Source: Pseudanabaena sp. Chao 1811
Lineage (GTDB): Bacteria; Cyanobacteriota; Cyanobacteriia; Pseudanabaenales; Pseudanabaenaceae
Length of the DNA stretch: 64,000 bases
Reading direction: 5' to 3'
NCBI RefSeq assembly: GCF_027942295.1
Contig: NZ_CP101416.1
Coordinates: 1,116,001-1,180,000, forward strand
Below the pieces are notes generated by a model. That model had not been told where the DNA came from and searched no databases. It saw only the letters and a list, made by a program, of their open reading frames with translations. Position 1 is the first letter of the stretch. The number at the start of each line of letters is the position of its first letter. Of this stretch, positions 1-64,000 are shown one piece after another. The position numbers were made by a program, and so were the translations under genes.

Positions 1-2285
1 TGGGCTTTGAGAAAGCGAAGGCTGCCATCGGGTAAGACAACTCGAAATTCAGAGTTATATTCTTTTTCACCCGCTAAGGCTTGCCGCGAATCCTCTAAGG
101 CGATTGGGATATCTTCAGGATACATACCATTGAGCCATGCGTCTGCACCTGAAAAGTCCTTAGGATCAATCCCATATAGTTCGCACATGCGAGCATCCCA
201 AACGAGATTATTATGGATGACATCCCATTCCCAAATCCCCATTTGGGCTGATTGAATTGCCAACTCCAAGCGAGCAGATAAATTTTGAAGTTGAATTTCT
301 GTTTGCTTGCGATCGCTAATATCTTGAATCTGCGCTACTAGGTAGAGTAGGCGTGCATGGGCATCCCTTACTATTGAGATACTGACAAATCCCCAAACGA
401 CCCGTCCTTGCTTAGTGTAATATCGCTTTTCAAAGGAAGCATTCTCAATTTCACCTGCAATTAATTTTCTTGCCAGTTCTACACTTTTGGGTAAGTCGTC
501 AGGATGGGTTACATTCTGAAATGACAATTGCAGCAGTTCAGTTTCGCTGTACCCCAAAAAATTACAAATTGCGGCATTGACTTTGAGAAATTTCCCTTCA
601 GCAGATGCTAAGGACATCCCAATAGCTGTACTGTCAAAGGCACTACGGAACATCTCTTCACTTAATCGAAGGGCTTCCTCAGAATTTTTGCGATCGCTAA
701 TATCTGTCAAAACACCTTGATAACCAATCACGATCCCTTCAGAATCAAAAATGGATGTAGTATTGACTTTTACCCATATATAGGAACCATTTTGATGAAG
801 ATGACGAAACTCAGCTTTATTTGATTTCTGGCCAGTTCTAGCATTTTGGATATACTCATCTAGCGATGGAAGATCCTCTGAATGTACAAGCCCAACCATT
901 GACTTCCCAATCCATTCACTAGGATCCAAACCAAAGATTTCTTTGAATTGTGGCGATAGATAAGTAAATACGCCATCTTGATCCGCAGACCAAATTAAGT
1001 CATTTGCCCCCTCCACCAAGCGCCGAAATTTTGCTTCACTCTTAGCTAGCTCGGACTCCATCTGTTTGCGATCGCTAATATCCCTAAAAATTGCTTGCAC
1101 TACTCGCTCATCTTCTAGATCAATGGTTCTAGCTGTGATATCGACAGGAATTAGACTGCCATCTTTCCGAACTACTAGAGTTTCGAGACTAGTTGCTAGG
1201 TCATTTTGGGCAATTTGCGTAAAATGTTCTCTTACAGATTCGATAAATTCAGGTGGATGAATCAGGGACATATGCAGATTTTTGATTTCCTCACGGCTGT
1301 AGCCTAAGAGAATCTCTGCCTGTTGATTTGCGGTAATGCCATAACCTTGAATATCCGATAAAAAAATTGCATCACTAGCACCATCCATCAGAGCACGGTA
1401 GCGTTGTTCACTTTTTTGGAGAGCAATCTCAGCCTGTTTGCGCGATGTGATATCTGTTAATGTGCCAACATAGCCAACTACAGTATTATCAGTATCAATT
1501 TCCTGCACAACTTGCACATAAAACCAGTTAGAACTGCCGTCTGGTCGTAGATGTCTCCCCTCACTATGCACAATTACGCGATCATTGAGATTAGATCGAG
1601 CATAGTCTTGACTCCATTGAGCAAGTAAAGCATCACGATCATCAGGATGCAAAGAGTCCATCCATCCATGCCCTAAAGCGGATTCTTTGGGGCGACCAGT
1701 CATTTCACTCCAACGATCATTGACATAGGTACAGTGAAACATTTCATCAAATTTAAAAATAGCAATTGGAGCAGCAGCAGCTAAGGTTGAGGACTGGAGA
1801 TCACTTGCCTGTCTAGATAATGCTATCTTGCTAATCTCCCTACAATCAAAAAAGCTCTGGGCTAGGACATCGGTGAGTCGATTTTTGTCTAACATTCCCA
1901 CCACGCGATCGCCATCTAGTACAGGTAAATGCTGAATGTGATGCTGCTGAAATAACAGGATTACAGATTGCAAATCATCTAATTTCTCTTCTGAGATGGT
2001 AATGACTGGCTGACTCATCACCGTCAGCACTGATATTTGATCTAAGGAAATACCCTGAAGACTGACGTGAATAATATCTCGTTCAGTCACAATCCCCATC
2101 AAGTCCTGACGAGTGAGGTCAGCGCATTCTGACTCACTACGCTGCACCACCAATACACAACTTTCCCCCATTTCCCCCATCATGGTGATCGCAGCTTTCA
2201 CAGACTGCTCGGATGTAATCGTCAAGAAATTACGGGCGATCGCAGACTGTAAATCTTGGGGGGGTAAGTGACTTACATTGCTCAT
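1..2285 (-). CDS. CBS-pair / multi-PAS sensor protein (3' end outside window)
   Basis: The reading frame is open from an ATG at 2285 to the window edge, about 761 codons without a stop, so the C-terminal output domain is not visible. Residues ~10-140 form a CBS pair (a GIVTERDII motif, then a second CBS ending in HLPVLDGDRVVGMLD). Five PAS/PAC units follow at roughly 150-280, 280-405, 405-530, 530-655 and 655 to the edge. Each unit ends in a PAC-type sequence (DITSRKQ, DISDRKQ) and starts with a short helical linker. This is a soluble sensor: no membrane segment is seen. In cyanobacteria such CBS-PAS proteins usually end in a histidine kinase or GGDEF/EAL module, but which one applies here cannot be told. 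It is transcribed away from thiC, with ~360 bp of repeat-bearing spacer between them. Confidence 0.85.
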   Translation of the reverse strand, partial: MSNVSHLPPQDLQSAIARNFLTITSEQSVKAAITMMGEMGESCVLVVQRSESECADLTRQDLMGIVTERDIIHVSLQGISLDQISVLTVMSQPVITISEEKLDDLQSVILLFQQHHIQHLPVLDGDRVVGMLDKNRLTDVLAQSFFDCREISKIALSRQASDLQSSTLAAAAPIAIFKFDEMFHCTYVNDRWSEMTGRPKESALGHGWMDSLHPDDRDALLAQWSQDYARSNLNDRVIVHSEGRHLRPDGSSNWFYVQVVQEIDTDNTVVGYVGTLTDITSRKQAEIALQKSEQRYRALMDGASDAIFLSDIQGYGITANQQAEILLGYSREEIKNLHMSLIHPPEFIESVREHFTQIAQNDLATSLETLVVRKDGSLIPVDITARTIDLEDERVVQAIFRDISDRKQMESELAKSEAKFRRLVEGANDLIWSADQDGVFTYLSPQFKEIFGLDPSEWIGKSMVGLVHSEDLPSLDEYIQNARTGQKSNKAEFRHLHQNGSYIWVKVNTTSIFDSEGIVIGYQGVLTDISDRKNSEEALRLSEEMFRSAFDSTAIGMSLASAEGKFLKVNAAICNFLGYSETELLQLSFQNVTHPDDLPKSVELARKLIAGEIENASFEKRYYTKQGRVVWGFVSISIVRDAHARLLYLVAQIQDISDRKQTEIQLQNLSARLELAIQSAQMGIWEWDVIHNNLVWDARMCELYGIDPKDFSGADAWLNGMYPEDIPIALEDSRQALAGEKEYNSEFRVVLPDGSLRFLKA

Positions 2286-2384
2286 AACAAACACCTTGCT
2301 CTGATCTAACAATACGGGCGATCGCTACATCTATCTAATTATTTCATTAATCCCAAAGCTATAGTAGTTTCTAATTATTAAGAA

Positions 2385-2484
2385 CTATAGCAGTCCTAAA
2401 TCATTTGTAGATTTTTAGGTTTGAGGAAGCGCACCCCAAAGCCCAAAGGGGTGCGCTTCCTCAAACTATTTAGGATTGCTGTAC
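2385..2484. repeat. Palindromic repeat family A, copy 1
   Basis: The ends are inverted copies of a TATAGCAATCCTAAAT-like motif (left AGCAGTCCTAAAT, right ATTTAGGATTGCT). They enclose a strong hairpin with arms GTTTGAGGAAGCGCACCCC and its complement. The same end motif and GCGCACCCC hairpin recur near 15298, 34735 and, degenerate, 49961. Confidence 0.75.
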
Positions 2485-2598
2485 AAGATTTTTGTTAAAA
2501 ACACGGCTTAGCAATACCCCCAACAAAAATTTTGTTTCTGATATTTATATTAAAATGCCCTAAAGCAATAGACAAAAGCGGAGCTTATCAAGTCAATC

Positions 2599-2640
2599 AA
2601 TTCCTCTAAGAACTTACTAAGTAAGTTCTTAGAGGAATTC
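2599..2640 (-). terminator. Perfect palindrome downstream of thiC
   Basis: An inverted repeat with arms of about 19 bp (AATTCCTCTAAGAACTTAC and complement) and a TAA tip lies immediately after the thiC stop. It is a probable bidirectional intrinsic terminator or a member of the palindrome class common in this window. Confidence 0.6.
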
Positions 2641-2646
2641 ATATTT

Positions 2647-4130
<1,484 letters not shown>

Positions 4131-4227
4131 TCTTGAGATCATAGCACTGTAAAGCTAGTGCTTATAGGTAGAGATAAGCTGGGCTATAAAATTTAACTAT
4201 TTACAACGATTTATGCTCAAAACCAAA

Positions 4228-4275
4228 CCAATAAATTTTTAAAGTGTTGCAAAGCAACACTTTAAAAATTTATTC
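4228..4275. terminator. Long AT-rich palindrome with GC-AAA-GC tip
   Basis: Arms ATAAATTTTTAAAGTGTTGC and complement with tip AAA lie just past the stop of the minus-strand Uma2 gene. The sequence is nearly the same as the palindrome at 27893-27953, so this is both a terminator candidate and a dispersed repeat. Confidence 0.65.
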
Positions 4276-4849
4276 AAGTGAAATCAATATTGTCGTAAAG
4301 ATCGGCTATTTGGATTTGCACATCTGCAAACTTCAGAGAAATCGTCACGGTCGGGTCATCATATTCTGAAAATAACCATTGATTGACCGCAGTTTTGACA
4401 TGATGCTCCACATGAACACGATACTGATCGATTAATAAATATTCCTGAAAAGTATTAATAGTTCGGTAAGAGGCAAATTTTTCACTACGATCATAGTTTT
4501 GGGTGGATTTAGATAGCACTTCCGCAATGAAACAAGGATTGGTAATCGTATCCTTACGACCATCCTGCATTTCCAAAGGTTTAGGCGCAACCATCACATC
4601 AGGGTAGGTATGCATCTTGAGGTCAGGAATCCAAAGTCGCTGATCGGCAGAAAATAAACGAAAAGGCTTACCGCGTAGGGCAATTTTGATGATTGACAAT
4701 AAATTGACCGCGATTTCAGTATGGTTTGGTGTACCACCAGTCATGGGAATAATTTCTCCATTACGGTATTCGTTGCGAATGTCTGAAGCTATTTCTAGCT
4801 CTAGGTATTCGTCAACGGTGTAAGTTTTCTTGGCGAGTTGAGTAACCAT
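4274..4849 (-). CDS. Uma2 family (DUF820) putative endonuclease
   Basis: 191 aa, the usual Uma2 length. The family has a PD-(D/E)XK restriction-nuclease-like fold. Visible landmarks are YLELEIASDIRNEYRNGEI near the N-terminus, TYPDVMV (the catalytic Asp) and CFIAEVLSKST (the E-x-x-S/T variant of the E-x-K strand). Function is unproven; the family is greatly expanded in cyanobacteria. It lies 6 bp downstream of the secreted orphan and in the same direction as another Uma2 gene at 5385. Confidence 0.85.
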   Translation of the reverse strand: MVTQLAKKTYTVDEYLELEIASDIRNEYRNGEIIPMTGGTPNHTEIAVNLLSIIKIALRGKPFRLFSADQRLWIPDLKMHTYPDVMVAPKPLEMQDGRKDTITNPCFIAEVLSKSTQNYDRSEKFASYRTINTFQEYLLIDQYRVHVEHHVKTAVNQWLFSEYDDPTVTISLKFADVQIQIADLYDNIDFT

Positions 4850-4855
4850 AATGTT

Positions 4856-5323
4856 TTAACGCCGATCGCGTCCTGATAATATTCTTTTAAAGTAAGGCTG
4901 GTTGGAGGTAAGACATTCTTGCAATTCGGGCGATCGCTCTGTGCCCACATCCCGTTCACGTTTGTACACCAATCCACGCACAAAGCCCCCCACTAAATTT
5001 CCAAAGATAATCTGATCAGGTTTGAAAGCATATTGCTGAATAGATAAATCATCGGCTTCATGCAATCTATAAACTTCATAATCAAGCCCTGTCATATAAC
5101 GAGGAATCTTGAGATGGAGAGAGGCAATCATTGTGCCATTAGATGAGGAGCCACTATAACAATAGCGATCGCCTGTGGGATTAGACTGTTTAAAAATACT
5201 GATATAGCGTGAACCACCGCCCCAATAGCTACCGTCTTCGAGAGCTTGGGCGGATTTTACTGCAACAAGGTTAGGACTAAAGCTAATGGCGATCGCAGCT
5301 ATACCGTACAAAACTTTTTTCAT
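4856..5323 (-). CDS. Secreted hypothetical protein
   Basis: 155 aa with an N-terminal signal peptide: two lysines, a hydrophobic stretch to about residue 22, then an AQA-like cleavage region near residues 25-28. The mature part is small, rich in Tyr and Ser, and contains two cysteines (RYCYSG and QECLTS) that could form a disulphide. No family is recognised. It sits between two Uma2 genes on the same strand. Function unknown; export to the periplasm or thylakoid lumen is inferred. Confidence 0.65.
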   Translation of the reverse strand: MKKVLYGIAAIAISFSPNLVAVKSAQALEDGSYWGGGSRYISIFKQSNPTGDRYCYSGSSSNGTMIASLHLKIPRYMTGLDYEVYRLHEADDLSIQQYAFKPDQIIFGNLVGGFVRGLVYKRERDVGTERSPELQECLTSNQPYFKRILSGRDRR

Positions 5324-5355
5324 GTTTTTTATCTAGAGCGCTATTCAAATAAACA

Positions 5356-5384
5356 TCTACAGGCGGCGCGAAGCGTCGCCTGTA
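5356..5384. terminator. GC-rich hairpin with GC-GAA-GC tip
   Basis: Arms ACAGGCGGCGC and GCGTCGCCTGT surround a GAA triloop, between two minus-strand genes. A near-identical hairpin is at 49919-49944. It is a probable terminator of the Uma2 gene at 5385. Confidence 0.6.
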
Positions 5385-6011
5385 CTATTCAAAAATCTGG
5401 GATATTAGACAGGAAAACTCTGGCAAAAGTGGCGATGTCAGGGTATCAGTTGTAAATAAAGTCATCGCTAGTCTGAGAATGCCATTTTCGCGCCGATAAA
5501 CTTGAATTTGTTTCGCTCGCCAATCCGCAATCCAATATTCCAATACTCCCCTTGATGAATAAAGTTTAAGTTTTACTTCGCGATCGCGCTTTTCGTTATC
5601 AGTTCCCGCAGATAGCACCTCGATCACCAGCTCAGGCGCACCGCGAAAATGCCCCGTATCATCAATTAAAGCTGCATATTTCTCCTTACTCATCCAGACC
5701 ACATCGGGAATGACATCATCATTGTCACCAAAGATCAATCCTGCTCCAATTACCGCGTATCCTAACCCCGATACTTTTGACCAAGCTTTAAGCTCATAAT
5801 GAAAATTGCCACAGGTATCTTGATGTTTATTATGAGGCGCTCTAGTCACGTAAAGTTCTCCATTAATAATTTCATAACGGTTGCCATTGTCGGGCATGAG
5901 TTCTAGGTCAGCGCTAGTCCAAAGAAGTTGCCCTTCTGTAGTGGAGATTGATGCTTCTGTGACAAGGGGATTGTTAGTGGTTTCAGGTATAGCAACGATC
6001 GCTTGAGTCAT
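5385..6011 (-). CDS. Uma2 family (DUF820) putative endonuclease
   Basis: 208 aa. The Uma2 fold landmarks are present: DLELMPDNGNRYEIINGELYV at the start of the domain, DVIPDVVWM (active-site Asp strand) and PELVIEVLSAGTDNEKRDREVK (Glu strand and following helix), then EYWIADW. It resembles the 4274 gene only at family level, so it is not a recent duplicate. It diverges from cobU with ~50 bp between starts. Biological role unknown. Confidence 0.87.
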   Translation of the reverse strand: MTQAIVAIPETTNNPLVTEASISTTEGQLLWTSADLELMPDNGNRYEIINGELYVTRAPHNKHQDTCGNFHYELKAWSKVSGLGYAVIGAGLIFGDNDDVIPDVVWMSKEKYAALIDDTGHFRGAPELVIEVLSAGTDNEKRDREVKLKLYSSRGVLEYWIADWRAKQIQVYRRENGILRLAMTLFTTDTLTSPLLPEFSCLISQIFE

Positions 6012-6064
6012 AATGCAGTCCTACGATGAGCGCGATATCGTAATAGTATAGCAACGGGCAATTG

Positions 6065-6613
6065 ATGGTAACAAGGATGATTACTCTAGTAACGGGCGCA
6101 ACTCGCTCAGGTAAAAGTGAATGGGCAGAACATTTGGCTAGGCGATCGCAAGAAAATGTAATTTATATCGCCACAGCGACTCGTTATCAAGATGATGCGG
6201 AATGGGAAGCAAGATTACAAAAACATAGCGATCGCCGTCCTGAAGATTGGCAAGTTCTAGAAGTTCCCATAGAATTAGCTCAAACTATTTTAGAACTCGC
6301 TAGTAATTCTTCCAATTATATTCTGGTGGATTCACTCGGAACTTGGCTAGCCAATCTTTTAGAAGAAAGTGAAGAGTCTTGGATAAAGATTGAGAATGAA
6401 TTATTAGAAGCGATCAAAGTATGTAAAGTCGATATTACGTTCGTATCTGAAGAAGTTGGCTGGGGAATTGTTCCAGAATATAAGTTAGGGAGAATGTTTC
6501 GCGATCGCCTCGGTGGTCTCAGTCGCAAAATTGGGGCGATCTCTGATGCTGTTTATCTAGTCACAGGTGGTTATGCAGTTAATCTCACGCAAATTGGCGA
6601 AAGATTATCATAA
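6065..6613 (+). CDS. cobU: Bifunctional adenosylcobinamide kinase / guanylyltransferase CobU
   Basis: CobU phosphorylates adenosylcobinamide and then attaches GMP, the step before cobalamin nucleotide-loop assembly. The P-loop GATRSGKS starts near residue 12, and the C-terminal EEVGWGIVP and RDRLGGLSRKIGAISD motifs are typical. The product is about 180 aa, full length. The start is uncertain: an in-frame TTG at 6062, ATG at 6065 and ATG at 6077 all precede ITLVTGA; most family members begin as the 6077 ATG would. It stands alone, without other cob genes or a visible cobalamin riboswitch. Confidence 0.93.
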   Translation: MVTRMITLVTGATRSGKSEWAEHLARRSQENVIYIATATRYQDDAEWEARLQKHSDRRPEDWQVLEVPIELAQTILELASNSSNYILVDSLGTWLANLLEESEESWIKIENELLEAIKVCKVDITFVSEEVGWGIVPEYKLGRMFRDRLGGLSRKIGAISDAVYLVTGGYAVNLTQIGERLS

Positions 6614-6638
6614 TTTTGGGTTTGCATAAAAGATATCT

Positions 6639-7580
6639 ATGAAACTTTTTGATGATTTACCAGATTTATTCTATTTTGGTTTTTACTGCCCAAAACATAA
6701 TGAAAATTTTAATGAATACAGCCAAACCATTTTAGAATTAAAAGATGAAAAAGAGAATGCAATTAATTTTTTCCTTAAAGAATTTAGGAAATTTTTAGGT
6801 AGTGAAGATATAGTTATTGTTACCGTTCCGCCTCATAATTCTTCTAATCCATATTCAGGAATTCGTAAGTTAGCTAAGCAAATAGTTCTATTATACCCAA
6901 ACTTACTTGATGCAGTCTGTTGTCTTGAACGCTTTAGAGATTCTATTCGTAATCGAACTATAGAAGATCATTTAAAATCTATTAGAGTATCCAATCAATC
7001 ATTAATCAAAGAGAAAAAAGTGATATTAATAGATGATGTGTTGACTACAGGTGCTTCGATTCAAGCTTGTAGTAGACTGTTGCTTAAAGCAGGAGTAAAG
7101 TCAATCAAAGTAATTGTTTTGGGAAAGACAATGAGGAATATTGAAGATGCCCATTATTTTATTGAACAAAATAAAGATGAATATATACAAGAAACTATAC
7201 ATGAGCTCAATTTAAATCATAGTTTGGCAATGCAATCCTATGAAATGCAACAAGACTTTTTAAAAGAAGAGGAAATTAACGAACATATATCAGTAGATGA
7301 ATGGTCTAATGAGCAGCATGACTATTGTGATACTGATGATGAGCATTATGATATAGATGAAGAGGCTCAGCAAAAACATGAAGCAATTGATGAAAAATAT
7401 GATGAATTATTAATTGAAATATTTATGAAGGAACAAGAAGAATATTCATATTTTGAAAATTCAATGGTTGCATTAGATAATGATTTTCAATACTACATAG
7501 ATGAAGCTCATCAAGTCTTAGATGGTCATAAGTGTTTTAGTATTGATAATCCTTTTGTTTTACATTTCAAGGATTGGTGA
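6639..7580 (+). CDS. Phosphoribosyltransferase-like protein with acidic C-terminal tail
   Basis: 313 aa. Residues ~45-175 resemble a ComF-type phosphoribosyltransferase: VTVPPHNSSNPYSGI is followed by the PRPP-binding loop VILIDDVLTTGAS. The N-terminus has FYCPKHNENFNEYS, which lacks the zinc-finger cysteines of true ComF. After residue ~190 the chain becomes strongly acidic (Asp/Glu runs such as CDTDDEHYDIDEE), with no recognised domain. The gene is much more AT-rich than cobU 25 bp upstream, which suggests acquisition. The substrate is unknown; a role in DNA uptake or nucleotide salvage would be speculation. Confidence 0.7.
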   Translation: MKLFDDLPDLFYFGFYCPKHNENFNEYSQTILELKDEKENAINFFLKEFRKFLGSEDIVIVTVPPHNSSNPYSGIRKLAKQIVLLYPNLLDAVCCLERFRDSIRNRTIEDHLKSIRVSNQSLIKEKKVILIDDVLTTGASIQACSRLLLKAGVKSIKVIVLGKTMRNIEDAHYFIEQNKDEYIQETIHELNLNHSLAMQSYEMQQDFLKEEEINEHISVDEWSNEQHDYCDTDDEHYDIDEEAQQKHEAIDEKYDELLIEIFMKEQEEYSYFENSMVALDNDFQYYIDEAHQVLDGHKCFSIDNPFVLHFKDW

Positions 7581-7618
7581 TAATCGCGATCGACTCAATC
7601 ATCCATCTGCCTTAGGTT

Positions 7619-8053
7619 TTACTGTAGGCGATCGCGTGGAAAAAGAATTGTAAAACCCTCTTGAGTAAAATGATGATCGTGAGTCAATATTTGACTAATA
7701 TCCATTTGTTTCATCGTTACCATTGAGATACAATCCGTAAGACTATAACCCTTATCTAACCGTTGCTCATATAGCTTCAATCCACCTAAAAAAGTTTCAT
7801 GAGATTGAGCTAATACCATCACCTTTTCTGAATCTGCGCTGAGAAGTTGCCGAACTGTATTTACTGTTCGTTCGCGCAATCTCACACCACCATCAGACAA
7901 AAAGTTAAGAACTTCACTAAGTACTTCATCAGTTGTAATGATTTTCGTCTTACCAAGCTTAGCCGTAATAGCGATCGCTTGACTGTGAAAAGCATCGCGA
8001 GGACTGAGTAATGCCACCCAATAAAAAGTGTCAGCAAAAATCATCTCAGTCAT
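7619..8053 (-). CDS. PIN-domain ribonuclease toxin
   Basis: 144 aa, a VapC-like PIN fold. Acidic active-site residues are visible: Asp8 in MIFADTFYW, Glu43/Glu47 in TTDEVLSEVLNF, Asp in YSLTDCISM and Asp in ILTHDHHF. It is expected to cleave RNA when freed from its antitoxin. Its ATG overlaps the TGA of the upstream antitoxin by 4 bp (ATGA), the usual translational coupling of such modules. Confidence 0.88.
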   Translation of the reverse strand: MTEMIFADTFYWVALLSPRDAFHSQAIAITAKLGKTKIITTDEVLSEVLNFLSDGGVRLRERTVNTVRQLLSADSEKVMVLAQSHETFLGGLKLYEQRLDKGYSLTDCISMVTMKQMDISQILTHDHHFTQEGFTILFPRDRLQ

Positions 8054-8343
8054 ACTTGATTATTGTAGAGATAGCGATCATGATTTTCTGCACCATCTGT
8101 CGGCAAACGTTCCAAATCCTCACTAGATAAACCATCAGCAAAAGACGATGCAATCCCTAGTAAAAAGGAACTTGTATCTTCTTGTGCTTCCATATCCTTT
8201 TTAGAACTTAGAATTGATTGTTGATTTGTGTCTAGCCGCCATTCCAAAAAACTAACAAAATCTAAAACCTCTTGTAAAATAGGTTCAGATAAAATTTCTA
8301 ATTGCTCTAGCTTACCTAAAATAAGTTCCTTTACAGCGCTCAT
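8050..8343 (-). CDS. DUF2281-type antitoxin
   Basis: 97 aa, short and acidic. The N-terminal part (KELILGKLEQLEILSEPILQ followed by EVLDFVSFLEWRL) matches DUF2281-like antitoxins that precede PIN toxins in cyanobacteria. The C-terminal half (ASSFADGLSSEDLERLPTDG) is the likely toxin-neutralising tail. It is the first gene of the pair, followed by the PIN toxin with a 4-bp overlap. Confidence 0.8.
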   Translation of the reverse strand: MSAVKELILGKLEQLEILSEPILQEVLDFVSFLEWRLDTNQQSILSSKKDMEAQEDTSSFLLGIASSFADGLSSEDLERLPTDGAENHDRYLYNNQV

Positions 8344-8405
8344 ATGTCAAGACCTATATCAACATACTCTTAATTTTACTTGCCTTGCATAAAAATAGTG
8401 AATTG

Positions 8406-9920
8406 CTATACAAGCCCTAAAGATGATGCAACCAAATGTCCACAAGCAAAGCCTGAAAATGCTACAGCATTTAACCCCTGTCCGGGGAAAGTGCTATCAC
8501 CGACACAATATAAATCAGGAATAGAAGTGCGATTAAAAGGCATTCCCAATAGTCCTAAAGGTTTACCCGCAGGAATTGGCCCATAGGTTCCATCGGCACG
8601 ACCGAGGAAGCGGCGATGACTGCGGGGTGTGCCGACTTCTTGATAGTCGAGACAGTCTTCTAGTTTCGGGAAAATGGCTAATAGGCGATCGCATAGTTTT
8701 CTCGCTGCCTCATTTTTCTTCGCTTCATATTCCGAAGGCGATAAACCTTCCCATTCACTCATCCAGCTAGGCGTAAAGGTATGCACAATGTGATGACCTT
8801 CAGGGGCAAGGGAGCGATCAAGTAATGTGGGAATCGACACAAAAATCGTGCCTTGTTCTTTCTGCATATCGGTCCAATCTTCCAGCAAGATATGGTGACA
8901 AGCTGCATCATCGGGAATAGCGGAAGCTTCAACACCCAGATGTAAGCTCAAGAAACTGGGGGATTTTTGATAGCGCGATTGCCATCCTTTTTCACCACTT
9001 GGCAAAGGTTCATCCTTGAGCAAGTTCCCAAAGGTATCCCAGCGAGTGGCATTAGAAACAACCTTCTTCGCATAGAGAGTTTCACCACTCGCCAGCTTTA
9101 CACCGATTGCCCCTTTACCCGACTTTGCTTTGGGAATAATCTGGGTCACTCTTGCCCCATAGCGAATCTCACCACCCGCTTTGTCCAAACCTTCCGCTAA
9201 TTTTTCAGCAATCTTGCCCACACCACCAACGGGATAGTTAATGCCCCCGTAATGGCGATCGCTAAACACCATCCCTGCATTAATCGCTGGCGTGCGATCG
9301 GCGGGAACCACTGACCAGCAGTAGCATTCCATATCGATGAATTGTAACAACTCAGGATTGCGAATATATTTCTTGGCAATATCACCTGCATTTTGGGGCA
9401 AATAGGCAGCTAAGCCTAAGCAAGCAAAGGGATTCTGGAAAAATACCCGCATCAAGTAGCGCCATTCCTCAAGGGACAGCAACTCGATCGCATTTAAGCA
9501 ATTAAAAATCTTCCAACATTCATCGTAAAACTTACGAATTCCCTCACGCTCATGGGGAAAGCGATCGCCTAATTCTTTAATAAACTGCTCATAATCACGA
9601 TGCACCTCGATTTCCAGCTTATTCGGCAAATGGTAATGGATCTGCACAGGATCGGGAATCGTCTCCATTTTCATATTCACCGCCGCCAATGCACGGGTGA
9701 GGAGATTAGTCGTGCCGCGATCGCCAAAACCAAAGATCATCGATGCGCCCACATCAAAACGGTAGCCATTGCGCTCAAAATAGCCGCCACTACCTCCTGC
9801 AATCAAGTAGCGCTCTAGGACAATTACACTTGCCCCCTTAGCTGCCAATTGTGTTGCGGTGACTAAGCCACCAATTCCTGAGCCAATTACAATTACATCC
9901 GCATCGAGTGTTTGCGCCAT
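8406..9920 (-). CDS. crtH: Carotene (prolycopene) cis-trans isomerase CrtH
   Basis: CrtH (plant CRTISO) converts poly-cis lycopene to all-trans lycopene in carotenoid synthesis, using reduced FAD. The 504-aa product starts with the dinucleotide-binding motif [18 protein letters not shown] and [12 protein letters not shown]. The family-typical [18 protein letters not shown] and C-terminal [17 protein letters not shown] are present. An ATG at 9920 is chosen over the adjoining GTG at 9923. Its upstream neighbour accA is divergent, with ~120 bp between them. Confidence 0.95.
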
Positions 9921-10038
9921 CACATTTCTTGATCAAAATCTCTACTTACTATAACGCTCCTGTGCCTAACCCATATCGCCATAACTAGCCCTTTGTCTGC
10001 TAATCTGAGAATTGGTATCTACTATACAAAATTGCATC

Positions 10039-11004
10039 ATGGCCGATCGCCAAATCCTGCTTGACTTTGAAAAGCCCATCGTTGAACTAGAAAACCGTAT
10101 CGCCCAAATTCGCGAACTCGCGAGTGACAACGATGTCGATATGGTTCAGCAGATCCACCTTTTAGAGCAACGAGCCGAGCTTTTGCGGCGAGAAATTTTT
10201 TCGGGTTTAGGTGCGATGCAAAGGATGCAGATCGCAAGGCATCCCCGTCGCCCTAGTACCCTTGACTATGTGCAAGCCATTACCGATGAGTGGATGGAGC
10301 TGCATGGCGATCGCCGAGGTAATGATGATCCAGCATTGGTTGGTGGTCTGGCGCGAATTAGCGATCGCCCTGTGGTTATTTTGGGGCATCAGAAGGGACG
10401 CGATACCAAAGACAACATGACCCGCAACTTCGGCATGGCATCTCCGGGGGGATATCGCAAGGCAGCAAGATTAATGGATCATGCTAATCGCTTTAAATTG
10501 CCGATTATTACCCTGATTGATACCCCTGGGGCATATCCGGGAGTGTCGGCAGAGGAACAGGGACAAGGTGAGGCGATCGCCGCAAATTTACGACAGATGT
10601 TTGGATTAAGAGTGCCGATTATCTGTACCGTCATTGGTGAGGGTGGCTCGGGTGGAGCCTTGGGAATCGGCATTGGTGATCACATTATGATGTTTGAAAA
10701 CTCGGTCTATACGGTAGCGACCCCAGAAGCCTGTGCCGCTATTTTATGGCGCGACTCGGCAAAGGCGGGTAAAGCGGCGGAAGCTTTGAAAATTACGGCT
10801 CCTGACTTGAAACGTTTGGGCATCGTCGATTATGTCATTGATGAGCCTCTGGGTGGGGCGCATCGTCTACCCCTACAGGCGGCAGAAAATTTGAAATCGG
10901 CTCTAGTCGAAAATCTTGATCGCTTAAGTAAATTAAATCCAGAGGATTTACAAGAGCTACGGTATCAAAAATTCCGCAAGATGGGCGTATTCCTCGAATC
11001 TTGA
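10039..11004 (+). CDS. accA: Acetyl-CoA carboxylase carboxyltransferase subunit alpha
   Basis: AccA pairs with AccD to transfer the carboxyl group from biotin to acetyl-CoA, giving malonyl-CoA for fatty acid synthesis. 321 aa from ATG 10039 ([13 protein letters not shown]). An in-frame TTG at 10012 exists but the added residues do not look like the family. The motifs [14 protein letters not shown]-like, [21 protein letters not shown] and [12 protein letters not shown] are present, and the length is normal. It is a single gene, with no accD nearby. Confidence 0.96.
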
Positions 11005-11162
11005 TATTCCAAACCGCTCTAGAAGTGCAGTGTTTCCTAAAACTCACAATTTAGGGCTCTACTTCTTTGCAACTGCCTCCAACCTCAAGGAGGCATTAAG
11101 CCGCTTTACCTGTCTAGGTTTGCTAAACTGATTGCTAAGCGCTCAGTACAAGCTAAATTCTC

Positions 11163-13814
11163 ATGACCAATGCCAACCTACCCCGCCGTGAAAGTTTAGT
11201 CAATCGCTTGATTTTTGGGCTGACTACCAGCACCTCACTGCTAGCCACCGCAACCTTGATTTTGCTGCTGCACATCCAGCAAGGTACGCCCGAATTAGAA
11301 GCCTTTACAACATGGCTAGCGATCGTGGTGCTGTCTACGGGTTTAGGTTCAGGACTATTTGTTGCCATTTCGATTATTCGCAGCATTCAACCTCCCCTTA
11401 CAGAACTAGCTGAAGCTGCCGAAGAGATATCTTTAGGGAATTTGTCTGCGCGATCGCAATTAAATCGTTCAGATGAAATCGGGGAATTTGCCAAGGTTTT
11501 TAATCGCATGGCGGCACAGATGGAAACCAAAACCGCCACCCTTGAAGCTCGTGATATTCAGTTTGCCCTGCAATCCCTTGATCGCGTTTTAGTAAATACT
11601 ACCGATCAATACAAATTGATTAAGGCAAGTCTAGAAGAGATCTGTAAACTGACTGGCGCTCAGCTCGGTAGTATTTATCTATGGGAAAATTCAAACTCTC
11701 GCCCTGAGGGATGTCTAGTATTAGCGGCAGAATGGGGATATAAAACAAGTCAAGCACTCACAGAGATTAACCTTGGGGAAGGCATCGTCGGTCAATCAGG
11801 ACAGCTTCAAGAAGCGATCATTTGGGAAGGCGATCGCCTCAAAGGACAGAATTTAGTTTACCGTACTCCCGTTGGCGATCTCTTGCCACAGAGCATTTCA
11901 GCATATCCTCTGATGCTCAGAAGTAGCCTTGTGGGAGTTCTGTTTTTGGGTAGCCTCACTCCCCTTTCAGCCCGTGGACGCAACATTCTGCAATCCATTG
12001 GTCGTCGCCTTGCTACCGCCATTAGTAATGCCCAGAGTATTGAAACGATCGCCCGTCAGCGAGAGGAACTAACTACAGTTTTTGAGCAACTTGCTGATGG
12101 TGTATTACTTAGCGATCCTGCGGGACGGATTCTCAAAATTAATTCCGCAGGACGTAAAATCCTCAGTTTTAATGCTGTCAATGATGGCGTTCCTGCATCA
12201 CCTGTGATCGCCAAATCGATGGAGGAAATTGTCAAACAGTTTGACATTAGGCATCAGGATGGCGAACCCGTCGATTTAGCAAATCTAGTGGTATTTCGGG
12301 CGATGTCTACAGGCGAAGTGGTGGAAGATCAAGTGGTTTTGCGACCTCCTGAAGGTAACGAAATCATTCTCAGTACAAAGGCTGCACCATTGGTAGGGAC
12401 TGAATCGGAACTGATTGGCAGTGTGATGATTTTGCGGGATGTCACCGAGCAACGCTATCGCGACAAGGTGATGCAAGAAACTAACAAAATCATGATCGAG
12501 CAGCAAAAGCGGATGAGCATTTTGCAACGTCTCACTAACTTGATTAACCAACAGCTACAGGATTTAAATGTTCTCTTAGAATCGGTAGTAGAAGCGACTT
12601 GCGACGCGATTATGTGGGCAGAGATTTGTGTAATTGCCCTATACAATCCCAAAGAGAACCGACTAACTTTGTCAGCAGCCAAAGGATTGCCCGATGATTT
12701 CCCTCTGCAAGCCTCCTTTGCGCTAGATGCTCAAAATCTGATAGCACAGGTATTTAAAGAGGGAATTCCCGTTGAGATCAAAGCAGGGGAATCGCATTTG
12801 ATCGAGGATTTACCTGTAAAAAGTGCTTTGTGCGTACCGATTGAGTCAAGTCGTTCTGGGCGTTTAGGGGTTTTGGCGATCGGGCATTGCCGTCTAGAAA
12901 GAGCTAGTTCTCGCGAAGACTTAAATCTATTGGCTTCCTTTGGTGTACAGGCTGCGATCGCGATCGGTAATGCTCAGTTAATTAATCAAATCGAAGCACA
13001 GAATGCTCAGTTATTAGAAGCAACTCAACTCAAGAGTCAGTTTCTTGCGAATATGAGTCATGAATTGCGAACACCGATGAATGCAATTATTGGCTTCTCA
13101 CAAGTATTGCTGCGTCAGCGTCGTGACGCTCTTTCCCCAAGTCAAGTTGATATGGTAGAGCGAATTCTGCGTAATGGTAAAAATTTACTAGATTTGATTA
13201 ATGACATTCTCGACCTATCAAAAATCGAGGCAGGCAAAATGGAGGCGCATCCTGAATTTTTCAATCTAGATGAATTAATTCACCATACCTGTGAGAGTCT
13301 GCAACCTTTAGCTGGCAGCAAATCCCTAAATTTTGTATTTGAGAACCACATTGGTACTTGTGCGATTTACCATGACTCAATTCGGATTAAACAAGTAATT
13401 ACGAACTTAGTTTCCAATGCGATTAAATTTACGGACAGTGGCGAAGTTTGTGTCGAGCTAAAATATGCGGAACCATCTTCACAAACTATTGATTCTCCAT
13501 CTTCGGAGGTCATAGAAACTAGCAATTCACTAGAAGAAGGTCAAACATCTCCATTCGCTACCTCAAATATTCTTATTTCAGTCCGTGATACAGGTATTGG
13601 GATTGAGCCTGAGTTTCAACGTACTATTTTTGAACAATTCCGCCAAGTCGATCAATCTTCTACCCGCAAACATGGTGGTACTGGCTTAGGCTTAGCAATT
13701 ACAGAACAGCTTGTCCTGCTCATGGGTGGCACAATCTACCTAGAAAGCGTAGTTAATCAAGGCTCTACCTTTACCGTTGAGTTGCCACCACGTTTGCCAC
13801 AAACTAAAGAGTAA
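11163..13814 (+). CDS. Membrane sensor histidine kinase (HAMP-GAF-PAS-GAF-HisKA-HATPase)
   Basis: 883 aa. Two membrane segments are seen at about residues 20-42 and 50-73 with almost no periplasmic loop, then HAMP (~70-125, SLGNLSARSQLNRSDEIGEF), GAF (~150-295), PAS (~300-430, ending in MILRDVTEQRYRD), a second GAF (~455-605), HisKA with the phospho-acceptor in FLANMSHELRTPMNAIIGFS, and HATPase with the N box (NLVSNAIKF), G1 (RDTGIGI) and G2 (HGGTGLGLAI). No receiver domain is fused and no response regulator adjoins it, so it is an orphan kinase. The signal is unknown; the GAFs lack an obvious bilin-lyase Cys motif. Confidence 0.93.
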   Translation: MTNANLPRRESLVNRLIFGLTTSTSLLATATLILLLHIQQGTPELEAFTTWLAIVVLSTGLGSGLFVAISIIRSIQPPLTELAEAAEEISLGNLSARSQLNRSDEIGEFAKVFNRMAAQMETKTATLEARDIQFALQSLDRVLVNTTDQYKLIKASLEEICKLTGAQLGSIYLWENSNSRPEGCLVLAAEWGYKTSQALTEINLGEGIVGQSGQLQEAIIWEGDRLKGQNLVYRTPVGDLLPQSISAYPLMLRSSLVGVLFLGSLTPLSARGRNILQSIGRRLATAISNAQSIETIARQREELTTVFEQLADGVLLSDPAGRILKINSAGRKILSFNAVNDGVPASPVIAKSMEEIVKQFDIRHQDGEPVDLANLVVFRAMSTGEVVEDQVVLRPPEGNEIILSTKAAPLVGTESELIGSVMILRDVTEQRYRDKVMQETNKIMIEQQKRMSILQRLTNLINQQLQDLNVLLESVVEATCDAIMWAEICVIALYNPKENRLTLSAAKGLPDDFPLQASFALDAQNLIAQVFKEGIPVEIKAGESHLIEDLPVKSALCVPIESSRSGRLGVLAIGHCRLERASSREDLNLLASFGVQAAIAIGNAQLINQIEAQNAQLLEATQLKSQFLANMSHELRTPMNAIIGFSQVLLRQRRDALSPSQVDMVERILRNGKNLLDLINDILDLSKIEAGKMEAHPEFFNLDELIHHTCESLQPLAGSKSLNFVFENHIGTCAIYHDSIRIKQVITNLVSNAIKFTDSGEVCVELKYAEPSSQTIDSPSSEVIETSNSLEEGQTSPFATSNILISVRDTGIGIEPEFQRTIFEQFRQVDQSSTRKHGGTGLGLAITEQLVLLMGGTIYLESVVNQGSTFTVELPPRLPQTKE

Positions 13815-13815
13815 C

Positions 13816-13838
13816 CAAGAGCGCTAAGCGCTCTTTTC
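13816..13838. terminator. Hairpin between convergent histidine kinase and gcvH
   Basis: AGAGCGC-TAA-GCGCTCT followed by TTTT on the plus strand. It lies between the two convergent stops and can serve as an intrinsic terminator. Confidence 0.7.
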
Positions 13839-13840
13839 AC

Positions 13841-14227
13841 TTACTTTCCTTCTACTTTTTCAGAATATGCACTGGCGGAAAGAGTATCACTAAGTTCACT
13901 TTCGTCTTCAATGCTTACCTTGAGCAGCCATGAAGCACCGTAGGGATCGGTAGCAATATTTTCGGGTTCATCAACTAGAGTAGTATTAGCTTCAATAACA
14001 GTTCCTGTCACAGGTGAATAGATATCTTCTACAGCTTTCACCGACTCAATTGTGCCGAAGGTTTGTCCTTTCTCCACTTTTGTCCCTGCTTCAGGAAGAT
14101 CAAGAAAGACAATATCGCCTAACTGATCGATCGCAAAAGCTGTAATCCCCACAGTGGCAATATTATTCTCTAGGCGAATATATTCGTGGGAGTCGGTATA
14201 TTTTAGGTCTTCAGGATATTCAAACAT
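13841..14227 (-). CDS. gcvH: Glycine cleavage system H protein
   Basis: 128 aa, the usual length. GcvH is the lipoyl carrier shuttling the aminomethyl group between the P, T and L proteins; in cyanobacteria it works in photorespiratory glycine breakdown. The lipoylation site is in [18 protein letters not shown], with the Lys at about residue 63. The N-terminal [20 protein letters not shown] is typical. It is a monocistronic gene with hairpins on both sides. Confidence 0.96.
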
Positions 14228-14265
14228 TTTGCTACTTTTCCTTCTTGGTATTGATTATTGTAAAC

Positions 14266-14302
14266 AAAAGAGAGGGACGCTAAGCGCCCCTCTTTATTAA
14301 TA
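14266..14302. terminator. Hairpin upstream of gcvH
   Basis: AGAGAGGGACGC-TAA-GCGCCCCTCTTT, an imperfect stem with the GC-TAA-GC apex. It follows no gene closely; it is one of the window's dispersed palindromes. Confidence 0.45.
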
Positions 14303-14335
14303 TTTTCAGGAGAGATGTAGCTTATACCAAGCTAG

Positions 14336-14411
14336 TGAAGTACAGGGTTGTGTCTCCACCTTTGGCGGTGACACAACCCTCTGTAACTCTCTTGCTTGAA
14401 CAGCGCTATAT
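14336..14411. repeat. Dispersed repeat family D, copy 1
   Basis: A hairpin with arms AGGGTTGTGTCTCCACC and complement is followed by TCTTGCTTGAACAGCGCTATA. The same hairpin and tail occur at 50507-50580, upstream of a different gene, showing a small dispersed element of ~75 bp. Confidence 0.75.
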
Positions 14412-14443
14412 GCTAAGCGTCCTCTCAGTTAAATGTCTAGTGA

Positions 14444-15163
14444 CTATTTAGTTTGTTCTATGATCGCTTCAGTTTCGTTAATGGGTTCACGCTTCGAGAA
14501 TCCCCAAAGAAAAACTGCTCCAATTAACGTCAGCATCAACCATTCAGGTGGAACTAAGCTATCGGAAAACACTTTAATAAATAGTCGCAATCCCACTAGC
14601 AACACAATCAAATACCCCGCCGATTCAAGGTGAGTAAACTCTTCTAGCCACTTGATAAAAAGCCCTGCCAAAAAGCGTAATGAGATAATCCCCGCTACAC
14701 CCCCAATCAGTACTAGCCAAGTTTCCTCAGCGACAGCAACTGCCGCAGTCACACTATCGAGAGAAAATGCTAAATCCGTCAGTGATACCAATGCTACAAC
14801 TTGCCATAATTTATCTGCCATCCGCACAGGATGCTTAGCATCATGTCCTTCTTGCGATTTTTCTAAAAAGAACTTGCCAGCTAACCAGAGTAAATATAGT
14901 GAACCTGCTAATTCAAATTGCCAATATTTAATTACCCATGTTGCAGTGAAAATTAAGATAACCCGCAAAATAAATGCGCCAATTAGACCATAACGGAGCG
15001 CCCATTTCTCTTGCTGTGGATCTGGTAAACTTCGCACGATCGCGGCGAGGGCGATCGCATTATCAGCAGACAGAATAGCCTCTAGCAGGATAAGTACACC
15101 CAAAATGGGAATATATTCGACCCGAAAGGATAAGGCATTTGTATCTAGAAACTGCTCGAACAT
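14444..15163 (-). CDS. TerC family integral membrane protein
   Basis: 239 aa, with about seven hydrophobic helices. The two family signatures with membrane-embedded acidic residues are clear: LEAILSADNAIALA in the first helix and LTDLAFSLDSVTAAVA in the middle. TerC/Alx proteins are linked to Mn(II) or other metal efflux and to metallation of exported proteins. In cyanobacteria and plastids TerC homologues also affect thylakoid biogenesis, but the substrate here is inference. Full length and monocistronic. Confidence 0.88.
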   Translation of the reverse strand: MFEQFLDTNALSFRVEYIPILGVLILLEAILSADNAIALAAIVRSLPDPQQEKWALRYGLIGAFILRVILIFTATWVIKYWQFELAGSLYLLWLAGKFFLEKSQEGHDAKHPVRMADKLWQVVALVSLTDLAFSLDSVTAAVAVAEETWLVLIGGVAGIISLRFLAGLFIKWLEEFTHLESAGYLIVLLVGLRLFIKVFSDSLVPPEWLMLTLIGAVFLWGFSKREPINETEAIIEQTK

Positions 15164-15666
15164 TCAGTATGATCCATGACAAAAGTTCAACAAAACATTA
15201 TCAGTATACAAAATCATCAGACCATCATTTCAGTAATTAAAATTAGAAAATACAACTCTGCCCTGACGCTATTTCCTAACTTTCCTGACTTTATTGTTAT
15301 AGCAATCCTAATAGGCTAAGAGAGTGCGCCCCGAAGGGGCGCACTCTCATAACTTCATATATGAAGGTTTAATTGTTTGGAGGATGCGCTAGCACAAAGT
15401 AACCCATCAAAACGCATCAGTTAGTTACAAATTATGGGTTACACGATCGCGAACCTATCTTCAATTTAATGCCAACGACTTACTTCTTTACAAGTCCAAT
15501 TTGTTCTTGATGCACAATGACTTTTTACTACATTTTGCTGTTTTACAACGGTATTAATGACATAAAGCACCTTTGACACTTTCTGCTTTTATTACATTTT
15601 GCTGTGTTGTAGTGGCTATTCCTGTGTTAACAATTAAGAAAGGATTGCTAAAATTAGGTACTTTTT
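15164..15666. other. Intergenic spacer with family A repeat
   Basis: There is no credible coding sequence. It contains a family A palindrome (15298-15350) and two similar tracts, ACATTTTGCTGTTTT near 15532 and ACATTTTGCTGTGTT near 15595, about 63 bp apart. These could be direct-repeat operators for the pentapeptide gene, or chance. Confidence 0.5.
15298..15350. repeat. Palindromic repeat family A, copy 2
   Basis: TATAGCAATCCTAAT is followed by a hairpin with arms GAGAGTGCGCCCC and complement around GAA. The left motif matches the copies at 2385 and 34735. Confidence 0.7.
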
Positions 15667-16332
15667 ATGAAGTCAACAGCCTTTAATCATTCCGTGACTG
15701 CGATCGCTAGCACCATGATTGCTAGTGTGATGACCATTGGTATGACATCGAGCGTACAAGCGCAAAATGCCGAACATCTCAAGTCTTTATTGGAACACCA
15801 CACATGTCAGCGCTGTGAACTGAGTGGCATCACGGCAAATGGGGCAGATCTGCGTGAATCTTTTCTTGATGTTGCTGATCTGCGGAAAAGCGCACTTTCT
15901 GGTGCAACTTTAGCTTTTAGCACGATGTATTATGCTGACTTTCGGAGCGCCGATCTCAGCAACTCTGACCTGCGAAATACTTTTTTGATTAATAGTGACT
16001 TAATTCAAGCCAATCTATCGGGTGCAAATGCGCGGAATAGTCGCTGGAAATATATTGATCTGACTGAAGCCAACTTGCAAAATGCCAATTTGATCGATAT
16101 TGAATTGGTCTATGCCAAACTCAATCGTGCCAATCTCAGCAATGCCTCCTTGCGTAATGCGAGCCTCTATGGGGCAGATTTGACAGGTGCAAATCTTAAG
16201 GGAGCCGATCTTTATCGCGCTGACCTCACTAATGCGATCGTTACAAATGTTGACCTCAGCCAAGCAAATCTTTGCCGTGCAACCCTACCCGATGGGACAA
16301 CTTCCATGCAGGGCTGTATGCTGCAAAAATAA
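15667..16332 (+). CDS. Secreted pentapeptide-repeat protein
   Basis: 221 aa. A signal peptide is visible (hydrophobic ~residues 8-30, then SVQAQNA). The mature part begins with HHTCQRCELSGITANGADLR, a short Cys-pair lead-in often seen before exported cyanobacterial pentapeptide repeats. About 25 A(N/D)LXX units follow (ADLRKSALSG, ANLSNASLRN, ADLTGANLKGADL), forming a right-handed quadrilateral beta helix, and the chain ends with ANLCRATLPDGTTSMQGC. Probably lumenal or periplasmic; the biochemical role of these proteins is unknown. Confidence 0.88.
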   Translation: MKSTAFNHSVTAIASTMIASVMTIGMTSSVQAQNAEHLKSLLEHHTCQRCELSGITANGADLRESFLDVADLRKSALSGATLAFSTMYYADFRSADLSNSDLRNTFLINSDLIQANLSGANARNSRWKYIDLTEANLQNANLIDIELVYAKLNRANLSNASLRNASLYGADLTGANLKGADLYRADLTNAIVTNVDLSQANLCRATLPDGTTSMQGCMLQK

Positions 16333-16337
16333 ACATC

Positions 16338-16365
16338 TGAGAGAGGCGCTTTGCGCCTCTCTCTA
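16338..16365. terminator. Hairpin between pentapeptide gene and MFS gene
   Basis: GAGAGAGGCGC-TTT-GCGCCTCTCTC, perfect arms of 11 bp, right after the pentapeptide stop. Confidence 0.6.
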
Positions 16366-16389
16366 AATGCTAAGCGAGGGAGTTTTTTT

Positions 16390-17652
16390 ATGTCGATCGC
16401 ACCATCATCAAATCCAGCATCTAATCAAGTACGTTGGCTACAAGTGTGGAGTCTTGCCTCAGTGCAGGGAGCAATTTCTCTGACTTGGATTGCCTATGCG
16501 GTGTACTTACCCAAGTTTATCGAGCAGGTGTTTGCATACCCTACTAGTCAAGCCCAACAATTTGCAGGGTTGCTATTGGTGATTGAGAGTGCGATCGCGG
16601 TAATTGTCGAGCCATTATTTGGGGGACTCTCTGATCGCTGGCAGCGTTGGTATAGCTCACGGATGCCCTTAATTGTGGCGGGAGTAATTGGCTCAACAGC
16701 TGTATTTATTGCCCTTCCTGCCGTCGTTGTTTTTGGTGGTTCCAATGAAATTGTCCGCTTGATCTTGCCGAGCTTGGCGGTTTTGTGGGCGATGGTGATG
16801 GCAACCTTTCGGAGTCCCGTCATTTGTTTATTAGCAAGCTTTGCGGGAGCTACCCAATTGCCGCTTGCAGGTAGTGTCTTAACCTTGGTCGGTGGTTTTG
16901 TCGGTTCGATTCGCCCCTTAGCAACTAGCTTTATTTTGGGACTGGGCGCACCAGCTACCTTTGCGATCGCCTCATTTACCCTGCTCGCAGGTGTTGCAGG
17001 TTTACGCAGCGCGATGATCTATATTCCCAAAAATCTCAACCCTGCATTAGAAAATGCGGAACCATTCAAGATTAGAGATTTCTTAAATAATTTAGCGATC
17101 GTGATGTTCGTAGGTGGAGCGATCGGTTTAGGAATGCGCTTGCTGATGGGGGATGTATTACCCCGCACCCTCAAAGCAGATCTTACAGGACTTACAGGTT
17201 TATCCTTTGAAGTTTTAATGGGTTCAGCATTAATTACTCAGGCGCTATTGGCGGTCGGTACTGGTAATATCTCCAAATTTATCGATAACAAACGCTTGAT
17301 GATCTTTAGCTTAGGTGGAATTGCGGCGGGACTAGGCTTGTTAGCAGGTGGCTATGGTGCGATCGCTTCACTAATCGTTATTTTGCTGATCTTAGGATTC
17401 CTCAGTGCTGTAAATAATGGCATGGTTGCCTTTGCCCTGACAATGGTTCCCAAGGCACTCGGTGGATTAACGGTTGGGACATTCTTTGGCGGATTGTCAG
17501 GGGCGATCGCCATCTTTGGTTATCTCGTTCCCAAATCCTCAGAGATACTTTCCACACCAAATGCGATTTTACTAACAGCGATCGCCTTTCTCCTTGCGGG
17601 TGTAGGCATTGCGTTAGGTGAGCGCATTACTCGCAAAATCAGTTTTGAGTAA
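16390..17652 (+). CDS. MFS transporter
   Basis: 420 aa from ATG 16390; the in-frame TTG at 16351 lies inside the terminator hairpin and is rejected. Twelve hydrophobic segments are apparent. The loop after TM2/3, FGGLSDRWQRWYSSRMP, resembles the MFS A-motif (G-x-x-x-D-R). The protein resembles the sugar/cation symporter-like branch in the way two halves flank a central cytosolic loop (YIPKNLNPALENAEPFKIRD). Substrate unknown. Its last 39 bp overlap the end of the convergent oxidoreductase gene. Confidence 0.82.
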   Translation: MSIAPSSNPASNQVRWLQVWSLASVQGAISLTWIAYAVYLPKFIEQVFAYPTSQAQQFAGLLLVIESAIAVIVEPLFGGLSDRWQRWYSSRMPLIVAGVIGSTAVFIALPAVVVFGGSNEIVRLILPSLAVLWAMVMATFRSPVICLLASFAGATQLPLAGSVLTLVGGFVGSIRPLATSFILGLGAPATFAIASFTLLAGVAGLRSAMIYIPKNLNPALENAEPFKIRDFLNNLAIVMFVGGAIGLGMRLLMGDVLPRTLKADLTGLTGLSFEVLMGSALITQALLAVGTGNISKFIDNKRLMIFSLGGIAAGLGLLAGGYGAIASLIVILLILGFLSAVNNGMVAFALTMVPKALGGLTVGTFFGGLSGAIAIFGYLVPKSSEILSTPNAILLTAIAFLLAGVGIALGERITRKISFE

Positions 17653-18774
17653 TTGCTGTGGTTTTCCACGAGTTGCGCCAATAATCCAATTGCCTAGAGC
17701 GGGAACCATCTGACATAGGCTCACTCCCATATTTGCGAGGGGTGGCTGCACAAAGCAATTGTGCATGATTCGTCCCAGTTGCAAGCGCATTTGAAATTCC
17801 TTTTGCCATGCGATCGCATATTGTTGCTTAAAGGCGATCGCGTTAATTTGCTGTTCGAGAAATTGACTAACTAAGGGAACTGCTATTTCGGCTGAACGTA
17901 GAGCCATCGCCATACCATCACCACAAAGCGGCGTAATCATTCCTGCTGTATCACCAATCATACAGATATCGTTATAAAAGTTCTCTTTAATAGCAAAACT
18001 AATTTGGCTTAATCCTTGCAATGATGGCGACACTCGTTGCATATGAGCAAAGCGATCTGCTAGTACAGGGTTTCTCGCCAAGGATTCAGGAATACCTAAA
18101 TCTCGATGGTTTGGCTCTTTCATCACTCGTTCATGGGCGATCCAACAGACATTGATTTCCCCAGTTTCAATTTGTGACAATCCACAATAGCCATTAGGAA
18201 AGCTATGCAACTCGATCACATCACCAATATCAATCCCTGTGAAATGTCCTTTATAGGCAATCCAAGGCGATCGCTTGGCGATAAATTTACGATTAAGCGT
18301 GCGATCGAGGGATGATCTTTTCCCAAATGCTCCCAATACTAAGCGTCCAGAGAATTCTCCTTTGGTAGTACTAACCTTAAATCCCTCTGCAAGATTTCCT
18401 GTAACACCCGTAACCTTAGTATTGTCGATACAAGTGACATTCAAATCTTTGGCACGTTCAAATAGCATCAGGTCTAGTTGATAGCGACTGAGACCAAGCG
18501 CCGTGCTAGGCAATGGACTCCGAAAGGATGCGCCGCTAGAGGTAGTTAAGTAAGCACGATGAATCGGATGTGCGCCGACTTTGTGAACCTGTTCCAATAT
18601 GCCTAAGTTCTCAAATGCTGCGGTAACTTCAACGGAAAGGAACTCTCCGCAGAGTTTATGTACAGGATAATGGCTCTGCTCTAGCAGTAATACACGATAA
18701 CCAAGTTTTGCTAGTTGAATGGCAGCGCTACAGCCCGATAGCCCAGCACCAATCGCGATCGCGTCATAATTCAT
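17614..18774 (-). CDS. FAD-dependent oxidoreductase of the geranylgeranyl reductase-like family
   Basis: 386 aa. The N-terminal Rossmann motif AIAIGAGLSGCSAAIQLAKLG and VLLLEQ bind ADP. CGEFLSVE is a family-typical substrate-side motif, and IGDTAGMITPLCGDGMAMALRSA is the second FAD-binding motif. It is related to geranylgeranyl reductases and flavin halogenase-like monooxygenases; the exact substrate cannot be named. It is not ChlP itself, which lacks several of these residues. It overlaps the tail of the MFS gene by 39 bp, tail to tail. Confidence 0.82.
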   Translation of the reverse strand: MNYDAIAIGAGLSGCSAAIQLAKLGYRVLLLEQSHYPVHKLCGEFLSVEVTAAFENLGILEQVHKVGAHPIHRAYLTTSSGASFRSPLPSTALGLSRYQLDLMLFERAKDLNVTCIDNTKVTGVTGNLAEGFKVSTTKGEFSGRLVLGAFGKRSSLDRTLNRKFIAKRSPWIAYKGHFTGIDIGDVIELHSFPNGYCGLSQIETGEINVCWIAHERVMKEPNHRDLGIPESLARNPVLADRFAHMQRVSPSLQGLSQISFAIKENFYNDICMIGDTAGMITPLCGDGMAMALRSAEIAVPLVSQFLEQQINAIAFKQQYAIAWQKEFQMRLQLGRIMHNCFVQPPLANMGVSLCQMVPALGNWIIGATRGKPQQLLKTDFASNALT

Positions 18775-18821
18775 GTTTTATTCTAATAGTGATAACGAAT
18801 CTGAACCAATAGTAAAGTGCA

Positions 18822-19040
18822 TTATTCTAATTCAGCGATCGCCTCAAAAATTCGTTTAGCATTATTACGACTTTTTAAAAGGTAAGCAGTTTCTGCCAGA
18901 GATTCATAATCTTCAAGTGATAGAAGCACTGCGGATGGTTGTTGGTGGCGTGTTATGACTACTGGATCATGATTGTCACATACTTGATCGATCATTTTTG
19001 CTAAGTTGCTCTGTGCCTCAACATAAGAAACTGCGTTCAT
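18822..19040 (-). CDS. Phd/YefM family antitoxin, orphan
   Basis: 72 aa. The fold is recognisable from MNAVSYVEAQSNLAKMIDQV and the DNA-binding beta hairpin VVITRHQQPSAVLLSLEDYESL. Such antitoxins normally precede a YoeB/RelE toxin on the same strand, but the next gene downstream is the FAD oxidoreductase, 47 bp away. It is therefore an orphan or the survivor of a lost module. Confidence 0.85.
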   Translation of the reverse strand: MNAVSYVEAQSNLAKMIDQVCDNHDPVVITRHQQPSAVLLSLEDYESLAETAYLLKSRNNAKRIFEAIAELE

Positions 19041-19094
19041 AAAGTTGTGTCATCTGCTATTGTTTGCTAGATTGTTAATTATTATAGCTTTTAC

Positions 19095-19202
19095 CTATTC
19101 AAGATCCAGAACTCCTTGCTTTACTTCCATCTGTTTTTCTGCGGATTTGAGGACTTCTAAACTGAGGAGAATATCAAGTCGTTTTTGGTTTTCAATAGCC
19201 AT
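19095..19202 (-). CDS. Possible 35-aa small protein
   Basis: A short frame reads MAIENQKRLDILLSLEVLKS and then AEKQMEVKQGVLDLE. It is amphipathic with helical character and lies 54 bp upstream of the orphan Phd antitoxin on the same strand. No good ribosome binding site is visible. It may be a remnant of a longer gene. Confidence 0.3.
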   Translation of the reverse strand: MAIENQKRLDILLSLEVLKSAEKQMEVKQGVLDLE

Positions 19203-19339
19203 AAACTATAGTTTAAAAATAGGCGATCACGTAAAAAAGTCCTTTATTTTTACATTTTTTAGATACGTATCAACTGCGGAGAGGCTAGAGCATTCGCATG
19301 AAAATGCTAACATCTAGTCAGAATTACAAACAGAATGTC

Positions 19340-19657
19340 ATGTCTTTGCAATATATAACCGACCAACAAGGCGAAAAAGTTGGAGTTGTGTTAGATATCA
19401 CAACCTATAATCGGTTGACCTCAAATACTGATCCTGACTTACTACAAGGTTTAAGTATTCCTGAACTAGAAGCATTAGCTGAGAGTAAATTGACAACTGA
19501 CTCTCAACAACAACTTAGTGAGATGTTGGCACTGAATTCTGAAAATATCCTTTCAAACAATGAATTAGCTAAATTAGATCAACTTTTGCTCAGAGTAGAC
19601 CAGTTAAATATTCTCAAAACTAGAGCCAGATATACCTTAAAAAGCATAGAGAACTAA
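19340..19657 (+). CDS. Antitoxin-like small protein
   Basis: 105 aa from ATG 19340 (MSLQYITDQQGEKVGVVLDI); an upstream in-frame ATG at 19298 adds 14 unconvincing residues. The opening resembles Phd-like antitoxins (a short strand, a turn, then VVLDITTYNRL). The remainder is a long acidic helical region with EALAESKL. No partner toxin follows directly; a second antitoxin-like gene begins 59 bp downstream of its stop. It may recognise its partner at the ribosome level or be an orphan; unproven. Confidence 0.6.
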   Translation: MSLQYITDQQGEKVGVVLDITTYNRLTSNTDPDLLQGLSIPELEALAESKLTTDSQQQLSEMLALNSENILSNNELAKLDQLLLRVDQLNILKTRARYTLKSIEN

Positions 19658-19716
19658 GCAAAATCAGCGTGAGCGTATATATTTCTGTCGATGTACTATT
19701 TAAAGATAGATGCCTT

Positions 19717-20061
19717 ATGAAACAGGTTAATGGTGCTGGAATAAACGAGCATGGCAGATTTTCCAGTTTGCGTGATGAACCACTCGCTAAACAAGTAATT
19801 GGGTTACGAGTTCCTGTAAGTCAGCTTGAAATCGTCAAGGCAAAAGGAACCGAATGGATACGCGATGCGATCGCTGAAAAGTTACAGAGAGAATCTGTGA
19901 TTGCTATTTCTACTGAAGCTAAGGCAGTCCAAAGATTAGATAGAATCGATAATCCTAGCAACTACACAATTATTGGCGAAGTTAACGCAGAAATTGATAT
20001 TGAAGCAATTAATAAACACTTGAGAAAACGTGGTAAAAAGCAAATATCAATTGCAGATTGA
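19717..20061 (+). CDS. Probable antitoxin of truncated RelE/ParE-type module
   Basis: 114 aa from ATG 19717 (MKQVNGAGINEHGRFSSL); the frame is open back to 19669. It contains KQVIGLRVPVSQLEIVKAKG and TEWIRDAIAEKLQRES, a ribbon-helix-helix-like pattern, and a C-terminal tail ending NKHLRKRGKKQISIAD. The following toxin frame overlaps its end by 32 bp, which supports a two-gene module. The family is assigned only by pattern and context. Confidence 0.55.
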   Translation: MKQVNGAGINEHGRFSSLRDEPLAKQVIGLRVPVSQLEIVKAKGTEWIRDAIAEKLQRESVIAISTEAKAVQRLDRIDNPSNYTIIGEVNAEIDIEAINKHLRKRGKKQISIAD

Positions 20062-20293
20062 TAATCTCGTCATCAAGGAAGATTTACCACTACTACCCAT
20101 CGATCTGTTAGAAGACTTTACTCATGTTATCAAGCCATTGATGCAGATAGATCCGTTAAATTTTTGTGGGGCATATTCTTCTCATAAACTTCTTGGTCAA
20201 TTGCAAGGGTATCGCGCTCTAGAAATAGACTTTGGAAATAATGATCTTTTTCAGACTGAAACTATTGTGCTTAATACCCAACGAAAGGCATAG
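20030..20293 (+). pseudogene. RelE/ParE-like toxin, 3'-truncated
   Basis: 87 aa from a GTG at 20030. Residues ~5-70 (IDPLNFCGAYSSHKLLGQLQ followed by GYRALEIDFGNN) match the first two thirds of a RelE/ParE-type toxin common in cyanobacteria, whose normal continuation (a VYRI strand and a basic C-terminus) is missing. From about 20245 the frame runs antisense through a methyltransferase relic (TETIVLNTQRKA), so the gene was truncated by recombination there. It is probably inactive. Confidence 0.65.
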
Positions 20294-20560
20294 CGCCACT
20301 TGAGCGAGAAATTGCTTAAACCTGCGGATTCGGCGATGCTTTTTAATTCAGGAGATTTGAATCCGCGTAAGACAGAAAGTGGTGCATCATTCCGTACCAT
20401 ATCTACCGCAGGCAACAGTCTTGTAAGGGCATAGATGCCGTAATAGGCGAAGGGATGGCGATGTAAATCATTGATCAGAATTCCATGTTTGGATACACGC
20501 TGCATCGATCGCACAATTTGCACAGCATTCTCATGGGCAAAGTATAGATGATATTTACTA
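20251..20560 (-). pseudogene. Relic of a SAM-dependent methyltransferase (C-terminal part)
   Basis: Read on the minus strand from ~20560, the frame gives YHLYFAHENAVQIVRSMQRV and SKHGILINDLHRHPFAYYG, then WRYAFRWVLST. This is typical of the C-terminal half of class I methyltransferases. The N-terminal half with the SAM-binding glycine motif is absent. One end abuts the truncated toxin, the other an inverted-repeat element (20561-20718). Confidence 0.65.
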
Positions 20561-20718
20561 ATGTTACGTGGAAGAAATTCCTGATACCGCCAAATTACAG
20601 AAATGGTTTGTGCGCACAGACCTTAGATACAGTACATGCATTAAGTCAGGGCTATCCCCCCGTGGTTGCGCTACTAGGCTAGCAGATAAGAGATATATCA
20701 TTGCGCTCCACGTAACAT
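20561..20718. repeat. Possible 158-bp inverted-repeat-bounded element
   Basis: ATGTTACGTGGA at 20561-20572 is repeated in perfect inverse at 20707-20718. The interval has one short frame (QTLDTVHALSQGYPPVVALLG then stop) and no recognisable gene. It sits exactly where the methyltransferase relic ends and may be a MITE-like insertion. Confidence 0.45.
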
Positions 20719-20725
20719 CACTTAT

Positions 20726-22864
20726 TTATAATAAGCCGAAAATCTTACTGATGGATTGGATGATTTGCATAGCATTGGGAATGTTTACAATGATACGATT
20801 TAATGCTCTAACAGCTTTTCCAGCAGGATTTCTTTTCTCTTCTGGCTTATCGTGAACAGCAATTTTAGCAAGAGATTCTACTTGTTCGAGCGCGTCAGCT
20901 TTGTCTTCATCATCAAGATCCTTATTATCACTAATCGCTTCTTGCAGTTGCTTTAAGAGAATTTTGATGTCAGCTTTATCACCTTGGTGATGATCAGGTA
21001 ATTGATTGATCGCGTTGGTGACGTTGCCTTCGATTTTACCAAGGTTTATCACGCCAGAAATATCTCGACCAGCTTTGATCGTGATGGGATTTTGTTCTGT
21101 CATAGCTTTAGCTTCATTCTGAAAAGTTGGACTAACATTAATATTAGGCGATTTTGCTATTTGAAGAATATCTTTGATGTCAGTTATGCTTTGCTTGAGA
21201 GTATCAATTTTAGCTTCTAAGAGTTGGTTTTGATGGGTTGCTTCTAATTCTTTGAGTTTAGCCTTGTAACTACGATCAAAGTTGCGCTCAAATTCACCTT
21301 TATCAGTATCTTCTGACACTGAGATGGTTATTTGAACATTTTCTCCTTTTTTCTTAATTTCTTGGATGCTTTCAGAAGAGATGTTGGGATAATCTTGGGC
21401 TACTTTTTGCCAGCCAGCACGGAAGGCTTCGTGTCTGATTCCATTGCGAATAAGAAGTTGCACTACATTCTTGGTTTCACTATAGAAACTAGTGAAATCA
21501 CCTTCTTCAAATTCTTTGTCTGGATCGTGGGGACGACGTTCTCGGCTACCATTTATGTTGGGATGCTCCAGTTCAAAGACAAATCGACAGTCAACATTAT
21601 CGAGTTTAGTTGTGTGGTCATAGTTCCAAGATTCTATGCAAGCACCAGTCAGTTGTGCATATGTAAAATCTGTACCTACTGCTTGCACTTCGGTAAGATT
21701 CGCCCATTCCAAATTGGCTCGACTAAAATTAGCTTCGCTGATAATTGCTCGTTTGAAGTTGATCTTTTCTAAATAAACTCCTCCAAGATTTGCACCGCGT
21801 AGGTCTAAACCTTCATAGGATTTGCTCTCGTTGGGTTTGCCTGTAATCAATAAATCTCGTACTTCAAGATTAGATAGAATCGATTTTCCTAAACGAGATC
21901 GATCTAGGTTTTTCGCGTACTTCCAAATGCTGAGAGTAAAGCTTGTCGTCTGATTGCGGGAATTGCGAAAGTCACTACCTTTGAGGGATGCTTCAGTAAA
22001 ATCAGCTTCGTTTAAATTTGCACCTCTAAAACTTGTCCCGCAAAAGCTAGCAACCGCTACCCCAAACTTCAATAATATGTCAAATTTAGGATCACCTTCT
22101 AAAACGCGCCATGCCATATAAATACTTAACAAAACAGTAGCACCAGCAATAACCCCAGCCCCAGATACAGCACCACCAATAACTCCAGACACGCCCACAA
22201 CTCCAGACCCAGCAACAACTCCAGACACATCTACAGCTTCAGCAACTGCAACAGCAGCAGCAATTGAAACAGCAGCAGCAATTGTAATTGCAGATGCACA
22301 AGTCCAAACCCCAGTAACTGCAACAGCCCCAGCCCAAGCTCCAGCAACTGTAACAACCCCAACAACTGCGACAGCCGATGCACCAGTCCAAACTCCAGCC
22401 CCAACAACTGCCCTAGTCCCATCCCAAAAACCAGCGCCAACCCCAGCAAAAAAGCCAGTAATAGTAATTGCCGTAGCCACTGTTATAAAAGCTGCCGCAG
22501 TAAACCCTTGACGGACAATAGCGAAGATCATTACGCCTAAAACTAATATAATTGATATCCCAAGTAAAACAACGTAGCTCTTAATGTTTGTAGGATTAAA
22601 GAAAACGGCTATCCAGAATCCAGCAAAAGCCTCAAGCAGTCCTGAAACAGCCGAAATTAACAACATAACAATTAGGTGTAAGAATAGCCAACGATTCTGT
22701 ATCCCAGTTTCCGCTTTTGAAAAATTTGCACCTTTCAAAATCGCATTACTAAAATCTGCACTCCTAATATCCGCCCCACTAAAATCCGCGCCTGTAAGAT
22801 CTTGTCCCTTAAATGATTTTCCTTGCAAGTTTTGAGAAGCAAAGTTCTTAGCGATGGATTTCAT
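20726..22864 (-). CDS. Large membrane pentapeptide-repeat protein with A/G/V-rich region
   Basis: 712 aa. The N-terminus has pentapeptides (LQGKSFKGQDLTGADFSGAD). About residues 55-285 are very hydrophobic: a few normal membrane helices, then a low-complexity stretch of Ala, Gly and Val (GVWTGASAVAVVGVV, SGVVAGSGVVGVSGVIGG). A second pentapeptide block follows (~290-430), then a soluble linker with a coiled coil (~500-560). The C-terminus contains AGRDISGVINLGKIEGNVTN and DLDDEDKADALEQVESLA, a tail that recurs on cyanobacterial pentapeptide proteins. Function unknown; a sensor or scaffold at a membrane is inferred. Its promoter region adjoins an IS30 remnant. Confidence 0.8.
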   Translation of the reverse strand: MKSIAKNFASQNLQGKSFKGQDLTGADFSGADIRSADFSNAILKGANFSKAETGIQNRWLFLHLIVMLLISAVSGLLEAFAGFWIAVFFNPTNIKSYVVLLGISIILVLGVMIFAIVRQGFTAAAFITVATAITITGFFAGVGAGFWDGTRAVVGAGVWTGASAVAVVGVVTVAGAWAGAVAVTGVWTCASAITIAAAVSIAAAVAVAEAVDVSGVVAGSGVVGVSGVIGGAVSGAGVIAGATVLLSIYMAWRVLEGDPKFDILLKFGVAVASFCGTSFRGANLNEADFTEASLKGSDFRNSRNQTTSFTLSIWKYAKNLDRSRLGKSILSNLEVRDLLITGKPNESKSYEGLDLRGANLGGVYLEKINFKRAIISEANFSRANLEWANLTEVQAVGTDFTYAQLTGACIESWNYDHTTKLDNVDCRFVFELEHPNINGSRERRPHDPDKEFEEGDFTSFYSETKNVVQLLIRNGIRHEAFRAGWQKVAQDYPNISSESIQEIKKKGENVQITISVSEDTDKGEFERNFDRSYKAKLKELEATHQNQLLEAKIDTLKQSITDIKDILQIAKSPNINVSPTFQNEAKAMTEQNPITIKAGRDISGVINLGKIEGNVTNAINQLPDHHQGDKADIKILLKQLQEAISDNKDLDDEDKADALEQVESLAKIAVHDKPEEKRNPAGKAVRALNRIIVNIPNAMQIIQSISKIFGLL

Positions 22865-22899
22865 ACAAGCGATTCCAATTTTTCACCTAATTATACACT

Positions 22900-23580
22900 G
22901 TAGTATAGGAAATGAATTCGCTAATTCAAGGATGAAATGCAATGATAAATGATATCTGATGAAGCAAAGAATACTTCGTAAGGAGTAAGATAGTCAAGAG
23001 ATTTTCTCGGTCTGTGATTGATCAAATTTACCACTTTCTGAAAGTTCTCTTCTTTCACGATTTTAAAGTTTGTACTTTTGGGATAGAACTCTCTAATCAA
23101 TCCATTAGTATGTTCATTCAATCCACGTTCCCATGAATGATATGGATTTGCAAAGAAAGTCTCTATTTGCAGACTTTGAGATAGCTGTTCATGCCCACAG
23201 AACTCTTTTCCATTATCAAAGGTCATTGTCTTTCGGAATGTTGATTCCACAGGCTTAAACAGATTCATTGTCACTCTATTTGTTTCTGCTTTTGTCTTGT
23301 TTTTAGCTAGTCCAGCAAGTAAGTACTTCGAGGCTTTGTCAACATGTGTAGCTACTACACCTATGTGATTGCAGCCAATTACAGTATCACTTTCCCAATG
23401 TCCAATCTCTGTCTTTAAATCAGCAATCTTGGGACGGTGTTCAATTCCTACCCGATTAGGTATTCCACTTCGCTTCTGGTTCCGACTTTTGCATCGTCGT
23501 TGTTTCTGCTTTTGCCTTAGATATTGTTGATATATTCCTATCTCTTGATAGTTGGCATAGATCATCAGATAAGTTGTCAA
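22900..23580. mobile_element. IS30 family element remnant
   Basis: The remnant contains the IS30 transposase fragment (22921-23580). Its right edge meets the coding sequence of a nuclease-fold gene at about 23570-23580. The left boundary is approximate; no clear terminal inverted repeats were identified. Confidence 0.6.
22921..23580 (-). pseudogene. IS30 family transposase, 5'-truncated
   Basis: 219 codons. The catalytic core is intact: IGHWESDTVIG (first Asp), MTFDNGKEFCGHE (second Asp) and GLNEHTNGLIREFYPKST (Glu), then NHRPRKSLDYLTPYEVF, the IS30 C-terminal signature. The ~100-residue N-terminal helix-turn-helix region that binds the terminal repeats is missing; the frame starts at a TTG by chance within the former protein. 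It is therefore unlikely to be active. Confidence 0.85.
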
Positions 23581-24163
23581 AGAGTTTCAGATTACCTGCA
23601 CAGAAGTTGATTTTATTGAAGAATTATCTTTTCAGATTTCAGATTACTTCCGTGAAGATTTGCACCTGATGATGTTTGAAGGTGTGGTTGACAATTCTGA
23701 ATTTGCGATCTGTGAAAATTTGATCTATCCAGTTCTTAAAGAGGTTTGGAAGCATTATCGCAGCAAATTTTTACTGTGGAGTCATCAGTCACTTACCTAT
23801 GATGAGAAGCTTTCAGGATTTCCTGAATATATTTTGGCAAGGCGATCGCCACTAGGAAAAGTAGTATTTGATCGTCCTTATTTAATGCTCGTAGAAGCAA
23901 AGCAAGATAACTTTGAAGCCGCATGGGGACAATGTATTGCCGAGATGATTGCAGCACAGCGTTTGAATGATGAATTAGATGTAATTGTGTTTGGGGTTGC
24001 ATCTAATGGCGATCGTTGGCAATTTGGCAAGCTCGAGAAAAATATTTTTACCAGAAATACTACCTTCTATAGCATTCAAGAAATCGATAAATTAGTTGCG
24101 GCGGTGAACTATATATTTAGTCAATGTGATATACAGCTAGAAAAAGTGATGCCAATTCTGTGA
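23573..24163 (+). pseudogene. PD-(D/E)XK nuclease-fold protein, 5' end lost at IS30 junction
   Basis: The frame is open from 23573, after a TAA at 23570, and reads VVKEFQITCTEVDFIEELSF, then SDYFREDLHLMMFEGVV. This looks like the interior of a protein whose N-terminus is gone. A start at TTG 23660 or an ATG near 23669 is possible. FDRPYLMLVEAKQDNFEAAW gives the D...E-x-K arrangement of PD-(D/E)XK nucleases, followed by WGQCIAEMIAAQRLND. The family is common in cyanobacteria as an uncharacterised protein. The C-terminal end is intact. Confidence 0.7.
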
Positions 24164-24233
24164 ATTTCTAGTCACACTTTAGAGACTTGAAAATCAGTTT
24201 CGGCAAGGATTTTAGAGACTGTCAAAATAATTA

Positions 24234-25118
24234 TTAAACCTTGACTAAAGGTTTGGCATCTGTGCGAATAGGAATAGAAATACACATCCCTTCCCTTGCC
24301 ATTACAGCTCCCGCAAACTTTTCTTTAGCAAAACCCTCAAACTCATCTAGTTGCTCATCACTATGTAAAGGGTCGTGATGAAAAATGACTAGGGTTTTGA
24401 CATTTGCTGCCTCAGCGACCTTGATTGCCTCTTGCCATGTCGAATGTCCCCAGCCAATTTTGGGATTAGTAGTTGACCAATATTCCTCATCAGAATAGGT
24501 TGCATCCATGATCAAAACATCGGCATTTCGAGCGAGATGGACAAGATTTTCATCAATGCGATCATGGAAATGCTCAGTGTCCGTGGCATAAACCGCCGAG
24601 CGATCGCCAACGCTGACTCGATATCCTGTCGCTTCCCCCGGATGATTGAGCAATCCTGATTCAACCGTTACGCCATTCCCGACCTCAATTACACTAGGGA
24701 CTTCCACATCAAAAAATTTCAGACAGGAAGCCATTACTCGTAGTGGCACAGGAAAATTCGGATGGTGCATTTGCTCCTCTAGGCGTTCCTGCATGGTTTG
24801 TCCCGTAGGCGCAATTTTGCCGTAGATCTTAAAAAGATTTCCTTTAATAAAAGCAGGTGTAAAAAAGGGAAATCCTTGAACATGATCCCAATGACTATGG
24901 GTGAAAAAAATGCTGGCTTCAATGGGCATTTGCTTCAGTAAATGCTGCCCTAAAACTCTAATCCCCGTTCCCCCGTCGAAAATCAGCCTTTTGCCATGGC
25001 AACGCATTTCTACACAGGGAGTATTCCCACCGTAGCGCACCGTGCTTGGACCAGGGGTAGCTATGCTTCCGCGTACACCCCAAAAATGAATAGAAAACTC
25101 GCTGTCAGAAATGGACAT
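24234..25118 (-). CDS. MBL-fold metal-dependent hydrolase
   Basis: 294 aa. The metallo-beta-lactamase fold is shown by FFTHSHWDHVQGFPFF (HxHxDH), VYATDTEHFH, LIMDATYSDEEY and VIFHHDPLHSDEQLD. The N-terminal GVRGSIATPGPSTVRYGGNTP is shared with phosphodiesterase-like members (PhnP and cyclic nucleotide phosphodiesterase relatives). It is probably a cytosolic phosphodiesterase; the substrate is unknown. It is a single gene, with divergent ctaA ~365 bp away. Confidence 0.87.
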   Translation of the reverse strand: MSISDSEFSIHFWGVRGSIATPGPSTVRYGGNTPCVEMRCHGKRLIFDGGTGIRVLGQHLLKQMPIEASIFFTHSHWDHVQGFPFFTPAFIKGNLFKIYGKIAPTGQTMQERLEEQMHHPNFPVPLRVMASCLKFFDVEVPSVIEVGNGVTVESGLLNHPGEATGYRVSVGDRSAVYATDTEHFHDRIDENLVHLARNADVLIMDATYSDEEYWSTTNPKIGWGHSTWQEAIKVAEAANVKTLVIFHHDPLHSDEQLDEFEGFAKEKFAGAVMAREGMCISIPIRTDAKPLVKV

Positions 25119-25483
25119 TAGCTAACTCAGTGTCAGAGAATTTTGAACCATTGGGGCAAGCCTAAAAATCTAGGGAACCTTAAAATTGACATGTACTTAT
25201 CTAAAAAACTGCTTTACTTCAAGCTAGGCAATAGCATGAAAACAGTTGACACTATTTCACGATAACCTTAGCCTAAATATCTTTAAGTTTAGCAGCCACA
25301 TATAAACAGCAAGACAGTTAGACAAGGATTGCGATATCGGGAAGCTATATCAGAAATAATTCCCCAATCAATTTAACTAGATTTGAGTATATGCTAACCC
25401 TATATATTGATATGTGGCTATCAGCTTTTAGTACTAGCCATCTTTAAATAGATGACGTATAGAGACTTTGGGTAGCTTTTTTA
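25119..25483. other. Divergent promoter spacer between MBL hydrolase and ctaA
   Basis: No reading frame or RNA gene was seen. It is AT-rich and presumably holds both promoters. No metal-responsive operator can be assigned by eye. Confidence 0.4.
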
Positions 25484-27886
25484 ATGGGTATTTACTCATT
25501 AGATTATAGATTTTTTGTAAATTTTGGATACAAGTTTGTGGTAGTGACTCAATCAATAAAAACCAGTAACTCACAATCTAGCTCTTTAGCTTTGACGATC
25601 GCAGGTATGAAATGCGCGGGCTGTGTAGCAGTTGTGGAAAAGCGCTTGCTTGCCTGTGAAGGGGTTAAGGCAGCAAGTGTGAATTTACTGACTGAGAAAG
25701 CAACTGTAGTCTATAGCGATGAAGCTGCACCACAGGATTTTGCTCCACAGTTAATTGAAGCGATCGCAAAGGCAGGATTTTCGGCAGAGTTTATTGATCA
25801 AAGAGATCGCCAGTCAAAGCTTAAATCTCCCAATTTGAGCGTTCCACAAACTCTATGGTTTGGCATTAGTCAAGAAGTAGCTATTCCTGCCTTGTTAGTA
25901 ATTTTGGCGATCGTCGGACATTTAGGATTAATCGGGGTGGTGGATCTACCGCTCTTGGGCAATATGTATGCCCATTGGATCGTTTCTACGGTGGCGCTCG
26001 GCTGGGTTGGTCGCCCGATCTGGTGGGATGGTTTGAAATCATTATGGTATCGCGCCCCAAACATGAACTCCTTGGTGGGACTGGGAACGATTTCCGCCTA
26101 TTTGGCAAGCACGATCGCTTTATATGTACCGCAGCTAGGTTGGCAATGCTTTTTTGAAGAACCTGTCATGCTTTTGGGGTTTGTGCTGTTAGGTCAAGCA
26201 CTCTTAGAAAGAGCTAAGGGCAAAGCCTCCAATGCTATCCGTGCGCTCATGGAGTTGCAACCTGCGAGCGCTAGATTGCTTGTCAATTCTACCGATGGTG
26301 AGATTCAAGTCCCGATCGCTGTCGAAGATTTGCAAGTTGGCGATCGCATTGTGGTTTGGGCTGGCGAAAAAATCCCTGTCGATGGTGAGATCATTACGGG
26401 TAGTTCTAGTGTCGATGAGTCAATGCTCACAGGGGAATCGATGCCTGTGGCGAAGCAATTAGGCGCAAGGGTCACAGGGGCAACTCTGAATTTGACGGGA
26501 TCAATTACTGTCCAAGTTTTACAAACTGGCGCAGAAACGACCTTGGCGCGGATTGTGTCACTAGTGGAGTCCGCACAGGCTAGTAAAGCACCGATTCAGT
26601 ACTTAGCCGATCGCGTGGCGGGATATTTCGCCTACTCGGTAATGGCAATCTCAGCATTAACCTTTCTCATTTGGTATGGACTACTCCATACGGAAATCGT
26701 ATTTAGTTTGCGCTTAGCGATCGCGGTTTTAGTAGTAGCTTGTCCCTGTGCATTGGGCTTAGCCACACCGACAGCGATCATGGTTGGCACGGGCATGGGC
26801 GCAGAAAAAGGAATTTTAATCAAGGGTGGGGCAAGTCTAGAAAAAATCGATCAATTGTCCGCAGTTGTCTTTGACAAAACTGGGACTTTAACAACGGGTA
26901 AACCTGAAGTTACAGACGTGATTACCAATGACTTAATGGTGTTTGGTAACAGCATGATCGATCAAACAACTTTTAAAAGCTTGATTGATCGCGAAGTACC
27001 AACATCGGCTCTAAGAGTTTTACAACTAGCGGCTAGTGCCGAAGTTGGTGCAAACCATATCCTTGGAGCAGCAACGATCGCTAAAGCCCAAGAGCTAAAC
27101 ATCGAGCTACTACCAACCCAATCTTCGCAAATTGTCACTGGTTGCGGCGTGGAAGCATTACTGACAACTGGCGAAACAGTTCTAGTGGGTAATGCGGCAT
27201 GGTTAAGCGATCGCCAAGTGACAATTCCTAGTGAAATTTCAGAGCGATCGCAACAGCTAGCACAATTAGGTAAAACTCCAATTTTCGTGGCAGTGAATAC
27301 TCAACTCTTGGGGATAATTGCTATCCGCGATCGCCTTAAACCCGAAGCTCCTGAAATTGTGCGCCAAATCGAAGCGATGGGTTTACAGGTTTGGATGCTC
27401 ACAGGCGATCGCCAAGAAACGGCGATTGCGATCGCCAATCAGTTAGGTATTCCCGCCGAAAGAGCGATCGCGGAAGTGAAACCCGATGGCAAAGCCGATG
27501 CAATTCTCAAATTACTAGCCTCAGGTCAGCGTGTGGCAATGGTTGGCGATGGGGTCAATGATGCCCCTGCCCTCGCTAGTGCTACCGTCGGCATTGCCCT
27601 CAGTTCAGGAACCGATGTGGCGATGGAAACTGCGGATATTGTGTTGATGCGTCATGGGCTAAGCGATGTTGTCCCTGCGATCGAACTCAGTCGCGCCACC
27701 TTCAGCAAAATTCGCCAAAATCTATTTTGGGCTTTTGCCTATAACACTCTAGCGATCCCCGTTGCCGCAGGCATTCTCTATCCCAGTTTTGGCATCTCTC
27801 TCAATCCCACGATCGCAGGTTTAGCAATGGCACTTAGTTCTGTAAGCGTTGTGATGAGTTCACTATCATTGAGAGCTAGAAATTAG
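25484..27886 (+). CDS. ctaA: Copper-translocating P1B-type ATPase, CtaA-like
   Basis: 800 aa from ATG 25484. The residues before [10 protein letters not shown] are unusual, so the GTG near 25544 may be the true start. An N-terminal HMA domain has [15 protein letters not shown], with the GMKCAGC form typical of cyanobacterial CtaA rather than PacS. Eight membrane helices are expected, with CPC in [24 protein letters not shown] is the phosphorylation site and [15 protein letters not shown] the hinge. CtaA imports copper across the plasma membrane towards PacS and plastocyanin; that role is by homology. Confidence 0.9.
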
Positions 27887-27892
27887 GCAAAG

Positions 27893-27953
27893 CCGAACCA
27901 AGAAATTTTTAAAAGTGTTGCTCCGCAACACTTTTAAAAATTTCTTGGTTCGG
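27893..27953. terminator. 29-bp perfect palindrome downstream of ctaA
   Basis: The arms are CCGAACCAAGAAATTTTTAA plus AAGTGTTGC and the exact complement, with tip TCC. The inner part matches the palindrome at 4228-4275. It is a terminator for ctaA in position; the extra length points to a dispersed element. Confidence 0.7.
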
Positions 27954-27991
27954 TTAATCAGAAATTGCTGTCAAAGATTTAGAGAAATACA

Positions 27992-28312
27992 ATGGATTGG
28001 ATTAATTTAATTATTGCGGGACTATTGGAAGTTGTTTGGGCGAGTAGCTTGAAATATACCGATGGCTTTACGAAACCGATTCCTAGCCTGATTACAATTG
28101 CCACCCTTGTCGCCAGTTTTATCCTTCTTGCCCAAGCCTTAAAAACCTTACCCGTTGGCACAGGCTATGCCGTATGGACTGGTATTGGTGTCGTCGGAAC
28201 TGCGATCGTTGGTTCCGTATTTCTAGGAGAACCCCGTGACCTACAACGATTTATCTGTATCAGCCTGATTGTTTGCGGAATTGTCGGTTTGCGGTTTACA
28301 GGATCGAAATGA
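27992..28312 (+). CDS. sugE: Small multidrug resistance family transporter SugE/Gdx-like
   Basis: 106 aa with four membrane helices. The membrane Glu is in LLEVVWASSLKYTDGF, and the SugE/Gdx subgroup motif appears in GTGYAVWTGIGVVGTAIVG. Gdx proteins export guanidinium; SMR proteins work as antiparallel dimers. No guanidine riboswitch (paired ACGR hairpins) was seen upstream, only the long palindrome, so regulation is unknown. A single copy, not a paired EbrAB type. Confidence 0.9.
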   Translation: MDWINLIIAGLLEVVWASSLKYTDGFTKPIPSLITIATLVASFILLAQALKTLPVGTGYAVWTGIGVVGTAIVGSVFLGEPRDLQRFICISLIVCGIVGLRFTGSK

Positions 28313-28367
28313 TAGGATGAACAGTGCTTTGCCCCGTCCTATTGCCTAAAACAACAGAAATAAAAGA

Positions 28368-29951
28368 ATGGATTCTAAGTCGTTAAACAATAAATCTTTG
28401 AATGCAAAGTCATTACTGTTAAGTATTCTCAGCTTATTATCTGTTTTCTTTATTTTCCTCACGTTACAAGCAAGTTGGAACAATCCACAGGAACAGACAA
28501 AATTAGATTTATTGCAAACAGATTTAATTTTGCAAGCCACACAGATTACCAATACAGCACAAGAGAATTCAGTCGGGGATCTATTCCAATCCTTAATTAG
28601 CGATGGTAATACGCAGGATATTTATACACAATCCCTCAGAAGTTATCAAGAAGTCCTACAGGCAAATAAATCTGCCCTCGATCGCCTATCTCTAAACATC
28701 AAGGATGAAACGGATAATTCACAGTCTCTATCCAAACAATACCAAAAGAAACTAAACAATATCATTGAAATTAGTGTGCGGACAGGATTGCTACAAGTCC
28801 AAACTGGCGACATTCAAGGAGCGATCGCTACATGGGCAAGTGTCAAAGAATTAGAGGGAGAATCCCTAACTAGCTATGGGTTAACTGCCCAAATTTTGCA
28901 AGGATTATGGTCAGAACCGACAATGTTATTCCCTAACGCTGAAACTCAACTGCGGCATACCCTTAATGGCTGGTATCGTAAAGTTGCTCTTGCTAAAGTA
29001 TATGAAGCTCAACAAAGACAAGAGAAGTTACCTGAACTTGAAAAACAAGCCCAAATAGAAGTTAATGCGGCAATTAACCGCCTAGTTATTATTAATTCTA
29101 TTCCTTTAATTGGTGGTGGTTTCGGTGTTTTAGTTTGGTTGGGGCTACTAGTTCAATGGATTTTCTTTCGCAAATCCTCTCCCTTCTATACCCACCCTCA
29201 AACTGATAATGAACAAACTTCTCATCAAATCACTTGGCAAGTACCTTGGGGAATTGGAACAACTTGGGAAGTAATGGTTTTATGGTTTACTGCCTTTTGT
29301 TTAATGACTCAGTTTGTTCTACCTGTAATCTTTGAGATATTAGGAATTGAATCTAGAGCCAGTGAAGATTTTACCTTGCAGTCTTTACTAGTACTGCTTC
29401 CCTATACGCTCTCAGTTATACCTATGCTCCCAATTTTAAGCACCAGCCTCGCAGACTATCGCCCCTTACCCGAAGGTTGGTTTCGCTTTAAGATTACTTC
29501 GCCGCAATGGATTCTATGGGGGATTGGTGGATATTTTGCCGCGGTTCCGCTAGTCTTAATTGCTTCTGTGATTAGCCAGAAATTCCTCCAAGGTCAAGGT
29601 GGTGGCAATCCTCTATTACCAATCTTGATTGAGAGCCAAAATATTTTGCCTAAGTTCCTACTTTGGACAACTTTGGCGATCGCTGCGCCCTTCTTTGAGG
29701 AATATCTATTTCGAGGATTTCTATTACCTTCACTAACTAAGTTTTTACCCGTTTGGGGTGCGATCGCTTTGAGTGGTTTTTTGTTTGCTTTAGCCCATTT
29801 AAATCTCGCTGATATTATTCCCTTGAGTGTTTTGGGAATTGTGATGGGTTTTGTCTACTGGCGCTCTAAAAATCTACTCTCATCAATGCTATTACATTGC
29901 CTCTGGAATAGTGGTAGTTTCCTTGCCCTAATTGCCCTTGGCGGTAAATAG
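28368..29951 (+). CDS. CPBP family intramembrane metalloprotease
   Basis: 527 aa. The first ~230 residues hold an N-terminal membrane anchor, a soluble helical region (tetratricopeptide-like spacing is possible) and a second anchor. The C-terminal half has about seven hydrophobic helices with the CPBP motifs FFEEYLFRGFLLPSL (EExxxR), FLFALAHLNLADI and MLLHCLWNSGSF (conserved His/Asn). CPBP (Rce1-type) proteases cleave within or near membranes. The target is not known. This long N-terminal architecture is common in cyanobacteria. Confidence 0.9.
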   Translation: MDSKSLNNKSLNAKSLLLSILSLLSVFFIFLTLQASWNNPQEQTKLDLLQTDLILQATQITNTAQENSVGDLFQSLISDGNTQDIYTQSLRSYQEVLQANKSALDRLSLNIKDETDNSQSLSKQYQKKLNNIIEISVRTGLLQVQTGDIQGAIATWASVKELEGESLTSYGLTAQILQGLWSEPTMLFPNAETQLRHTLNGWYRKVALAKVYEAQQRQEKLPELEKQAQIEVNAAINRLVIINSIPLIGGGFGVLVWLGLLVQWIFFRKSSPFYTHPQTDNEQTSHQITWQVPWGIGTTWEVMVLWFTAFCLMTQFVLPVIFEILGIESRASEDFTLQSLLVLLPYTLSVIPMLPILSTSLADYRPLPEGWFRFKITSPQWILWGIGGYFAAVPLVLIASVISQKFLQGQGGGNPLLPILIESQNILPKFLLWTTLAIAAPFFEEYLFRGFLLPSLTKFLPVWGAIALSGFLFALAHLNLADIIPLSVLGIVMGFVYWRSKNLLSSMLLHCLWNSGSFLALIALGGK

Positions 29952-29952
29952 T

Positions 29953-30101
29953 TAACGTCAGTTCGGGTTAAGCTAGCAAATTTTAAAAGCCCAAAAGTAA
30001 AAGCCTTGCTACGCAAGGCTTTTACTTTTGGGCTTTGAGAGAGGGTTTGCGTAGCAACCCTTCTCTCAAAGCCCGTTTCAAATTATCCCGAACTCGCGTT
30101 A
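29953..30101. repeat. MITE-like two-hairpin element (family B), copy 1
   Basis: 149 bp bounded by imperfect terminal inverted repeats (TAACGTCAGTTCGGGTTAA and the complement of TAACGCGAGTTCGGGATAA). Inside are two hairpins, AAAAGCCTTGC-TAC-GCAAGGCTTTT and a GAGAGAGGGTTTGC stem with a GTA tip. The same element lies at 47296-47438 in the opposite orientation. Confidence 0.8.
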
Positions 30102-30127
30102 GTTAGCGGGGATGTTTTGTGTCCTTG

Positions 30128-31126
30128 CTAACTATTATGAAGAACAATCCAAGGATGTTCTACAAAGGCAGAGATACTGCCCTTGAATGGTTCACTTTGC
30201 GAGCGATTGGGTGCATCTAGCAAATGCAATAATCGCTCTACATCCTCAAAATTTATTTGATGGACTAAATAGCGCGACAGAAACTGTCTCACAATTCTTC
30301 TCTGTAGAGCCAAAGGTTGTCGTTGCAAGAGTTGACGATGTAAACGAGGTTTTTGCTCATCCCAAATTACAGAAACATTCTCTTCAAAAAAATTGCTAGC
30401 CTGACTCTCCAGATAGCCCACATCACTATGCAAAAGTTCGGCAGTTTGCGCGATCGCAATTTCTAACTGAGGATTGAAATGCTCTTGTAAGTAAGGAATC
30501 GTCTCTAAACGCAAACGATTGCGGCGATAGTCTAGATTTTGATTGGTGCTATCTTCCCACACAAGAATTTGATTTTCACGGCAAAACTCTGCGGTCTCGT
30601 AGCGGCTGACATTTAACAAAGGTCGTACTAAATTAATTTCAGGTGTCAGCGATCGCTTCCAAGTTAACGCCGCCAGACCATCTGCCCCACTCCCTCGCAT
30701 GAGGTTGTATAGCAGGGTTTCAACGCGATCGCTACGGGTATGCCCTGTGACCACATAGCTACATTGGCGATTCTGTGCCATATCTACGAGCATTGCATAG
30801 CGCCATTCCCTCGCCCCTGCCTCACTTTTTAGCGTTGTTTCCGCAACTCTTACACAAAAATCAATTCCCCATTCCTTGGCAATCATTTCCACATGACTAG
30901 CATTAGCACTAGAGTCACTCCGCCACTGGTGATCACAATGAGCAATTGTGAGATTCCAGTTGAATTTTGCTTGATGCATCGCCAAAAGTTTTGCCAAACA
31001 TAGCGAATCCTGTCCACCAGATACTGCCACTAAAACCCTTGCATCTTTTGGTAGCAGATCAAGCGAGCGTAAAACTATATTTAGCTCAGCGCGCAGTCTC
31101 TTAGTAAAGTGCCTAGCTAATCTCAA
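30128..31126 (-). CDS. tilS: tRNA(Ile)-lysidine synthetase
   Basis: 332 aa. TilS converts C34 of the CAU-anticodon tRNA-Ile to lysidine, so that it reads AUA. The PP-loop motif VAVSGGQDSLCLAKLL sits near residue 33; HCDHQWRSDS, GHTRSDRVETLLYNLMRGSG and RPLLNVSRYE are typical. It begins with TTG at 31126; GGTGGAG 8 bp upstream supports this non-ATG start, and no ATG lies nearby in frame. The length is that of the short TilS form, without the long C-terminal domain. Confidence 0.93.
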   Translation of the reverse strand: MRLARHFTKRLRAELNIVLRSLDLLPKDARVLVAVSGGQDSLCLAKLLAMHQAKFNWNLTIAHCDHQWRSDSSANASHVEMIAKEWGIDFCVRVAETTLKSEAGAREWRYAMLVDMAQNRQCSYVVTGHTRSDRVETLLYNLMRGSGADGLAALTWKRSLTPEINLVRPLLNVSRYETAEFCRENQILVWEDSTNQNLDYRRNRLRLETIPYLQEHFNPQLEIAIAQTAELLHSDVGYLESQASNFFEENVSVIWDEQKPRLHRQLLQRQPLALQRRIVRQFLSRYLVHQINFEDVERLLHLLDAPNRSQSEPFKGSISAFVEHPWIVLHNS

Positions 31127-31464
31127 GATTTAACTCCACCAATTTAATTTTTCAATGTCTAGATTGATCACTAAGCTGCGTGAATGGGTAATGTATTAGC
31201 CTGTGCGATGCAGTTAAGTACTATTACTACTTAGCAACATCCAATAAAAAAACAACTATTTAGTTAATTTAGTTAATGACATCTAAGGGCATCATAATGT
31301 AAGATTGGAAGCCTTAAGCGCAAAAGAATTCGTGCTAAAATCCAAAAAATATTTCATTTTTGTGTTGTTTTAATGAGAATCGACGGTTTCTCTGAGTGTC
31401 TTGAGTCTAGGATTGCACGATTTCATTAAGTTCAGCAAAGTTAGCTCATGGGTGAGGAATATAA
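31127..31464. other. Divergent promoter spacer, tilS / secreted protein
   Basis: AT-rich, without frames or strong hairpins. GAGGA just before 31465 is the ribosome binding site of the next gene. Confidence 0.4.
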
Positions 31465-32655
31465 ATGCTAAAGAGAAGCTTTACGATAAAGAAATTGCTT
31501 CTGGTATGCACAGGAGCAGTGATTGGGTTGGGTGCGATCGATCAGGGCAATGATGTCTTTGCTCAGTCAAAGAATATCTCTTCGCAGTCAAAAGTCACCA
31601 AGGATAAGGTAAACAATTCTAATTCTCCGAAAACTAAGGTAGTCAGTTCTCCATCCGCAAGAACAAAAGTAACTAATTCCGCAAACACAAAAACAAAAGT
31701 AACTAACTCTCCAGTTGTTACGAATAGGAGACCCTATACTGCGAAGGATCTCAAAGATTCTCAAGGCGATCTTTTTGCTCAACCTATTGCTTTTAAGACT
31801 AGCTCTTCCATCTCTATCCCTACAACGCTTGATAACAATCTTGTAGACATCGCTCAATCTACTAAAACTATTGCCCAATCAGGCACGACAACATCTAACT
31901 CGCCTGATATTATTCGTCAACAACTGCTTATTCGTCCGATTACGACTCAAACCCAAAACGTATTCATTAAGCGTATTTATACACCATCATTGAATGCTGG
32001 AACTCCTGTTGGGTTTGGTCTAGAAACTGGTGATGCCTTCATTGGTATTTTTGGTTCTACGGCTGGCAGGCTGAGGGATACTGTTGACGGCAGTGTCTCT
32101 ATGGGTACTGGTTTGGGAGATGCTAGCAAGTATCTCGCCCTTGAAGGTGTATTCAATATCAATAGTATTCGTAACTTTGGTTCTAATGGTTCCTTTGACC
32201 TCAAAGTACATAGAATCGTTTATGAAGACTTTTATAGACAGATTGGGGTAGCTGTTGGTTGGACCAACTTTGCTAACTATGGAACCAATGCGGGGGGTAC
32301 ACCTTCCTCGGTCTATGGGGCAGCCACAATTTCCCAATTAACTGATCCTGAAAATTTGGACAGCCCTAAACCTTTGATTGCAACTTTGGGTGTTGGTGGT
32401 GGCACTTATCGCAAATCTACCAGTAATGACGGTGTTGGTGTTTTTGCTAATCTGGGATACCAGTTTGCCCCACAGTGGGGGGCTAGTACTGCTTGGTCAG
32501 GACAGGGCTTGAACTTTGGCTTAGGATTCTTGCCTGATCCGACCGTACCTTTAAATATTACGCTGACCTATTCTGATGTCACTAACAATAGCGATGCAGG
32601 TACTCAGGTGATCTTAGGTGTTAGCTATGGATTTAACTATACTGGTCGTAAGTAA
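31465..32655 (+). CDS. Secreted protein with TKV/NS repeats, possible outer-membrane barrel
   Basis: 396 aa. The signal peptide is clear: KRSFTIKKLLLVCTGAVIGL, then VFAQ. Residues ~45-90 are a low-complexity linker with repeated TKV(T/V)(N/S)SP units. After ~170 the chain shows alternating polar and aromatic strands rich in Gly, Tyr and Asn (GLETGDAFIGIFGSTAGRL, IGVAVGWTNFANYGTNAGG, VTLTYSDV-like) and ends with VILGVSYGFNYTGRK, a strand ending in aromatic residues as in outer-membrane beta barrels. No family is recognised. It probably forms a unit with the secreted gene 82 bp downstream. Confidence 0.7.
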   Translation: MLKRSFTIKKLLLVCTGAVIGLGAIDQGNDVFAQSKNISSQSKVTKDKVNNSNSPKTKVVSSPSARTKVTNSANTKTKVTNSPVVTNRRPYTAKDLKDSQGDLFAQPIAFKTSSSISIPTTLDNNLVDIAQSTKTIAQSGTTTSNSPDIIRQQLLIRPITTQTQNVFIKRIYTPSLNAGTPVGFGLETGDAFIGIFGSTAGRLRDTVDGSVSMGTGLGDASKYLALEGVFNINSIRNFGSNGSFDLKVHRIVYEDFYRQIGVAVGWTNFANYGTNAGGTPSSVYGAATISQLTDPENLDSPKPLIATLGVGGGTYRKSTSNDGVGVFANLGYQFAPQWGASTAWSGQGLNFGLGFLPDPTVPLNITLTYSDVTNNSDAGTQVILGVSYGFNYTGRK

Positions 32656-32737
32656 GCACTCAGCCATTCGCCTTGGTAATTCTAAATTCGTTTGATCAAT
32701 TGCGATCGCTCTGAAACAACCTAGCCCTGAATTTAAT

Positions 32738-33436
32738 ATGAAGAAAACATTTCTATCGCTTCTTGCTTCTTCACTCTGCTTTGCAGGAATAGCACCCGTT
32801 TTTGCAGGAACCACACCAATTGCACCAGGCAATAGTGTTTTGTACAACAACTTTGGTTCTGGTGCTCCCGATGGTGGTTTGTTTGACAATATGTCAAGAA
32901 CTAAGGTGTTTATCACCCTTGAAGGTCAGAAGTTCATTCTGGGTGAACTGAATACGAAGAGTTTGCCAGTCTTAAATCCCTTAGCTCAAGGCAACCCTGC
33001 GATCAAAGACTTTGTCTTCCTCTTGACTGGAGACAAAGGAAAAGTTAGTTTTAACAGCCCTGAAATTAATACTGCACAAACTAACCTAGTCAATAAATTG
33101 ACAGGATTGGGGCTGGATTTGAGTGATGGCAGACCTGCCAGACAACTGGTGGCGGCATTAACTTTGTTGATCCCTTTTGGCAATGAAGCCACACCTTCGG
33201 AAACCATCGGAGTTGCTGCGGTTGATGGGACTAAATTCTTTCAGGCAATTACTGCTTTTAATGCGTTAGTTACCGAGCTTACTAATACCGCTAGTGGTAC
33301 AGGTCCTGAGGCAGCCAAAGCACAGGCAACCCTCAATGCCTTATTGCAAGACGAGACATTTAACTCTATTTCTTCAACGCTACGTGCTTTAAGAGAACAG
33401 TTAAAGGATCGGGAAAAAAAAGAAGAAACAAGATAA
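32738..33436 (+). CDS. Secreted hypothetical protein
   Basis: 232 aa with a signal peptide (KKTFLSLLASSLCFAGIAPV, then FAG). The mature part has alternating short strands and helices: FITLEGQKFILGELNTK, a long run about a functional ALTLLIPFGNEATP segment, and a charged C-terminus ending LREQLKDREKKEETR. No family is recognised. It follows the putative barrel protein in the same direction and is closed by a terminator, so the two are probably co-transcribed. Confidence 0.65.
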   Translation: MKKTFLSLLASSLCFAGIAPVFAGTTPIAPGNSVLYNNFGSGAPDGGLFDNMSRTKVFITLEGQKFILGELNTKSLPVLNPLAQGNPAIKDFVFLLTGDKGKVSFNSPEINTAQTNLVNKLTGLGLDLSDGRPARQLVAALTLLIPFGNEATPSETIGVAAVDGTKFFQAITAFNALVTELTNTASGTGPEAAKAQATLNALLQDETFNSISSTLRALREQLKDREKKEETR

Positions 33437-33445
33437 ATACTTCTC

Positions 33446-33484
33446 TAATCAAAAAAAAGGAACGCATAGCGCTCCTTTTTTGAT
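33446..33484. terminator. Bidirectional terminator between secreted protein and tyrS
   Basis: The stem AAAAAAAGGAACGC-ATA-GCGCTCCTTTTTT, flanked by CTAATCA and TGATTAG, lies between the convergent stops. The A and T runs on both sides make it a classic two-way intrinsic terminator. Confidence 0.85.
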
Positions 33485-34698
33485 TAGGTTAATCGTAGAA
33501 ACTTTTTCTTACCGACTTGTAAGACCTTACCTGATAATTCTTCAACATTGGCAAAGGTGCGATCGCCTAATTTTTCACCATCGAGTTTGACAGCACCATT
33601 TTTGATTTGGCTTTGGGCTTCACTATTACTTTTGCAAAGTCCCGATGCCTTAACTAAGTAATGCAAGGGGGCAGGGAAATTAATTTGCATCAAATCAAAC
33701 TCAGGAATATCACCGAGATCGGTCGTATTACCAGCGAGGACGATTTTTTCGGCATCCTGTTGAGCTTGGAGTGCGGCTTCGGGGCTATGGTATTGACTGA
33801 CGATCGCTAGAGCCAATTGTTTTTGCTTTTCGCGAGGGTTTGCGGGCAAAGTGGCGAGATCAATATCGGTGAGTAGCTCGAAATATTTATCCACAAGGGC
33901 ATCGGGGACTTTTTCGAGCTTAGAGTACATACTCAAAGGCTCATCGGTGAGTCCGACATAATTACCAAGGGATTTAGACATTTTTTGTACACCATCTAAA
34001 CCCACTAGCAAGGGTAATAATAGTCCAAATTGGGCAGGTTTACCTTGACGATTGGGGTCTTTTAGTTGTAGATCGCGTCCGACTAGAATATTAAACTTTT
34101 GGTCAGTGCCACCTAGCTCCACATCAGAATCGATCGCTACTGAGTCATAGCCTTGCAACAATGGGTACAGAAATTCATGCAGGTAAATCGGATTGCCCTT
34201 TTCATAGCGATCGCTAAATCCTTCTTTGGCAAGCATCTGCCCGACGGTCATACTCGCTTGCAAGGTAATGATTTGCTGCAAATCCAGTTTATTTAACCAT
34301 TCACCATTGCGGCGCAACTCAAAACGATCGCTGGAAAAATCCAGAATTTTCTTAGCCTGATCTAAATAGGTTTCGGCATTGTAGGCAACTTCTTCAGGGG
34401 TGAGGCGAGGTCTGGCTTCAGAGCGTCCTGTGGGATCGCCGATTTGAGCCGTGAAGTCACCAATAATTAATACTGCCTTATGTCCTGCATCTTGAAATTG
34501 GCGCAGTTTTCGCAGGGCAACGGTATGTCCGAGATGCAAGTCGGGACGGGTGGGATCGATACCTAATTTAATGCGGAGGGGGCGATCGCTCTTTTGAATG
34601 CGATCGCGGAGGTTCTCGGATTCATTATTGGGAAATATTTCGACAACGCCGCGTTCTAATAGGGTTGAGAGATTTTTGGGATCGGTACTTGGAGACAT
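33484..34698 (-). CDS. tyrS: Tyrosyl-tRNA synthetase
   Basis: 404 aa. The class I signatures are HLGH at residues ~55-58 (the HIGH motif) and [11 protein letters not shown] near residue 240. [20 protein letters not shown] is typical of the TyrS2/TyrZ branch. The C-terminal S4-like RNA-binding domain (~340-404) includes [20 protein letters not shown]. It charges tRNA-Tyr. A family A repeat follows the start on the upstream side. Confidence 0.96.
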
Positions 34699-34734
34699 TC
34701 TAAAAACAGTTAATTAAAAATTTTTGTGAGCTTA

Positions 34735-34800
34735 TATAGCAATCCTAAATGGTTTGTGGAAGCGCACCCCTTCGGGGTGCGCTTCCACAAACCCCAAAAA
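34735..34800. repeat. Palindromic repeat family A, copy 3
   Basis: TATAGCAATCCTAAAT is followed by a hairpin with arms GTTTGTGGAAGCGCACCCC and complement around TTC. It shares its end and hairpin core with 2385-2484. Confidence 0.75.
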
Positions 34801-34824
34801 TTACAAGCGTTTGATCATATTACG

Positions 34825-35712
34825 CTAAAGATTGGATTGCTTTAGTGTTTCTATCTCCGCAAGAGATAAACCCGTAACTTGACAAATTGTTTGATCATCA
34901 ACTAGGTTTAACATTTTTTTAGCCATCTCAATTTTATTTTGCTGGATACCTTGCTCAATACCTTGTTGGATACCTTGCTGAAAACCATCCTTGATCGCCT
35001 TAGAAATAGCCCCACGTTGATCCTGAATAAAGATTTCACTTTTTTCCTGATCTTCTAACTCTTCAAGGGTGAGATTGGCTTGATTTGCAATATAAAAGGC
35101 TTTTTTGATTTCAGGAATTTCACCCATAACTTCAGGGATATCAGGAAGTGATCGTGCTTGATTGAGGAAAAACAGCCATTTATCGACGATAGTTTCTAAA
35201 TCTGATAATTGTTTTTTGAACTTAGGAAGTTCTACAAAAATCAATTCAATGTCATAGATCGGATAGTCAATCAAAAAATCTTTTTCTTTTAAGACAAATC
35301 TTGAAGTGACGCTTCCTAGATCTGCAAACATTACGAAATCAGTAATTGTTAGCGCAATGACGGGGTTGAGTAGGTTATAGCTTTGAGCCGATGTGAGTTG
35401 GGTGGAATAGGATTTTGCGGCATTATATAAAATGCGCTTTTCAAAGCCCTCTACATTCAAGACCTGCATCTCGATAATTACAGTGCGATCGCTACCATCT
35501 ACATCCTTAATTTTTGCCTTGATATCGAGATAAGTATCTTTAACGCCGCGAATTTTGGGTGCAAGGTAAGGATTTAGAATTTCTAGATCTTGAATGACTG
35601 ACTTTTCTTCATAAATGAGCGCATTTAAGAAGCTGATCAAGATATCTTTGCTATCTTCGGAACCGAAGATTTTTTTGAAAGCAAAGTCAATTTTAGGGTT
35701 AATGAAGATCAT
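34825..35712 (-). CDS. Rpn family recombination-promoting nuclease / PD-(D/E)XK transposase-like
   Basis: 295 aa. It opens with INPKIDFAFKKIFGSEDSKD, the family hallmark. DTYLDIKAKIKD and VIIEMQVLNVEGFEKRILYN supply the D...E-x-Q/K nuclease residues. The C-terminus has repeated GIQQGIEQGIQQ units. Rpn proteins are DNA endonucleases that promote recombination. The family has no real transposase activity and is not flanked here by inverted repeats. Confidence 0.88.
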   Translation of the reverse strand: MIFINPKIDFAFKKIFGSEDSKDILISFLNALIYEEKSVIQDLEILNPYLAPKIRGVKDTYLDIKAKIKDVDGSDRTVIIEMQVLNVEGFEKRILYNAAKSYSTQLTSAQSYNLLNPVIALTITDFVMFADLGSVTSRFVLKEKDFLIDYPIYDIELIFVELPKFKKQLSDLETIVDKWLFFLNQARSLPDIPEVMGEIPEIKKAFYIANQANLTLEELEDQEKSEIFIQDQRGAISKAIKDGFQQGIQQGIEQGIQQNKIEMAKKMLNLVDDQTICQVTGLSLAEIETLKQSNL

Positions 35713-35744
35713 GGAAAGTTACCTTGACACGACATTATGAAGTT

Positions 35745-37520
35745 TTAACCAAAACCTATTGTATCAAACTGGCGAGAATGTAATTGGGCGTAGCGTCCTG
35801 CTTTTTGCAGCAGTTCGTCATGGGTTCCTGATTCCACGATTTGACCTTGTTCTAGAACGATAATGCGATCGCTATTTCTGATGGTTGCTAAGCGATGGGC
35901 GATGATGAATACCGTGCGACCTTGCATTAAGCGCTGTAATGCTTCTTGGACAAGACTTTCGGATTCTGTGTCGAGTGCCGAAGTTGCTTCATCCAAGATC
36001 AGAATCTTGGGATTGTGGAGAACGGCTCTAGCGATGGAAATACGTTGACGCTGACCACCAGAGAGATTCACGCCTCTCTCTCCTACCCAAGTATCATAAC
36101 CTTGGGGAAGTTCCATAATGAAGTCATGGGCATTAGCAATTTTTGCTGCATTCTCCACTGCTTGGGCATCATAATCCTTCTGTCCAAAGGCAATATTAGA
36201 AGCAACGGTTCCTGAGAAGAGGATATTTTCTTGGGGAACAAGGGCTAACTGACGGCGCAGGCTTTTGATTTGGATATCGCGAATGTCATAGCCATCAATG
36301 AGAATCTGACCAGATTTCACATCATGGAACCGCATCAAGAGGCTCATCAAGGTGGATTTCCCTGCACCCGATGCACCGACTAAGGCGATCGCTTCACCTT
36401 TATTGGCTACAAGATTAATATCTGTCAGCACAGGGCGATCGCTTTGATAATGGAAACCAACGTTAATATACTCCACTTTGCCTGTGACTTCAGGCAGGGC
36501 GATCGCGTTAGGCTTCTCGATGACAACAGGTTTGATCTCAAAAATCTCGAAAATGCGATCGACGGAAGCTTCTGCTTGCTTGAGTTCGTTGTAGCTATTG
36601 GTGGTATTGGCAATGGGATCAATTAATAAAGCTACACCTGCACCAAAGGCAACAAACTGTTCAGGCTTGAGCCAATTGTTGGCAATTAACCAACCTCCTA
36701 ATAAGAACAAAAAGCAAATTCCTGCGGCTTCCAAAAAACCAACCACGGGATATTGAATAGCGCGAACGCGATCGGCGGCATATTTACGACGGCTATTCTG
36801 CTCTGATTCTTCTTTAAATCTCTCGATTTCATAGGATTCTGTAGCAAAGGCGCGAACAAGGCGAATGCCGCTAAAGATTTCTGATAAGAGGGCTGCGAGA
36901 TTAGAAACTTGATCTTGACTGCGGCGGCTGAGGCTCAACATGCGATCGCCAAACCATGCAATTAACAAGGCGATCAAAGGCGCAACCGCTAGAGTTGTCA
37001 GCGTCAAAATCCAATTCAAATAGATCATGTACGCCAGCACAAAAATCAATTGCAGTACTGACGGCACAAACTGATGGAAAAATTTGCCGATGACTTCGCC
37101 AATGCGATCGATGTCTTCAGTCAGACGATAGGACAAATCTCCAGTCCGTGATTCGGCGAAATATTCCAAATCAAGGGTTTGCAAATGGGAATACACATCA
37201 ACGCGCAAGTCCCTTGCCGCATTTAGTGCTGCCTTTGCCATCATCGAGTCTTGCCCATACTGCCCCAGTCCCCGAAATACAAACATAATTACGGTAAAAG
37301 CCGCTATCTGCAAAATTGCAGTAACATCCCCCTTACCTAGAGCCTGTGCGACTCGTCCTAGCAGTTCGGCAAGGAGTGGCATTGTGCCAATAAAAACTAA
37401 TGTACATAGGAATGCTTTAGCGATTAGAAAACGTTGCGGATAAACGTAATCTCGCATCTGCCAGTAAGAAGAACGCCCTGAAGATTTACCTGAAGATTTG
37501 CCTAAAGATTCTTGTTTCAA
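35745..37520 (-). CDS. ABC exporter, fused permease and ATPase
   Basis: 591 aa. The N-terminal ~320 residues form a six-helix ABC1 exporter domain. The ATPase has Walker A GASGAGKST, the Q loop region ALVPQENILFSG, signature NLSGGQRQRIS, Walker B ILILDEATSALD and switch IIAHRLATI. It works as a homodimer or heterodimer; MsbA/lipid- and peptide-type exporters share this build, so the substrate cannot be named. The N-terminus carries an odd GKSSGKSSGRSS run. Confidence 0.9.
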   Translation of the reverse strand: MKQESLGKSSGKSSGRSSYWQMRDYVYPQRFLIAKAFLCTLVFIGTMPLLAELLGRVAQALGKGDVTAILQIAAFTVIMFVFRGLGQYGQDSMMAKAALNAARDLRVDVYSHLQTLDLEYFAESRTGDLSYRLTEDIDRIGEVIGKFFHQFVPSVLQLIFVLAYMIYLNWILTLTTLAVAPLIALLIAWFGDRMLSLSRRSQDQVSNLAALLSEIFSGIRLVRAFATESYEIERFKEESEQNSRRKYAADRVRAIQYPVVGFLEAAGICFLFLLGGWLIANNWLKPEQFVAFGAGVALLIDPIANTTNSYNELKQAEASVDRIFEIFEIKPVVIEKPNAIALPEVTGKVEYINVGFHYQSDRPVLTDINLVANKGEAIALVGASGAGKSTLMSLLMRFHDVKSGQILIDGYDIRDIQIKSLRRQLALVPQENILFSGTVASNIAFGQKDYDAQAVENAAKIANAHDFIMELPQGYDTWVGERGVNLSGGQRQRISIARAVLHNPKILILDEATSALDTESESLVQEALQRLMQGRTVFIIAHRLATIRNSDRIIVLEQGQIVESGTHDELLQKAGRYAQLHSRQFDTIGFG

Positions 37521-37677
37521 ACTCGTAGCTCAAATGTTTGCAATTCACCAACGATAAGTTTCGCACTTTATCGCACCAATTAGCGGCGATCGTTCACCCA
37601 TGCACAAAAAAGCATATTCGTCTTTTTTGTAACAAAAATTAAAAATTGATCGCTTAATCTAGACTTATCCCAATTCT

Positions 37678-37722
37678 CTTTGGGATTAAAAATGGCTTTG
37701 CCATTTTTAATCCCTACACATC
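37678..37722. terminator. Hairpin in the leader of the cupin gene
   Basis: GGATTAAAAATGGC-TTT-GCCATTTTTAATCC lies 20 bp before the ribosome binding site of the cupin gene. It could attenuate transcription or simply be a dispersed palindrome. Confidence 0.5.
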
Positions 37723-37742
37723 GCAACATTGCGGAGGTCTCA

Positions 37743-38195
37743 ATGGCTACAAACAGATCTATCCAAAGAAAAGTGGAAATTCGCTATCTTTCCTCAATGA
37801 AAAATGGAATGGCGGAGTTTTATACACCGCAGTCAAGTCATGAAACCATGCTTGTCCAGATTGCCGCAGGGGCGATCGATGATTTGTTTGTGCATCATTT
37901 CCAGACCGATCAACTTTTGGTAGTGCGTGGGAGTTTTGTCCTCGTAGTGCTAAGCGATCGCCAATATCAATATATTCCTCTGAGCGAATATCGCCCTGCG
38001 GTGGTGACGATTCCTCCCAATGTGCCGCACGCCGCCATTAATCTCAGTGATCAACCCTGTGTGATGGTCAATGCAGTTTTGCGTCACGGTGCGCCCTATG
38101 CCAAAGATTACCAACCCCGTCGCCATCCTTTCCCCTATGACCTTGACGCGGCTCGTCGGGCGATCGCTTCTTTGGAAATGCCAATCAGTGCTTAG
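37743..38195 (+). CDS. Cupin domain protein
   Basis: 150 aa from ATG 37743, chosen because GGAGG lies 5 bp upstream; the longer frame to 37680 runs through a hairpin. A single cupin barrel: VHHFQTDQLLVVRGSFVLVV corresponds to motif 1 with His residues, and IPPNVPHAAINLSDQPCVMV to motif 2. Residues after ~115 form a short basic tail (PRRHPFPYDLDAARRAI). It is probably a small metal-binding enzyme or sensor; the ligand is unknown. It precedes uvrA by 40 bp. Confidence 0.8.
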   Translation: MATNRSIQRKVEIRYLSSMKNGMAEFYTPQSSHETMLVQIAAGAIDDLFVHHFQTDQLLVVRGSFVLVVLSDRQYQYIPLSEYRPAVVTIPPNVPHAAINLSDQPCVMVNAVLRHGAPYAKDYQPRRHPFPYDLDAARRAIASLEMPISA

Positions 38196-38235
38196 TTATA
38201 GTTAGGATATAGCTAACTCTTTTATATTGCTGCGA

Positions 38236-41106
38236 ATGCCAGACCATACTCATATCCATGTTAGAGGTGCGAGACAGCACAACCTCAAAAATATTGACCT
38301 GACGATTCCCCGCGATCGCCTGATCGTGTTTACAGGTGTATCTGGCTCTGGCAAATCATCCCTCGCCTTTGATACGATTTTTGCCGAAGGTCAGCGCCGC
38401 TATGTGGAATCGCTCAGTGCCTATGCGCGGCAATTTTTAGGACAAGTCGATAAGCCTGATGTGGACTACATCGAGGGCTTAAGTCCTGCGATTTCCATTG
38501 ACCAAAAATCGACTTCCCATAATCCGCGCTCGACGGTCGGCACGGTTACGGAGATTTATGACTATTTGCGATTATTGTTTGGTCGCGCAGGTTCGCCCCA
38601 CTGTCCGATCTGCGATCGCAATATTGCGCCCCAGAGCATCGATCACATGGTGGATACGATTATGGAATTAAGCGATCGCACGCGCTTCCAATTACTTGCG
38701 CCTGTAATTCGTGGCAAAAAGGGAACCCATAAAAAGTTATTAGCAAGTCTGGCTTCGGAAGGTTTTGGCAGAGTTCGCATTGATGGCGAAGTGCGGGAAC
38801 TGAGCGACAATATCGAATTGGATAAGAATAAAATCCATGATATTGAAATTGTCGTCGATCGCTTAGTTCGCAAAGATGACATTCAAGAGCGTTTAACCGA
38901 TTCCCTCGCAACCTGTTTAAAACGGGCGGAAGGGATTGCAATGGTAGAGATTTTGAATCCCTCATCACCAGCACCTAAATCCGAGAAAGTAAGTAGCTTA
39001 CTTACTTTCTCAGAAAACTTTGCCTGTCCTGAACATGGCGCAGTCATGGAAGAACTATCACCGAGGATGTTCTCCTTCAATTCTCCCTATGGTGCTTGTC
39101 CTGCCTGTCATGGATTGGGAAGTATCAAAACCTTTAATCCTGAATTGATCGTTCCCGATCCCTCTTTGCCCGTATATGCCGCGATCGCACCTTGGGCTGA
39201 TAAAACCCATACCTATTACATTTCGCTCCTATCGAGTGTGGGCGAATATGCAGGCTTTGAAATTAATACCCCTTGGGAAAAGCTCTCTCAAGCCCAGATT
39301 GATATTATTCTCTATGGCACTACGGAGAAGATTTTAATTAAGCCTGATTCCCTTTATCGCGATCGCGCTGAGGGCTATTACAAACGCTATGAAGGGGCGA
39401 TCGCTATGCTTGAGCAACAGTACAAGGAGGCAGGCGAATCGCAAAGGCAAAAGTTAGAGAATTATCTGATCGAGCAACCCTGCGCCACTTGTGAAGGTAC
39501 GCGCCTCAAGCCCGAATCCCTTGCGGTGCGGATTGGCGGATTTAATATTATTGATTTTGTATCGGCTCCCATTGGCACTTGTTTAGACCGTCTCAAAAAT
39601 CTCAATCTTGATGCTAGAACTAAGCAAATCGGCGATCGCGTATTGCAAGAAATCGAAGCACGATTGCAGTTTTTATTAGATGTCGGTTTAGATTACCTGA
39701 CCCTTGATCGTTCCACCATGTCCCTCTCTGGCGGCGAAGCCCAACGGATTCGCCTTGCTACTCAGATCGGTTCAGGCTTAACAGGGGTTCTCTATGTATT
39801 GGATGAACCGAGCATTGGACTGCATCAACGGGATAACTCGCGATTGCTTGCCACATTAACCAAACTGCGGGATCTCGGCAATACCTTAATCGTGGTTGAG
39901 CATGACGAAGAAACGATTCGGGCGGCTGATTATCTCGTAGACATCGGACCGGGGGCAGGCGTGCATGGTGGGCGAATTGTCGCGCAGGGAAGTGTTAAGG
40001 ATATTGAAAAAAATCCTGAATCCCTCACTGGAGCCTATCTCTCTAAACAAAAACAAATTTATACCCCTGCGGAACGGCGCGAAGGCAATGGCAAACATTT
40101 AGAAATTTGTAATGCTTATTTGAATAATCTCAAAAATATTAATGTCAAGATTCCCCTTGGCAAATTGGTCTGTATCACAGGCGTGTCAGGATCAGGCAAA
40201 TCTACCTTAATTAACGACCTGCTGCACCATTCCCTCGAACACAACTTTTCGCGGAAAGTGCCAGTTCCTAAAGGTATAGATGAAGTCAAAGGGCTAAAAC
40301 ACCTTGATAAATTCATCGTCATCGATCAATCTCCCATCGGACGCACGCCCCGATCTAATCCTGCCACCTATACAGGACTATTCGATGTGATCCGTGAAAC
40401 CTTTGCGCTGACAACGGCGGCGAAAACTCGCGGCTACAAGGCAGGACAATTTTCCTTTAATGTCAAAGGTGGACGTTGCGAAGCTTGTTCGGGTCAAGGC
40501 GTAAATATCATTTCCATGAATTTTCTGCCCGATGTCTATGTGCAGTGCGATGTCTGCAAAGGCGCAAGGTATAACCGCGAGACGCTGCAAGTTAAGTACA
40601 AGGAAAAAACGATCGCCGATGTCCTCGATATGACCATCGAAGAAGCGATGCACTTTTTTGAAAATATTCCCTCCGCCCATGCCAAGTTGGGAATGCTGGT
40701 GGATGTGGGCTTAGGCTATGTGCGTCTCGGTCAGTCTGCTCCCACCCTCTCAGGTGGTGAAGCTCAACGGGTGAAGCTTGCCACTGAATTAGCACGACGC
40801 GCCACAGGCAAAACTCTCTATTTAATCGATGAGCCAACCACAGGTTTAAGCTTTTACGATGTGCATAAATTGCTAGATGTCATGCAGCGTCTCGTCGATA
40901 AAGGCAATAGCATCATCACCATTGAGCATAATCTCGATGTGATTCGCTGTGCGGATTGGATTATCGATCTAGGTCCTGAAGGCGGCGATCGCGGAGGTGA
41001 GGTGATTGCAGAAGGTACGCCCGAACAGGTGGCAAAAGTTAAGAAATCTTACACTGGCAAATATCTCAAACAAGTCTTAGCCGAATATCCTCGCAGCAAA
41101 CCCTAA
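38236..41106 (+). CDS. uvrA: UvrABC excinuclease subunit A
   Basis: 956 aa from ATG 38236. UvrA recognises bulky DNA damage and loads UvrB. There are two ABC ATPase units: the first Walker [13 protein letters not shown] near residue 35 and the second [13 protein letters not shown] near 650, with two LSGGEAQR signatures. Zinc-binding cysteines are seen at [13 protein letters not shown] and CEAC...CDVC. An in-frame stretch ([14 protein letters not shown], codons around 38975-39015) is encoded by a 13-bp-arm palindrome, unlike the shorter linker in other UvrA proteins. Confidence 0.96.
38983..39011. repeat. Palindrome inside the uvrA coding sequence
   Basis: GAGAAAGTAAGTA - GCT - TACTTACTTTCTC, perfect 13-bp arms, located in the linker between the first ATPase half and the zinc-finger region. 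It keeps the reading frame. Confidence 0.75.
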
Positions 41107-41133
41107 TTGTGTTGCGGCAAAGCCTCCTCACAC

Positions 41134-41204
41134 TAATGTGAGTTCGACATAGCCATTTGCAAAGTGCTAAGCACTTTGCAAATGGCTATGTCGAATTAAT
41201 GTTT
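41134..41204. repeat. Palindromic element family C, copy 1
   Basis: TAATGTGAGTTCGACATAGCC, then a long hairpin with arms ending in AAAGTGC-TAA-GCACTTT, then GGCTATGTCGAATTAATG. Its outer end resembles that of the MITE-like family B (TAACGTGAGTTCGG). A degenerate copy is at 50394-50445. Confidence 0.7.
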
Positions 41205-41343
41205 GATTAATGCCCCAGCAAATAAAATCAATCTAAAAACTTACTTTTTGCCTCAAATATTAATTTGTTTTAAGTTATCTCACAATCTGATCATTGAATG
41301 TAAACCACTACGATAAACTTGGTTTTAAACATCCCGTGCCTAA

Positions 41344-41622
<279 letters not shown>

Positions 41623-41715
41623 TTTTAATTATTTATTTTTTTAATTACTTATTAGTTGGCTAGATTCTTGTTTATTTTCTATTAAGTGCAATTATTTTTA
41701 TCCTGCATTTAAATT

Positions 41716-41787
41716 GAGGAGCGCCATTTGGTGCTCCTCAATTGCTTTAAGAGAGAGTCGATGCTTAGCATCGACTCTCTCTTTTGC
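41716..41787. terminator. Tandem hairpins between psaC and AspA-like gene
   Basis: The first hairpin is GAGGAGCGCCA-TTT-GGTGCTCCTC; the second is GAGAGAGTCGATGC-TTA-GCATCGACTCTCTC followed by TTTT. The second is a good intrinsic terminator. Confidence 0.7.
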
Positions 41788-41831
41788 GTTTATGCTGGTT
41801 ACTATTGGGTGTTTTCTAATTTTTGTTTGCC

Positions 41832-42833
41832 ATGCTTGACGTTTTCGATCGCTTGCCCGACGGTTTACTCGATCTTGAGTCCGATCAACTTTACAAAATA
41901 CTTGAGCGCCCCACACTAATCCATTTAGAAGGCGATCGCCAACCACCATTATTCGTTTCAGTTTTGCTACATGGTAATGAAACTACCAGTTGGTTAGCAA
42001 TTCGTGAACTACTGCGAAAATATCAAGATAAAAGGCTACCGCGATCGCTATCAGTATTTATCGGTAACGTTTCCGCCGCAAGATATCGCCTCAGACATTT
42101 ACCCAATCAGCCTGACTACAATCGCATCTGGCAAACAGGGGACTCGCCAGAGCATCACATGGCACAACAGGTAATCGATGAAATGCGATCGCGTGGAGTA
42201 TTTGCCAGCATCGATGTGCATAATAATACGGGCAGGAATCCTCATTACGGCTGCATTACGCATTTAGAGAAGGATTTTCGGAAACTGGCGAGACTATTTG
42301 GCAAGACCGTTGTTTATTACACCAGTCCTAAAACAGTACAGTCCTTTGCTTTTGGACATTTTTGCCCCTCCATCGTTGTGGAATGTGGTCAGCCTGATGT
42401 TCCTGATGGCACGACCCATGCCTTGGAATTTATGGAAACTTGCCTCAATCTTGATAGTTTTGATAGTTTGCCAGACTCGCTGATCGCTGATATTGATTTA
42501 TTTCACACCGTGGCGATCGTTAAAGTACCTGAAGAAATTAATTTCAGTTTTGATAGCAATCCTAACGATGACATCACTTTTCCTACGGAGATGGATTGCC
42601 TCAATTTTTGCGAATTACCAATTGGGGCAAACTTTGGCAAAGCAAAATCTGAAAGAGCCTATTTGTCAGCCTTGAGTGAAGATGGTGAAGAAAAAGGCGA
42701 TCGCTATTTCCAAATCGACAATGGCGAAATCAAATTAAAAATCGCAGCTATGCCATCAATGCTAACTCTCGACACCGATATTATTCGACAAGATTGTCTT
42801 TGCTATCTAATGGAACGTTTGCCACTTCCTTAG
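41832..42833 (+). CDS. Aspartoacylase / succinylglutamate desuccinylase family protein
   Basis: 333 aa from ATG 41832; an in-frame TTG at 41823 is less likely. The zinc-ligand motif HGNET (LLHGNETTSWLA) near residue 50, NPDYNRIW-like (PDYNRIWQTG) and SIDVHNNTGRNPHYG near 135 are family signatures, and SIVVECGQPD is the next catalytic strand. These are M14-like zinc carboxypeptidases/acylases that remove acyl groups from amino acids or peptides. The exact substrate is unknown. Confidence 0.85.
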   Translation: MLDVFDRLPDGLLDLESDQLYKILERPTLIHLEGDRQPPLFVSVLLHGNETTSWLAIRELLRKYQDKRLPRSLSVFIGNVSAARYRLRHLPNQPDYNRIWQTGDSPEHHMAQQVIDEMRSRGVFASIDVHNNTGRNPHYGCITHLEKDFRKLARLFGKTVVYYTSPKTVQSFAFGHFCPSIVVECGQPDVPDGTTHALEFMETCLNLDSFDSLPDSLIADIDLFHTVAIVKVPEEINFSFDSNPNDDITFPTEMDCLNFCELPIGANFGKAKSERAYLSALSEDGEEKGDRYFQIDNGEIKLKIAAMPSMLTLDTDIIRQDCLCYLMERLPLP

Positions 42834-42885
42834 CTTCGACTTCGCTCAGCCTACGAAATTAATGCTAGCTGAGCAAAGTCAAAGG

Positions 42886-43737
42886 CTATCTTCCAAAGGG
42901 AAACTTAAAGGGTAAAGGCTTAATCAACGCTAACTCATCAATCATTTGCTGATGTAAATGCCCATTAGTTGCAAGCAATCTTCCCGACTTAGGAATATGT
43001 TCGCTGCCATCATATGCTGTAACTATGCCCCCAGCCTCACGCACCACCACTACGCCAGCCGCTAAATCCCACAGAGATAAACCGCGCTCCCAATAGCCAT
43101 CTAAACGACCACAGGCAACATAAGCCAAATCCATCGCGGCGGAACCACCACGTCTTACGCCTTGAGTGAGATGAGTGAAATGGCAAAACTCAGCATAGTT
43201 ATTGTCTTCAACAAGGGTGCGATCATAGGCAAACCCTGTTACTAGTAGACTGCGACTAAGTTCTGTCGTTTTGGAAACATGAATCGGCACACGATTACGA
43301 GTTGCGCCTAAGCCTGTGGCAGCACGAAAAATCTCATCGCGAAACGGATCATAAATCGCGCCCACGGAAGGAATTCCATCAATTAATAAGGCGATCGATA
43401 CCGATGAGAATGGATACTGATGGGCAAAATTAGTTGTGCCATCAAGGGGATCGATCGCCCATAAATATGGACTATCACTATTTCCCAATACACCTGACTC
43501 TTCTGCCAAAATGCCATGATCAGGAAAGTGGCGTTGCAAAATCGAGAGAACGGTTGCTTCCGATTCTTTGTCAGCGATCGTCACTAAATCCCCAGGGCGT
43601 TTCTCTTCGACTTCCTTCTCTTGGAGGTTTCCGAGATAGGATCTAAGTACTGCTCCACCCGCACAAGCTGCCTCAGTAGCAATATCTAAGAAGGTTTGGA
43701 GTTGCTCTTTACTAACGGAAGCTAGTGAAGTTGTCAT
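42886..43737 (-). CDS. Inositol monophosphatase family protein
   Basis: 283 aa. The metal-binding motifs are GDLVTIADKESE, GILAEESG (E, E), WAIDPLDGTTNFAHQYPF (DPLDGT) and WDLAAGVVVVREAGG. Members dephosphorylate myo-inositol phosphates or histidinol phosphate; cyanobacteria carry several, so the exact substrate is not fixed. It is convergent with the AspA-like gene; the 52 bp between them hold a fragment of a GCTTCGACTTCGCTCAGC-type repeat. Confidence 0.92.
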   Translation of the reverse strand: MTTSLASVSKEQLQTFLDIATEAACAGGAVLRSYLGNLQEKEVEEKRPGDLVTIADKESEATVLSILQRHFPDHGILAEESGVLGNSDSPYLWAIDPLDGTTNFAHQYPFSSVSIALLIDGIPSVGAIYDPFRDEIFRAATGLGATRNRVPIHVSKTTELSRSLLVTGFAYDRTLVEDNNYAEFCHFTHLTQGVRRGGSAAMDLAYVACGRLDGYWERGLSLWDLAAGVVVVREAGGIVTAYDGSEHIPKSGRLLATNGHLHQQMIDELALIKPLPFKFPFGR

Positions 43738-44071
43738 AAATTATGAGAATTAAATCTAGTGAGATGAGAGGTGTTTTGCATTTTTGATCCTAACCCCAAA
43801 GCGGATTTTAAAAATAGAGTTCAGATTACATTAGGAAAATGATGGTGGCTCATATAGCGCGAACTATCATTTTTCTAAAAATAGAAATCACCAGATTGGT
43901 GGTGTTAATCCAGAACCGATCGCTGCGAAAATGTTAAAGCATTGTATTGTAAAGATTCTTATCATAAGTCTTTATATTTTGTTACATTTTTTGTTAAATC
44001 CCTAACTCGACTGATCTCCTCTCACACATTCCTCGATTAACACCTCCATAAATAACGCTAGTTAACAGTCC
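43738..44071. other. Divergent spacer upstream of LysM/M23 gene
   Basis: No frame. An imperfect hairpin (AGAAAAATGAT-type arms around 43832-43875) and a T-rich stretch (TGTTACATTTTTTGTTAAA near 43981) are the only structures visible. Confidence 0.4.
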
Positions 44072-45034
44072 ATGAAGCCTTATTGGAAAAATTTCCTGCT
44101 CTCACCCTTATTTTTGGTAGTTGCGATCGCTAGTTTCTTTCCCTTGCCAGCCTTTGCAACCTCATCAAAACCCACCACTCCCACCGATGAGTCTAACGCC
44201 AAAGAAGCAGAAGAACTATGTGGCAAGCCACCCCTTGATGATCTCACCCAACACAAAGTCAAACAAGGCGAAACCCTCGAAGCGATCGCCAAGCAATATA
44301 ACCTCAAAACTGCAACCTTGATGGGACTAAACCCAGAAGTTCGCAGTGGCAGCGTCACAGTGGGGCAAACCCTATCAATCCCACCTCTGGATGGCTTGAC
44401 CTATCGCTTTAAAAATGAGGAAAACTACACCACCGTTGCCAAAAAATACAATATTCGCGCCGACGTGTTATTTGAGCGCAATGGCTGTCAACGCCGCCCT
44501 AAAGTCGTATTTGTACCCGGAGCCATCTGGAAACCCGATCCTATTCCCTTCAATCCTGCGATCGCCTCTAGAGGTTCTGACAATCCAACTGTGATCATGC
44601 AAACAGGGGGCTATCCTCTGCCCTACTCTGTTCCTGTCACTTCTGGCTATGGTTGGCGCATGAATCCTGTTACGGCGATTTGGTCATTTCATAGTGGGAT
44701 CGACCTCGGCGCACCCTTTGGCACTCCTGTACTAGCAGCAAAAGCAGGCAGAGTGGATTTTGCTGGGTGGGGCGATGGCTATGGCAATCTCGTCGAATTG
44801 GATCATGGTTCCACAGGCACACGCTACGCCCATTTAGAAGCAATTTATGTCTATCAAGGGCAACAGGTAGCTCAAGGACAACAACTTGGGATTGTCGGCT
44901 CGACAGGACGTTCAACAGGTCCCCACTTACATTTTGAGATCATGGTTCCATCAGGTGATGGCTGGGTAGCCCTTGATCCAGCCCCCTATCTCAACCGCAT
45001 CGCAGGAGTTATGTCCGACATCTTCCCGCTTTAA
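44072..45034 (+). CDS. LysM-containing M23 peptidoglycan endopeptidase
   Basis: 320 aa. A signal sequence (hydrophobic ~8-27, FPLPAFA) is followed by a LysM domain (HKVKQGETLEAIAKQYNLKT; GQTLSIPP) and the M23 domain: HSGIDLGAPFGTPVLAAKAG, GYGNLVELDHG and the metal motif PHLHFEI. It cleaves peptide cross-links of peptidoglycan in the periplasm or helps activate an amidase. The metal-ligand pattern H...D plus HxH is complete, so it is probably active. Monocistronic. Confidence 0.92.
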   Translation: MKPYWKNFLLSPLFLVVAIASFFPLPAFATSSKPTTPTDESNAKEAEELCGKPPLDDLTQHKVKQGETLEAIAKQYNLKTATLMGLNPEVRSGSVTVGQTLSIPPLDGLTYRFKNEENYTTVAKKYNIRADVLFERNGCQRRPKVVFVPGAIWKPDPIPFNPAIASRGSDNPTVIMQTGGYPLPYSVPVTSGYGWRMNPVTAIWSFHSGIDLGAPFGTPVLAAKAGRVDFAGWGDGYGNLVELDHGSTGTRYAHLEAIYVYQGQQVAQGQQLGIVGSTGRSTGPHLHFEIMVPSGDGWVALDPAPYLNRIAGVMSDIFPL

Positions 45035-45081
45035 AAGCCTTAGATTATTTACTACCCGCCGCGAGGAAATTTAGGTTTAAT

Positions 45082-45118
45082 GTGAATAAAGCATTGCAAA
45101 GCAATGCTTTATTCACAT
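45082..45118. terminator. Hairpin downstream of LysM/M23 gene
   Basis: GTGAATAAAGCATTGC-AAA-GCAATGCTTTATTCAC followed by TTTTTG. Position, arms and the T run support an intrinsic terminator, just ahead of the TMEM14 gene. Confidence 0.8.
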
Positions 45119-45130
45119 TTTTGCTTTTAT

Positions 45131-45445
45131 ATGAACTTTTCTCCCAGTGCAATTGCCCTGCTTGCCTATGGCATTGTTGCGATCGCAGGTGGCATCATCG
45201 GTTTTGCCAAAAGCAAGAGCAAAATATCCCTCATCTCAGGCAGCCTCAGTGGAGTGGGACTACTGATATCAGGAATCGCCACTGCCCAAGGTCAAGGGTG
45301 GGGCAAAATTGCTGGTATCGCGATCGCAACCCTCTTAGTCATCGTCTTTGTGATGCGCTTCCTCAAAACAAAAAAATTCATGCCCGCAGGTTTAATGATC
45401 ATTGGTGGAGCCGCAACCCTTTTTGTAGCAATACTTACAAGCTAA
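45131..45445 (+). CDS. TMEM14 family (UPF0136) membrane protein
   Basis: 104 aa from ATG 45131; the longer frame to 45104 reads through the terminator stem. Four short hydrophobic segments with small residues (IVAIAGGIIGFAKSKSKISL; GSLSGVGLLISGIA) and the FMPAGLMIIGG motif mark the TMEM14/FAX1 family. In plastids FAX1 relatives export fatty acids; the role in cyanobacteria is inferred from that. It sits between the M23 gene and apcA. Confidence 0.85.
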   Translation: MNFSPSAIALLAYGIVAIAGGIIGFAKSKSKISLISGSLSGVGLLISGIATAQGQGWGKIAGIAIATLLVIVFVMRFLKTKKFMPAGLMIIGGAATLFVAILTS

Positions 45446-45697
45446 TTGATCCTGTGTTTCAACTCTAGTGCTAACATAACAAATGTTAAGAAGTGTGATG
45501 AAGAAAAGCTTGTGGACAACGCAATGCTTCAAAATGTTCTGGTAATCATTGCTTTGACAAAGAAACCCTCCATGTCAGAGAACCCTCTAAAATCTTTAGT
45601 AGTTTCCTAGAGAAATTGCTAAAGCTAAAGGCAATCTGCATGGTACGGCATCACATCAATCGTTTTTATTCACATTTTTGATTGGAGAAAAAATTAA
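45446..45697 (+). promoter_or_regulatory. apcABC leader/promoter region
   Basis: A 250-bp region ends in TGGAGAAAAAATTAAATG, the apcA ribosome binding site. It contains an A/T-rich block and no other frame. The apc promoter must lie here; exact boxes cannot be assigned. Confidence 0.5.
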
Positions 45698-46183
45698 ATG
45701 AGCGTAGTCACGAAGTCCATCGTGAATGCAGATGCTGAAGCACGTTACCTCAGCCCTGGTGAACTAGATCGCATTAAGAGCTTTGTAACCTCTGGTGAGC
45801 GTCGTCTTCGCATTGCCCAAACTTTGACCGAATCCCGCGAGCGCATTGTTAAGCAAGCTGGCGATCAACTTTTCCAAAAGCGTCCTGATGTTGTTTCTCC
45901 TGGTGGAAACGCATATGGTGAACAGCTAACCGCAACTTGCTTGCGTGACCTTGACTACTACCTCCGCCTCGTAACTTACGGAGTTGTATCTGGTGATGTA
46001 ACCCCAATCGAAGAAATTGGTCTAGTTGGCGTTAAGGAAATGTACGGATCTCTCGGTACTCCTATCGCTGCTGTTTCTGAAGGTGTGCGTGGTCTTAAGA
46101 ATGCAGCATCTGCTTTACTTTCTGGTGAAGATGCAGCTGAAGCTGGTTACTACTTCGATTACGTAATCGGTGCATTGCAGTAA
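45698..46183 (+). CDS. apcA: Allophycocyanin alpha subunit
   Basis: 161 aa, the usual length. ApcA pairs with ApcB in the phycobilisome core and carries one phycocyanobilin, attached to Cys near residue 80 in [13 protein letters not shown]. The start [20 protein letters not shown] and the region [20 protein letters not shown] are diagnostic. It is first in the apcABC operon with apcB 126 bp downstream; codon use is that of a highly expressed gene. apcE, the core-membrane linker usually upstream in other genera, is not next to it here. Confidence 0.98.
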
Positions 46184-46308
46184 GACGATTCTTGATTTGT
46201 TTTAAGACTTAATTCTATAAAATTGACTTATAGCTTGTTTTGAGACAATTCAGATTTCTTAATTTCTAAATTCAAAAATTAATTGCAAACCTAAAAAAAT
46301 ATATAAAA

Positions 46309-46797
46309 ATGGCACAAGACGCAATTACCTCGGTTATCAATTCCGCCGACGTTCAAGGCAAGTACCTTGATGCAGCTTCTCTGGAAAAGCTAAAGAATTA
46401 TTTCGCAACTGGCGAACTTCGCGTTCGTGCTTCTCAAGCGATCGCTGCTAACTCTGCAACCATCGTTAAGGAAGCTGTTGCTAAGTCCTTGTTGTACTCT
46501 GATGTTACCCGTCCCGGTGGCAACATGTACACCACCCGTCGTTATGCAGCTTGCATCCGCGACCTCGACTACTACCTCCGCTATGCAACCTATGCAATGC
46601 TAGCTGGTGACGCATCTATTCTTGATGAGCGCGTACTCAACGGCTTGAAAGAAACCTACAGCTCTCTTGGAGTACCTGTAGTTTCCACCATTCAAGCAAT
46701 TCAAGCGATCAAGGAAGTTGCTGCTAGCATCGTTGGTTCTGACGCTGGTAAAGAATTGGGTATCTACCTTGATTACATCAGCTCTGGCTTGAGCTAA
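46309..46797 (+). CDS. apcB: Allophycocyanin beta subunit
   Basis: 162 aa. The bilin Cys is in [13 protein letters not shown] near residue 82, and the methylated Asn of beta-type phycobiliproteins is expected in [14 protein letters not shown]. The opening [20 protein letters not shown] is diagnostic. It is the second gene of apcABC, followed by a strong hairpin and then apcC. Confidence 0.98.
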
Positions 46798-46862
46798 TTG
46801 CTGATATAGCGTTTGTTGCTATTTATTTATTAATTTAATTTCTAATTAATTAATATTTACAA

Positions 46863-46902
46863 GGCGGCGGCGGTAGGTAGCTTAAGCTCCTATCTCGCCG
46901 CC
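46863..46902 (+). terminator. Strong apcB-apcC intercistronic hairpin
   Basis: GGCGGCG and CGCCGCC flank an inner stem GGTAGG/CCTATC and an AGCTTAAGCT loop. Partial termination or mRNA stabilisation here gives much more apcAB than apcABC message in other cyanobacteria; the same role is inferred. Confidence 0.75.
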
Positions 46903-46985
46903 AACGCTTATGACAGATAAATTTAACTTTTATTTGTCTTTGTAATTTATTTTTAATATCATTGGCTCTGAAGGAGATTGCCGCT

Positions 46986-47189
46986 ATGCGGAGTTTTAAA
47001 ATCACTGCTTGTGTACCTAGCCAAACTCGCATACGTACACAACGAGAGTTGCAAAATACCTATTTCACGAAGTTAGTTTCCTACGACAACTGGTTCGCTG
47101 AACAGCAACGCATTATGAAAATGGGTGGCAAAATTCTTAAGGTTGAACTAGCTACAGGTAAGCCAAACACAAATACTGGCTTGCTTTAA
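46986..47189 (+). CDS. apcC: Allophycocyanin core linker (7.8 kDa) ApcC
   Basis: 67 aa from ATG 46986; the TTG-started frame to 46962 is not needed. RSFKITACVPSQTRIRTQREL and YDNWFAEQQRIMKMGGKILK are the CpcD-type linker domain that caps allophycocyanin discs in the phycobilisome core. It is last in apcABC; a hairpin with GC-TAA-GC apex follows at 47211-47236. Confidence 0.96.
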   Translation: MRSFKITACVPSQTRIRTQRELQNTYFTKLVSYDNWFAEQQRIMKMGGKILKVELATGKPNTNTGLL

Positions 47190-47210
47190 TTTTTTTGCTG
47201 ATACTCGCAT

Positions 47211-47236
47211 AAAAATGTTGCTAAGCAATATTTTTG
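47211..47236 (+). terminator. Hairpin downstream of apcC
   Basis: AAAAATGTTGC-TAA-GCAATATTTTT, imperfect but followed by a T run; the probable end of the apcABC transcript. Confidence 0.65.
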
Positions 47237-47295
47237 TAAAGTTCACAAAAGCAGAAAGAGTTATTTTTACTCTTTCTGCTTTTTGTTTTTTAACC

Positions 47296-47438
47296 TAACG
47301 TGAGTTCGGGATAATTTGAAACGGTTTGTGAGAGAGGGTTTGCTACGCAAACCCTCTCTCACAAACCAAAAAGCCTTGCTTAGCAAGGCTTTTACTTTTG
47401 GACTGTTAAAATTTGCCAGCTTAACCGAACTGACCTTA
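47296..47438. repeat. MITE-like two-hairpin element (family B), copy 2
   Basis: 143 bp, inverse orientation of 29953-30101: TAACGTGAGTTCGGGATAA, then GAGGGTTTGC-TAC-GCAAACCCTC and AAAGCCTTGC-TTA-GCAAGGCTTT hairpins, then TTAACCGAACTGAC. The two copies share most bases outside the tips. Confidence 0.8.
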
Positions 47439-47488
47439 TAGCAATAAATAAAGGCGACGTGAAGTGCCGCATTTATTTATTAGTAGGT

Positions 47489-48298
47489 CTAGAAGGAAAG
47501 CCCTAGTGCCAAGCAAGACTGATCTTTAGTTGCTCTAAGTTTGTAAGACTCCGTTTTAATTGTCTTTGCAACGATCAACATATCTTTCTTGAAAGTTCTT
47601 CCGTCAATATTGCAACTTCCCTTAAGCACAAGTAGATAATTCCCTGAGTATCCATAGCTGGTTAGTGACGTACTTTTGATGATTTGAGAACTCATACCAC
47701 CATTAGGATCTAGAGGAATGTTGTAGACCTTAACACCACTTTTAGGATTAGTAAACGCATATTTGTTTTCCAAATCAGGATCTAACGTATTGATTTGAAC
47801 AGGCGTATAGGGCTTGATTTTATCTATGTTTTTGAAATCAGGAGGTGATGCGTAGGCAAGGATAAAAAAGCCCGTGCTATTAGAGATTTTGTGACCACTT
47901 TCGGGCGGATTGAAATAAAGAGAACCCGTAGGATAAACGCCTTTCGCATCAGTCTGTGAGCCGCTAATCGTATAGACAGACTCAGTCATCGAATGATAAT
48001 GCAACCCAACACTCCCATTGGGGATGGTATACCAAAGGATACTGATATGCTGAGTATTTGCCTCGCCAGAAAGAATCAGCTTCTCTAAGTTGGGTCTAAA
48101 CGTAAAAAAATTGTATTTCTTAGGATTTGCAGTGAGAGACTTGAGATCAATAATGGTCGAGTTGCTCAGGGCCGAGTATTTGTCTTTAAGTGCGATCGCT
48201 GATTTTGGTAAATCCTTGGCTATCGATTTGCTTAAGTCGTAGCTAAAGCTCGCTGAAAGTAGCCCCAATGTCACGAGTGGAATTCTCAACAGTTTCAT
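47489..48298 (-). CDS. Secreted two-domain cupin protein
   Basis: 269 aa from ATG 48298 (MKLLRIPLVTLGLLSASFSY, a signal peptide). The longer frame to 48343 adds residues with no signal character. The first cupin barrel shows GSVGLHYHSMTESVYTISGS (His-x-His and Glu), then FNPPESGHKISNSTGF. A second, weaker barrel lies in the C-terminal half (SYGYSGNYLLVLKGSC; CNIDGRTFKKDMLIVA). It is exported; the ligand is unknown. Confidence 0.72.
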   Translation of the reverse strand: MKLLRIPLVTLGLLSASFSYDLSKSIAKDLPKSAIALKDKYSALSNSTIIDLKSLTANPKKYNFFTFRPNLEKLILSGEANTQHISILWYTIPNGSVGLHYHSMTESVYTISGSQTDAKGVYPTGSLYFNPPESGHKISNSTGFFILAYASPPDFKNIDKIKPYTPVQINTLDPDLENKYAFTNPKSGVKVYNIPLDPNGGMSSQIIKSTSLTSYGYSGNYLLVLKGSCNIDGRTFKKDMLIVAKTIKTESYKLRATKDQSCLALGLSF

Positions 48299-48505
48299 TG
48301 TCGCGCAATCCTTTTTTGATATTTCGAGAATAGGCGATCGCAAAGTATCACAGAGTCTCAGGAGACATCTGCCCTAATCGTTACAGAATGAGGGTAATAA
48401 GAAACTGTAGCGCGGCAAAGCTGCGCCACAGTTTCTTGTCAATGTGAAAATTGCAATAAAAGTTATAGACTAATTTGAGAAAAAATAATTGAGGCTTCTA
48501 ACTTG

Positions 48506-49744
48506 ATGACAAAAACAATCAAACAACTTTGTAGCTTTGCGATCGCGGCGATGATGTCCTGCATCTTAGCGGTAGCTTGCACCCCAACGAGCAATACGCC
48601 AAACACCAGTACAACTACTCCTAATAGTCCCAACACAGGTGGCGCTCAAACTGCAATTCCTATAGGGATCGCGTTTGCCCAAACTAGCAATGTGGCGCTA
48701 CTGGGACAGGAAGGCGTAACGGGAGCTAAGATTGCTGAAGCCTATTTCAACAAGAAAGGCGGCGTTAATGGCACACCAATTCGTCTAGTTTTTCAAGATA
48801 CCGCAGGCGATGAGCAAGGTGCAATCAACGCCTTTAACACCCTAATTTCTCAAGATAAAGTGGTTGGTATTGTCGGTCCCACACTTTCACAACAGGCTTT
48901 TGGGGCTGATCCGATCGCCGAACGTGCAGGTGTCCCCGTCATTGCTGCCTCAAATACAGCAAAGGGTATTCCTCAAATCGGTAAATATATTTCGCGAGTA
49001 TCCGCACCTGTCGCGGTAGTTGCACCTAATGCGATCGATGCAGCTCTCAAAATCAATCCCCAGATTAAGAAAGTAGCTGTTTTCTATGCCCAAAATGATG
49101 CGTTCAATAAATCGGAAACAGGTACTTTCCAAGAAACTGTCAAGCAAAAAGGTTTGGAACTTGCTACTGTGCAAACCTTCCAAACTACAGATACAGACTT
49201 CCAATCTCAAGTAACTAATGCAATTAATGTTAAACCTGATTTAGTAATCATCTCTGGCTTATCCGCAGATGGTGGCAATCTGGTCAAACAATTGCGGGAA
49301 CTTGGTTATAAGGGTCTAATTATTGGCGGAAACGGTCTCAATACTTCCAATCTGCTACCTGTATGTAAAGCTCTCTGTGATGGCATCATCATTGCTCAAG
49401 CTTACAGCCCCGAACTGAAGAATCCTATTAATACTGAATTCCGTAAGCTCTATACTGAACAGAATAAAAAAGAACCACCTCAGTTCAGCGCTCAAGCATT
49501 TACAGGCGTACAAGTATTTGTCGAAGCTTTGAGTACTCTCGATAAAACCACCAAAGTCAGTACTTTGTCATTGCCTCAACTTCGTACCCAACTCAATGAC
49601 ACTTTGCTAGCTGGTAAATATGAAACTCCTCTAGGCGAGATTTCCTTCACACCCGAAGGCGAAATCGTGCAGAAGCAGTTTTATGTTGCCCAAATCAAAA
49701 TGGAAGCTGACGGTAATAGCGGCAAGTTTACATTTATCCAGTAA
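48506..49744 (+). CDS. ABC transporter substrate-binding lipoprotein, amino-acid/urea type (PBP type I)
   Basis: 412 aa from ATG 48506; TTG 48503 is the adjacent alternative, and GAGG lies upstream. A lipobox (SCILAVAC, Cys near residue 27) anchors it to the membrane. The mature protein has a Type I periplasmic binding fold: IPIGIAFAQTSNVALLGQEG, VGIVGPTLSQQAFGADPIAE, and the Ala-Ser-Asn region VIAASNTAKG. Such proteins feed Nat/Liv or Urt transporters. No permease or ATPase genes adjoin it, so it must work with distant partners. Confidence 0.85.
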   Translation: MTKTIKQLCSFAIAAMMSCILAVACTPTSNTPNTSTTTPNSPNTGGAQTAIPIGIAFAQTSNVALLGQEGVTGAKIAEAYFNKKGGVNGTPIRLVFQDTAGDEQGAINAFNTLISQDKVVGIVGPTLSQQAFGADPIAERAGVPVIAASNTAKGIPQIGKYISRVSAPVAVVAPNAIDAALKINPQIKKVAVFYAQNDAFNKSETGTFQETVKQKGLELATVQTFQTTDTDFQSQVTNAINVKPDLVIISGLSADGGNLVKQLRELGYKGLIIGGNGLNTSNLLPVCKALCDGIIIAQAYSPELKNPINTEFRKLYTEQNKKEPPQFSAQAFTGVQVFVEALSTLDKTTKVSTLSLPQLRTQLNDTLLAGKYETPLGEISFTPEGEIVQKQFYVAQIKMEADGNSGKFTFIQ

Positions 49745-49918
49745 GTAGTGATGCCAAAGAAAAGTTAATACTTTTACCTAGTGCAGCTATAGCGATAAGT
49801 GGCTAATACCTGAAAAATTTTGGATTCTTATCTTCAGTTTACTTATGCTTGCCTACTTAGTAATACATTTATCTACGAAAAATCTTAGCAAGACCTACAA
49901 AATAACTAGGTAAAAGGA

Positions 49919-49944
49919 TGGGCGGCGCGAAGCGTCGCCCATCC
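49919..49944. terminator. GC-rich hairpin, same as 5356
   Basis: GGGCGGCGC-GAA-GCGTCGCCC, nearly identical to the hairpin at 5356-5384. Confidence 0.55.
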
Positions 49945-50025
49945 TTACCACAATAAATCCTTGCCCTTCAGGATGCGCTTCCACCAACCATTTAGGATTT
50001 ATAGTTAGCTCCTTACATCATAAAA

Positions 50026-50060
50026 AAGCAGCCTATTCGTTTTTGAGTAAGCTGCTTAAA
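50026..50060 (-). terminator. Intrinsic terminator on the minus strand
   Basis: Minus strand: AAGCAGC, loop region, GCTGCTT followed by TTTTTTAT. It ends the transcript of the 27-aa frame at 50103-50186. Confidence 0.75.
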
Positions 50061-50102
50061 TTTTTGTTTGGAGATATCGAAAACTTGCGAGTTTAAAAGG
50101 AA

Positions 50103-50186
50103 TCAGAGCAGGGCTATTAAAAATAGAAAGGCAATTACCGTAGCGTAGGACTTGAAAATGCAACCGCCAATGGTAAGTTCTGTCAT
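50103..50186 (-). CDS. Candidate 27-aa membrane peptide
   Basis: MTELTIGGCIFKSYATVIAF followed by LFLIALL and a TGA. Residues ~8-27 could form one membrane helix. AGGAG lies 8 bp before the ATG (CAGGAGCAAGGTCATG), and a terminator stands ~45 bp after the stop. It resembles in size the small subunits of photosynthetic or respiratory complexes, but matches none I know (PetN, PetL, PsaM, Psb30 all differ). It is a candidate only. Confidence 0.5.
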   Translation of the reverse strand: MTELTIGGCIFKSYATVIAFLFLIALL

Positions 50187-50393
50187 GACCTTGCTCCTGA
50201 TTTCTTTAACCCTTAATGGAATTATTATCGCTAGTTTTCCTAATTGAAAAAGTGATCTCAGGCTTTGGTTGATGTGATTTTAAGCACAAAGGATAGACGA
50301 TCGCGATCGCTAACCATCAATTTCTCAAATCAAAAAACCCCGTATTGAATGTGAATACAGTACTTTTACATATTGGATTGTAATTAAACGTAA

Positions 50394-50445
50394 GTTCAAT
50401 ATAGCCATTTGAGCCATGCTTTGTATCTGAGTCGAACTGACATTA
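50394..50445. repeat. Family C element, degenerate copy 2
   Basis: TAAACGTAAGTTCAATATAGCCATT ... GTCGAACTGACATTA, matching the ends of 41134-41204 and, at its right end, the AACTGAC border of family B. Confidence 0.6.
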
Positions 50446-50506
50446 AAAACCAGATTGTTATGCTGACCGTTTAGAGAAGCACAACGGGTTTATAGTACCG
50501 AGTTCT

Positions 50507-50580
50507 ATGAAGTGGTTGTGTCCCCACCGAAGGCGGGGACACAACCCTGTGTACCTCGCTTGCTTGAAAAGCGCTATATA
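50507..50580. repeat. Dispersed repeat family D, copy 2
   Basis: A hairpin GGTTGTGTCCCCACC/complement followed by CTCGCTTGCTTGAAAAGCGCTATA; see 14336-14411. Confidence 0.75.
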
Positions 50581-50625
50581 TAGACAGTAAACAAATTAGG
50601 TTGCACTTTGTGCAATCTAATTTCT

Positions 50626-52263
50626 TTAGACACTCACTAGTTCCTTCATCGGTGCAGCAAGGGCTTCCTCTAATGGTGCGCGTCCCAGTCGTTCCTCTAG
50701 GATATTCATCACCGTGCGCCCAAAGTCATCACCATCATCACGTTTCCATGCTTCTAAACAGACTTCGCCAAAGAAAGATCCTAGAGGCTCAGGATTCCAG
50801 AGCAGTTTCTTGGCTGTCCAAGGCATCATGCTCATAGGGTTATAGCCTTCTTTGAGGATGTTGTTTTTAAAAGCATAGTCTTCTAGATGGGTGTGTGGCT
50901 GCAAGCCAATAAAGAAGATAGCAGGTTCCACTTTATCCGCTCCAAAGATTGCTTCTAGTTCTCGGTGATAGGCGATCGTTTGGCGAATTGTTTCTAAAGT
51001 TTCATCAATAACATTGAAGGAGTAGTTCACCGATACGAGTTCATTGAAGCCCGCCGCCTTGAGGTCACGACAGTTTTGGAGGACAGATTTGAGGTTGTAG
51101 CCCATCCGCATTTTACGAACTAATTCCTGAGAGCCACTAGTAATGCCGATCTCGAAATAGCTCATGCCCGTCTCAACCATTAATTTACAGAGATAAGGTG
51201 TGAGATTGTCGGCACGAATGTAGGCTGCCCAGTGAATATCGGTCATACCTGAGGCTTTGACTTTTTCTAGCAATTCCACAGCATCATCAATGAATTTCTT
51301 GGCGGGAATAAACTGAGCATCGGTAAACCAGAAATTACGCACGCCGCGATCATAGAGTTGGCGCATTTCCTTAATGACTTCATCGGTAGGATTAATGCGA
51401 ACTTGTTTACCTTCGATGACTGTATAAATGCAGTAGCAGCAATTATGGGGACATCCGCGTTTGGTTTGTACCCCGATATAAAAGTCACGATCGCGGAAAT
51501 AGTAATTAAAATCTTCCCAGATCGATTCAATATATTCATAATCACAGGCACTCTTTTCAATGGGCGCAGGTTCCTCATGGATCAGCCGAGGACGAGGTTT
51601 AGTTTCCCCGACTACATAGCAGCGATCGCTTTCAATTTCTCGTCCCTGCACCAAACGCTCTAGCAGTGATTCCCCTTCACCAACGGAAATAATTGTGCCT
51701 TTAGGTAACACATTGCCTAGCTGCTCATAGAACACGCTGACTGCGCCACCACCGATCACAGCTCTGGCTTCTGGGTGATAGCGTCTCGCTCGACTTAACC
51801 CGCGTCGGATTAACTGTGAGTTGCGCCAAAGCTCGGTGTAGTAAGAGGTAAATAGGCGTAAACCATTGACCGCCCCACGCAATTTCTTGAAAGGGTTTTT
51901 GGCATAGTAAAACTCAAAGGCATTTTGGAGAGGGTTGCCGCCACGTCCGCCTACGGGTGCATAGATCTGAATATCACGCCATGAGAATACTAGTAAATTT
52001 GGTTGAAACTTGTCGATCGCCCGATCCAATGCCGCATAAAAATCGAGGGGTGGCACAGTACCTAAATCAAAAATATTTTGCTGTACATGGGGCGCAACCT
52101 TATGAATGTGATCGGATAGGTAGACTACACCAATCGGAAAAATTGGGTTACATGGGAGGCGGATATAAAGAATGCGATCGCACCCAACAGATACAGCAGA
52201 TATAGGTTCAGATATGTCACCAGATGAGGTGCTGGAATTATTTAGGGGATCATTGGTAGACAT
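50626..52263 (-). CDS. B12-binding domain / radical SAM protein
   Basis: 545 aa. The N-terminal ~200 residues form a cobalamin-binding-like domain (YIRLPCNPIFPIGVVYLSD). The radical SAM cluster motif is RGCPHNCCYCIY (CxxxCxxC) near residue 262, followed by the expected TIM-barrel regions (NFWFTDAQFIP; YFEIGITSGSQELVRKMRMG). It resembles the cyanobacterial family described as a photosystem II high-light acclimation radical SAM protein; that name is by recollection and not proven. It ends 30 bp from the small repeats. Confidence 0.82.
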   Translation of the reverse strand: MSTNDPLNNSSTSSGDISEPISAVSVGCDRILYIRLPCNPIFPIGVVYLSDHIHKVAPHVQQNIFDLGTVPPLDFYAALDRAIDKFQPNLLVFSWRDIQIYAPVGGRGGNPLQNAFEFYYAKNPFKKLRGAVNGLRLFTSYYTELWRNSQLIRRGLSRARRYHPEARAVIGGGAVSVFYEQLGNVLPKGTIISVGEGESLLERLVQGREIESDRCYVVGETKPRPRLIHEEPAPIEKSACDYEYIESIWEDFNYYFRDRDFYIGVQTKRGCPHNCCYCIYTVIEGKQVRINPTDEVIKEMRQLYDRGVRNFWFTDAQFIPAKKFIDDAVELLEKVKASGMTDIHWAAYIRADNLTPYLCKLMVETGMSYFEIGITSGSQELVRKMRMGYNLKSVLQNCRDLKAAGFNELVSVNYSFNVIDETLETIRQTIAYHRELEAIFGADKVEPAIFFIGLQPHTHLEDYAFKNNILKEGYNPMSMMPWTAKKLLWNPEPLGSFFGEVCLEAWKRDDGDDFGRTVMNILEERLGRAPLEEALAAPMKELVSV

Positions 52264-52999
52264 AGGATTTAATCTCTGAGTTTTAATTTATTTTTAATTT
52301 AGTTTTAATTAAAATTTTAGGCATTCCTAAAGATGTAATATTTTTAGGTAATGAGGCAATACCCAGAGTGGGGCACGTCATTAACTCTTTAGCAATCCCA
52401 AGTTTTATTATTTAGAGGGTTTTTATTGTTTTTTGGCTTTCAGCGCGATCGCCAAAAATGTAATGATTCTATTTTAATCAACAAGTCTTTACATATCTTA
52501 ATTATATGCTCTTAATTCTCACCCATGATCTTAAAAGAGAAAGGCGGCGCTAAGCGCCGCCTTTCTCTTTTTTGAGAAGTGTTGTAGCAAGCTGTGGGGG
52601 ATAATTCATAAGTAAAAATTAATGGTAACCCCTAGCAAAATCTCTATTTTGAATTTCTCGATTTTGGTGATTTTTTATACTCGTTACGCCCCTGTGAAGG
52701 TTTATAGTCAAATTTTCACAATTGACATTCGGGATCAAGACGATGGGGATCAAATTCACAGTTACATATCTTAGGAGTTGGTAGTAGTGTTTACAATCGC
52801 TAGTGGGTCTTGAATGTTAGCTTTATGTTCATCTTAAAAATTGCGAGATCATTATTCTTGTAAACTCTAAACATATCGGCAGGTGGTACTGGCTTAAGTG
52901 GAGATATTTTTATAACCATGATTAAATTGTGATCATAAAAATTACAAAAGTCTTGTTTTTTTAAGATTTACAAACTATATAAACAAAATACAAAATATT
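52264..52999. other. Long intergenic region
   Basis: 736 bp without credible coding. A hairpin AGGCGGCGC-TAA-GCGCCGCCT followed by TTCTC lies at 52544-52566. The rest is AT-rich. It must hold the promoters of the radical SAM gene and the DUF1830 gene. Confidence 0.5.
52544..52572. terminator. GC-rich hairpin with GC-TAA-GC tip
   Basis: AAAGGCGGCGC-TAA-GCGCCGCCTTT; not next to any gene end, so probably a dispersed palindrome. Confidence 0.5.
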
Positions 53000-53362
53000 A
53001 TGTCTTTATTTGATCCGTTACCTGCTGATTTACACGATGAGAAGATCGTTTGCTCCTATGTCAATGCTACGAGCAAGATCCAAATCGCCCGAATCACTGA
53101 TGTACCCCAATGGTACTTTGAGCGCGTTGTCTTTCCGGGACAAAACTTAATTTTTGAAGCGATCGCCTCCGCCCACGTTGAGATTCACACAGGGATGATG
53201 GCAAGCTCCATACTTTCGGATACAATTCCCTGTGTCCAATTACAGGTAGAAGAAGCTAGCTCGACATTACCAAGCTGGGTTCCCATTAAGCATCTTGATG
53301 ACGACCTCCTTGACGATCCATCGACGCTACTTATCATGCCTGAACCTGAAGTAGTTTCCTAA
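53000..53362 (+). CDS. DUF1830 domain protein
   Basis: 120 aa. YVNATSKIQIARITDVPQWY, FERVVFPGQNLIFEA and VEIHTGMMASSILSDTIPC are the conserved core of DUF1830, a small family largely limited to cyanobacteria. Function unknown. It is followed after 3 bp by the MBOAT gene, suggesting co-transcription. Confidence 0.87.
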   Translation: MSLFDPLPADLHDEKIVCSYVNATSKIQIARITDVPQWYFERVVFPGQNLIFEAIASAHVEIHTGMMASSILSDTIPCVQLQVEEASSTLPSWVPIKHLDDDLLDDPSTLLIMPEPEVVS

Positions 53363-53365
53363 GCA

Positions 53366-54859
53366 ATGGATTTTCAGTCCTTCCATTTTTTTCAATGGTT
53401 GACGAGCATCAAAATGGATTTTTTATCCCTTGACTATGCTCAATTCCTAATTATTACCACGATTGTTTATTGGCTCTTACCAAGCATACAGGCGCGTTTG
53501 TTAGTTATTTTGACAGCAAGCTTGATATTTTACTCATTTATTCAGGTGCAGTATGTTTGGCTATTGCTAGTGATGCTGACAATCAACTTTTGGTTAGGAG
53601 GGGAAATTCGCAAAGGAGACCAATTTCTAAAGCAGTGGTTGCTGTTTGTGGGGGTGTTTTTTAATGTGCTACTGCTGTTTGGCTTCAAATATATTCCTTT
53701 CGTAGCGACGGCGATCGGTAATATTACGGGTTTACCTGTGGGGAGTTCACTGGCGATCTGGGCGAAAGCAAATATCGTGCCACCGATTACCTTAAGCTTT
53801 TTCGTCTTTGAATTAATCGCTTATTTAATCGATACCTATCGCGGTAACTCGCCTGCGCGGGATTTTCTGAGCTTTGCCGCTTACAAGCTATTTTTTGCCA
53901 AACTGCTATCAGGCCCCATTACCCGTTATCAAGAATTCGCACCTCAACTATTAACGCGATCGCGTCCTATTGTGTCAGACATTGCTGAGGGTGTCTGGCT
54001 ATTTGCCTGTGGGGCAGTCAAAAAAGGGATCATTGCCGACAATATGGCGAGATACGTCGATCTCTGTTTTCGGAATACAGAACGGGCAGGCAGTATCGAT
54101 CTTTGGCTTGCCCTGATTGGCTATGGCATCCAGATTTATTGTGACTTTAGTGGATATATCGATATGGCAAGGGGTAGCGCATTGTTATTAGGCTTTAAGC
54201 TGCCCCAAAATTTTGATTTCCCTTATTTCTCTACCAGTATTTCCGATTTTTGGCGACGTTGGCATATGACCCTTGGCGCATGGATGCGAAATTATCTCTA
54301 TATTCCCCTCGGTGGCTCTCGTGGTGGTATATGGCGAACTTGCCTGAACCTGATGATTATCATGCTTGTAGTCGGAATCTGGCATGGTGCAAACTGGGGC
54401 TTTATTATTTGGGGCATTTGGCATGGGGCTGCCCTAGTGGGGCATCGTCTGTGGATGGAGCTTTGTTCGATATTTGAGGGGCTAAATAAAATCTGGAAGC
54501 CTTTACCGATGAAGCTTTTAGCAATTGTGATGACGCAATTAGTCGTCTTTGTTGGTTGGATTCCGTTCCGATTACCCAATTTGACTGATACCAATATGCT
54601 TTTACAAAGACTATGGGGCTATCAAAGCGATCCTCAGTTTGGCGTAAAAATCTACGTGGAGTCCCTTGGTATCACGGCAGGACAAATTGCTTTGATTATG
54701 AGTAGTTTATTACTGTGTTCACTGGTTGCCTATCAATGCGATCGCGCCAAGTGGCAGTTAAATTGGCAGGTGAAGTTATTCCTCGTCCCCATCAGCCTCT
54801 TTCTCGTCAGTATCCTCAGCCCCGACAAGAAGCTCCCCTTCATCTACTTTGATTTTTAG
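53366..54859 (+). CDS. MBOAT family O-acyltransferase (AlgI-like)
   Basis: 497 aa from ATG 53366, 3 bp past the DUF1830 stop; a later in-frame ATG at 53414 (MDFLSLDYAQFL) matches the family start better and is equally possible. About ten membrane helices are visible. FWRRWHMTLGAWMRNYLYIP and LGGSRGGIW are the MBOAT signature, and VGIWHGANWGFIIWGIWHGA carries the catalytic His. Such enzymes acylate surface polysaccharides such as alginate; acceptor unknown. Confidence 0.92.
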   Translation: MDFQSFHFFQWLTSIKMDFLSLDYAQFLIITTIVYWLLPSIQARLLVILTASLIFYSFIQVQYVWLLLVMLTINFWLGGEIRKGDQFLKQWLLFVGVFFNVLLLFGFKYIPFVATAIGNITGLPVGSSLAIWAKANIVPPITLSFFVFELIAYLIDTYRGNSPARDFLSFAAYKLFFAKLLSGPITRYQEFAPQLLTRSRPIVSDIAEGVWLFACGAVKKGIIADNMARYVDLCFRNTERAGSIDLWLALIGYGIQIYCDFSGYIDMARGSALLLGFKLPQNFDFPYFSTSISDFWRRWHMTLGAWMRNYLYIPLGGSRGGIWRTCLNLMIIMLVVGIWHGANWGFIIWGIWHGAALVGHRLWMELCSIFEGLNKIWKPLPMKLLAIVMTQLVVFVGWIPFRLPNLTDTNMLLQRLWGYQSDPQFGVKIYVESLGITAGQIALIMSSLLLCSLVAYQCDRAKWQLNWQVKLFLVPISLFLVSILSPDKKLPFIYFDF

Positions 54860-54875
54860 ATTACAGAAAAATTAG

Positions 54876-54963
54876 AGCTTTGAAATATTAGCGATCACTT
54901 CGCACAATGAACTCTATCCAGTTCTCCAAATTCTAAAATCTCTTGAAAAGTTAAACTAAAAAA
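54876..54963. repeat. TA-island segment repeat, copy 1
   Basis: GCGATCACTTCGCACAATGA and then a CTCCAAATTCTAAAATCTCTTG segment with GTTAAACTA. The same ~70-bp segment recurs at 55770-55845 and 57210-57280 with moderate divergence. Confidence 0.7.
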
Positions 54964-54964
54964 T

Positions 54965-55423
54965 TCAATTCCGCAAGTAATTTTTTATAAACTCTTGTGG
55001 AGTAAGACATTCAAACTCTTCAGTCTCTTTGACTAAGCTTTTAATCAACTTATGATTTGACGAAATAAAACATTGGGACTTTCCTTTGCTTGCTGTCAAA
55101 TACACACCAATATCTTCACGGGGAATAACTCCTAAAGCTTCCATATTTGCTAATTCATCGTTTTCAAGATAGACATTATAAATATTAAAGTTTTGCCACA
55201 TACGAGCTACAATTTGGCTGCCCCAATCTTTGTTCTTTAGACGTTTAGAAACTCGTAAAATCTGATCTAGTAATTCCTCAGAAATGACTACTTCTACAGT
55301 ATTTGAATTGTTCCCATTAAAGCCAGCCCAAATTAAAATCTCTCTCTCCGCACTCTCTGGATCTGCAACTCCGATAATGTATACATTGGTATCGAAAAAT
55401 ATACGTTTGGGAATATCTTTCAT
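54965..55423 (-). CDS. PIN-domain toxin
   Basis: 152 aa. The N-terminal RIFFDTNVYIIGVADPESAE gives the first Asp; EELLDQILRVSKRL the Glu-bearing helix; PREDIGVYLTASKG and CFISSNHKLIKSLV later acidic strands. Its ATG overlaps the antitoxin stop (ATGA at 55420-55423). It is a type II RNase toxin of the VapC/FitB kind. Confidence 0.82.
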   Translation of the reverse strand: MKDIPKRIFFDTNVYIIGVADPESAEREILIWAGFNGNNSNTVEVVISEELLDQILRVSKRLKNKDWGSQIVARMWQNFNIYNVYLENDELANMEALGVIPREDIGVYLTASKGKSQCFISSNHKLIKSLVKETEEFECLTPQEFIKNYLRN

Positions 55424-55716
55424 TTGATTTTGAAAACGGCTCTCTCGTCCGCTATCTCTTTTTTGACTTCTTGTACTAGCTTGATAATTTCCTCTCTGGA
55501 GTGATAACCAGATTCGCTTAAGGCTTTTTGACCTGATTGCTGTAAATCTTCTAAAGGAACAAGAGCTAAGTTCACAGCAGATTGAGATGGGCTTGAAACT
55601 GCGGATTCAAGTATGTATTTTAGTTCAGCTTGAAGCGATCGCCCACGAAGGACTGCTTGCTGCTTTATCTTTTCGACCACGATAGGATCTATGTCTTCAA
55701 TAATTACTTGGGTCAT
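55420..55716 (-). CDS. FitA/VapB-like antitoxin
   Basis: 98 aa from ATG 55716; the open frame reaches 55809, but MTQVIIEDIDPIVVEKIKQQ is the family start. A ribbon-helix-helix DNA-binding N-terminus (VVEKIKQQAVLRGRSLQAEL) is followed by a toxin-binding tail ending EIADERAVFKIK. It is the first gene of the pair with the PIN toxin. A truncated near-copy of its 5' end lies at 57072-57158. Confidence 0.84.
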   Translation of the reverse strand: MTQVIIEDIDPIVVEKIKQQAVLRGRSLQAELKYILESAVSSPSQSAVNLALVPLEDLQQSGQKALSESGYHSREEIIKLVQEVKKEIADERAVFKIK

Positions 55717-55769
55717 AGGTTTGGCAGCAGTTTGAAGATTAACTGTGATTTGAGTATAGCATCGCAAAA

Positions 55770-55845
55770 TGAAGGCGATCACAAAATAAACTCTATATCT
55801 GTTCTCCAAATCCTAAAATCTCTTGGCAAGTTAAACTAATGGATA
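55770..55845. repeat. TA-island segment repeat, copy 2
   Basis: GAAGGCGATCACAAAATAAAC, then CTCCAAATCCTAAAATCTCTTGG and GTTAAACTAATGG, upstream of the FitA-like antitoxin; same segment as 54876 and 57210. Confidence 0.7.
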
Positions 55846-55852
55846 ATTCCTT

Positions 55853-56440
55853 CTACTTTCCCACTTTTAACCATCCAAATACTTGATCTACAGTTAAACT
55901 TAGTTCTGTTTCCAAAAAACTAGGTACAAGTAATTTTTGAGCAGAATTTATTTCACTATTGATTTCGATTGGTTGGCGATCGCGTTGAAATATTAACAGC
56001 GATCGCTCTTTGGGAAATAGTAACCATCCCATCTCTGTACCATGTTTGAGACAGTGCAAAATATTACCGATCACTCGCATCGGTGATTGTTCTGGCGATA
56101 GAATCTCAATTACCCAATCTGGATAGATAGAAAATACATTCTCAATTTCTCCTTCCGCATTAACAGGTAATCTCTGCCATTGAAATACTGCCACATCTGG
56201 CACAATTGAGCGATTTCCAAAGGTACAACGTAGTTCTGGTAAAGCTAAAGCTATTTGTTTGTCTTCGGTTACTGCATTAACGGTATTACAAAATTTAAGC
56301 TGAAGTCGGGAATGTTGACCTTGGGGCACTGGCTTCTGATAAATCGAACCGTCAATATACTCACTAGCAGGCTTCGTTTCTGGCTGAGACAGAAAGCGAT
56401 CGAGCGTTATTGAGGGAATATTTTTTGTGGCGAGGGTCAT
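55853..56440 (-). CDS. Uma2 family (DUF820) putative endonuclease
   Basis: 195 aa. LDRFLSQPETKPASEYIDGS starts the domain. NRSIVPDVAVFQW (Asp strand) and PDWVIEILSPEQSP (Glu strand) are the nuclease-fold landmarks, followed by VIGNILHCLKHGTEMGWLLF. Third Uma2 gene of the window and clearly different in sequence from the two at 4274 and 5385. It lies between two toxin-antitoxin modules. Confidence 0.87.
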   Translation of the reverse strand: MTLATKNIPSITLDRFLSQPETKPASEYIDGSIYQKPVPQGQHSRLQLKFCNTVNAVTEDKQIALALPELRCTFGNRSIVPDVAVFQWQRLPVNAEGEIENVFSIYPDWVIEILSPEQSPMRVIGNILHCLKHGTEMGWLLFPKERSLLIFQRDRQPIEINSEINSAQKLLVPSFLETELSLTVDQVFGWLKVGK

Positions 56441-56512
56441 GGTTAATTTACTTTAATCATTGACGCTGACTCTTATTATACTAATGAAAGAATGGTATGA
56501 AGTTAAAATCAG

Positions 56513-56794
56513 TTAGTACACTTCGTCATGAGTCCCAATTGATTCCAAAAGAATTGCCTGTGATTCTTCATGTTCTACAAATTTAAAAATAATTCTCAAA
56601 TCATAGCCACCACTACAAGCCCAAGAGTCTTGAAGTTCTCCTTTTAGCTTATGCGTTCTTAATCGAGGATGAAATGGATCAAGAGATAATAGTTCAAGAG
56701 TGCCTTGAATACTTGAAGCTGTTTCTGGATGCTTTTTTAGGAGCTTCCGAGCAGATCTAACAAAAGCGTTAGAACGTAATAATACAAACTTCAC
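56513..56794 (-). CDS. RelE/YafQ-type mRNA interferase toxin
   Basis: 93 aa. The first half holds FVRSARKLLKKHPETASSIQ and TLELLSLDPFHPRLRTHKLK. The C-terminal SWACSGGYDLRIIFKFV resembles the YafQ/StbE catalytic strand (basic and aromatic residues). It overlaps the upstream antitoxin by 4 bp (56791-56794). It probably cleaves mRNA on the ribosome. Confidence 0.82.
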   Translation of the reverse strand: MKFVLLRSNAFVRSARKLLKKHPETASSIQGTLELLSLDPFHPRLRTHKLKGELQDSWACSGGYDLRIIFKFVEHEESQAILLESIGTHDEVY

Positions 56795-57015
56795 GCAAGA
56801 AGTTCCTCCATCAGTTGCTCAGGGGTAACGGGCTTACATTGACCTAGAGCAAATTCTTGTTGAGCTTCTTGAACATCTTTAAGTAATTCGGCTCTACGGC
56901 GATCGCGTAGGCGATTTTGTAAAATATGAATCAAGTCTTCTTGATCTTCAAGTAGAAGTTGATCTGCTGCGTCTAAAATTTTTGTAAAGGGTGTTTCGAC
57001 TATCATTATCATCAT
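56791..57015 (-). CDS. Antitoxin partner of RelE-like toxin
   Basis: 74 aa from ATG 57015, or 71 aa from the third ATG at 57006 (MIVETPFTKILDAADQLLLE). A short acidic helical protein, QEDLIHILQNRLRDRRRAEL and EFALGQCKPVTPEQLMEELL, with the typical toxin-binding tail. First gene of the pair with the RelE-like toxin, 4-bp overlap. Confidence 0.78.
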   Translation of the reverse strand: MMIMIVETPFTKILDAADQLLLEDQEDLIHILQNRLRDRRRAELLKDVQEAQQEFALGQCKPVTPEQLMEELLA

Positions 57016-57071
57016 CTCAATTAATATTGGGGAGGAGGGTAAAGTTGTGGATTCAAGTATGTATTTTAGCT

Positions 57072-57158
57072 CTACTCAGATCGCCCACGAAGTACTGCTT
57101 GCTGCTTTATCTTTTCGACCACGATAGGATCGATGTCTTCAATAATTACTTTGGTCAT
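57072..57158 (-). pseudogene. Truncated copy of the FitA-like antitoxin
   Basis: 28 codons, MTKVIIEDIDPIVVEKIKQQ followed by AVLRGRSE and a stop caused by a small deletion. The 5' end and ~180 bp of surrounding DNA (57045-57225) are nearly the same as 55600-55780. Remnant of a second PIN/FitA module. Confidence 0.8.
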
Positions 57159-57209
57159 AGGTTCGATAGCAGTTTGAAGATTAACTGTGATTTGAGTATA
57201 GCACCGTAA

Positions 57210-57280
57210 AATGAAGGCGATCGTACTAATGAACTATATCCTCCTCTTCAAATCCTCAAATTTATTGAAAAATTAAATCA
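57210..57280. repeat. TA-island segment repeat, copy 3
   Basis: GAAGGCGATCGTACTAATGA, then CTTCAAATCCTCAAATTTATTG and AAATTAAATCA, upstream of the P-loop NTPase gene; see 54876 and 55770. Confidence 0.7.
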
Positions 57281-57359
57281 CAGAGAATTATGATAATTGC
57301 AAGAATTTGTTGTAAATTAATAAAGACAAGGTTAAGCAAACTTAGAAAGCAATCAAAAA

Positions 57360-58877
57360 ATGAGTCAAGAGATAAAGTTAGTCAATAGCCATATAGAAGA
57401 GTACCTAGATTACTACTGTGGGCTATCTGCACCTCGATTTGCTGTAATGATAAAAGGTCAATGGGGTGCAGGAAAGACTTGGTTTATTGAACAGTACTGT
57501 GAAAAGCTCAAAAAGAGGCAATCGTATAAGTACCTGTATGTAAGTCTTTTTGGGATGACGAAATTTTCAGATATTGAATACGCATTCTTTCAGCAATTAC
57601 ATCCTGTTCTATCGTCTCAAGGAATGGAAATAACAGGAAAAATTGTTAAAGGGCTTTTAAAAGCATCAATAAAGTTTGATTTGGATCATGATCGCAAAGA
57701 TCATATATCTTTGGATGTAAAGATTCCAGAGATTCCTAACTACTTAAAGAATGTTGATGAAAGAATTCTTATTTTTGATGATTTGGAACGCTGCAAGATA
57801 GAGTTAAGAGATATATTTGGATACATTAATCAATTTGTAGAACATCATAATTTAAAAGTAATTATTATAGCTAATGAATCAGATTTACAGTCTAAATATA
57901 CTGACTATAAGATAATGAAAGAGAAATTAATAGGACAAACATTTGACATCCTGATTGATTTTGAAGGAACATTTCACAGATTTTTATCTGAAACTCAAAA
58001 CAATCAAATTGAAAAAATATTATTTCAAGATATTGAGCATTTAAAAAATATATATGCCAAATTAGGTTATAACAATCTAAGAACTTTAAAGAAAATAATC
58101 TTAGATTTCAAAAGGATTTTTGAGGAATTACCTAACAAAGCAAAAAATAGAATAGACATCTTAAATGATATATTGACATTTCTTACAGTTTTCTCTATTG
58201 AGATTAAACGTGGGGTAATTCATTCTAATGATGTTATTAAGCTAATACGTGAATACAGATCTCACCGTGCAAGACTTTCACTAAAAGAAACATTAGGGAA
58301 GTCGATAGATTCTAGTAAATCTGATAAGATAGAAGCTAAACTTGATAATGAAGAATTAAAAAACACTATTCAAAAAAACTATAATTTATATAATAGTTTT
58401 GAATTAGACAAGGTGTTTCCTAGTGAGTCATGGTGGGAAAAGTTTTTCGATCAAGGATCAATCGATTCAGATGAACTAAATACATCAATATCAAGTAAAT
58501 ACTTTCCACAAGACAAGGATACTCCTAACTGGCGTAGATTGTATTATTTTACAAGGCTTTCTGATATTGATTTTGAGGATTTACTTAAAAAGGTTGAATT
58601 AGAATATAAAGAGAAAAAATTTCTTGATATTGGTGAAATTAAACATGTGTTCGGCATTTTTTTGACGCTTTCAGAAAAAGGGCTTTACTGTAAAAACAAG
58701 TCAGATATTTTGTCAGATGCAAAAACTTATATTAATCATTTAAATAGTTGCAATAAAATTTCCGCTCTACCATACTCAATTATTGATGATAGATTTGCTG
58801 ACAATTATGATAATCTTCTGTTTTATGGATTTGATTTTAGGGAATTTAAAGAGTTAAGTTCTTATACAGTCCATTGA
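57360..58877 (+). pseudogene. KAP-type P-loop NTPase, 5' part (interrupted by IS630)
   Basis: The N-terminal ~502 codons of a P-loop NTPase. Walker A GQWGAGKTW is at residues 33-41 and Walker B ERILIFDDLERC near 135-146, an arrangement typical of KAP NTPases. VIIIANESDLQSKYTDYKIM is the sensor-1 region. No membrane helices are seen. The native frame ends at 58866, where IS630 begins; the last four codons (YTVH) belong to the insertion. The rest of the gene is at 59897-60339. KAP NTPases occur in phage-defence and membrane-signalling contexts; the role here is unknown. Confidence 0.82.
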
Positions 58878-59894
58878 GGGATTAAGTAGTACAGTAACAA
58901 CACTTAGTAAACCAATTTTTGAAGAAATCTTTTTCTAACAAGTAAGGGAAAACGTTGATTAAATGCTGAAGTAGTTTTTGAGAATGAGGTCTAAGCAATC
59001 TAATAAAATATTTGAGAACCGACCACATCATCTCAATTGGATTAAAATCAGGAGAATAGGTGGGTAAGTACAAAATCTTAGCACCTGTCGCTGTAATTGC
59101 TTTTGCGACCCCCTCAACTTTATGGCAGTTGAGGTTATCCATGATGATCCTATGCTCAGGACGTAATTTAGGTACTAGGTCATCTTGGACAAAGGTGAGA
59201 AAATCTGCTCCTTTCATAGAACCCTGAATCGTTTTCAGGCAAACAATCCCATCAACTGAAATAGCGCCAATTATTGTGTATTTCTGACCTTTGTAAAAGG
59301 GACGAAGACTGAATACTCTTTTGCCACATTCACTTCTTGCCACAGAGCGTTCCATCCCCTGCCATACTCCCGTTTCATCAATACAAATCAGATCTTCAGC
59401 TTTCACTTCATTCAATGCTTCCCAAAATTCACATCTTTGCTGTTGTACTGCCTCACTTTTTACCTTTTCATGGCGATAGGTCTTTTTTTTAGAGTGATGT
59501 TATGCCTCTGGAAAAATCGGCACATGCTGCCTGTGGTCACTGATACTCCTGTTTGTTCTGCTACTTCTTCACAGTACTGCCATAGTGTCCAATCTGGATG
59601 CTCTGAGACAATTTCGAGGATTTTCTCCTGATGCGCTTCGAGGGGACTTTTGATTGGACTACCTAATGGTTTGTGGTTTAGTTCTCCTGTCTCTCGGTAT
59701 TGATTCAGTAGTTTTTGCACTGTTTTCGTCGCGACTTGAAATTGCTTCGCTACTTCCCGAATCGATGTATTTCCTGCTTCGTAGTTTGCTACGATCTTTT
59801 CTCTGAGATCTAGTGAGTAAGGTGCCATTTTTTACTCTCTTTTGGGTTTTGCTATCCTAGCTTATCTTGTACTACTCTTTCCCTCAATAGGCTG
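58867..59894. mobile_element. IS630 family insertion sequence (1028 bp)
   Basis: Imperfect inverted ends of about 28 bp: left CAGTCCATTGAGGGATTAAG, right (complement) CAGCCTATTGAGGGAAAGAG, both continuing TAGTACA. A TA duplication flanks it (58865-58866 and 59895-59896), as expected of IS630/Tc1-mariner. It carries a two-frame transposase gene and splits the P-loop NTPase gene. Confidence 0.92.
58882..59828 (-). CDS. IS630 transposase, two frames joined by -1 frameshift
   Basis: Frame A (59828-59460, 122 aa) holds the helix-turn-helix region (MAPYSLDLREKIVANYEAGN; TSIREVAKQFQVATKTVQKL). Frame B (to 58882) holds the DDE catalytic core: DLICIDETGVWQGM, RIIMDNLNCHKVEGV and PDFNPIEMMWS. Frame A ends just past an A8 run (minus strand, 59490-59483); slipping -1 there joins the frames as ITLKKKTYRHEKVKSE. 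IS630 elements often use such programmed frameshifting. The element is probably intact and recent. Confidence 0.88.
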
Positions 59895-59896
59895 TA

Positions 59897-60339
59897 TCAA
59901 TGAAATACAAGCATCTATAAGGACTAATAATTTACCTAATGTCGCAAAAGAATTACTCAATATTATGAAAAATGAACCAGCTAGATTTTATAATATGGTT
60001 TGTTTTAGTCAAACAACAGAGCAACTATATTATACAATCCCAATACTTCAATATATAAATGTAGATTCTTTTATTGATGCTTTAATGGCTATGGATTATC
60101 CATCAAAAGAATTTGTTTTTTTGACATTGGAAAGCCGATATAAAAACATTAATGAAATCAACTGCAAATTGCTTGATGAGATTGAGTGGTTAAAATGTCT
60201 AAGGGATACTATTGAAATAAAAGCGGAAGCTATAAAAGATGAACTTAAACTTAGTAGCCATATTTTAAGAGAACTTAACAGAAACTGTTTAAACAAAATA
60301 ATTATAAATTTAGAGAAAGAAACAAGACAAAGAAATTAA
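59897..60339 (+). pseudogene. KAP-type P-loop NTPase, 3' part
   Basis: After removal of IS630 and one TA, the frame continues from TTCTTAT|A as INEIQASIRTNNLPNVAKEL, then SHILRELNRNCLNKIIINLE to the stop at 60339. It is helical and without motifs. Together with 57360-58866 it would encode a 649-aa protein. In its present state it lacks its own start. Confidence 0.85.
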
Positions 60340-60416
60340 ATTCTTTGCGATAAATAATTTAGACATTTCAAGTCTTTATTACTCAAGACTCAGAGCAAAA
60401 AAAAGAAACCGATATT

Positions 60417-60533
60417 CTAGATAACTGCACACAGCTCGTTTTATCAGGCAACTCGACTCTGCGATCGCCCAACAAAAATGTCCAGAATTTCGCAAGTTTT
60501 TTGTCAACCTGTCACAACTCACCAAAGAATAGG
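60417..60533 (+). pseudogene. Possible C-terminal gene fragment
   Basis: A frame without a start reads LHTARFIRQLDSAIAQQKCP and EFRKFFVNLSQLTKE before a TAG at 60531-60533. It looks like the end of a real protein; no family recognised. Preceded by a stop at 60420. Confidence 0.3.
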
Positions 60534-60558
60534 GATTAGCAAAAAGTAAACCCTCTCA

Positions 60559-61011
60559 TCAATCAAGATGTTTGACCATCAAATGGCGTGGTTCTCGGCG
60601 AAAGCCTAGTTTGGTATAGAGGGCTTCGGCAGGACTATTCCAGTGATCGACAACTAGAGATAGCGATCGCATATGCTGACTTCTTAAATAATCTTCAATC
60701 AAAATAAATACCCTCTTGCCAATACCCTTACCGCGATAGGCTTCCTGAATATATAACTCATCAACCAGTCCACAGCGACCATGATATTCCATACTAAAAA
60801 AGAAGGTTAGTGCCACATACCCAATCGGGCGATCGCGATCGCAAATTAACCAAATCAATCCAAACTTCTCATCGCTGAGCAAAGCCATAAAAGCCTTAAC
60901 TACATTGTCATCAAAGGTAATTTGATCAAACTGATAGAATTCCTTTACTAGCGCCATCAAAGGATCGACATCAATAAATTGCGCTAACCGAAAATTAATA
61001 TCGCTACTCAT
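60559..61011 (-). CDS. GNAT family N-acetyltransferase
   Basis: 150 aa. The acetyl-CoA-binding motif AYRGKGIGKRVF (R/Q-x-x-G-x-G/A) is near residue 100, preceded by LVDELYIQE and followed by SLSLVVDHWNSPAEALYTKL. Acceptor unknown. Its ATG directly follows the stop of the tautomerase gene (61012), so the two are probably co-transcribed. Confidence 0.9.
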   Translation of the reverse strand: MSSDINFRLAQFIDVDPLMALVKEFYQFDQITFDDNVVKAFMALLSDEKFGLIWLICDRDRPIGYVALTFFFSMEYHGRCGLVDELYIQEAYRGKGIGKRVFILIEDYLRSQHMRSLSLVVDHWNSPAEALYTKLGFRREPRHLMVKHLD

Positions 61012-61401
61012 TTACACATTTACCTTGTAACTCAGGTTTAGTTCATCACCTGCAACACCACGCAATCCCCAATTATGTCTCGGTATCTCGATCAGAACAA
61101 TTTCAATATCTATAGGCGCAATATCTAGCTTCTCTTTTAATCGTTCAAACAATAGGCGGTATAGAGATTTTTTCGCTTCTACAGAACGTCCTGAAAACAG
61201 CAAAATTTCGATAATGATATATTTTTCGCTGCGATCGCTTGGATATTCAAAGTCTTCTGCTTGTAAGGGAAAGAATCTTTGAAACTTTTTTTCAGGTGGA
61301 TAATTTAGCGCATCCACAACACAGGAATGAACCGTGGTTGATAGAACTTCACGATTTTGTTGAATAAAATCAGCATTGCCATAGATTTTAACTTGTGCCA
61401 T
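61012..61401 (-). CDS. Tautomerase-like small protein
   Basis: 129 aa from ATG 61401 (MAQVKIYGNADFIQQNREVL); the frame is open to 61473 but those residues look non-coding. The chain has a tautomerase/4-oxalocrotonate-like beta-alpha-beta pattern (IIIEILLFSGRSVEAKKSLY, LDIAPIDIEIVLIEIPRHNW). The N-terminal proline nucleophile of true tautomerases is not at position 2, so catalysis is uncertain. It is followed by the GNAT gene without a gap. Confidence 0.65.
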   Translation of the reverse strand: MAQVKIYGNADFIQQNREVLSTTVHSCVVDALNYPPEKKFQRFFPLQAEDFEYPSDRSEKYIIIEILLFSGRSVEAKKSLYRLLFERLKEKLDIAPIDIEIVLIEIPRHNWGLRGVAGDELNLSYKVNV

Positions 61402-61509
61402 AACTTGTCCTAAAAATTTTCCTAAGTAGTGATACAGCGTTGAATAAATCAGTGCCGAGTTTAGAGCTTTCATTTTGCCATAAGTAGCTGGACATTATGA
61501 AAAACTAGA

Positions 61510-61590
61510 ATCAAAACCTGTGGCGCACGTGCAGCGTATACCAAAGGTTTTGGGGTTTTATATTTAATTGCGCCGAGGTACTTAGATAAA
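61510..61590. repeat. Dispersed repeat family E, copy 1
   Basis: CCTGTGGCGCACGTGCAG ... GGTTTTATATTTAATTGCGCC ... TACTTAGA, as in 63015-63094. Confidence 0.7.
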
Positions 61591-61605
61591 ATAAAAACTC
61601 TAACT

Positions 61606-62856
61606 CTATAAATAGGCGGCGGGATCGATGGGTTCACCATTTGCCCGTAACTCAAAGTGTAAATGGGGCCCCGTAGAAAAACCTGTTGAGCCAACGGCAG
61701 CGATCGGCTGTCCTTTTTCCACAGCATCACCATCTTTGACATATAACTCGCTACAGTGTCCATAGAGCGTTGTCATCCCATTGCCATGATCGATGATCAC
61801 CGCATTGCCATAGCCACCATACCAATCCGCATAAATCACTCGACCTTGAGCGCTGGCATAAATCAAGCTGCCATAGTCTGCACCAAAGTCAATGCCTGAG
61901 TGAAAGCGTTGAGTCCCCAAAATCGGATGCGTCCGCCAACCAAAATTACTCGTAACTTCGCCAATCGTGGGATACATCAGTTGTCCTGTACCGGGGGGTA
62001 GGACTAATCCAGAGTAGGGCTGGACTTTTGCCATGATAATTTGAGATAGGCGGCGAGAGTCCTCAGCGAGACGATCCTCAGCCTGCTCAAGAGCTTTGCG
62101 ATCGCTCTTGAGGCGATCAATCGTATTTTGTTGAGCAACCGCTTCTGCTTCAATATTTGATTTTTGATATTTCAGCTTTTGAGTTAATAGCTCAATCTCA
62201 TTCTTTTGCGCAACGATCTGGGTACGCTGCTTCTCTACACGTGCAGATCTTTGGGTCAAATCCTCAAGTAACTTGCGATCGCTATTATAAATACGCTCAA
62301 TCTGCCGACGGCGATCGGCAAATTGATTCAGATCGCGACTGCTGAGCAAAGTTATCCACCAGCGTTGCAATTGTTGTCTTTGTAAATAACGTAACCTTGC
62401 TGAGGTGGCATCGCGTTTTTTATTCAAGTCATATTCTAGTTCTTGGAGTTTGGTGCTGAGAGTTTGTAGTTGATTTCTCGCCTGACGGATTTTTTTCTCA
62501 TTGTCTTGGATCTGCGCCTCGGTCACACGTACATTTTTTCTGAGGGCAGCAAGGCGAGATTCCGCAGGTTTTGTCAGCGCATTAATCTGCTCTTGTTGCT
62601 TTTGAATGATTTGACGCTGTTGATCGACAAAATTTTGGTAGTTTTTCAGTTCATTGACCGACTGCGCTTGTACAGGCTCAAATCGACTCAAGGTCAAGCA
62701 ACAAGCGATCGCCACAATTACCATCATCAGACCAAAGATCCGCCACACAACTCCATGACCAAATCTCTGTCCAATGTTTGGTTTTGTTTGGCAATCGTTC
62801 GGACGATTCGGACGATGTTTATCAGTTGTATCTTGCCAATGACGGCGATCGCGCAT
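61606..62856 (-). CDS. EnvC-like murein hydrolase activator (coiled coil + M23)
   Basis: 416 aa. An N-terminal cytosolic stretch, a membrane anchor at ~38-58, a long coiled coil (~65-275, rich in Gln, Arg, Leu and Lys) and an M23 (LytM) domain: HSGIDFGADYGSLIYASAQG, YGGYGNAVIIDHGNGMTTLY and PHLHFELRANGEPID. The metal-binding residues H, D and HxH are complete, so it might be a hydrolase as well as an amidase activator. Likely role: septal peptidoglycan splitting during division or trichome fragmentation, by homology with EnvC. Confidence 0.9.
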   Translation of the reverse strand: MRDRRHWQDTTDKHRPNRPNDCQTKPNIGQRFGHGVVWRIFGLMMVIVAIACCLTLSRFEPVQAQSVNELKNYQNFVDQQRQIIQKQQEQINALTKPAESRLAALRKNVRVTEAQIQDNEKKIRQARNQLQTLSTKLQELEYDLNKKRDATSARLRYLQRQQLQRWWITLLSSRDLNQFADRRRQIERIYNSDRKLLEDLTQRSARVEKQRTQIVAQKNEIELLTQKLKYQKSNIEAEAVAQQNTIDRLKSDRKALEQAEDRLAEDSRRLSQIIMAKVQPYSGLVLPPGTGQLMYPTIGEVTSNFGWRTHPILGTQRFHSGIDFGADYGSLIYASAQGRVIYADWYGGYGNAVIIDHGNGMTTLYGHCSELYVKDGDAVEKGQPIAAVGSTGFSTGPHLHFELRANGEPIDPAAYL

Positions 62857-63014
62857 TCAGTCCACCATATCCACAAACTAGGGCAAGATTTTAGCTGTAT
62901 TTTGCCATTAAAGAAAGCCTATATTTAGCGTGAGTATTAAGCGATCGATCCGAAACTCTCATAAACCCAAATCTTAAACCTGCGGTTTATGCGCCATAGG
63001 TTTAAGGATTTTCT

Positions 63015-63094
63015 GTAAGTAGCTGTGGCGCACGCGCAGTGTGCGCCACAGCTTTTTGGTTTTATATTTAATTGCGCCTAGCTACTTAGAGAAA
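63015..63094. repeat. Dispersed repeat family E, copy 2
   Basis: AAGTAGCTGTGGCGCACGCG and TGCGCCACAGC form an inner hairpin, then GGTTTTATATTTAATTGCGCC and TAGCTACTTAGA. It matches 61510-61590. Confidence 0.75.
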
Positions 63095-63096
63095 TC

Positions 63097-63136
63097 CTTA
63101 AAAGCGTTGCGAAGCAACGCTTTTAAGGATTTCTCT
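63097..63136. terminator. Palindrome with GC-GAA-GC tip
   Basis: GAAATCCTTAAAAGCGTTGC-GAA-GCAACGCTTTTAAGGATTTC, arms of ~20 bp. It is a dispersed palindrome rather than a gene-end terminator. Confidence 0.5.
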
Positions 63137-63383
63137 GTTTTTTAATTCAGCAAGCCTACTTACTTAGAACTGAGTAGAAATCACTAGTCCAAAATCCAAA
63201 GTTTTAACTTTTAATAATATTTCTGTATCTTTTACTACTAAAGTTTGCCTATATACTGTTTCCATGACATAATTTGATGAGCTAATAAAATAGCCCATTA
63301 AAAAATCGTTTAGTAAAATTGTTTAAATACTTAATTTAGTAAAACATCAGTAAAAATGCTGGCAAGATTGCAGAGATAACGCT

Positions 63384-63623
63384 ATGACAACCACCACACA
63401 TCCACATAAGTTTCAAGCCACTAAGAATAGAAAGCAGTCTCATTACCCACAATGTTTACAGCCCTTGCCTTCCACTTGGGTAACATTGCTAGAACCGCCC
63501 ACATCTAGTTGCTACGATGAGGCTTTGTTGATGTGCCAATATCCTGATGGTCACTGGGCAGCATGGATACCTGATTTGGGGGAAATTAAGTTACATTCAG
63601 GTCAGTTTTGTCGGATGTCATAG
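63384..63623 (+). CDS. Small conserved-looking hypothetical protein
   Basis: 79 aa. The N-terminal half is polar and basic; the second half reads EALLMCQYPDGHWAAWIPDL followed by GEIKLHSGQFCRM. Short cyanobacterial proteins with a W-x-A-W-I-P-D motif are known to me as hypotheticals. Function unknown. It ends 24 bp before a hairpin. Confidence 0.6.
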   Translation: MTTTTHPHKFQATKNRKQSHYPQCLQPLPSTWVTLLEPPTSSCYDEALLMCQYPDGHWAAWIPDLGEIKLHSGQFCRMS

Positions 63624-63629
63624 TTTATA

Positions 63630-63661
63630 AAAAGGGAGGTGCTAAGCACCTCCCTTTTTTA
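63630..63661 (+). terminator. Intrinsic terminator after the 79-aa gene
   Basis: AAAAAGGGAGGTGC-TAA-GCACCTCCCTTTTTT; perfect stem with T run. Confidence 0.85.
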
Positions 63662-63684
63662 TATGGCTTTCATACGGTAGGAAA

Positions 63685-64000
63685 ATGACGAGATCTAAGC
63701 ATGTTCACCTCTGGATTCCTGAGCTTTTCTGCTCTAAGGGGGGAATTCAAGTATTTTCAGGTTTCTTCTTACAAGCTTTACAAACTCTATACCCTGATGC
63801 AAATTTAAGTGTGTTCCTCAAAAATGACTCCACAGAGATAATTGAGCAAGCATTTAAACAAAATCACACTCACCATTGGTCACAACTCCCAGTCTATTGT
63901 TCAGGCAAAGCGCCAACACCTTTAAGAACCCTATTTTTTTCTTGGCAGTTACTTAGTTTAGCGATCGCCCAAAAGCCAGACTTGATTATCACGACACACC
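63685..64000 (+). CDS. Glycosyltransferase, N-terminal part (runs off window)
   Basis: 105 codons from ATG 63685 to the window edge, no stop. WIPELFCSKGGIQVFSGFFL and LAIAQKPDLIITTH look like the N-terminal Rossmann half of a family 4 (GT-B) glycosyltransferase, where a GGI/GGxG-type loop binds the acceptor side. The nucleotide-sugar-binding half is outside. It may belong to a cell-surface polysaccharide cluster starting here; that is inference. Confidence 0.7.
   Translation, partial: MTRSKHVHLWIPELFCSKGGIQVFSGFFLQALQTLYPDANLSVFLKNDSTEIIEQAFKQNHTHHWSQLPVYCSGKAPTPLRTLFFSWQLLSLAIAQKPDLIITTH

Follow-up and report, generated by a model that had tools for sequence, protein, structure and literature searches.

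A 145 bp MITE family with IS982-type ends and paired hairpins in Pseudanabaena

Results

Location and structure of the element

The window analysed here, a stretch of 64,000 nucleotides from Pseudanabaena sp. Chao 1811, corresponds to positions C1:1116001-1180000 of a genome that consists of a single contig of 4.73 Mb. The original prediction placed in this window two copies of a MITE-like element in opposite orientations, at 29953-30101 and 47296-47438, and these coordinates and orientations were confirmed. Copy 1 lies between convergent ORFs, at 28368-29951 (+) and 30128-31126 (-), and copy 2 is situated downstream of a small ORF (46962-47189). The features of both copies are listed below, with the evidence for each in parentheses. 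G022 is the genome of a relative, apparently Pseudanabaena sp. ABRG5-3, and GGGWTAA-type refers to one of two IS982 subgroups treated in a later section.

29949-29954, + strand: target-site duplication TAGTTA, left (single TAGTTA in the G022 empty site)
29955-30099, + strand: copy 1 of the MITE without its duplications (ACG...CGT; 145 bp; A end on the left) (target-site duplications of 72 complete copies; G022 empty site)
29955-29973, + strand: A end, ACGTCAGTTCGGGTTAAGC (equals the transposase-downstream end of GGGWTAA-type IS982)
29986-30036, + strand: hairpin 1, 24 bp arms, loop TAC at 30010-30012 (folding, covariation)
30030-30074, + strand: hairpin 2, 21 nt arms, loop GTA at 30051-30053 (folding, covariation)
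30083-30099, - strand: B end, ACGCGAGTTCGGGATAA, as read on that strand (like the transposase-upstream end, ACGTGAGTTCGGGATAAG, of GGGWTAA-type IS982)
30100-30105, + strand: target-site duplication TAGTTA, right (flank comparison; G022 empty site)
30106-30140, no strand assigned: leftover of a hairpin, resembling a bidirectional terminator, that belongs to the convergent genes (G022 empty site; flanking convergent ORFs)
47298-47436, - strand: MITE copy 2, 139 bp, hairpin 1 damaged, common to G022 (sequence comparison)
47323-47367, no strand assigned: copy 2, second hairpin with loop region CTACG (folding)
47369-47393, no strand assigned: copy 2, what is left of hairpin 1 (folding)

The terminal sequences first described, TAACG..AGTTCGGG.TAA, do occur in the DNA. 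The duplications that flank copies of this family, however, typically begin and end with TA, reading TA(2-4 bases)TA. The outer TA that had been counted is therefore target sequence and lies outside the element, which runs ACG...CGT. In place of the 143-149 bp originally given, the element proper measures 145 bp in copy 1 and 139 bp in copy 2. The latter is a degraded member of the family, shortened by a loss in hairpin 1, and a target-site duplication is no longer recognisable in its flanks. Neither copy contains an ORF of 60 aa or more, in keeping with the absence of coding capacity that had been claimed.

Both of the internal hairpins that had been proposed fold far more stably than shuffled sequences, with values in copy 1 of -27.8 kcal/mol (z -10.5) for hairpin 1 and -18.9 kcal/mol (z -7.5) for hairpin 2. 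The 3′ outer arm of hairpin 1 (30030-30036 in copy 1) is common to hairpin 2. Such very stable hairpins, and a middle arm, GGGCTTT, that can pair with the arm on either side in the manner of an attenuator, are in accord with the second reading offered at the outset, a structured RNA element. Taken more widely, this reading includes RNA regulatory elements such as dispersed terminators or attenuators, with selection on the RNA preserving the stems. A comparison with Rfam gave 17 matches, all of them sub-threshold and none over the gathering score.

Copy number and target-site duplications

A BLAST-type search of the genome returned 127-130 first-look candidates, at least 40 of which are full-length and, for the most part, 88-95% identical along the 145 bp. 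Searches with patterns for the ends, as the original prediction had proposed, located the A end at 86 places and the B end at 60, while the reversed-pattern control gave 0 in each case. When pooled, these amount to 95 distinct places, a copy number that is a lower bound, as copies were located by pattern searches and then fetched as stretches. Both ends are present in 72 complete copies, 42 of which are exactly 145 bp long.

Exact target-site duplications, likewise proposed as a check, flank 42 of the 72 complete copies (58%), with lengths of 6 bp (n=24), 7 bp (n=13) and 8 bp (n=5). When the left flank of one copy was paired with the right flank of another, an exact match of 6-9 bp was found in 93 of 5112 combinations (1.8%). 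A recognisable duplication is absent from 16 of the 72. These results bear on the outcome that had been named as refuting the prediction, i.e. no further copies and no polymorphic sites, the pair then being two intrinsic terminators that are similar by chance. Copy 1 and copy 2 do both lie downstream of genes, as terminators would, but the numerous, closely similar full-length copies and their duplications already refute this reading, the probability of which is negligible.

Among 38 genomes from the taxonomic family, 26 contain this MITE family, and almost all of these belong to one genus. None of the phage records searched carries the element, and no description of this MITE family was found in the literature.

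Genomic placement

The complete copies were classified by their neighbouring ORFs: of the 72, 31 are flanked by convergent ORFs, 23 by tandem and 9 by divergent ones, 8 are inside ORFs of at least 90 aa, and 1 was unclassed. A hairpin with arms of at least 11 bp is present no more than 45 bp away from 38% of the insertion points with exact duplications, as opposed to 6% of random windows from the same loci; these windows include coding DNA, so target preference is not cleanly tested by the comparison, and the enrichment may be due to selection against harmful insertions. The 31 copies between convergent genes could also be taken to favour a structured RNA such as a terminator, but purging of harmful insertions gives the same placement.

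An empty site in a relative

It was also proposed that empty sites be sought in relatives, and a clean one was found for copy 1. In G022 the flanks of this copy are present at 96% identity and adjoin each other as GGCGGTAAATAGTTAGCGGG, where TAGTTA occurs once and the element is missing. Copy 2, by comparison, is present in G022 as well. The absence of copy 1 from that genome suggests that its insertion took place after the two lineages split.

Copy 1 interrupts a hairpin that reads AATAGTTAGCGGG...CCCGCTAACTATT in the empty site. The insertion point is in the 5′ arm, and the stem was kept usable through the duplicated TAGTTA. Other species of the genus carry quite different hairpins in the corresponding spacer (window 29949-30140), which marks this spacer as a place of rapid hairpin turnover.

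IS982 transposases and the ends of the element

Elements of the IS982 family have ends that begin with AC, and they generate duplications of variable length. The MITE, with ACG...CGT ends and duplications of 6-8 bp, fits this description, and the search for a transposase with the same ends, the last of the checks proposed, led to the IS982 family. The genome itself contains two nearly identical IS982 elements of 1003 bp (L061 and L062), with ends ACGTGAGTTCGACG (hereafter GACG-type) and a transposase of 303 aa that is 96% identical to a protein of P. mucicola FACHB-723. The L061 transposase scores 257 bits against NCBIfam NF033520 (cut-off 130) and 242 bits against Pfam PF13612, and the target-site duplication of this element is TGTAGTTA. 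The ends of L061 and L062 have only ACG..AGTTCG in common with those of the 145 bp MITE. Further PF13612 matches in the genome (L063-L067) were considered as partners and rejected, as their ends do not match. In another genome of the genus (G012), at least 17 near-identical full-length copies of a GACG-type transposase, 96-97% identical to that of L061, look like a recent burst.

A second subgroup, GGGWTAA-type, is intact in relatives. Its assignment to IS982 is based on an identity of approximately 53% to the GACG-type transposase and on grouping in a tree, the profile scores given above being those of L061. The ends of this subgroup are ACGTSAGTTCGGGATAAG upstream and ACGTSAGTTCGGGTTAAG downstream of the transposase gene, and the MITE reproduces both, including the left/right asymmetry. 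The A end matches L255 at 19 of 19 positions and L344 at 18 of 19, and the B end is like the corresponding IS982 end at 16 of 17; clear sharing is confined to approximately 17-19 bp per end. Members were found within the genus (L344/L368, L370 and L386), on a plasmid of P. biceps (L255) and elsewhere (L248 and L249), with ends ACGTSAGTTCGGG(A/T)TAAG as in the MITE; L344, L370 and L386 of Pseudanabaena also have its end asymmetry. These elements resemble the MITE in their range of duplication lengths and differ from it in being approximately 970-1006 bp long, in encoding a transposase of approximately 290-300 aa and in their interior, none of which is held in common. When 44 transposases were placed on a tree, end type was found to change five times, close to the minimum of four and far below the mean of 18.7 for shuffled labels, which indicates that end type follows the enzyme.

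An intact transposase of the matching end type was not found in the genome from which the window derives. The only trace found of one is a GGGWTAA-type remnant at C1:607288-607353, consisting of 22 residues at 77% identity and an end. At this locus (L102, C1:607148-607377), a MITE copy adjoins the last 22 codons and the right end of the IS982 element.

The ends also bear on a further reading, in which the element would be a REP/BIME-type palindrome moved by a Y1 (REP-associated tyrosine) transposase. Like such elements, it consists of dispersed, paired intergenic palindromes. It possesses true terminal inverted repeats and duplications of 6-8 bp, however, whereas single-strand Y1 transposition makes no target-site duplications, and its ends match those of an element with a DDE transposase. 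This origin is considered extremely improbable.

A second class of MITE was noted in the same genome. It is 111 bp long, with two hairpins and the ends ACGTCAGTTCGACGAAGG and ACGTGAGTTCGATAACG, and is accompanied by single-hairpin minis of 55-67 bp with the same ends (ACGTSAGTTCGA). Examples are located at C1:327361-327475, C1:31797 and C1:1694699-1694755 (loci L068-L097 and L163-L177), and many are flanked by duplications of 6-8 bp. In their end sequences, the 111 bp class and the minis correspond to the GACG-type IS982 that is still intact in this genome. A small palindromic element within the window, at 41136-41202, has degenerate IS982-type ends (ATGTGAGTTCGACATAGCC...GGCTATGTCGAATTAATGT) and is probably another mini of this class.

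Covariation of hairpin arms and inversion of loops

Among 40 distinct copies of 145 bp, hairpin 1 had 40 double Watson-Crick changes and hairpin 2 had 45, compared with 3.7 and 6.0, respectively, when the arms were shuffled among copies. The terminal repeats of the same copies had 3 double changes versus 75 one-sided ones. In the first four bases of GGGCTTT, the arm that serves both hairpins, both partners pair with the new base at 15 of the 33 changed positions. Compensatory doublets are also seen between orthologous copies in G000 and G022 (e.g. L006/L444 and L018/L443).

Two closely related genomes, G014 (one contig) and G013 (a draft of 160 contigs), were compared at 19 orthologous MITE pairs that share both flanks. 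Across 10,143 aligned positions of the flanks there are 30 differences (0.3%), a count that excludes four flanks with indels or a contig break, and the MITEs have 8 differing sites outside the loops. By contrast, 11 of the 38 loops differ, and 10 of these 11 are exact reverse complements in place: GTA/TAC six times, TTA/TAA twice, and TAG/CTA and TTC/GAA once each. As both TTA/TAA cases resemble single substitutions, 8 inversions are unambiguous. Some of the loop differences may be assembly or amplification artefacts, given that G013 is a draft.

Intergenic hairpins in the flanks, outside the MITE, were observed to behave in the same way. Between G014 and G013 (L392-L416 versus L417-L442), five of them have exact loop inversions (TTTAC/GTAAA, ATT/AAT, TTA/TAA, GAA/TTC and AAA/TTT), which shows that loops flip in hairpins other than those of the MITE. 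In two events, at L402/L427 and in a flank hairpin of L395/L423, a loop inversion coincides with repair of a stem mismatch.

The strong covariation of the stems would, at first sight, favour a structured RNA. Its restriction to the arms, with the equally complementary terminal repeats not co-varying, points instead to template switching or cruciform-mediated inversion of DNA. Selection on an RNA does not explain covariation confined to closely spaced arms, nor does it predict the inversion of loops, which are inverted here and not conserved. With the insertion of the element documented by duplications, terminal repeats and an empty site, a structured RNA is a very unlikely account of the family as a whole.

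For the hairpins alone, an alternative is that covariation reflects selection for structure and that the loop inversions are artefacts of assembly or amplification. G013 is indeed a draft, and both strand displacement and PCR can form chimeras at hairpins. Against this, both loop orientations are found among copies within the one-contig genome of the pair, and neither the inversions in non-MITE hairpins, the doublets between G000 and G022, the lack of such covariation in the terminal repeats, nor the two events that join inversion with mismatch repair would be expected from it. This alternative is thus regarded as improbable, and template switching or cruciform-mediated inversion, as judged from these sequence comparisons, is likely to be the best explanation of the hairpins' behaviour.

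Discussion

The element described here is shorter than approximately 300 bp and non-coding, has terminal inverted repeats shared with an IS, is flanked by duplications, and is both multi-copy and polymorphic among relatives, as is typical of MITEs. Each of the checks that had been suggested favoured the reading as a non-autonomous mobile element. Taken together, the data argue strongly, with a probability of roughly 95%, that it is a 145 bp MITE derived from an IS982-family IS with ends ACGTSAGTTCGGG(A/T)TAAG. Its hairpins are likely to stay paired via template switching or cruciform resolution.

In the mechanism envisaged, an IS982 transposase would recognise the ends of the MITE and move it in trans. 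The donor in this lineage would have been a GGGWTAA-type IS982, now represented only by the remnant described above, and the two intact GACG-type copies may or may not cross-mobilise the MITE. Copies would accumulate between genes, most often convergent ones, beside terminator-like hairpins. The arms would remain paired mainly through template switching or cruciform resolution at the DNA level, one arm being copied onto the other and the loop often being inverted.

There is precedent for IS982-derived MITEs in MITECca01 of Cardinium cOegibbosus (PMC9769881), which is similarly short, non-coding, multi-copy and mostly intergenic, has IS982 ends and is thought to be moved by its parental IS982. 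It is longer (approximately 240 bp), occurs in a different host and shares its genome with an intact parental IS. In the genome described here, by contrast, the matching IS982 has been reduced to a remnant. The account of MITECca01 in that source reports neither a two-hairpin interior nor loop flipping, unlike the Pseudanabaena MITE. Nezha, taken here solely from its citation in PMC10969869, is likewise a cyanobacterial MITE.

As a mobile element, then, the MITE represents a new family derived from IS982, ordinary in kind but well documented. It adds a large and cleanly documented example from a common genus of cyanobacteria, one for which a sister class is known and partner transposases can be identified, and it illustrates how such elements can persist in a genome beyond the life of their own transposase. 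Of greater importance than the mobile-element result is the behaviour of the hairpins, and the unexpected part is what appears to be rapid, in-place flipping of the loops.

Template switching at hairpins is expected to leave arm copying or compensatory changes, loop inversion, or both at once (PMC8794818), and all of these footprints were found here. In that study of RNA hairpins, loop inversions were called very rare in rRNA, the loops of which are conserved; in the MITE, they are the commonest change between close relatives. A nearer likeness is found in chloroplast DNA, where short loops between inverted repeats flip in place repeatedly and frequently, even within species (PMC2903610). Those minute inversions affect single sites in plastid spacers, whereas here many copies of one element are affected in a free-living cyanobacterium. 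It is reasonably probable that the intergenic hairpins of Pseudanabaena, for which this MITE family acts as a natural reporter present in many copies, are hypermutable, with loops flipped and arms copied tens of times as often per hairpin as substitutions occur per base.

If this is so, the process behind the minute inversions of chloroplasts would also be at work in cyanobacteria, the group ancestral to plastids, and this process, rather than selection on RNA, would explain the well-paired stems of such elements. Each genome offers approximately 100 similar, mostly intergenic hairpin pairs, many of them orthologous in close relatives, in which the frequencies of arm copying and loop inversion are measurable. 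The MITE hairpins thereby allow mutation-driven and selection-driven upkeep of RNA-like stems to be distinguished.
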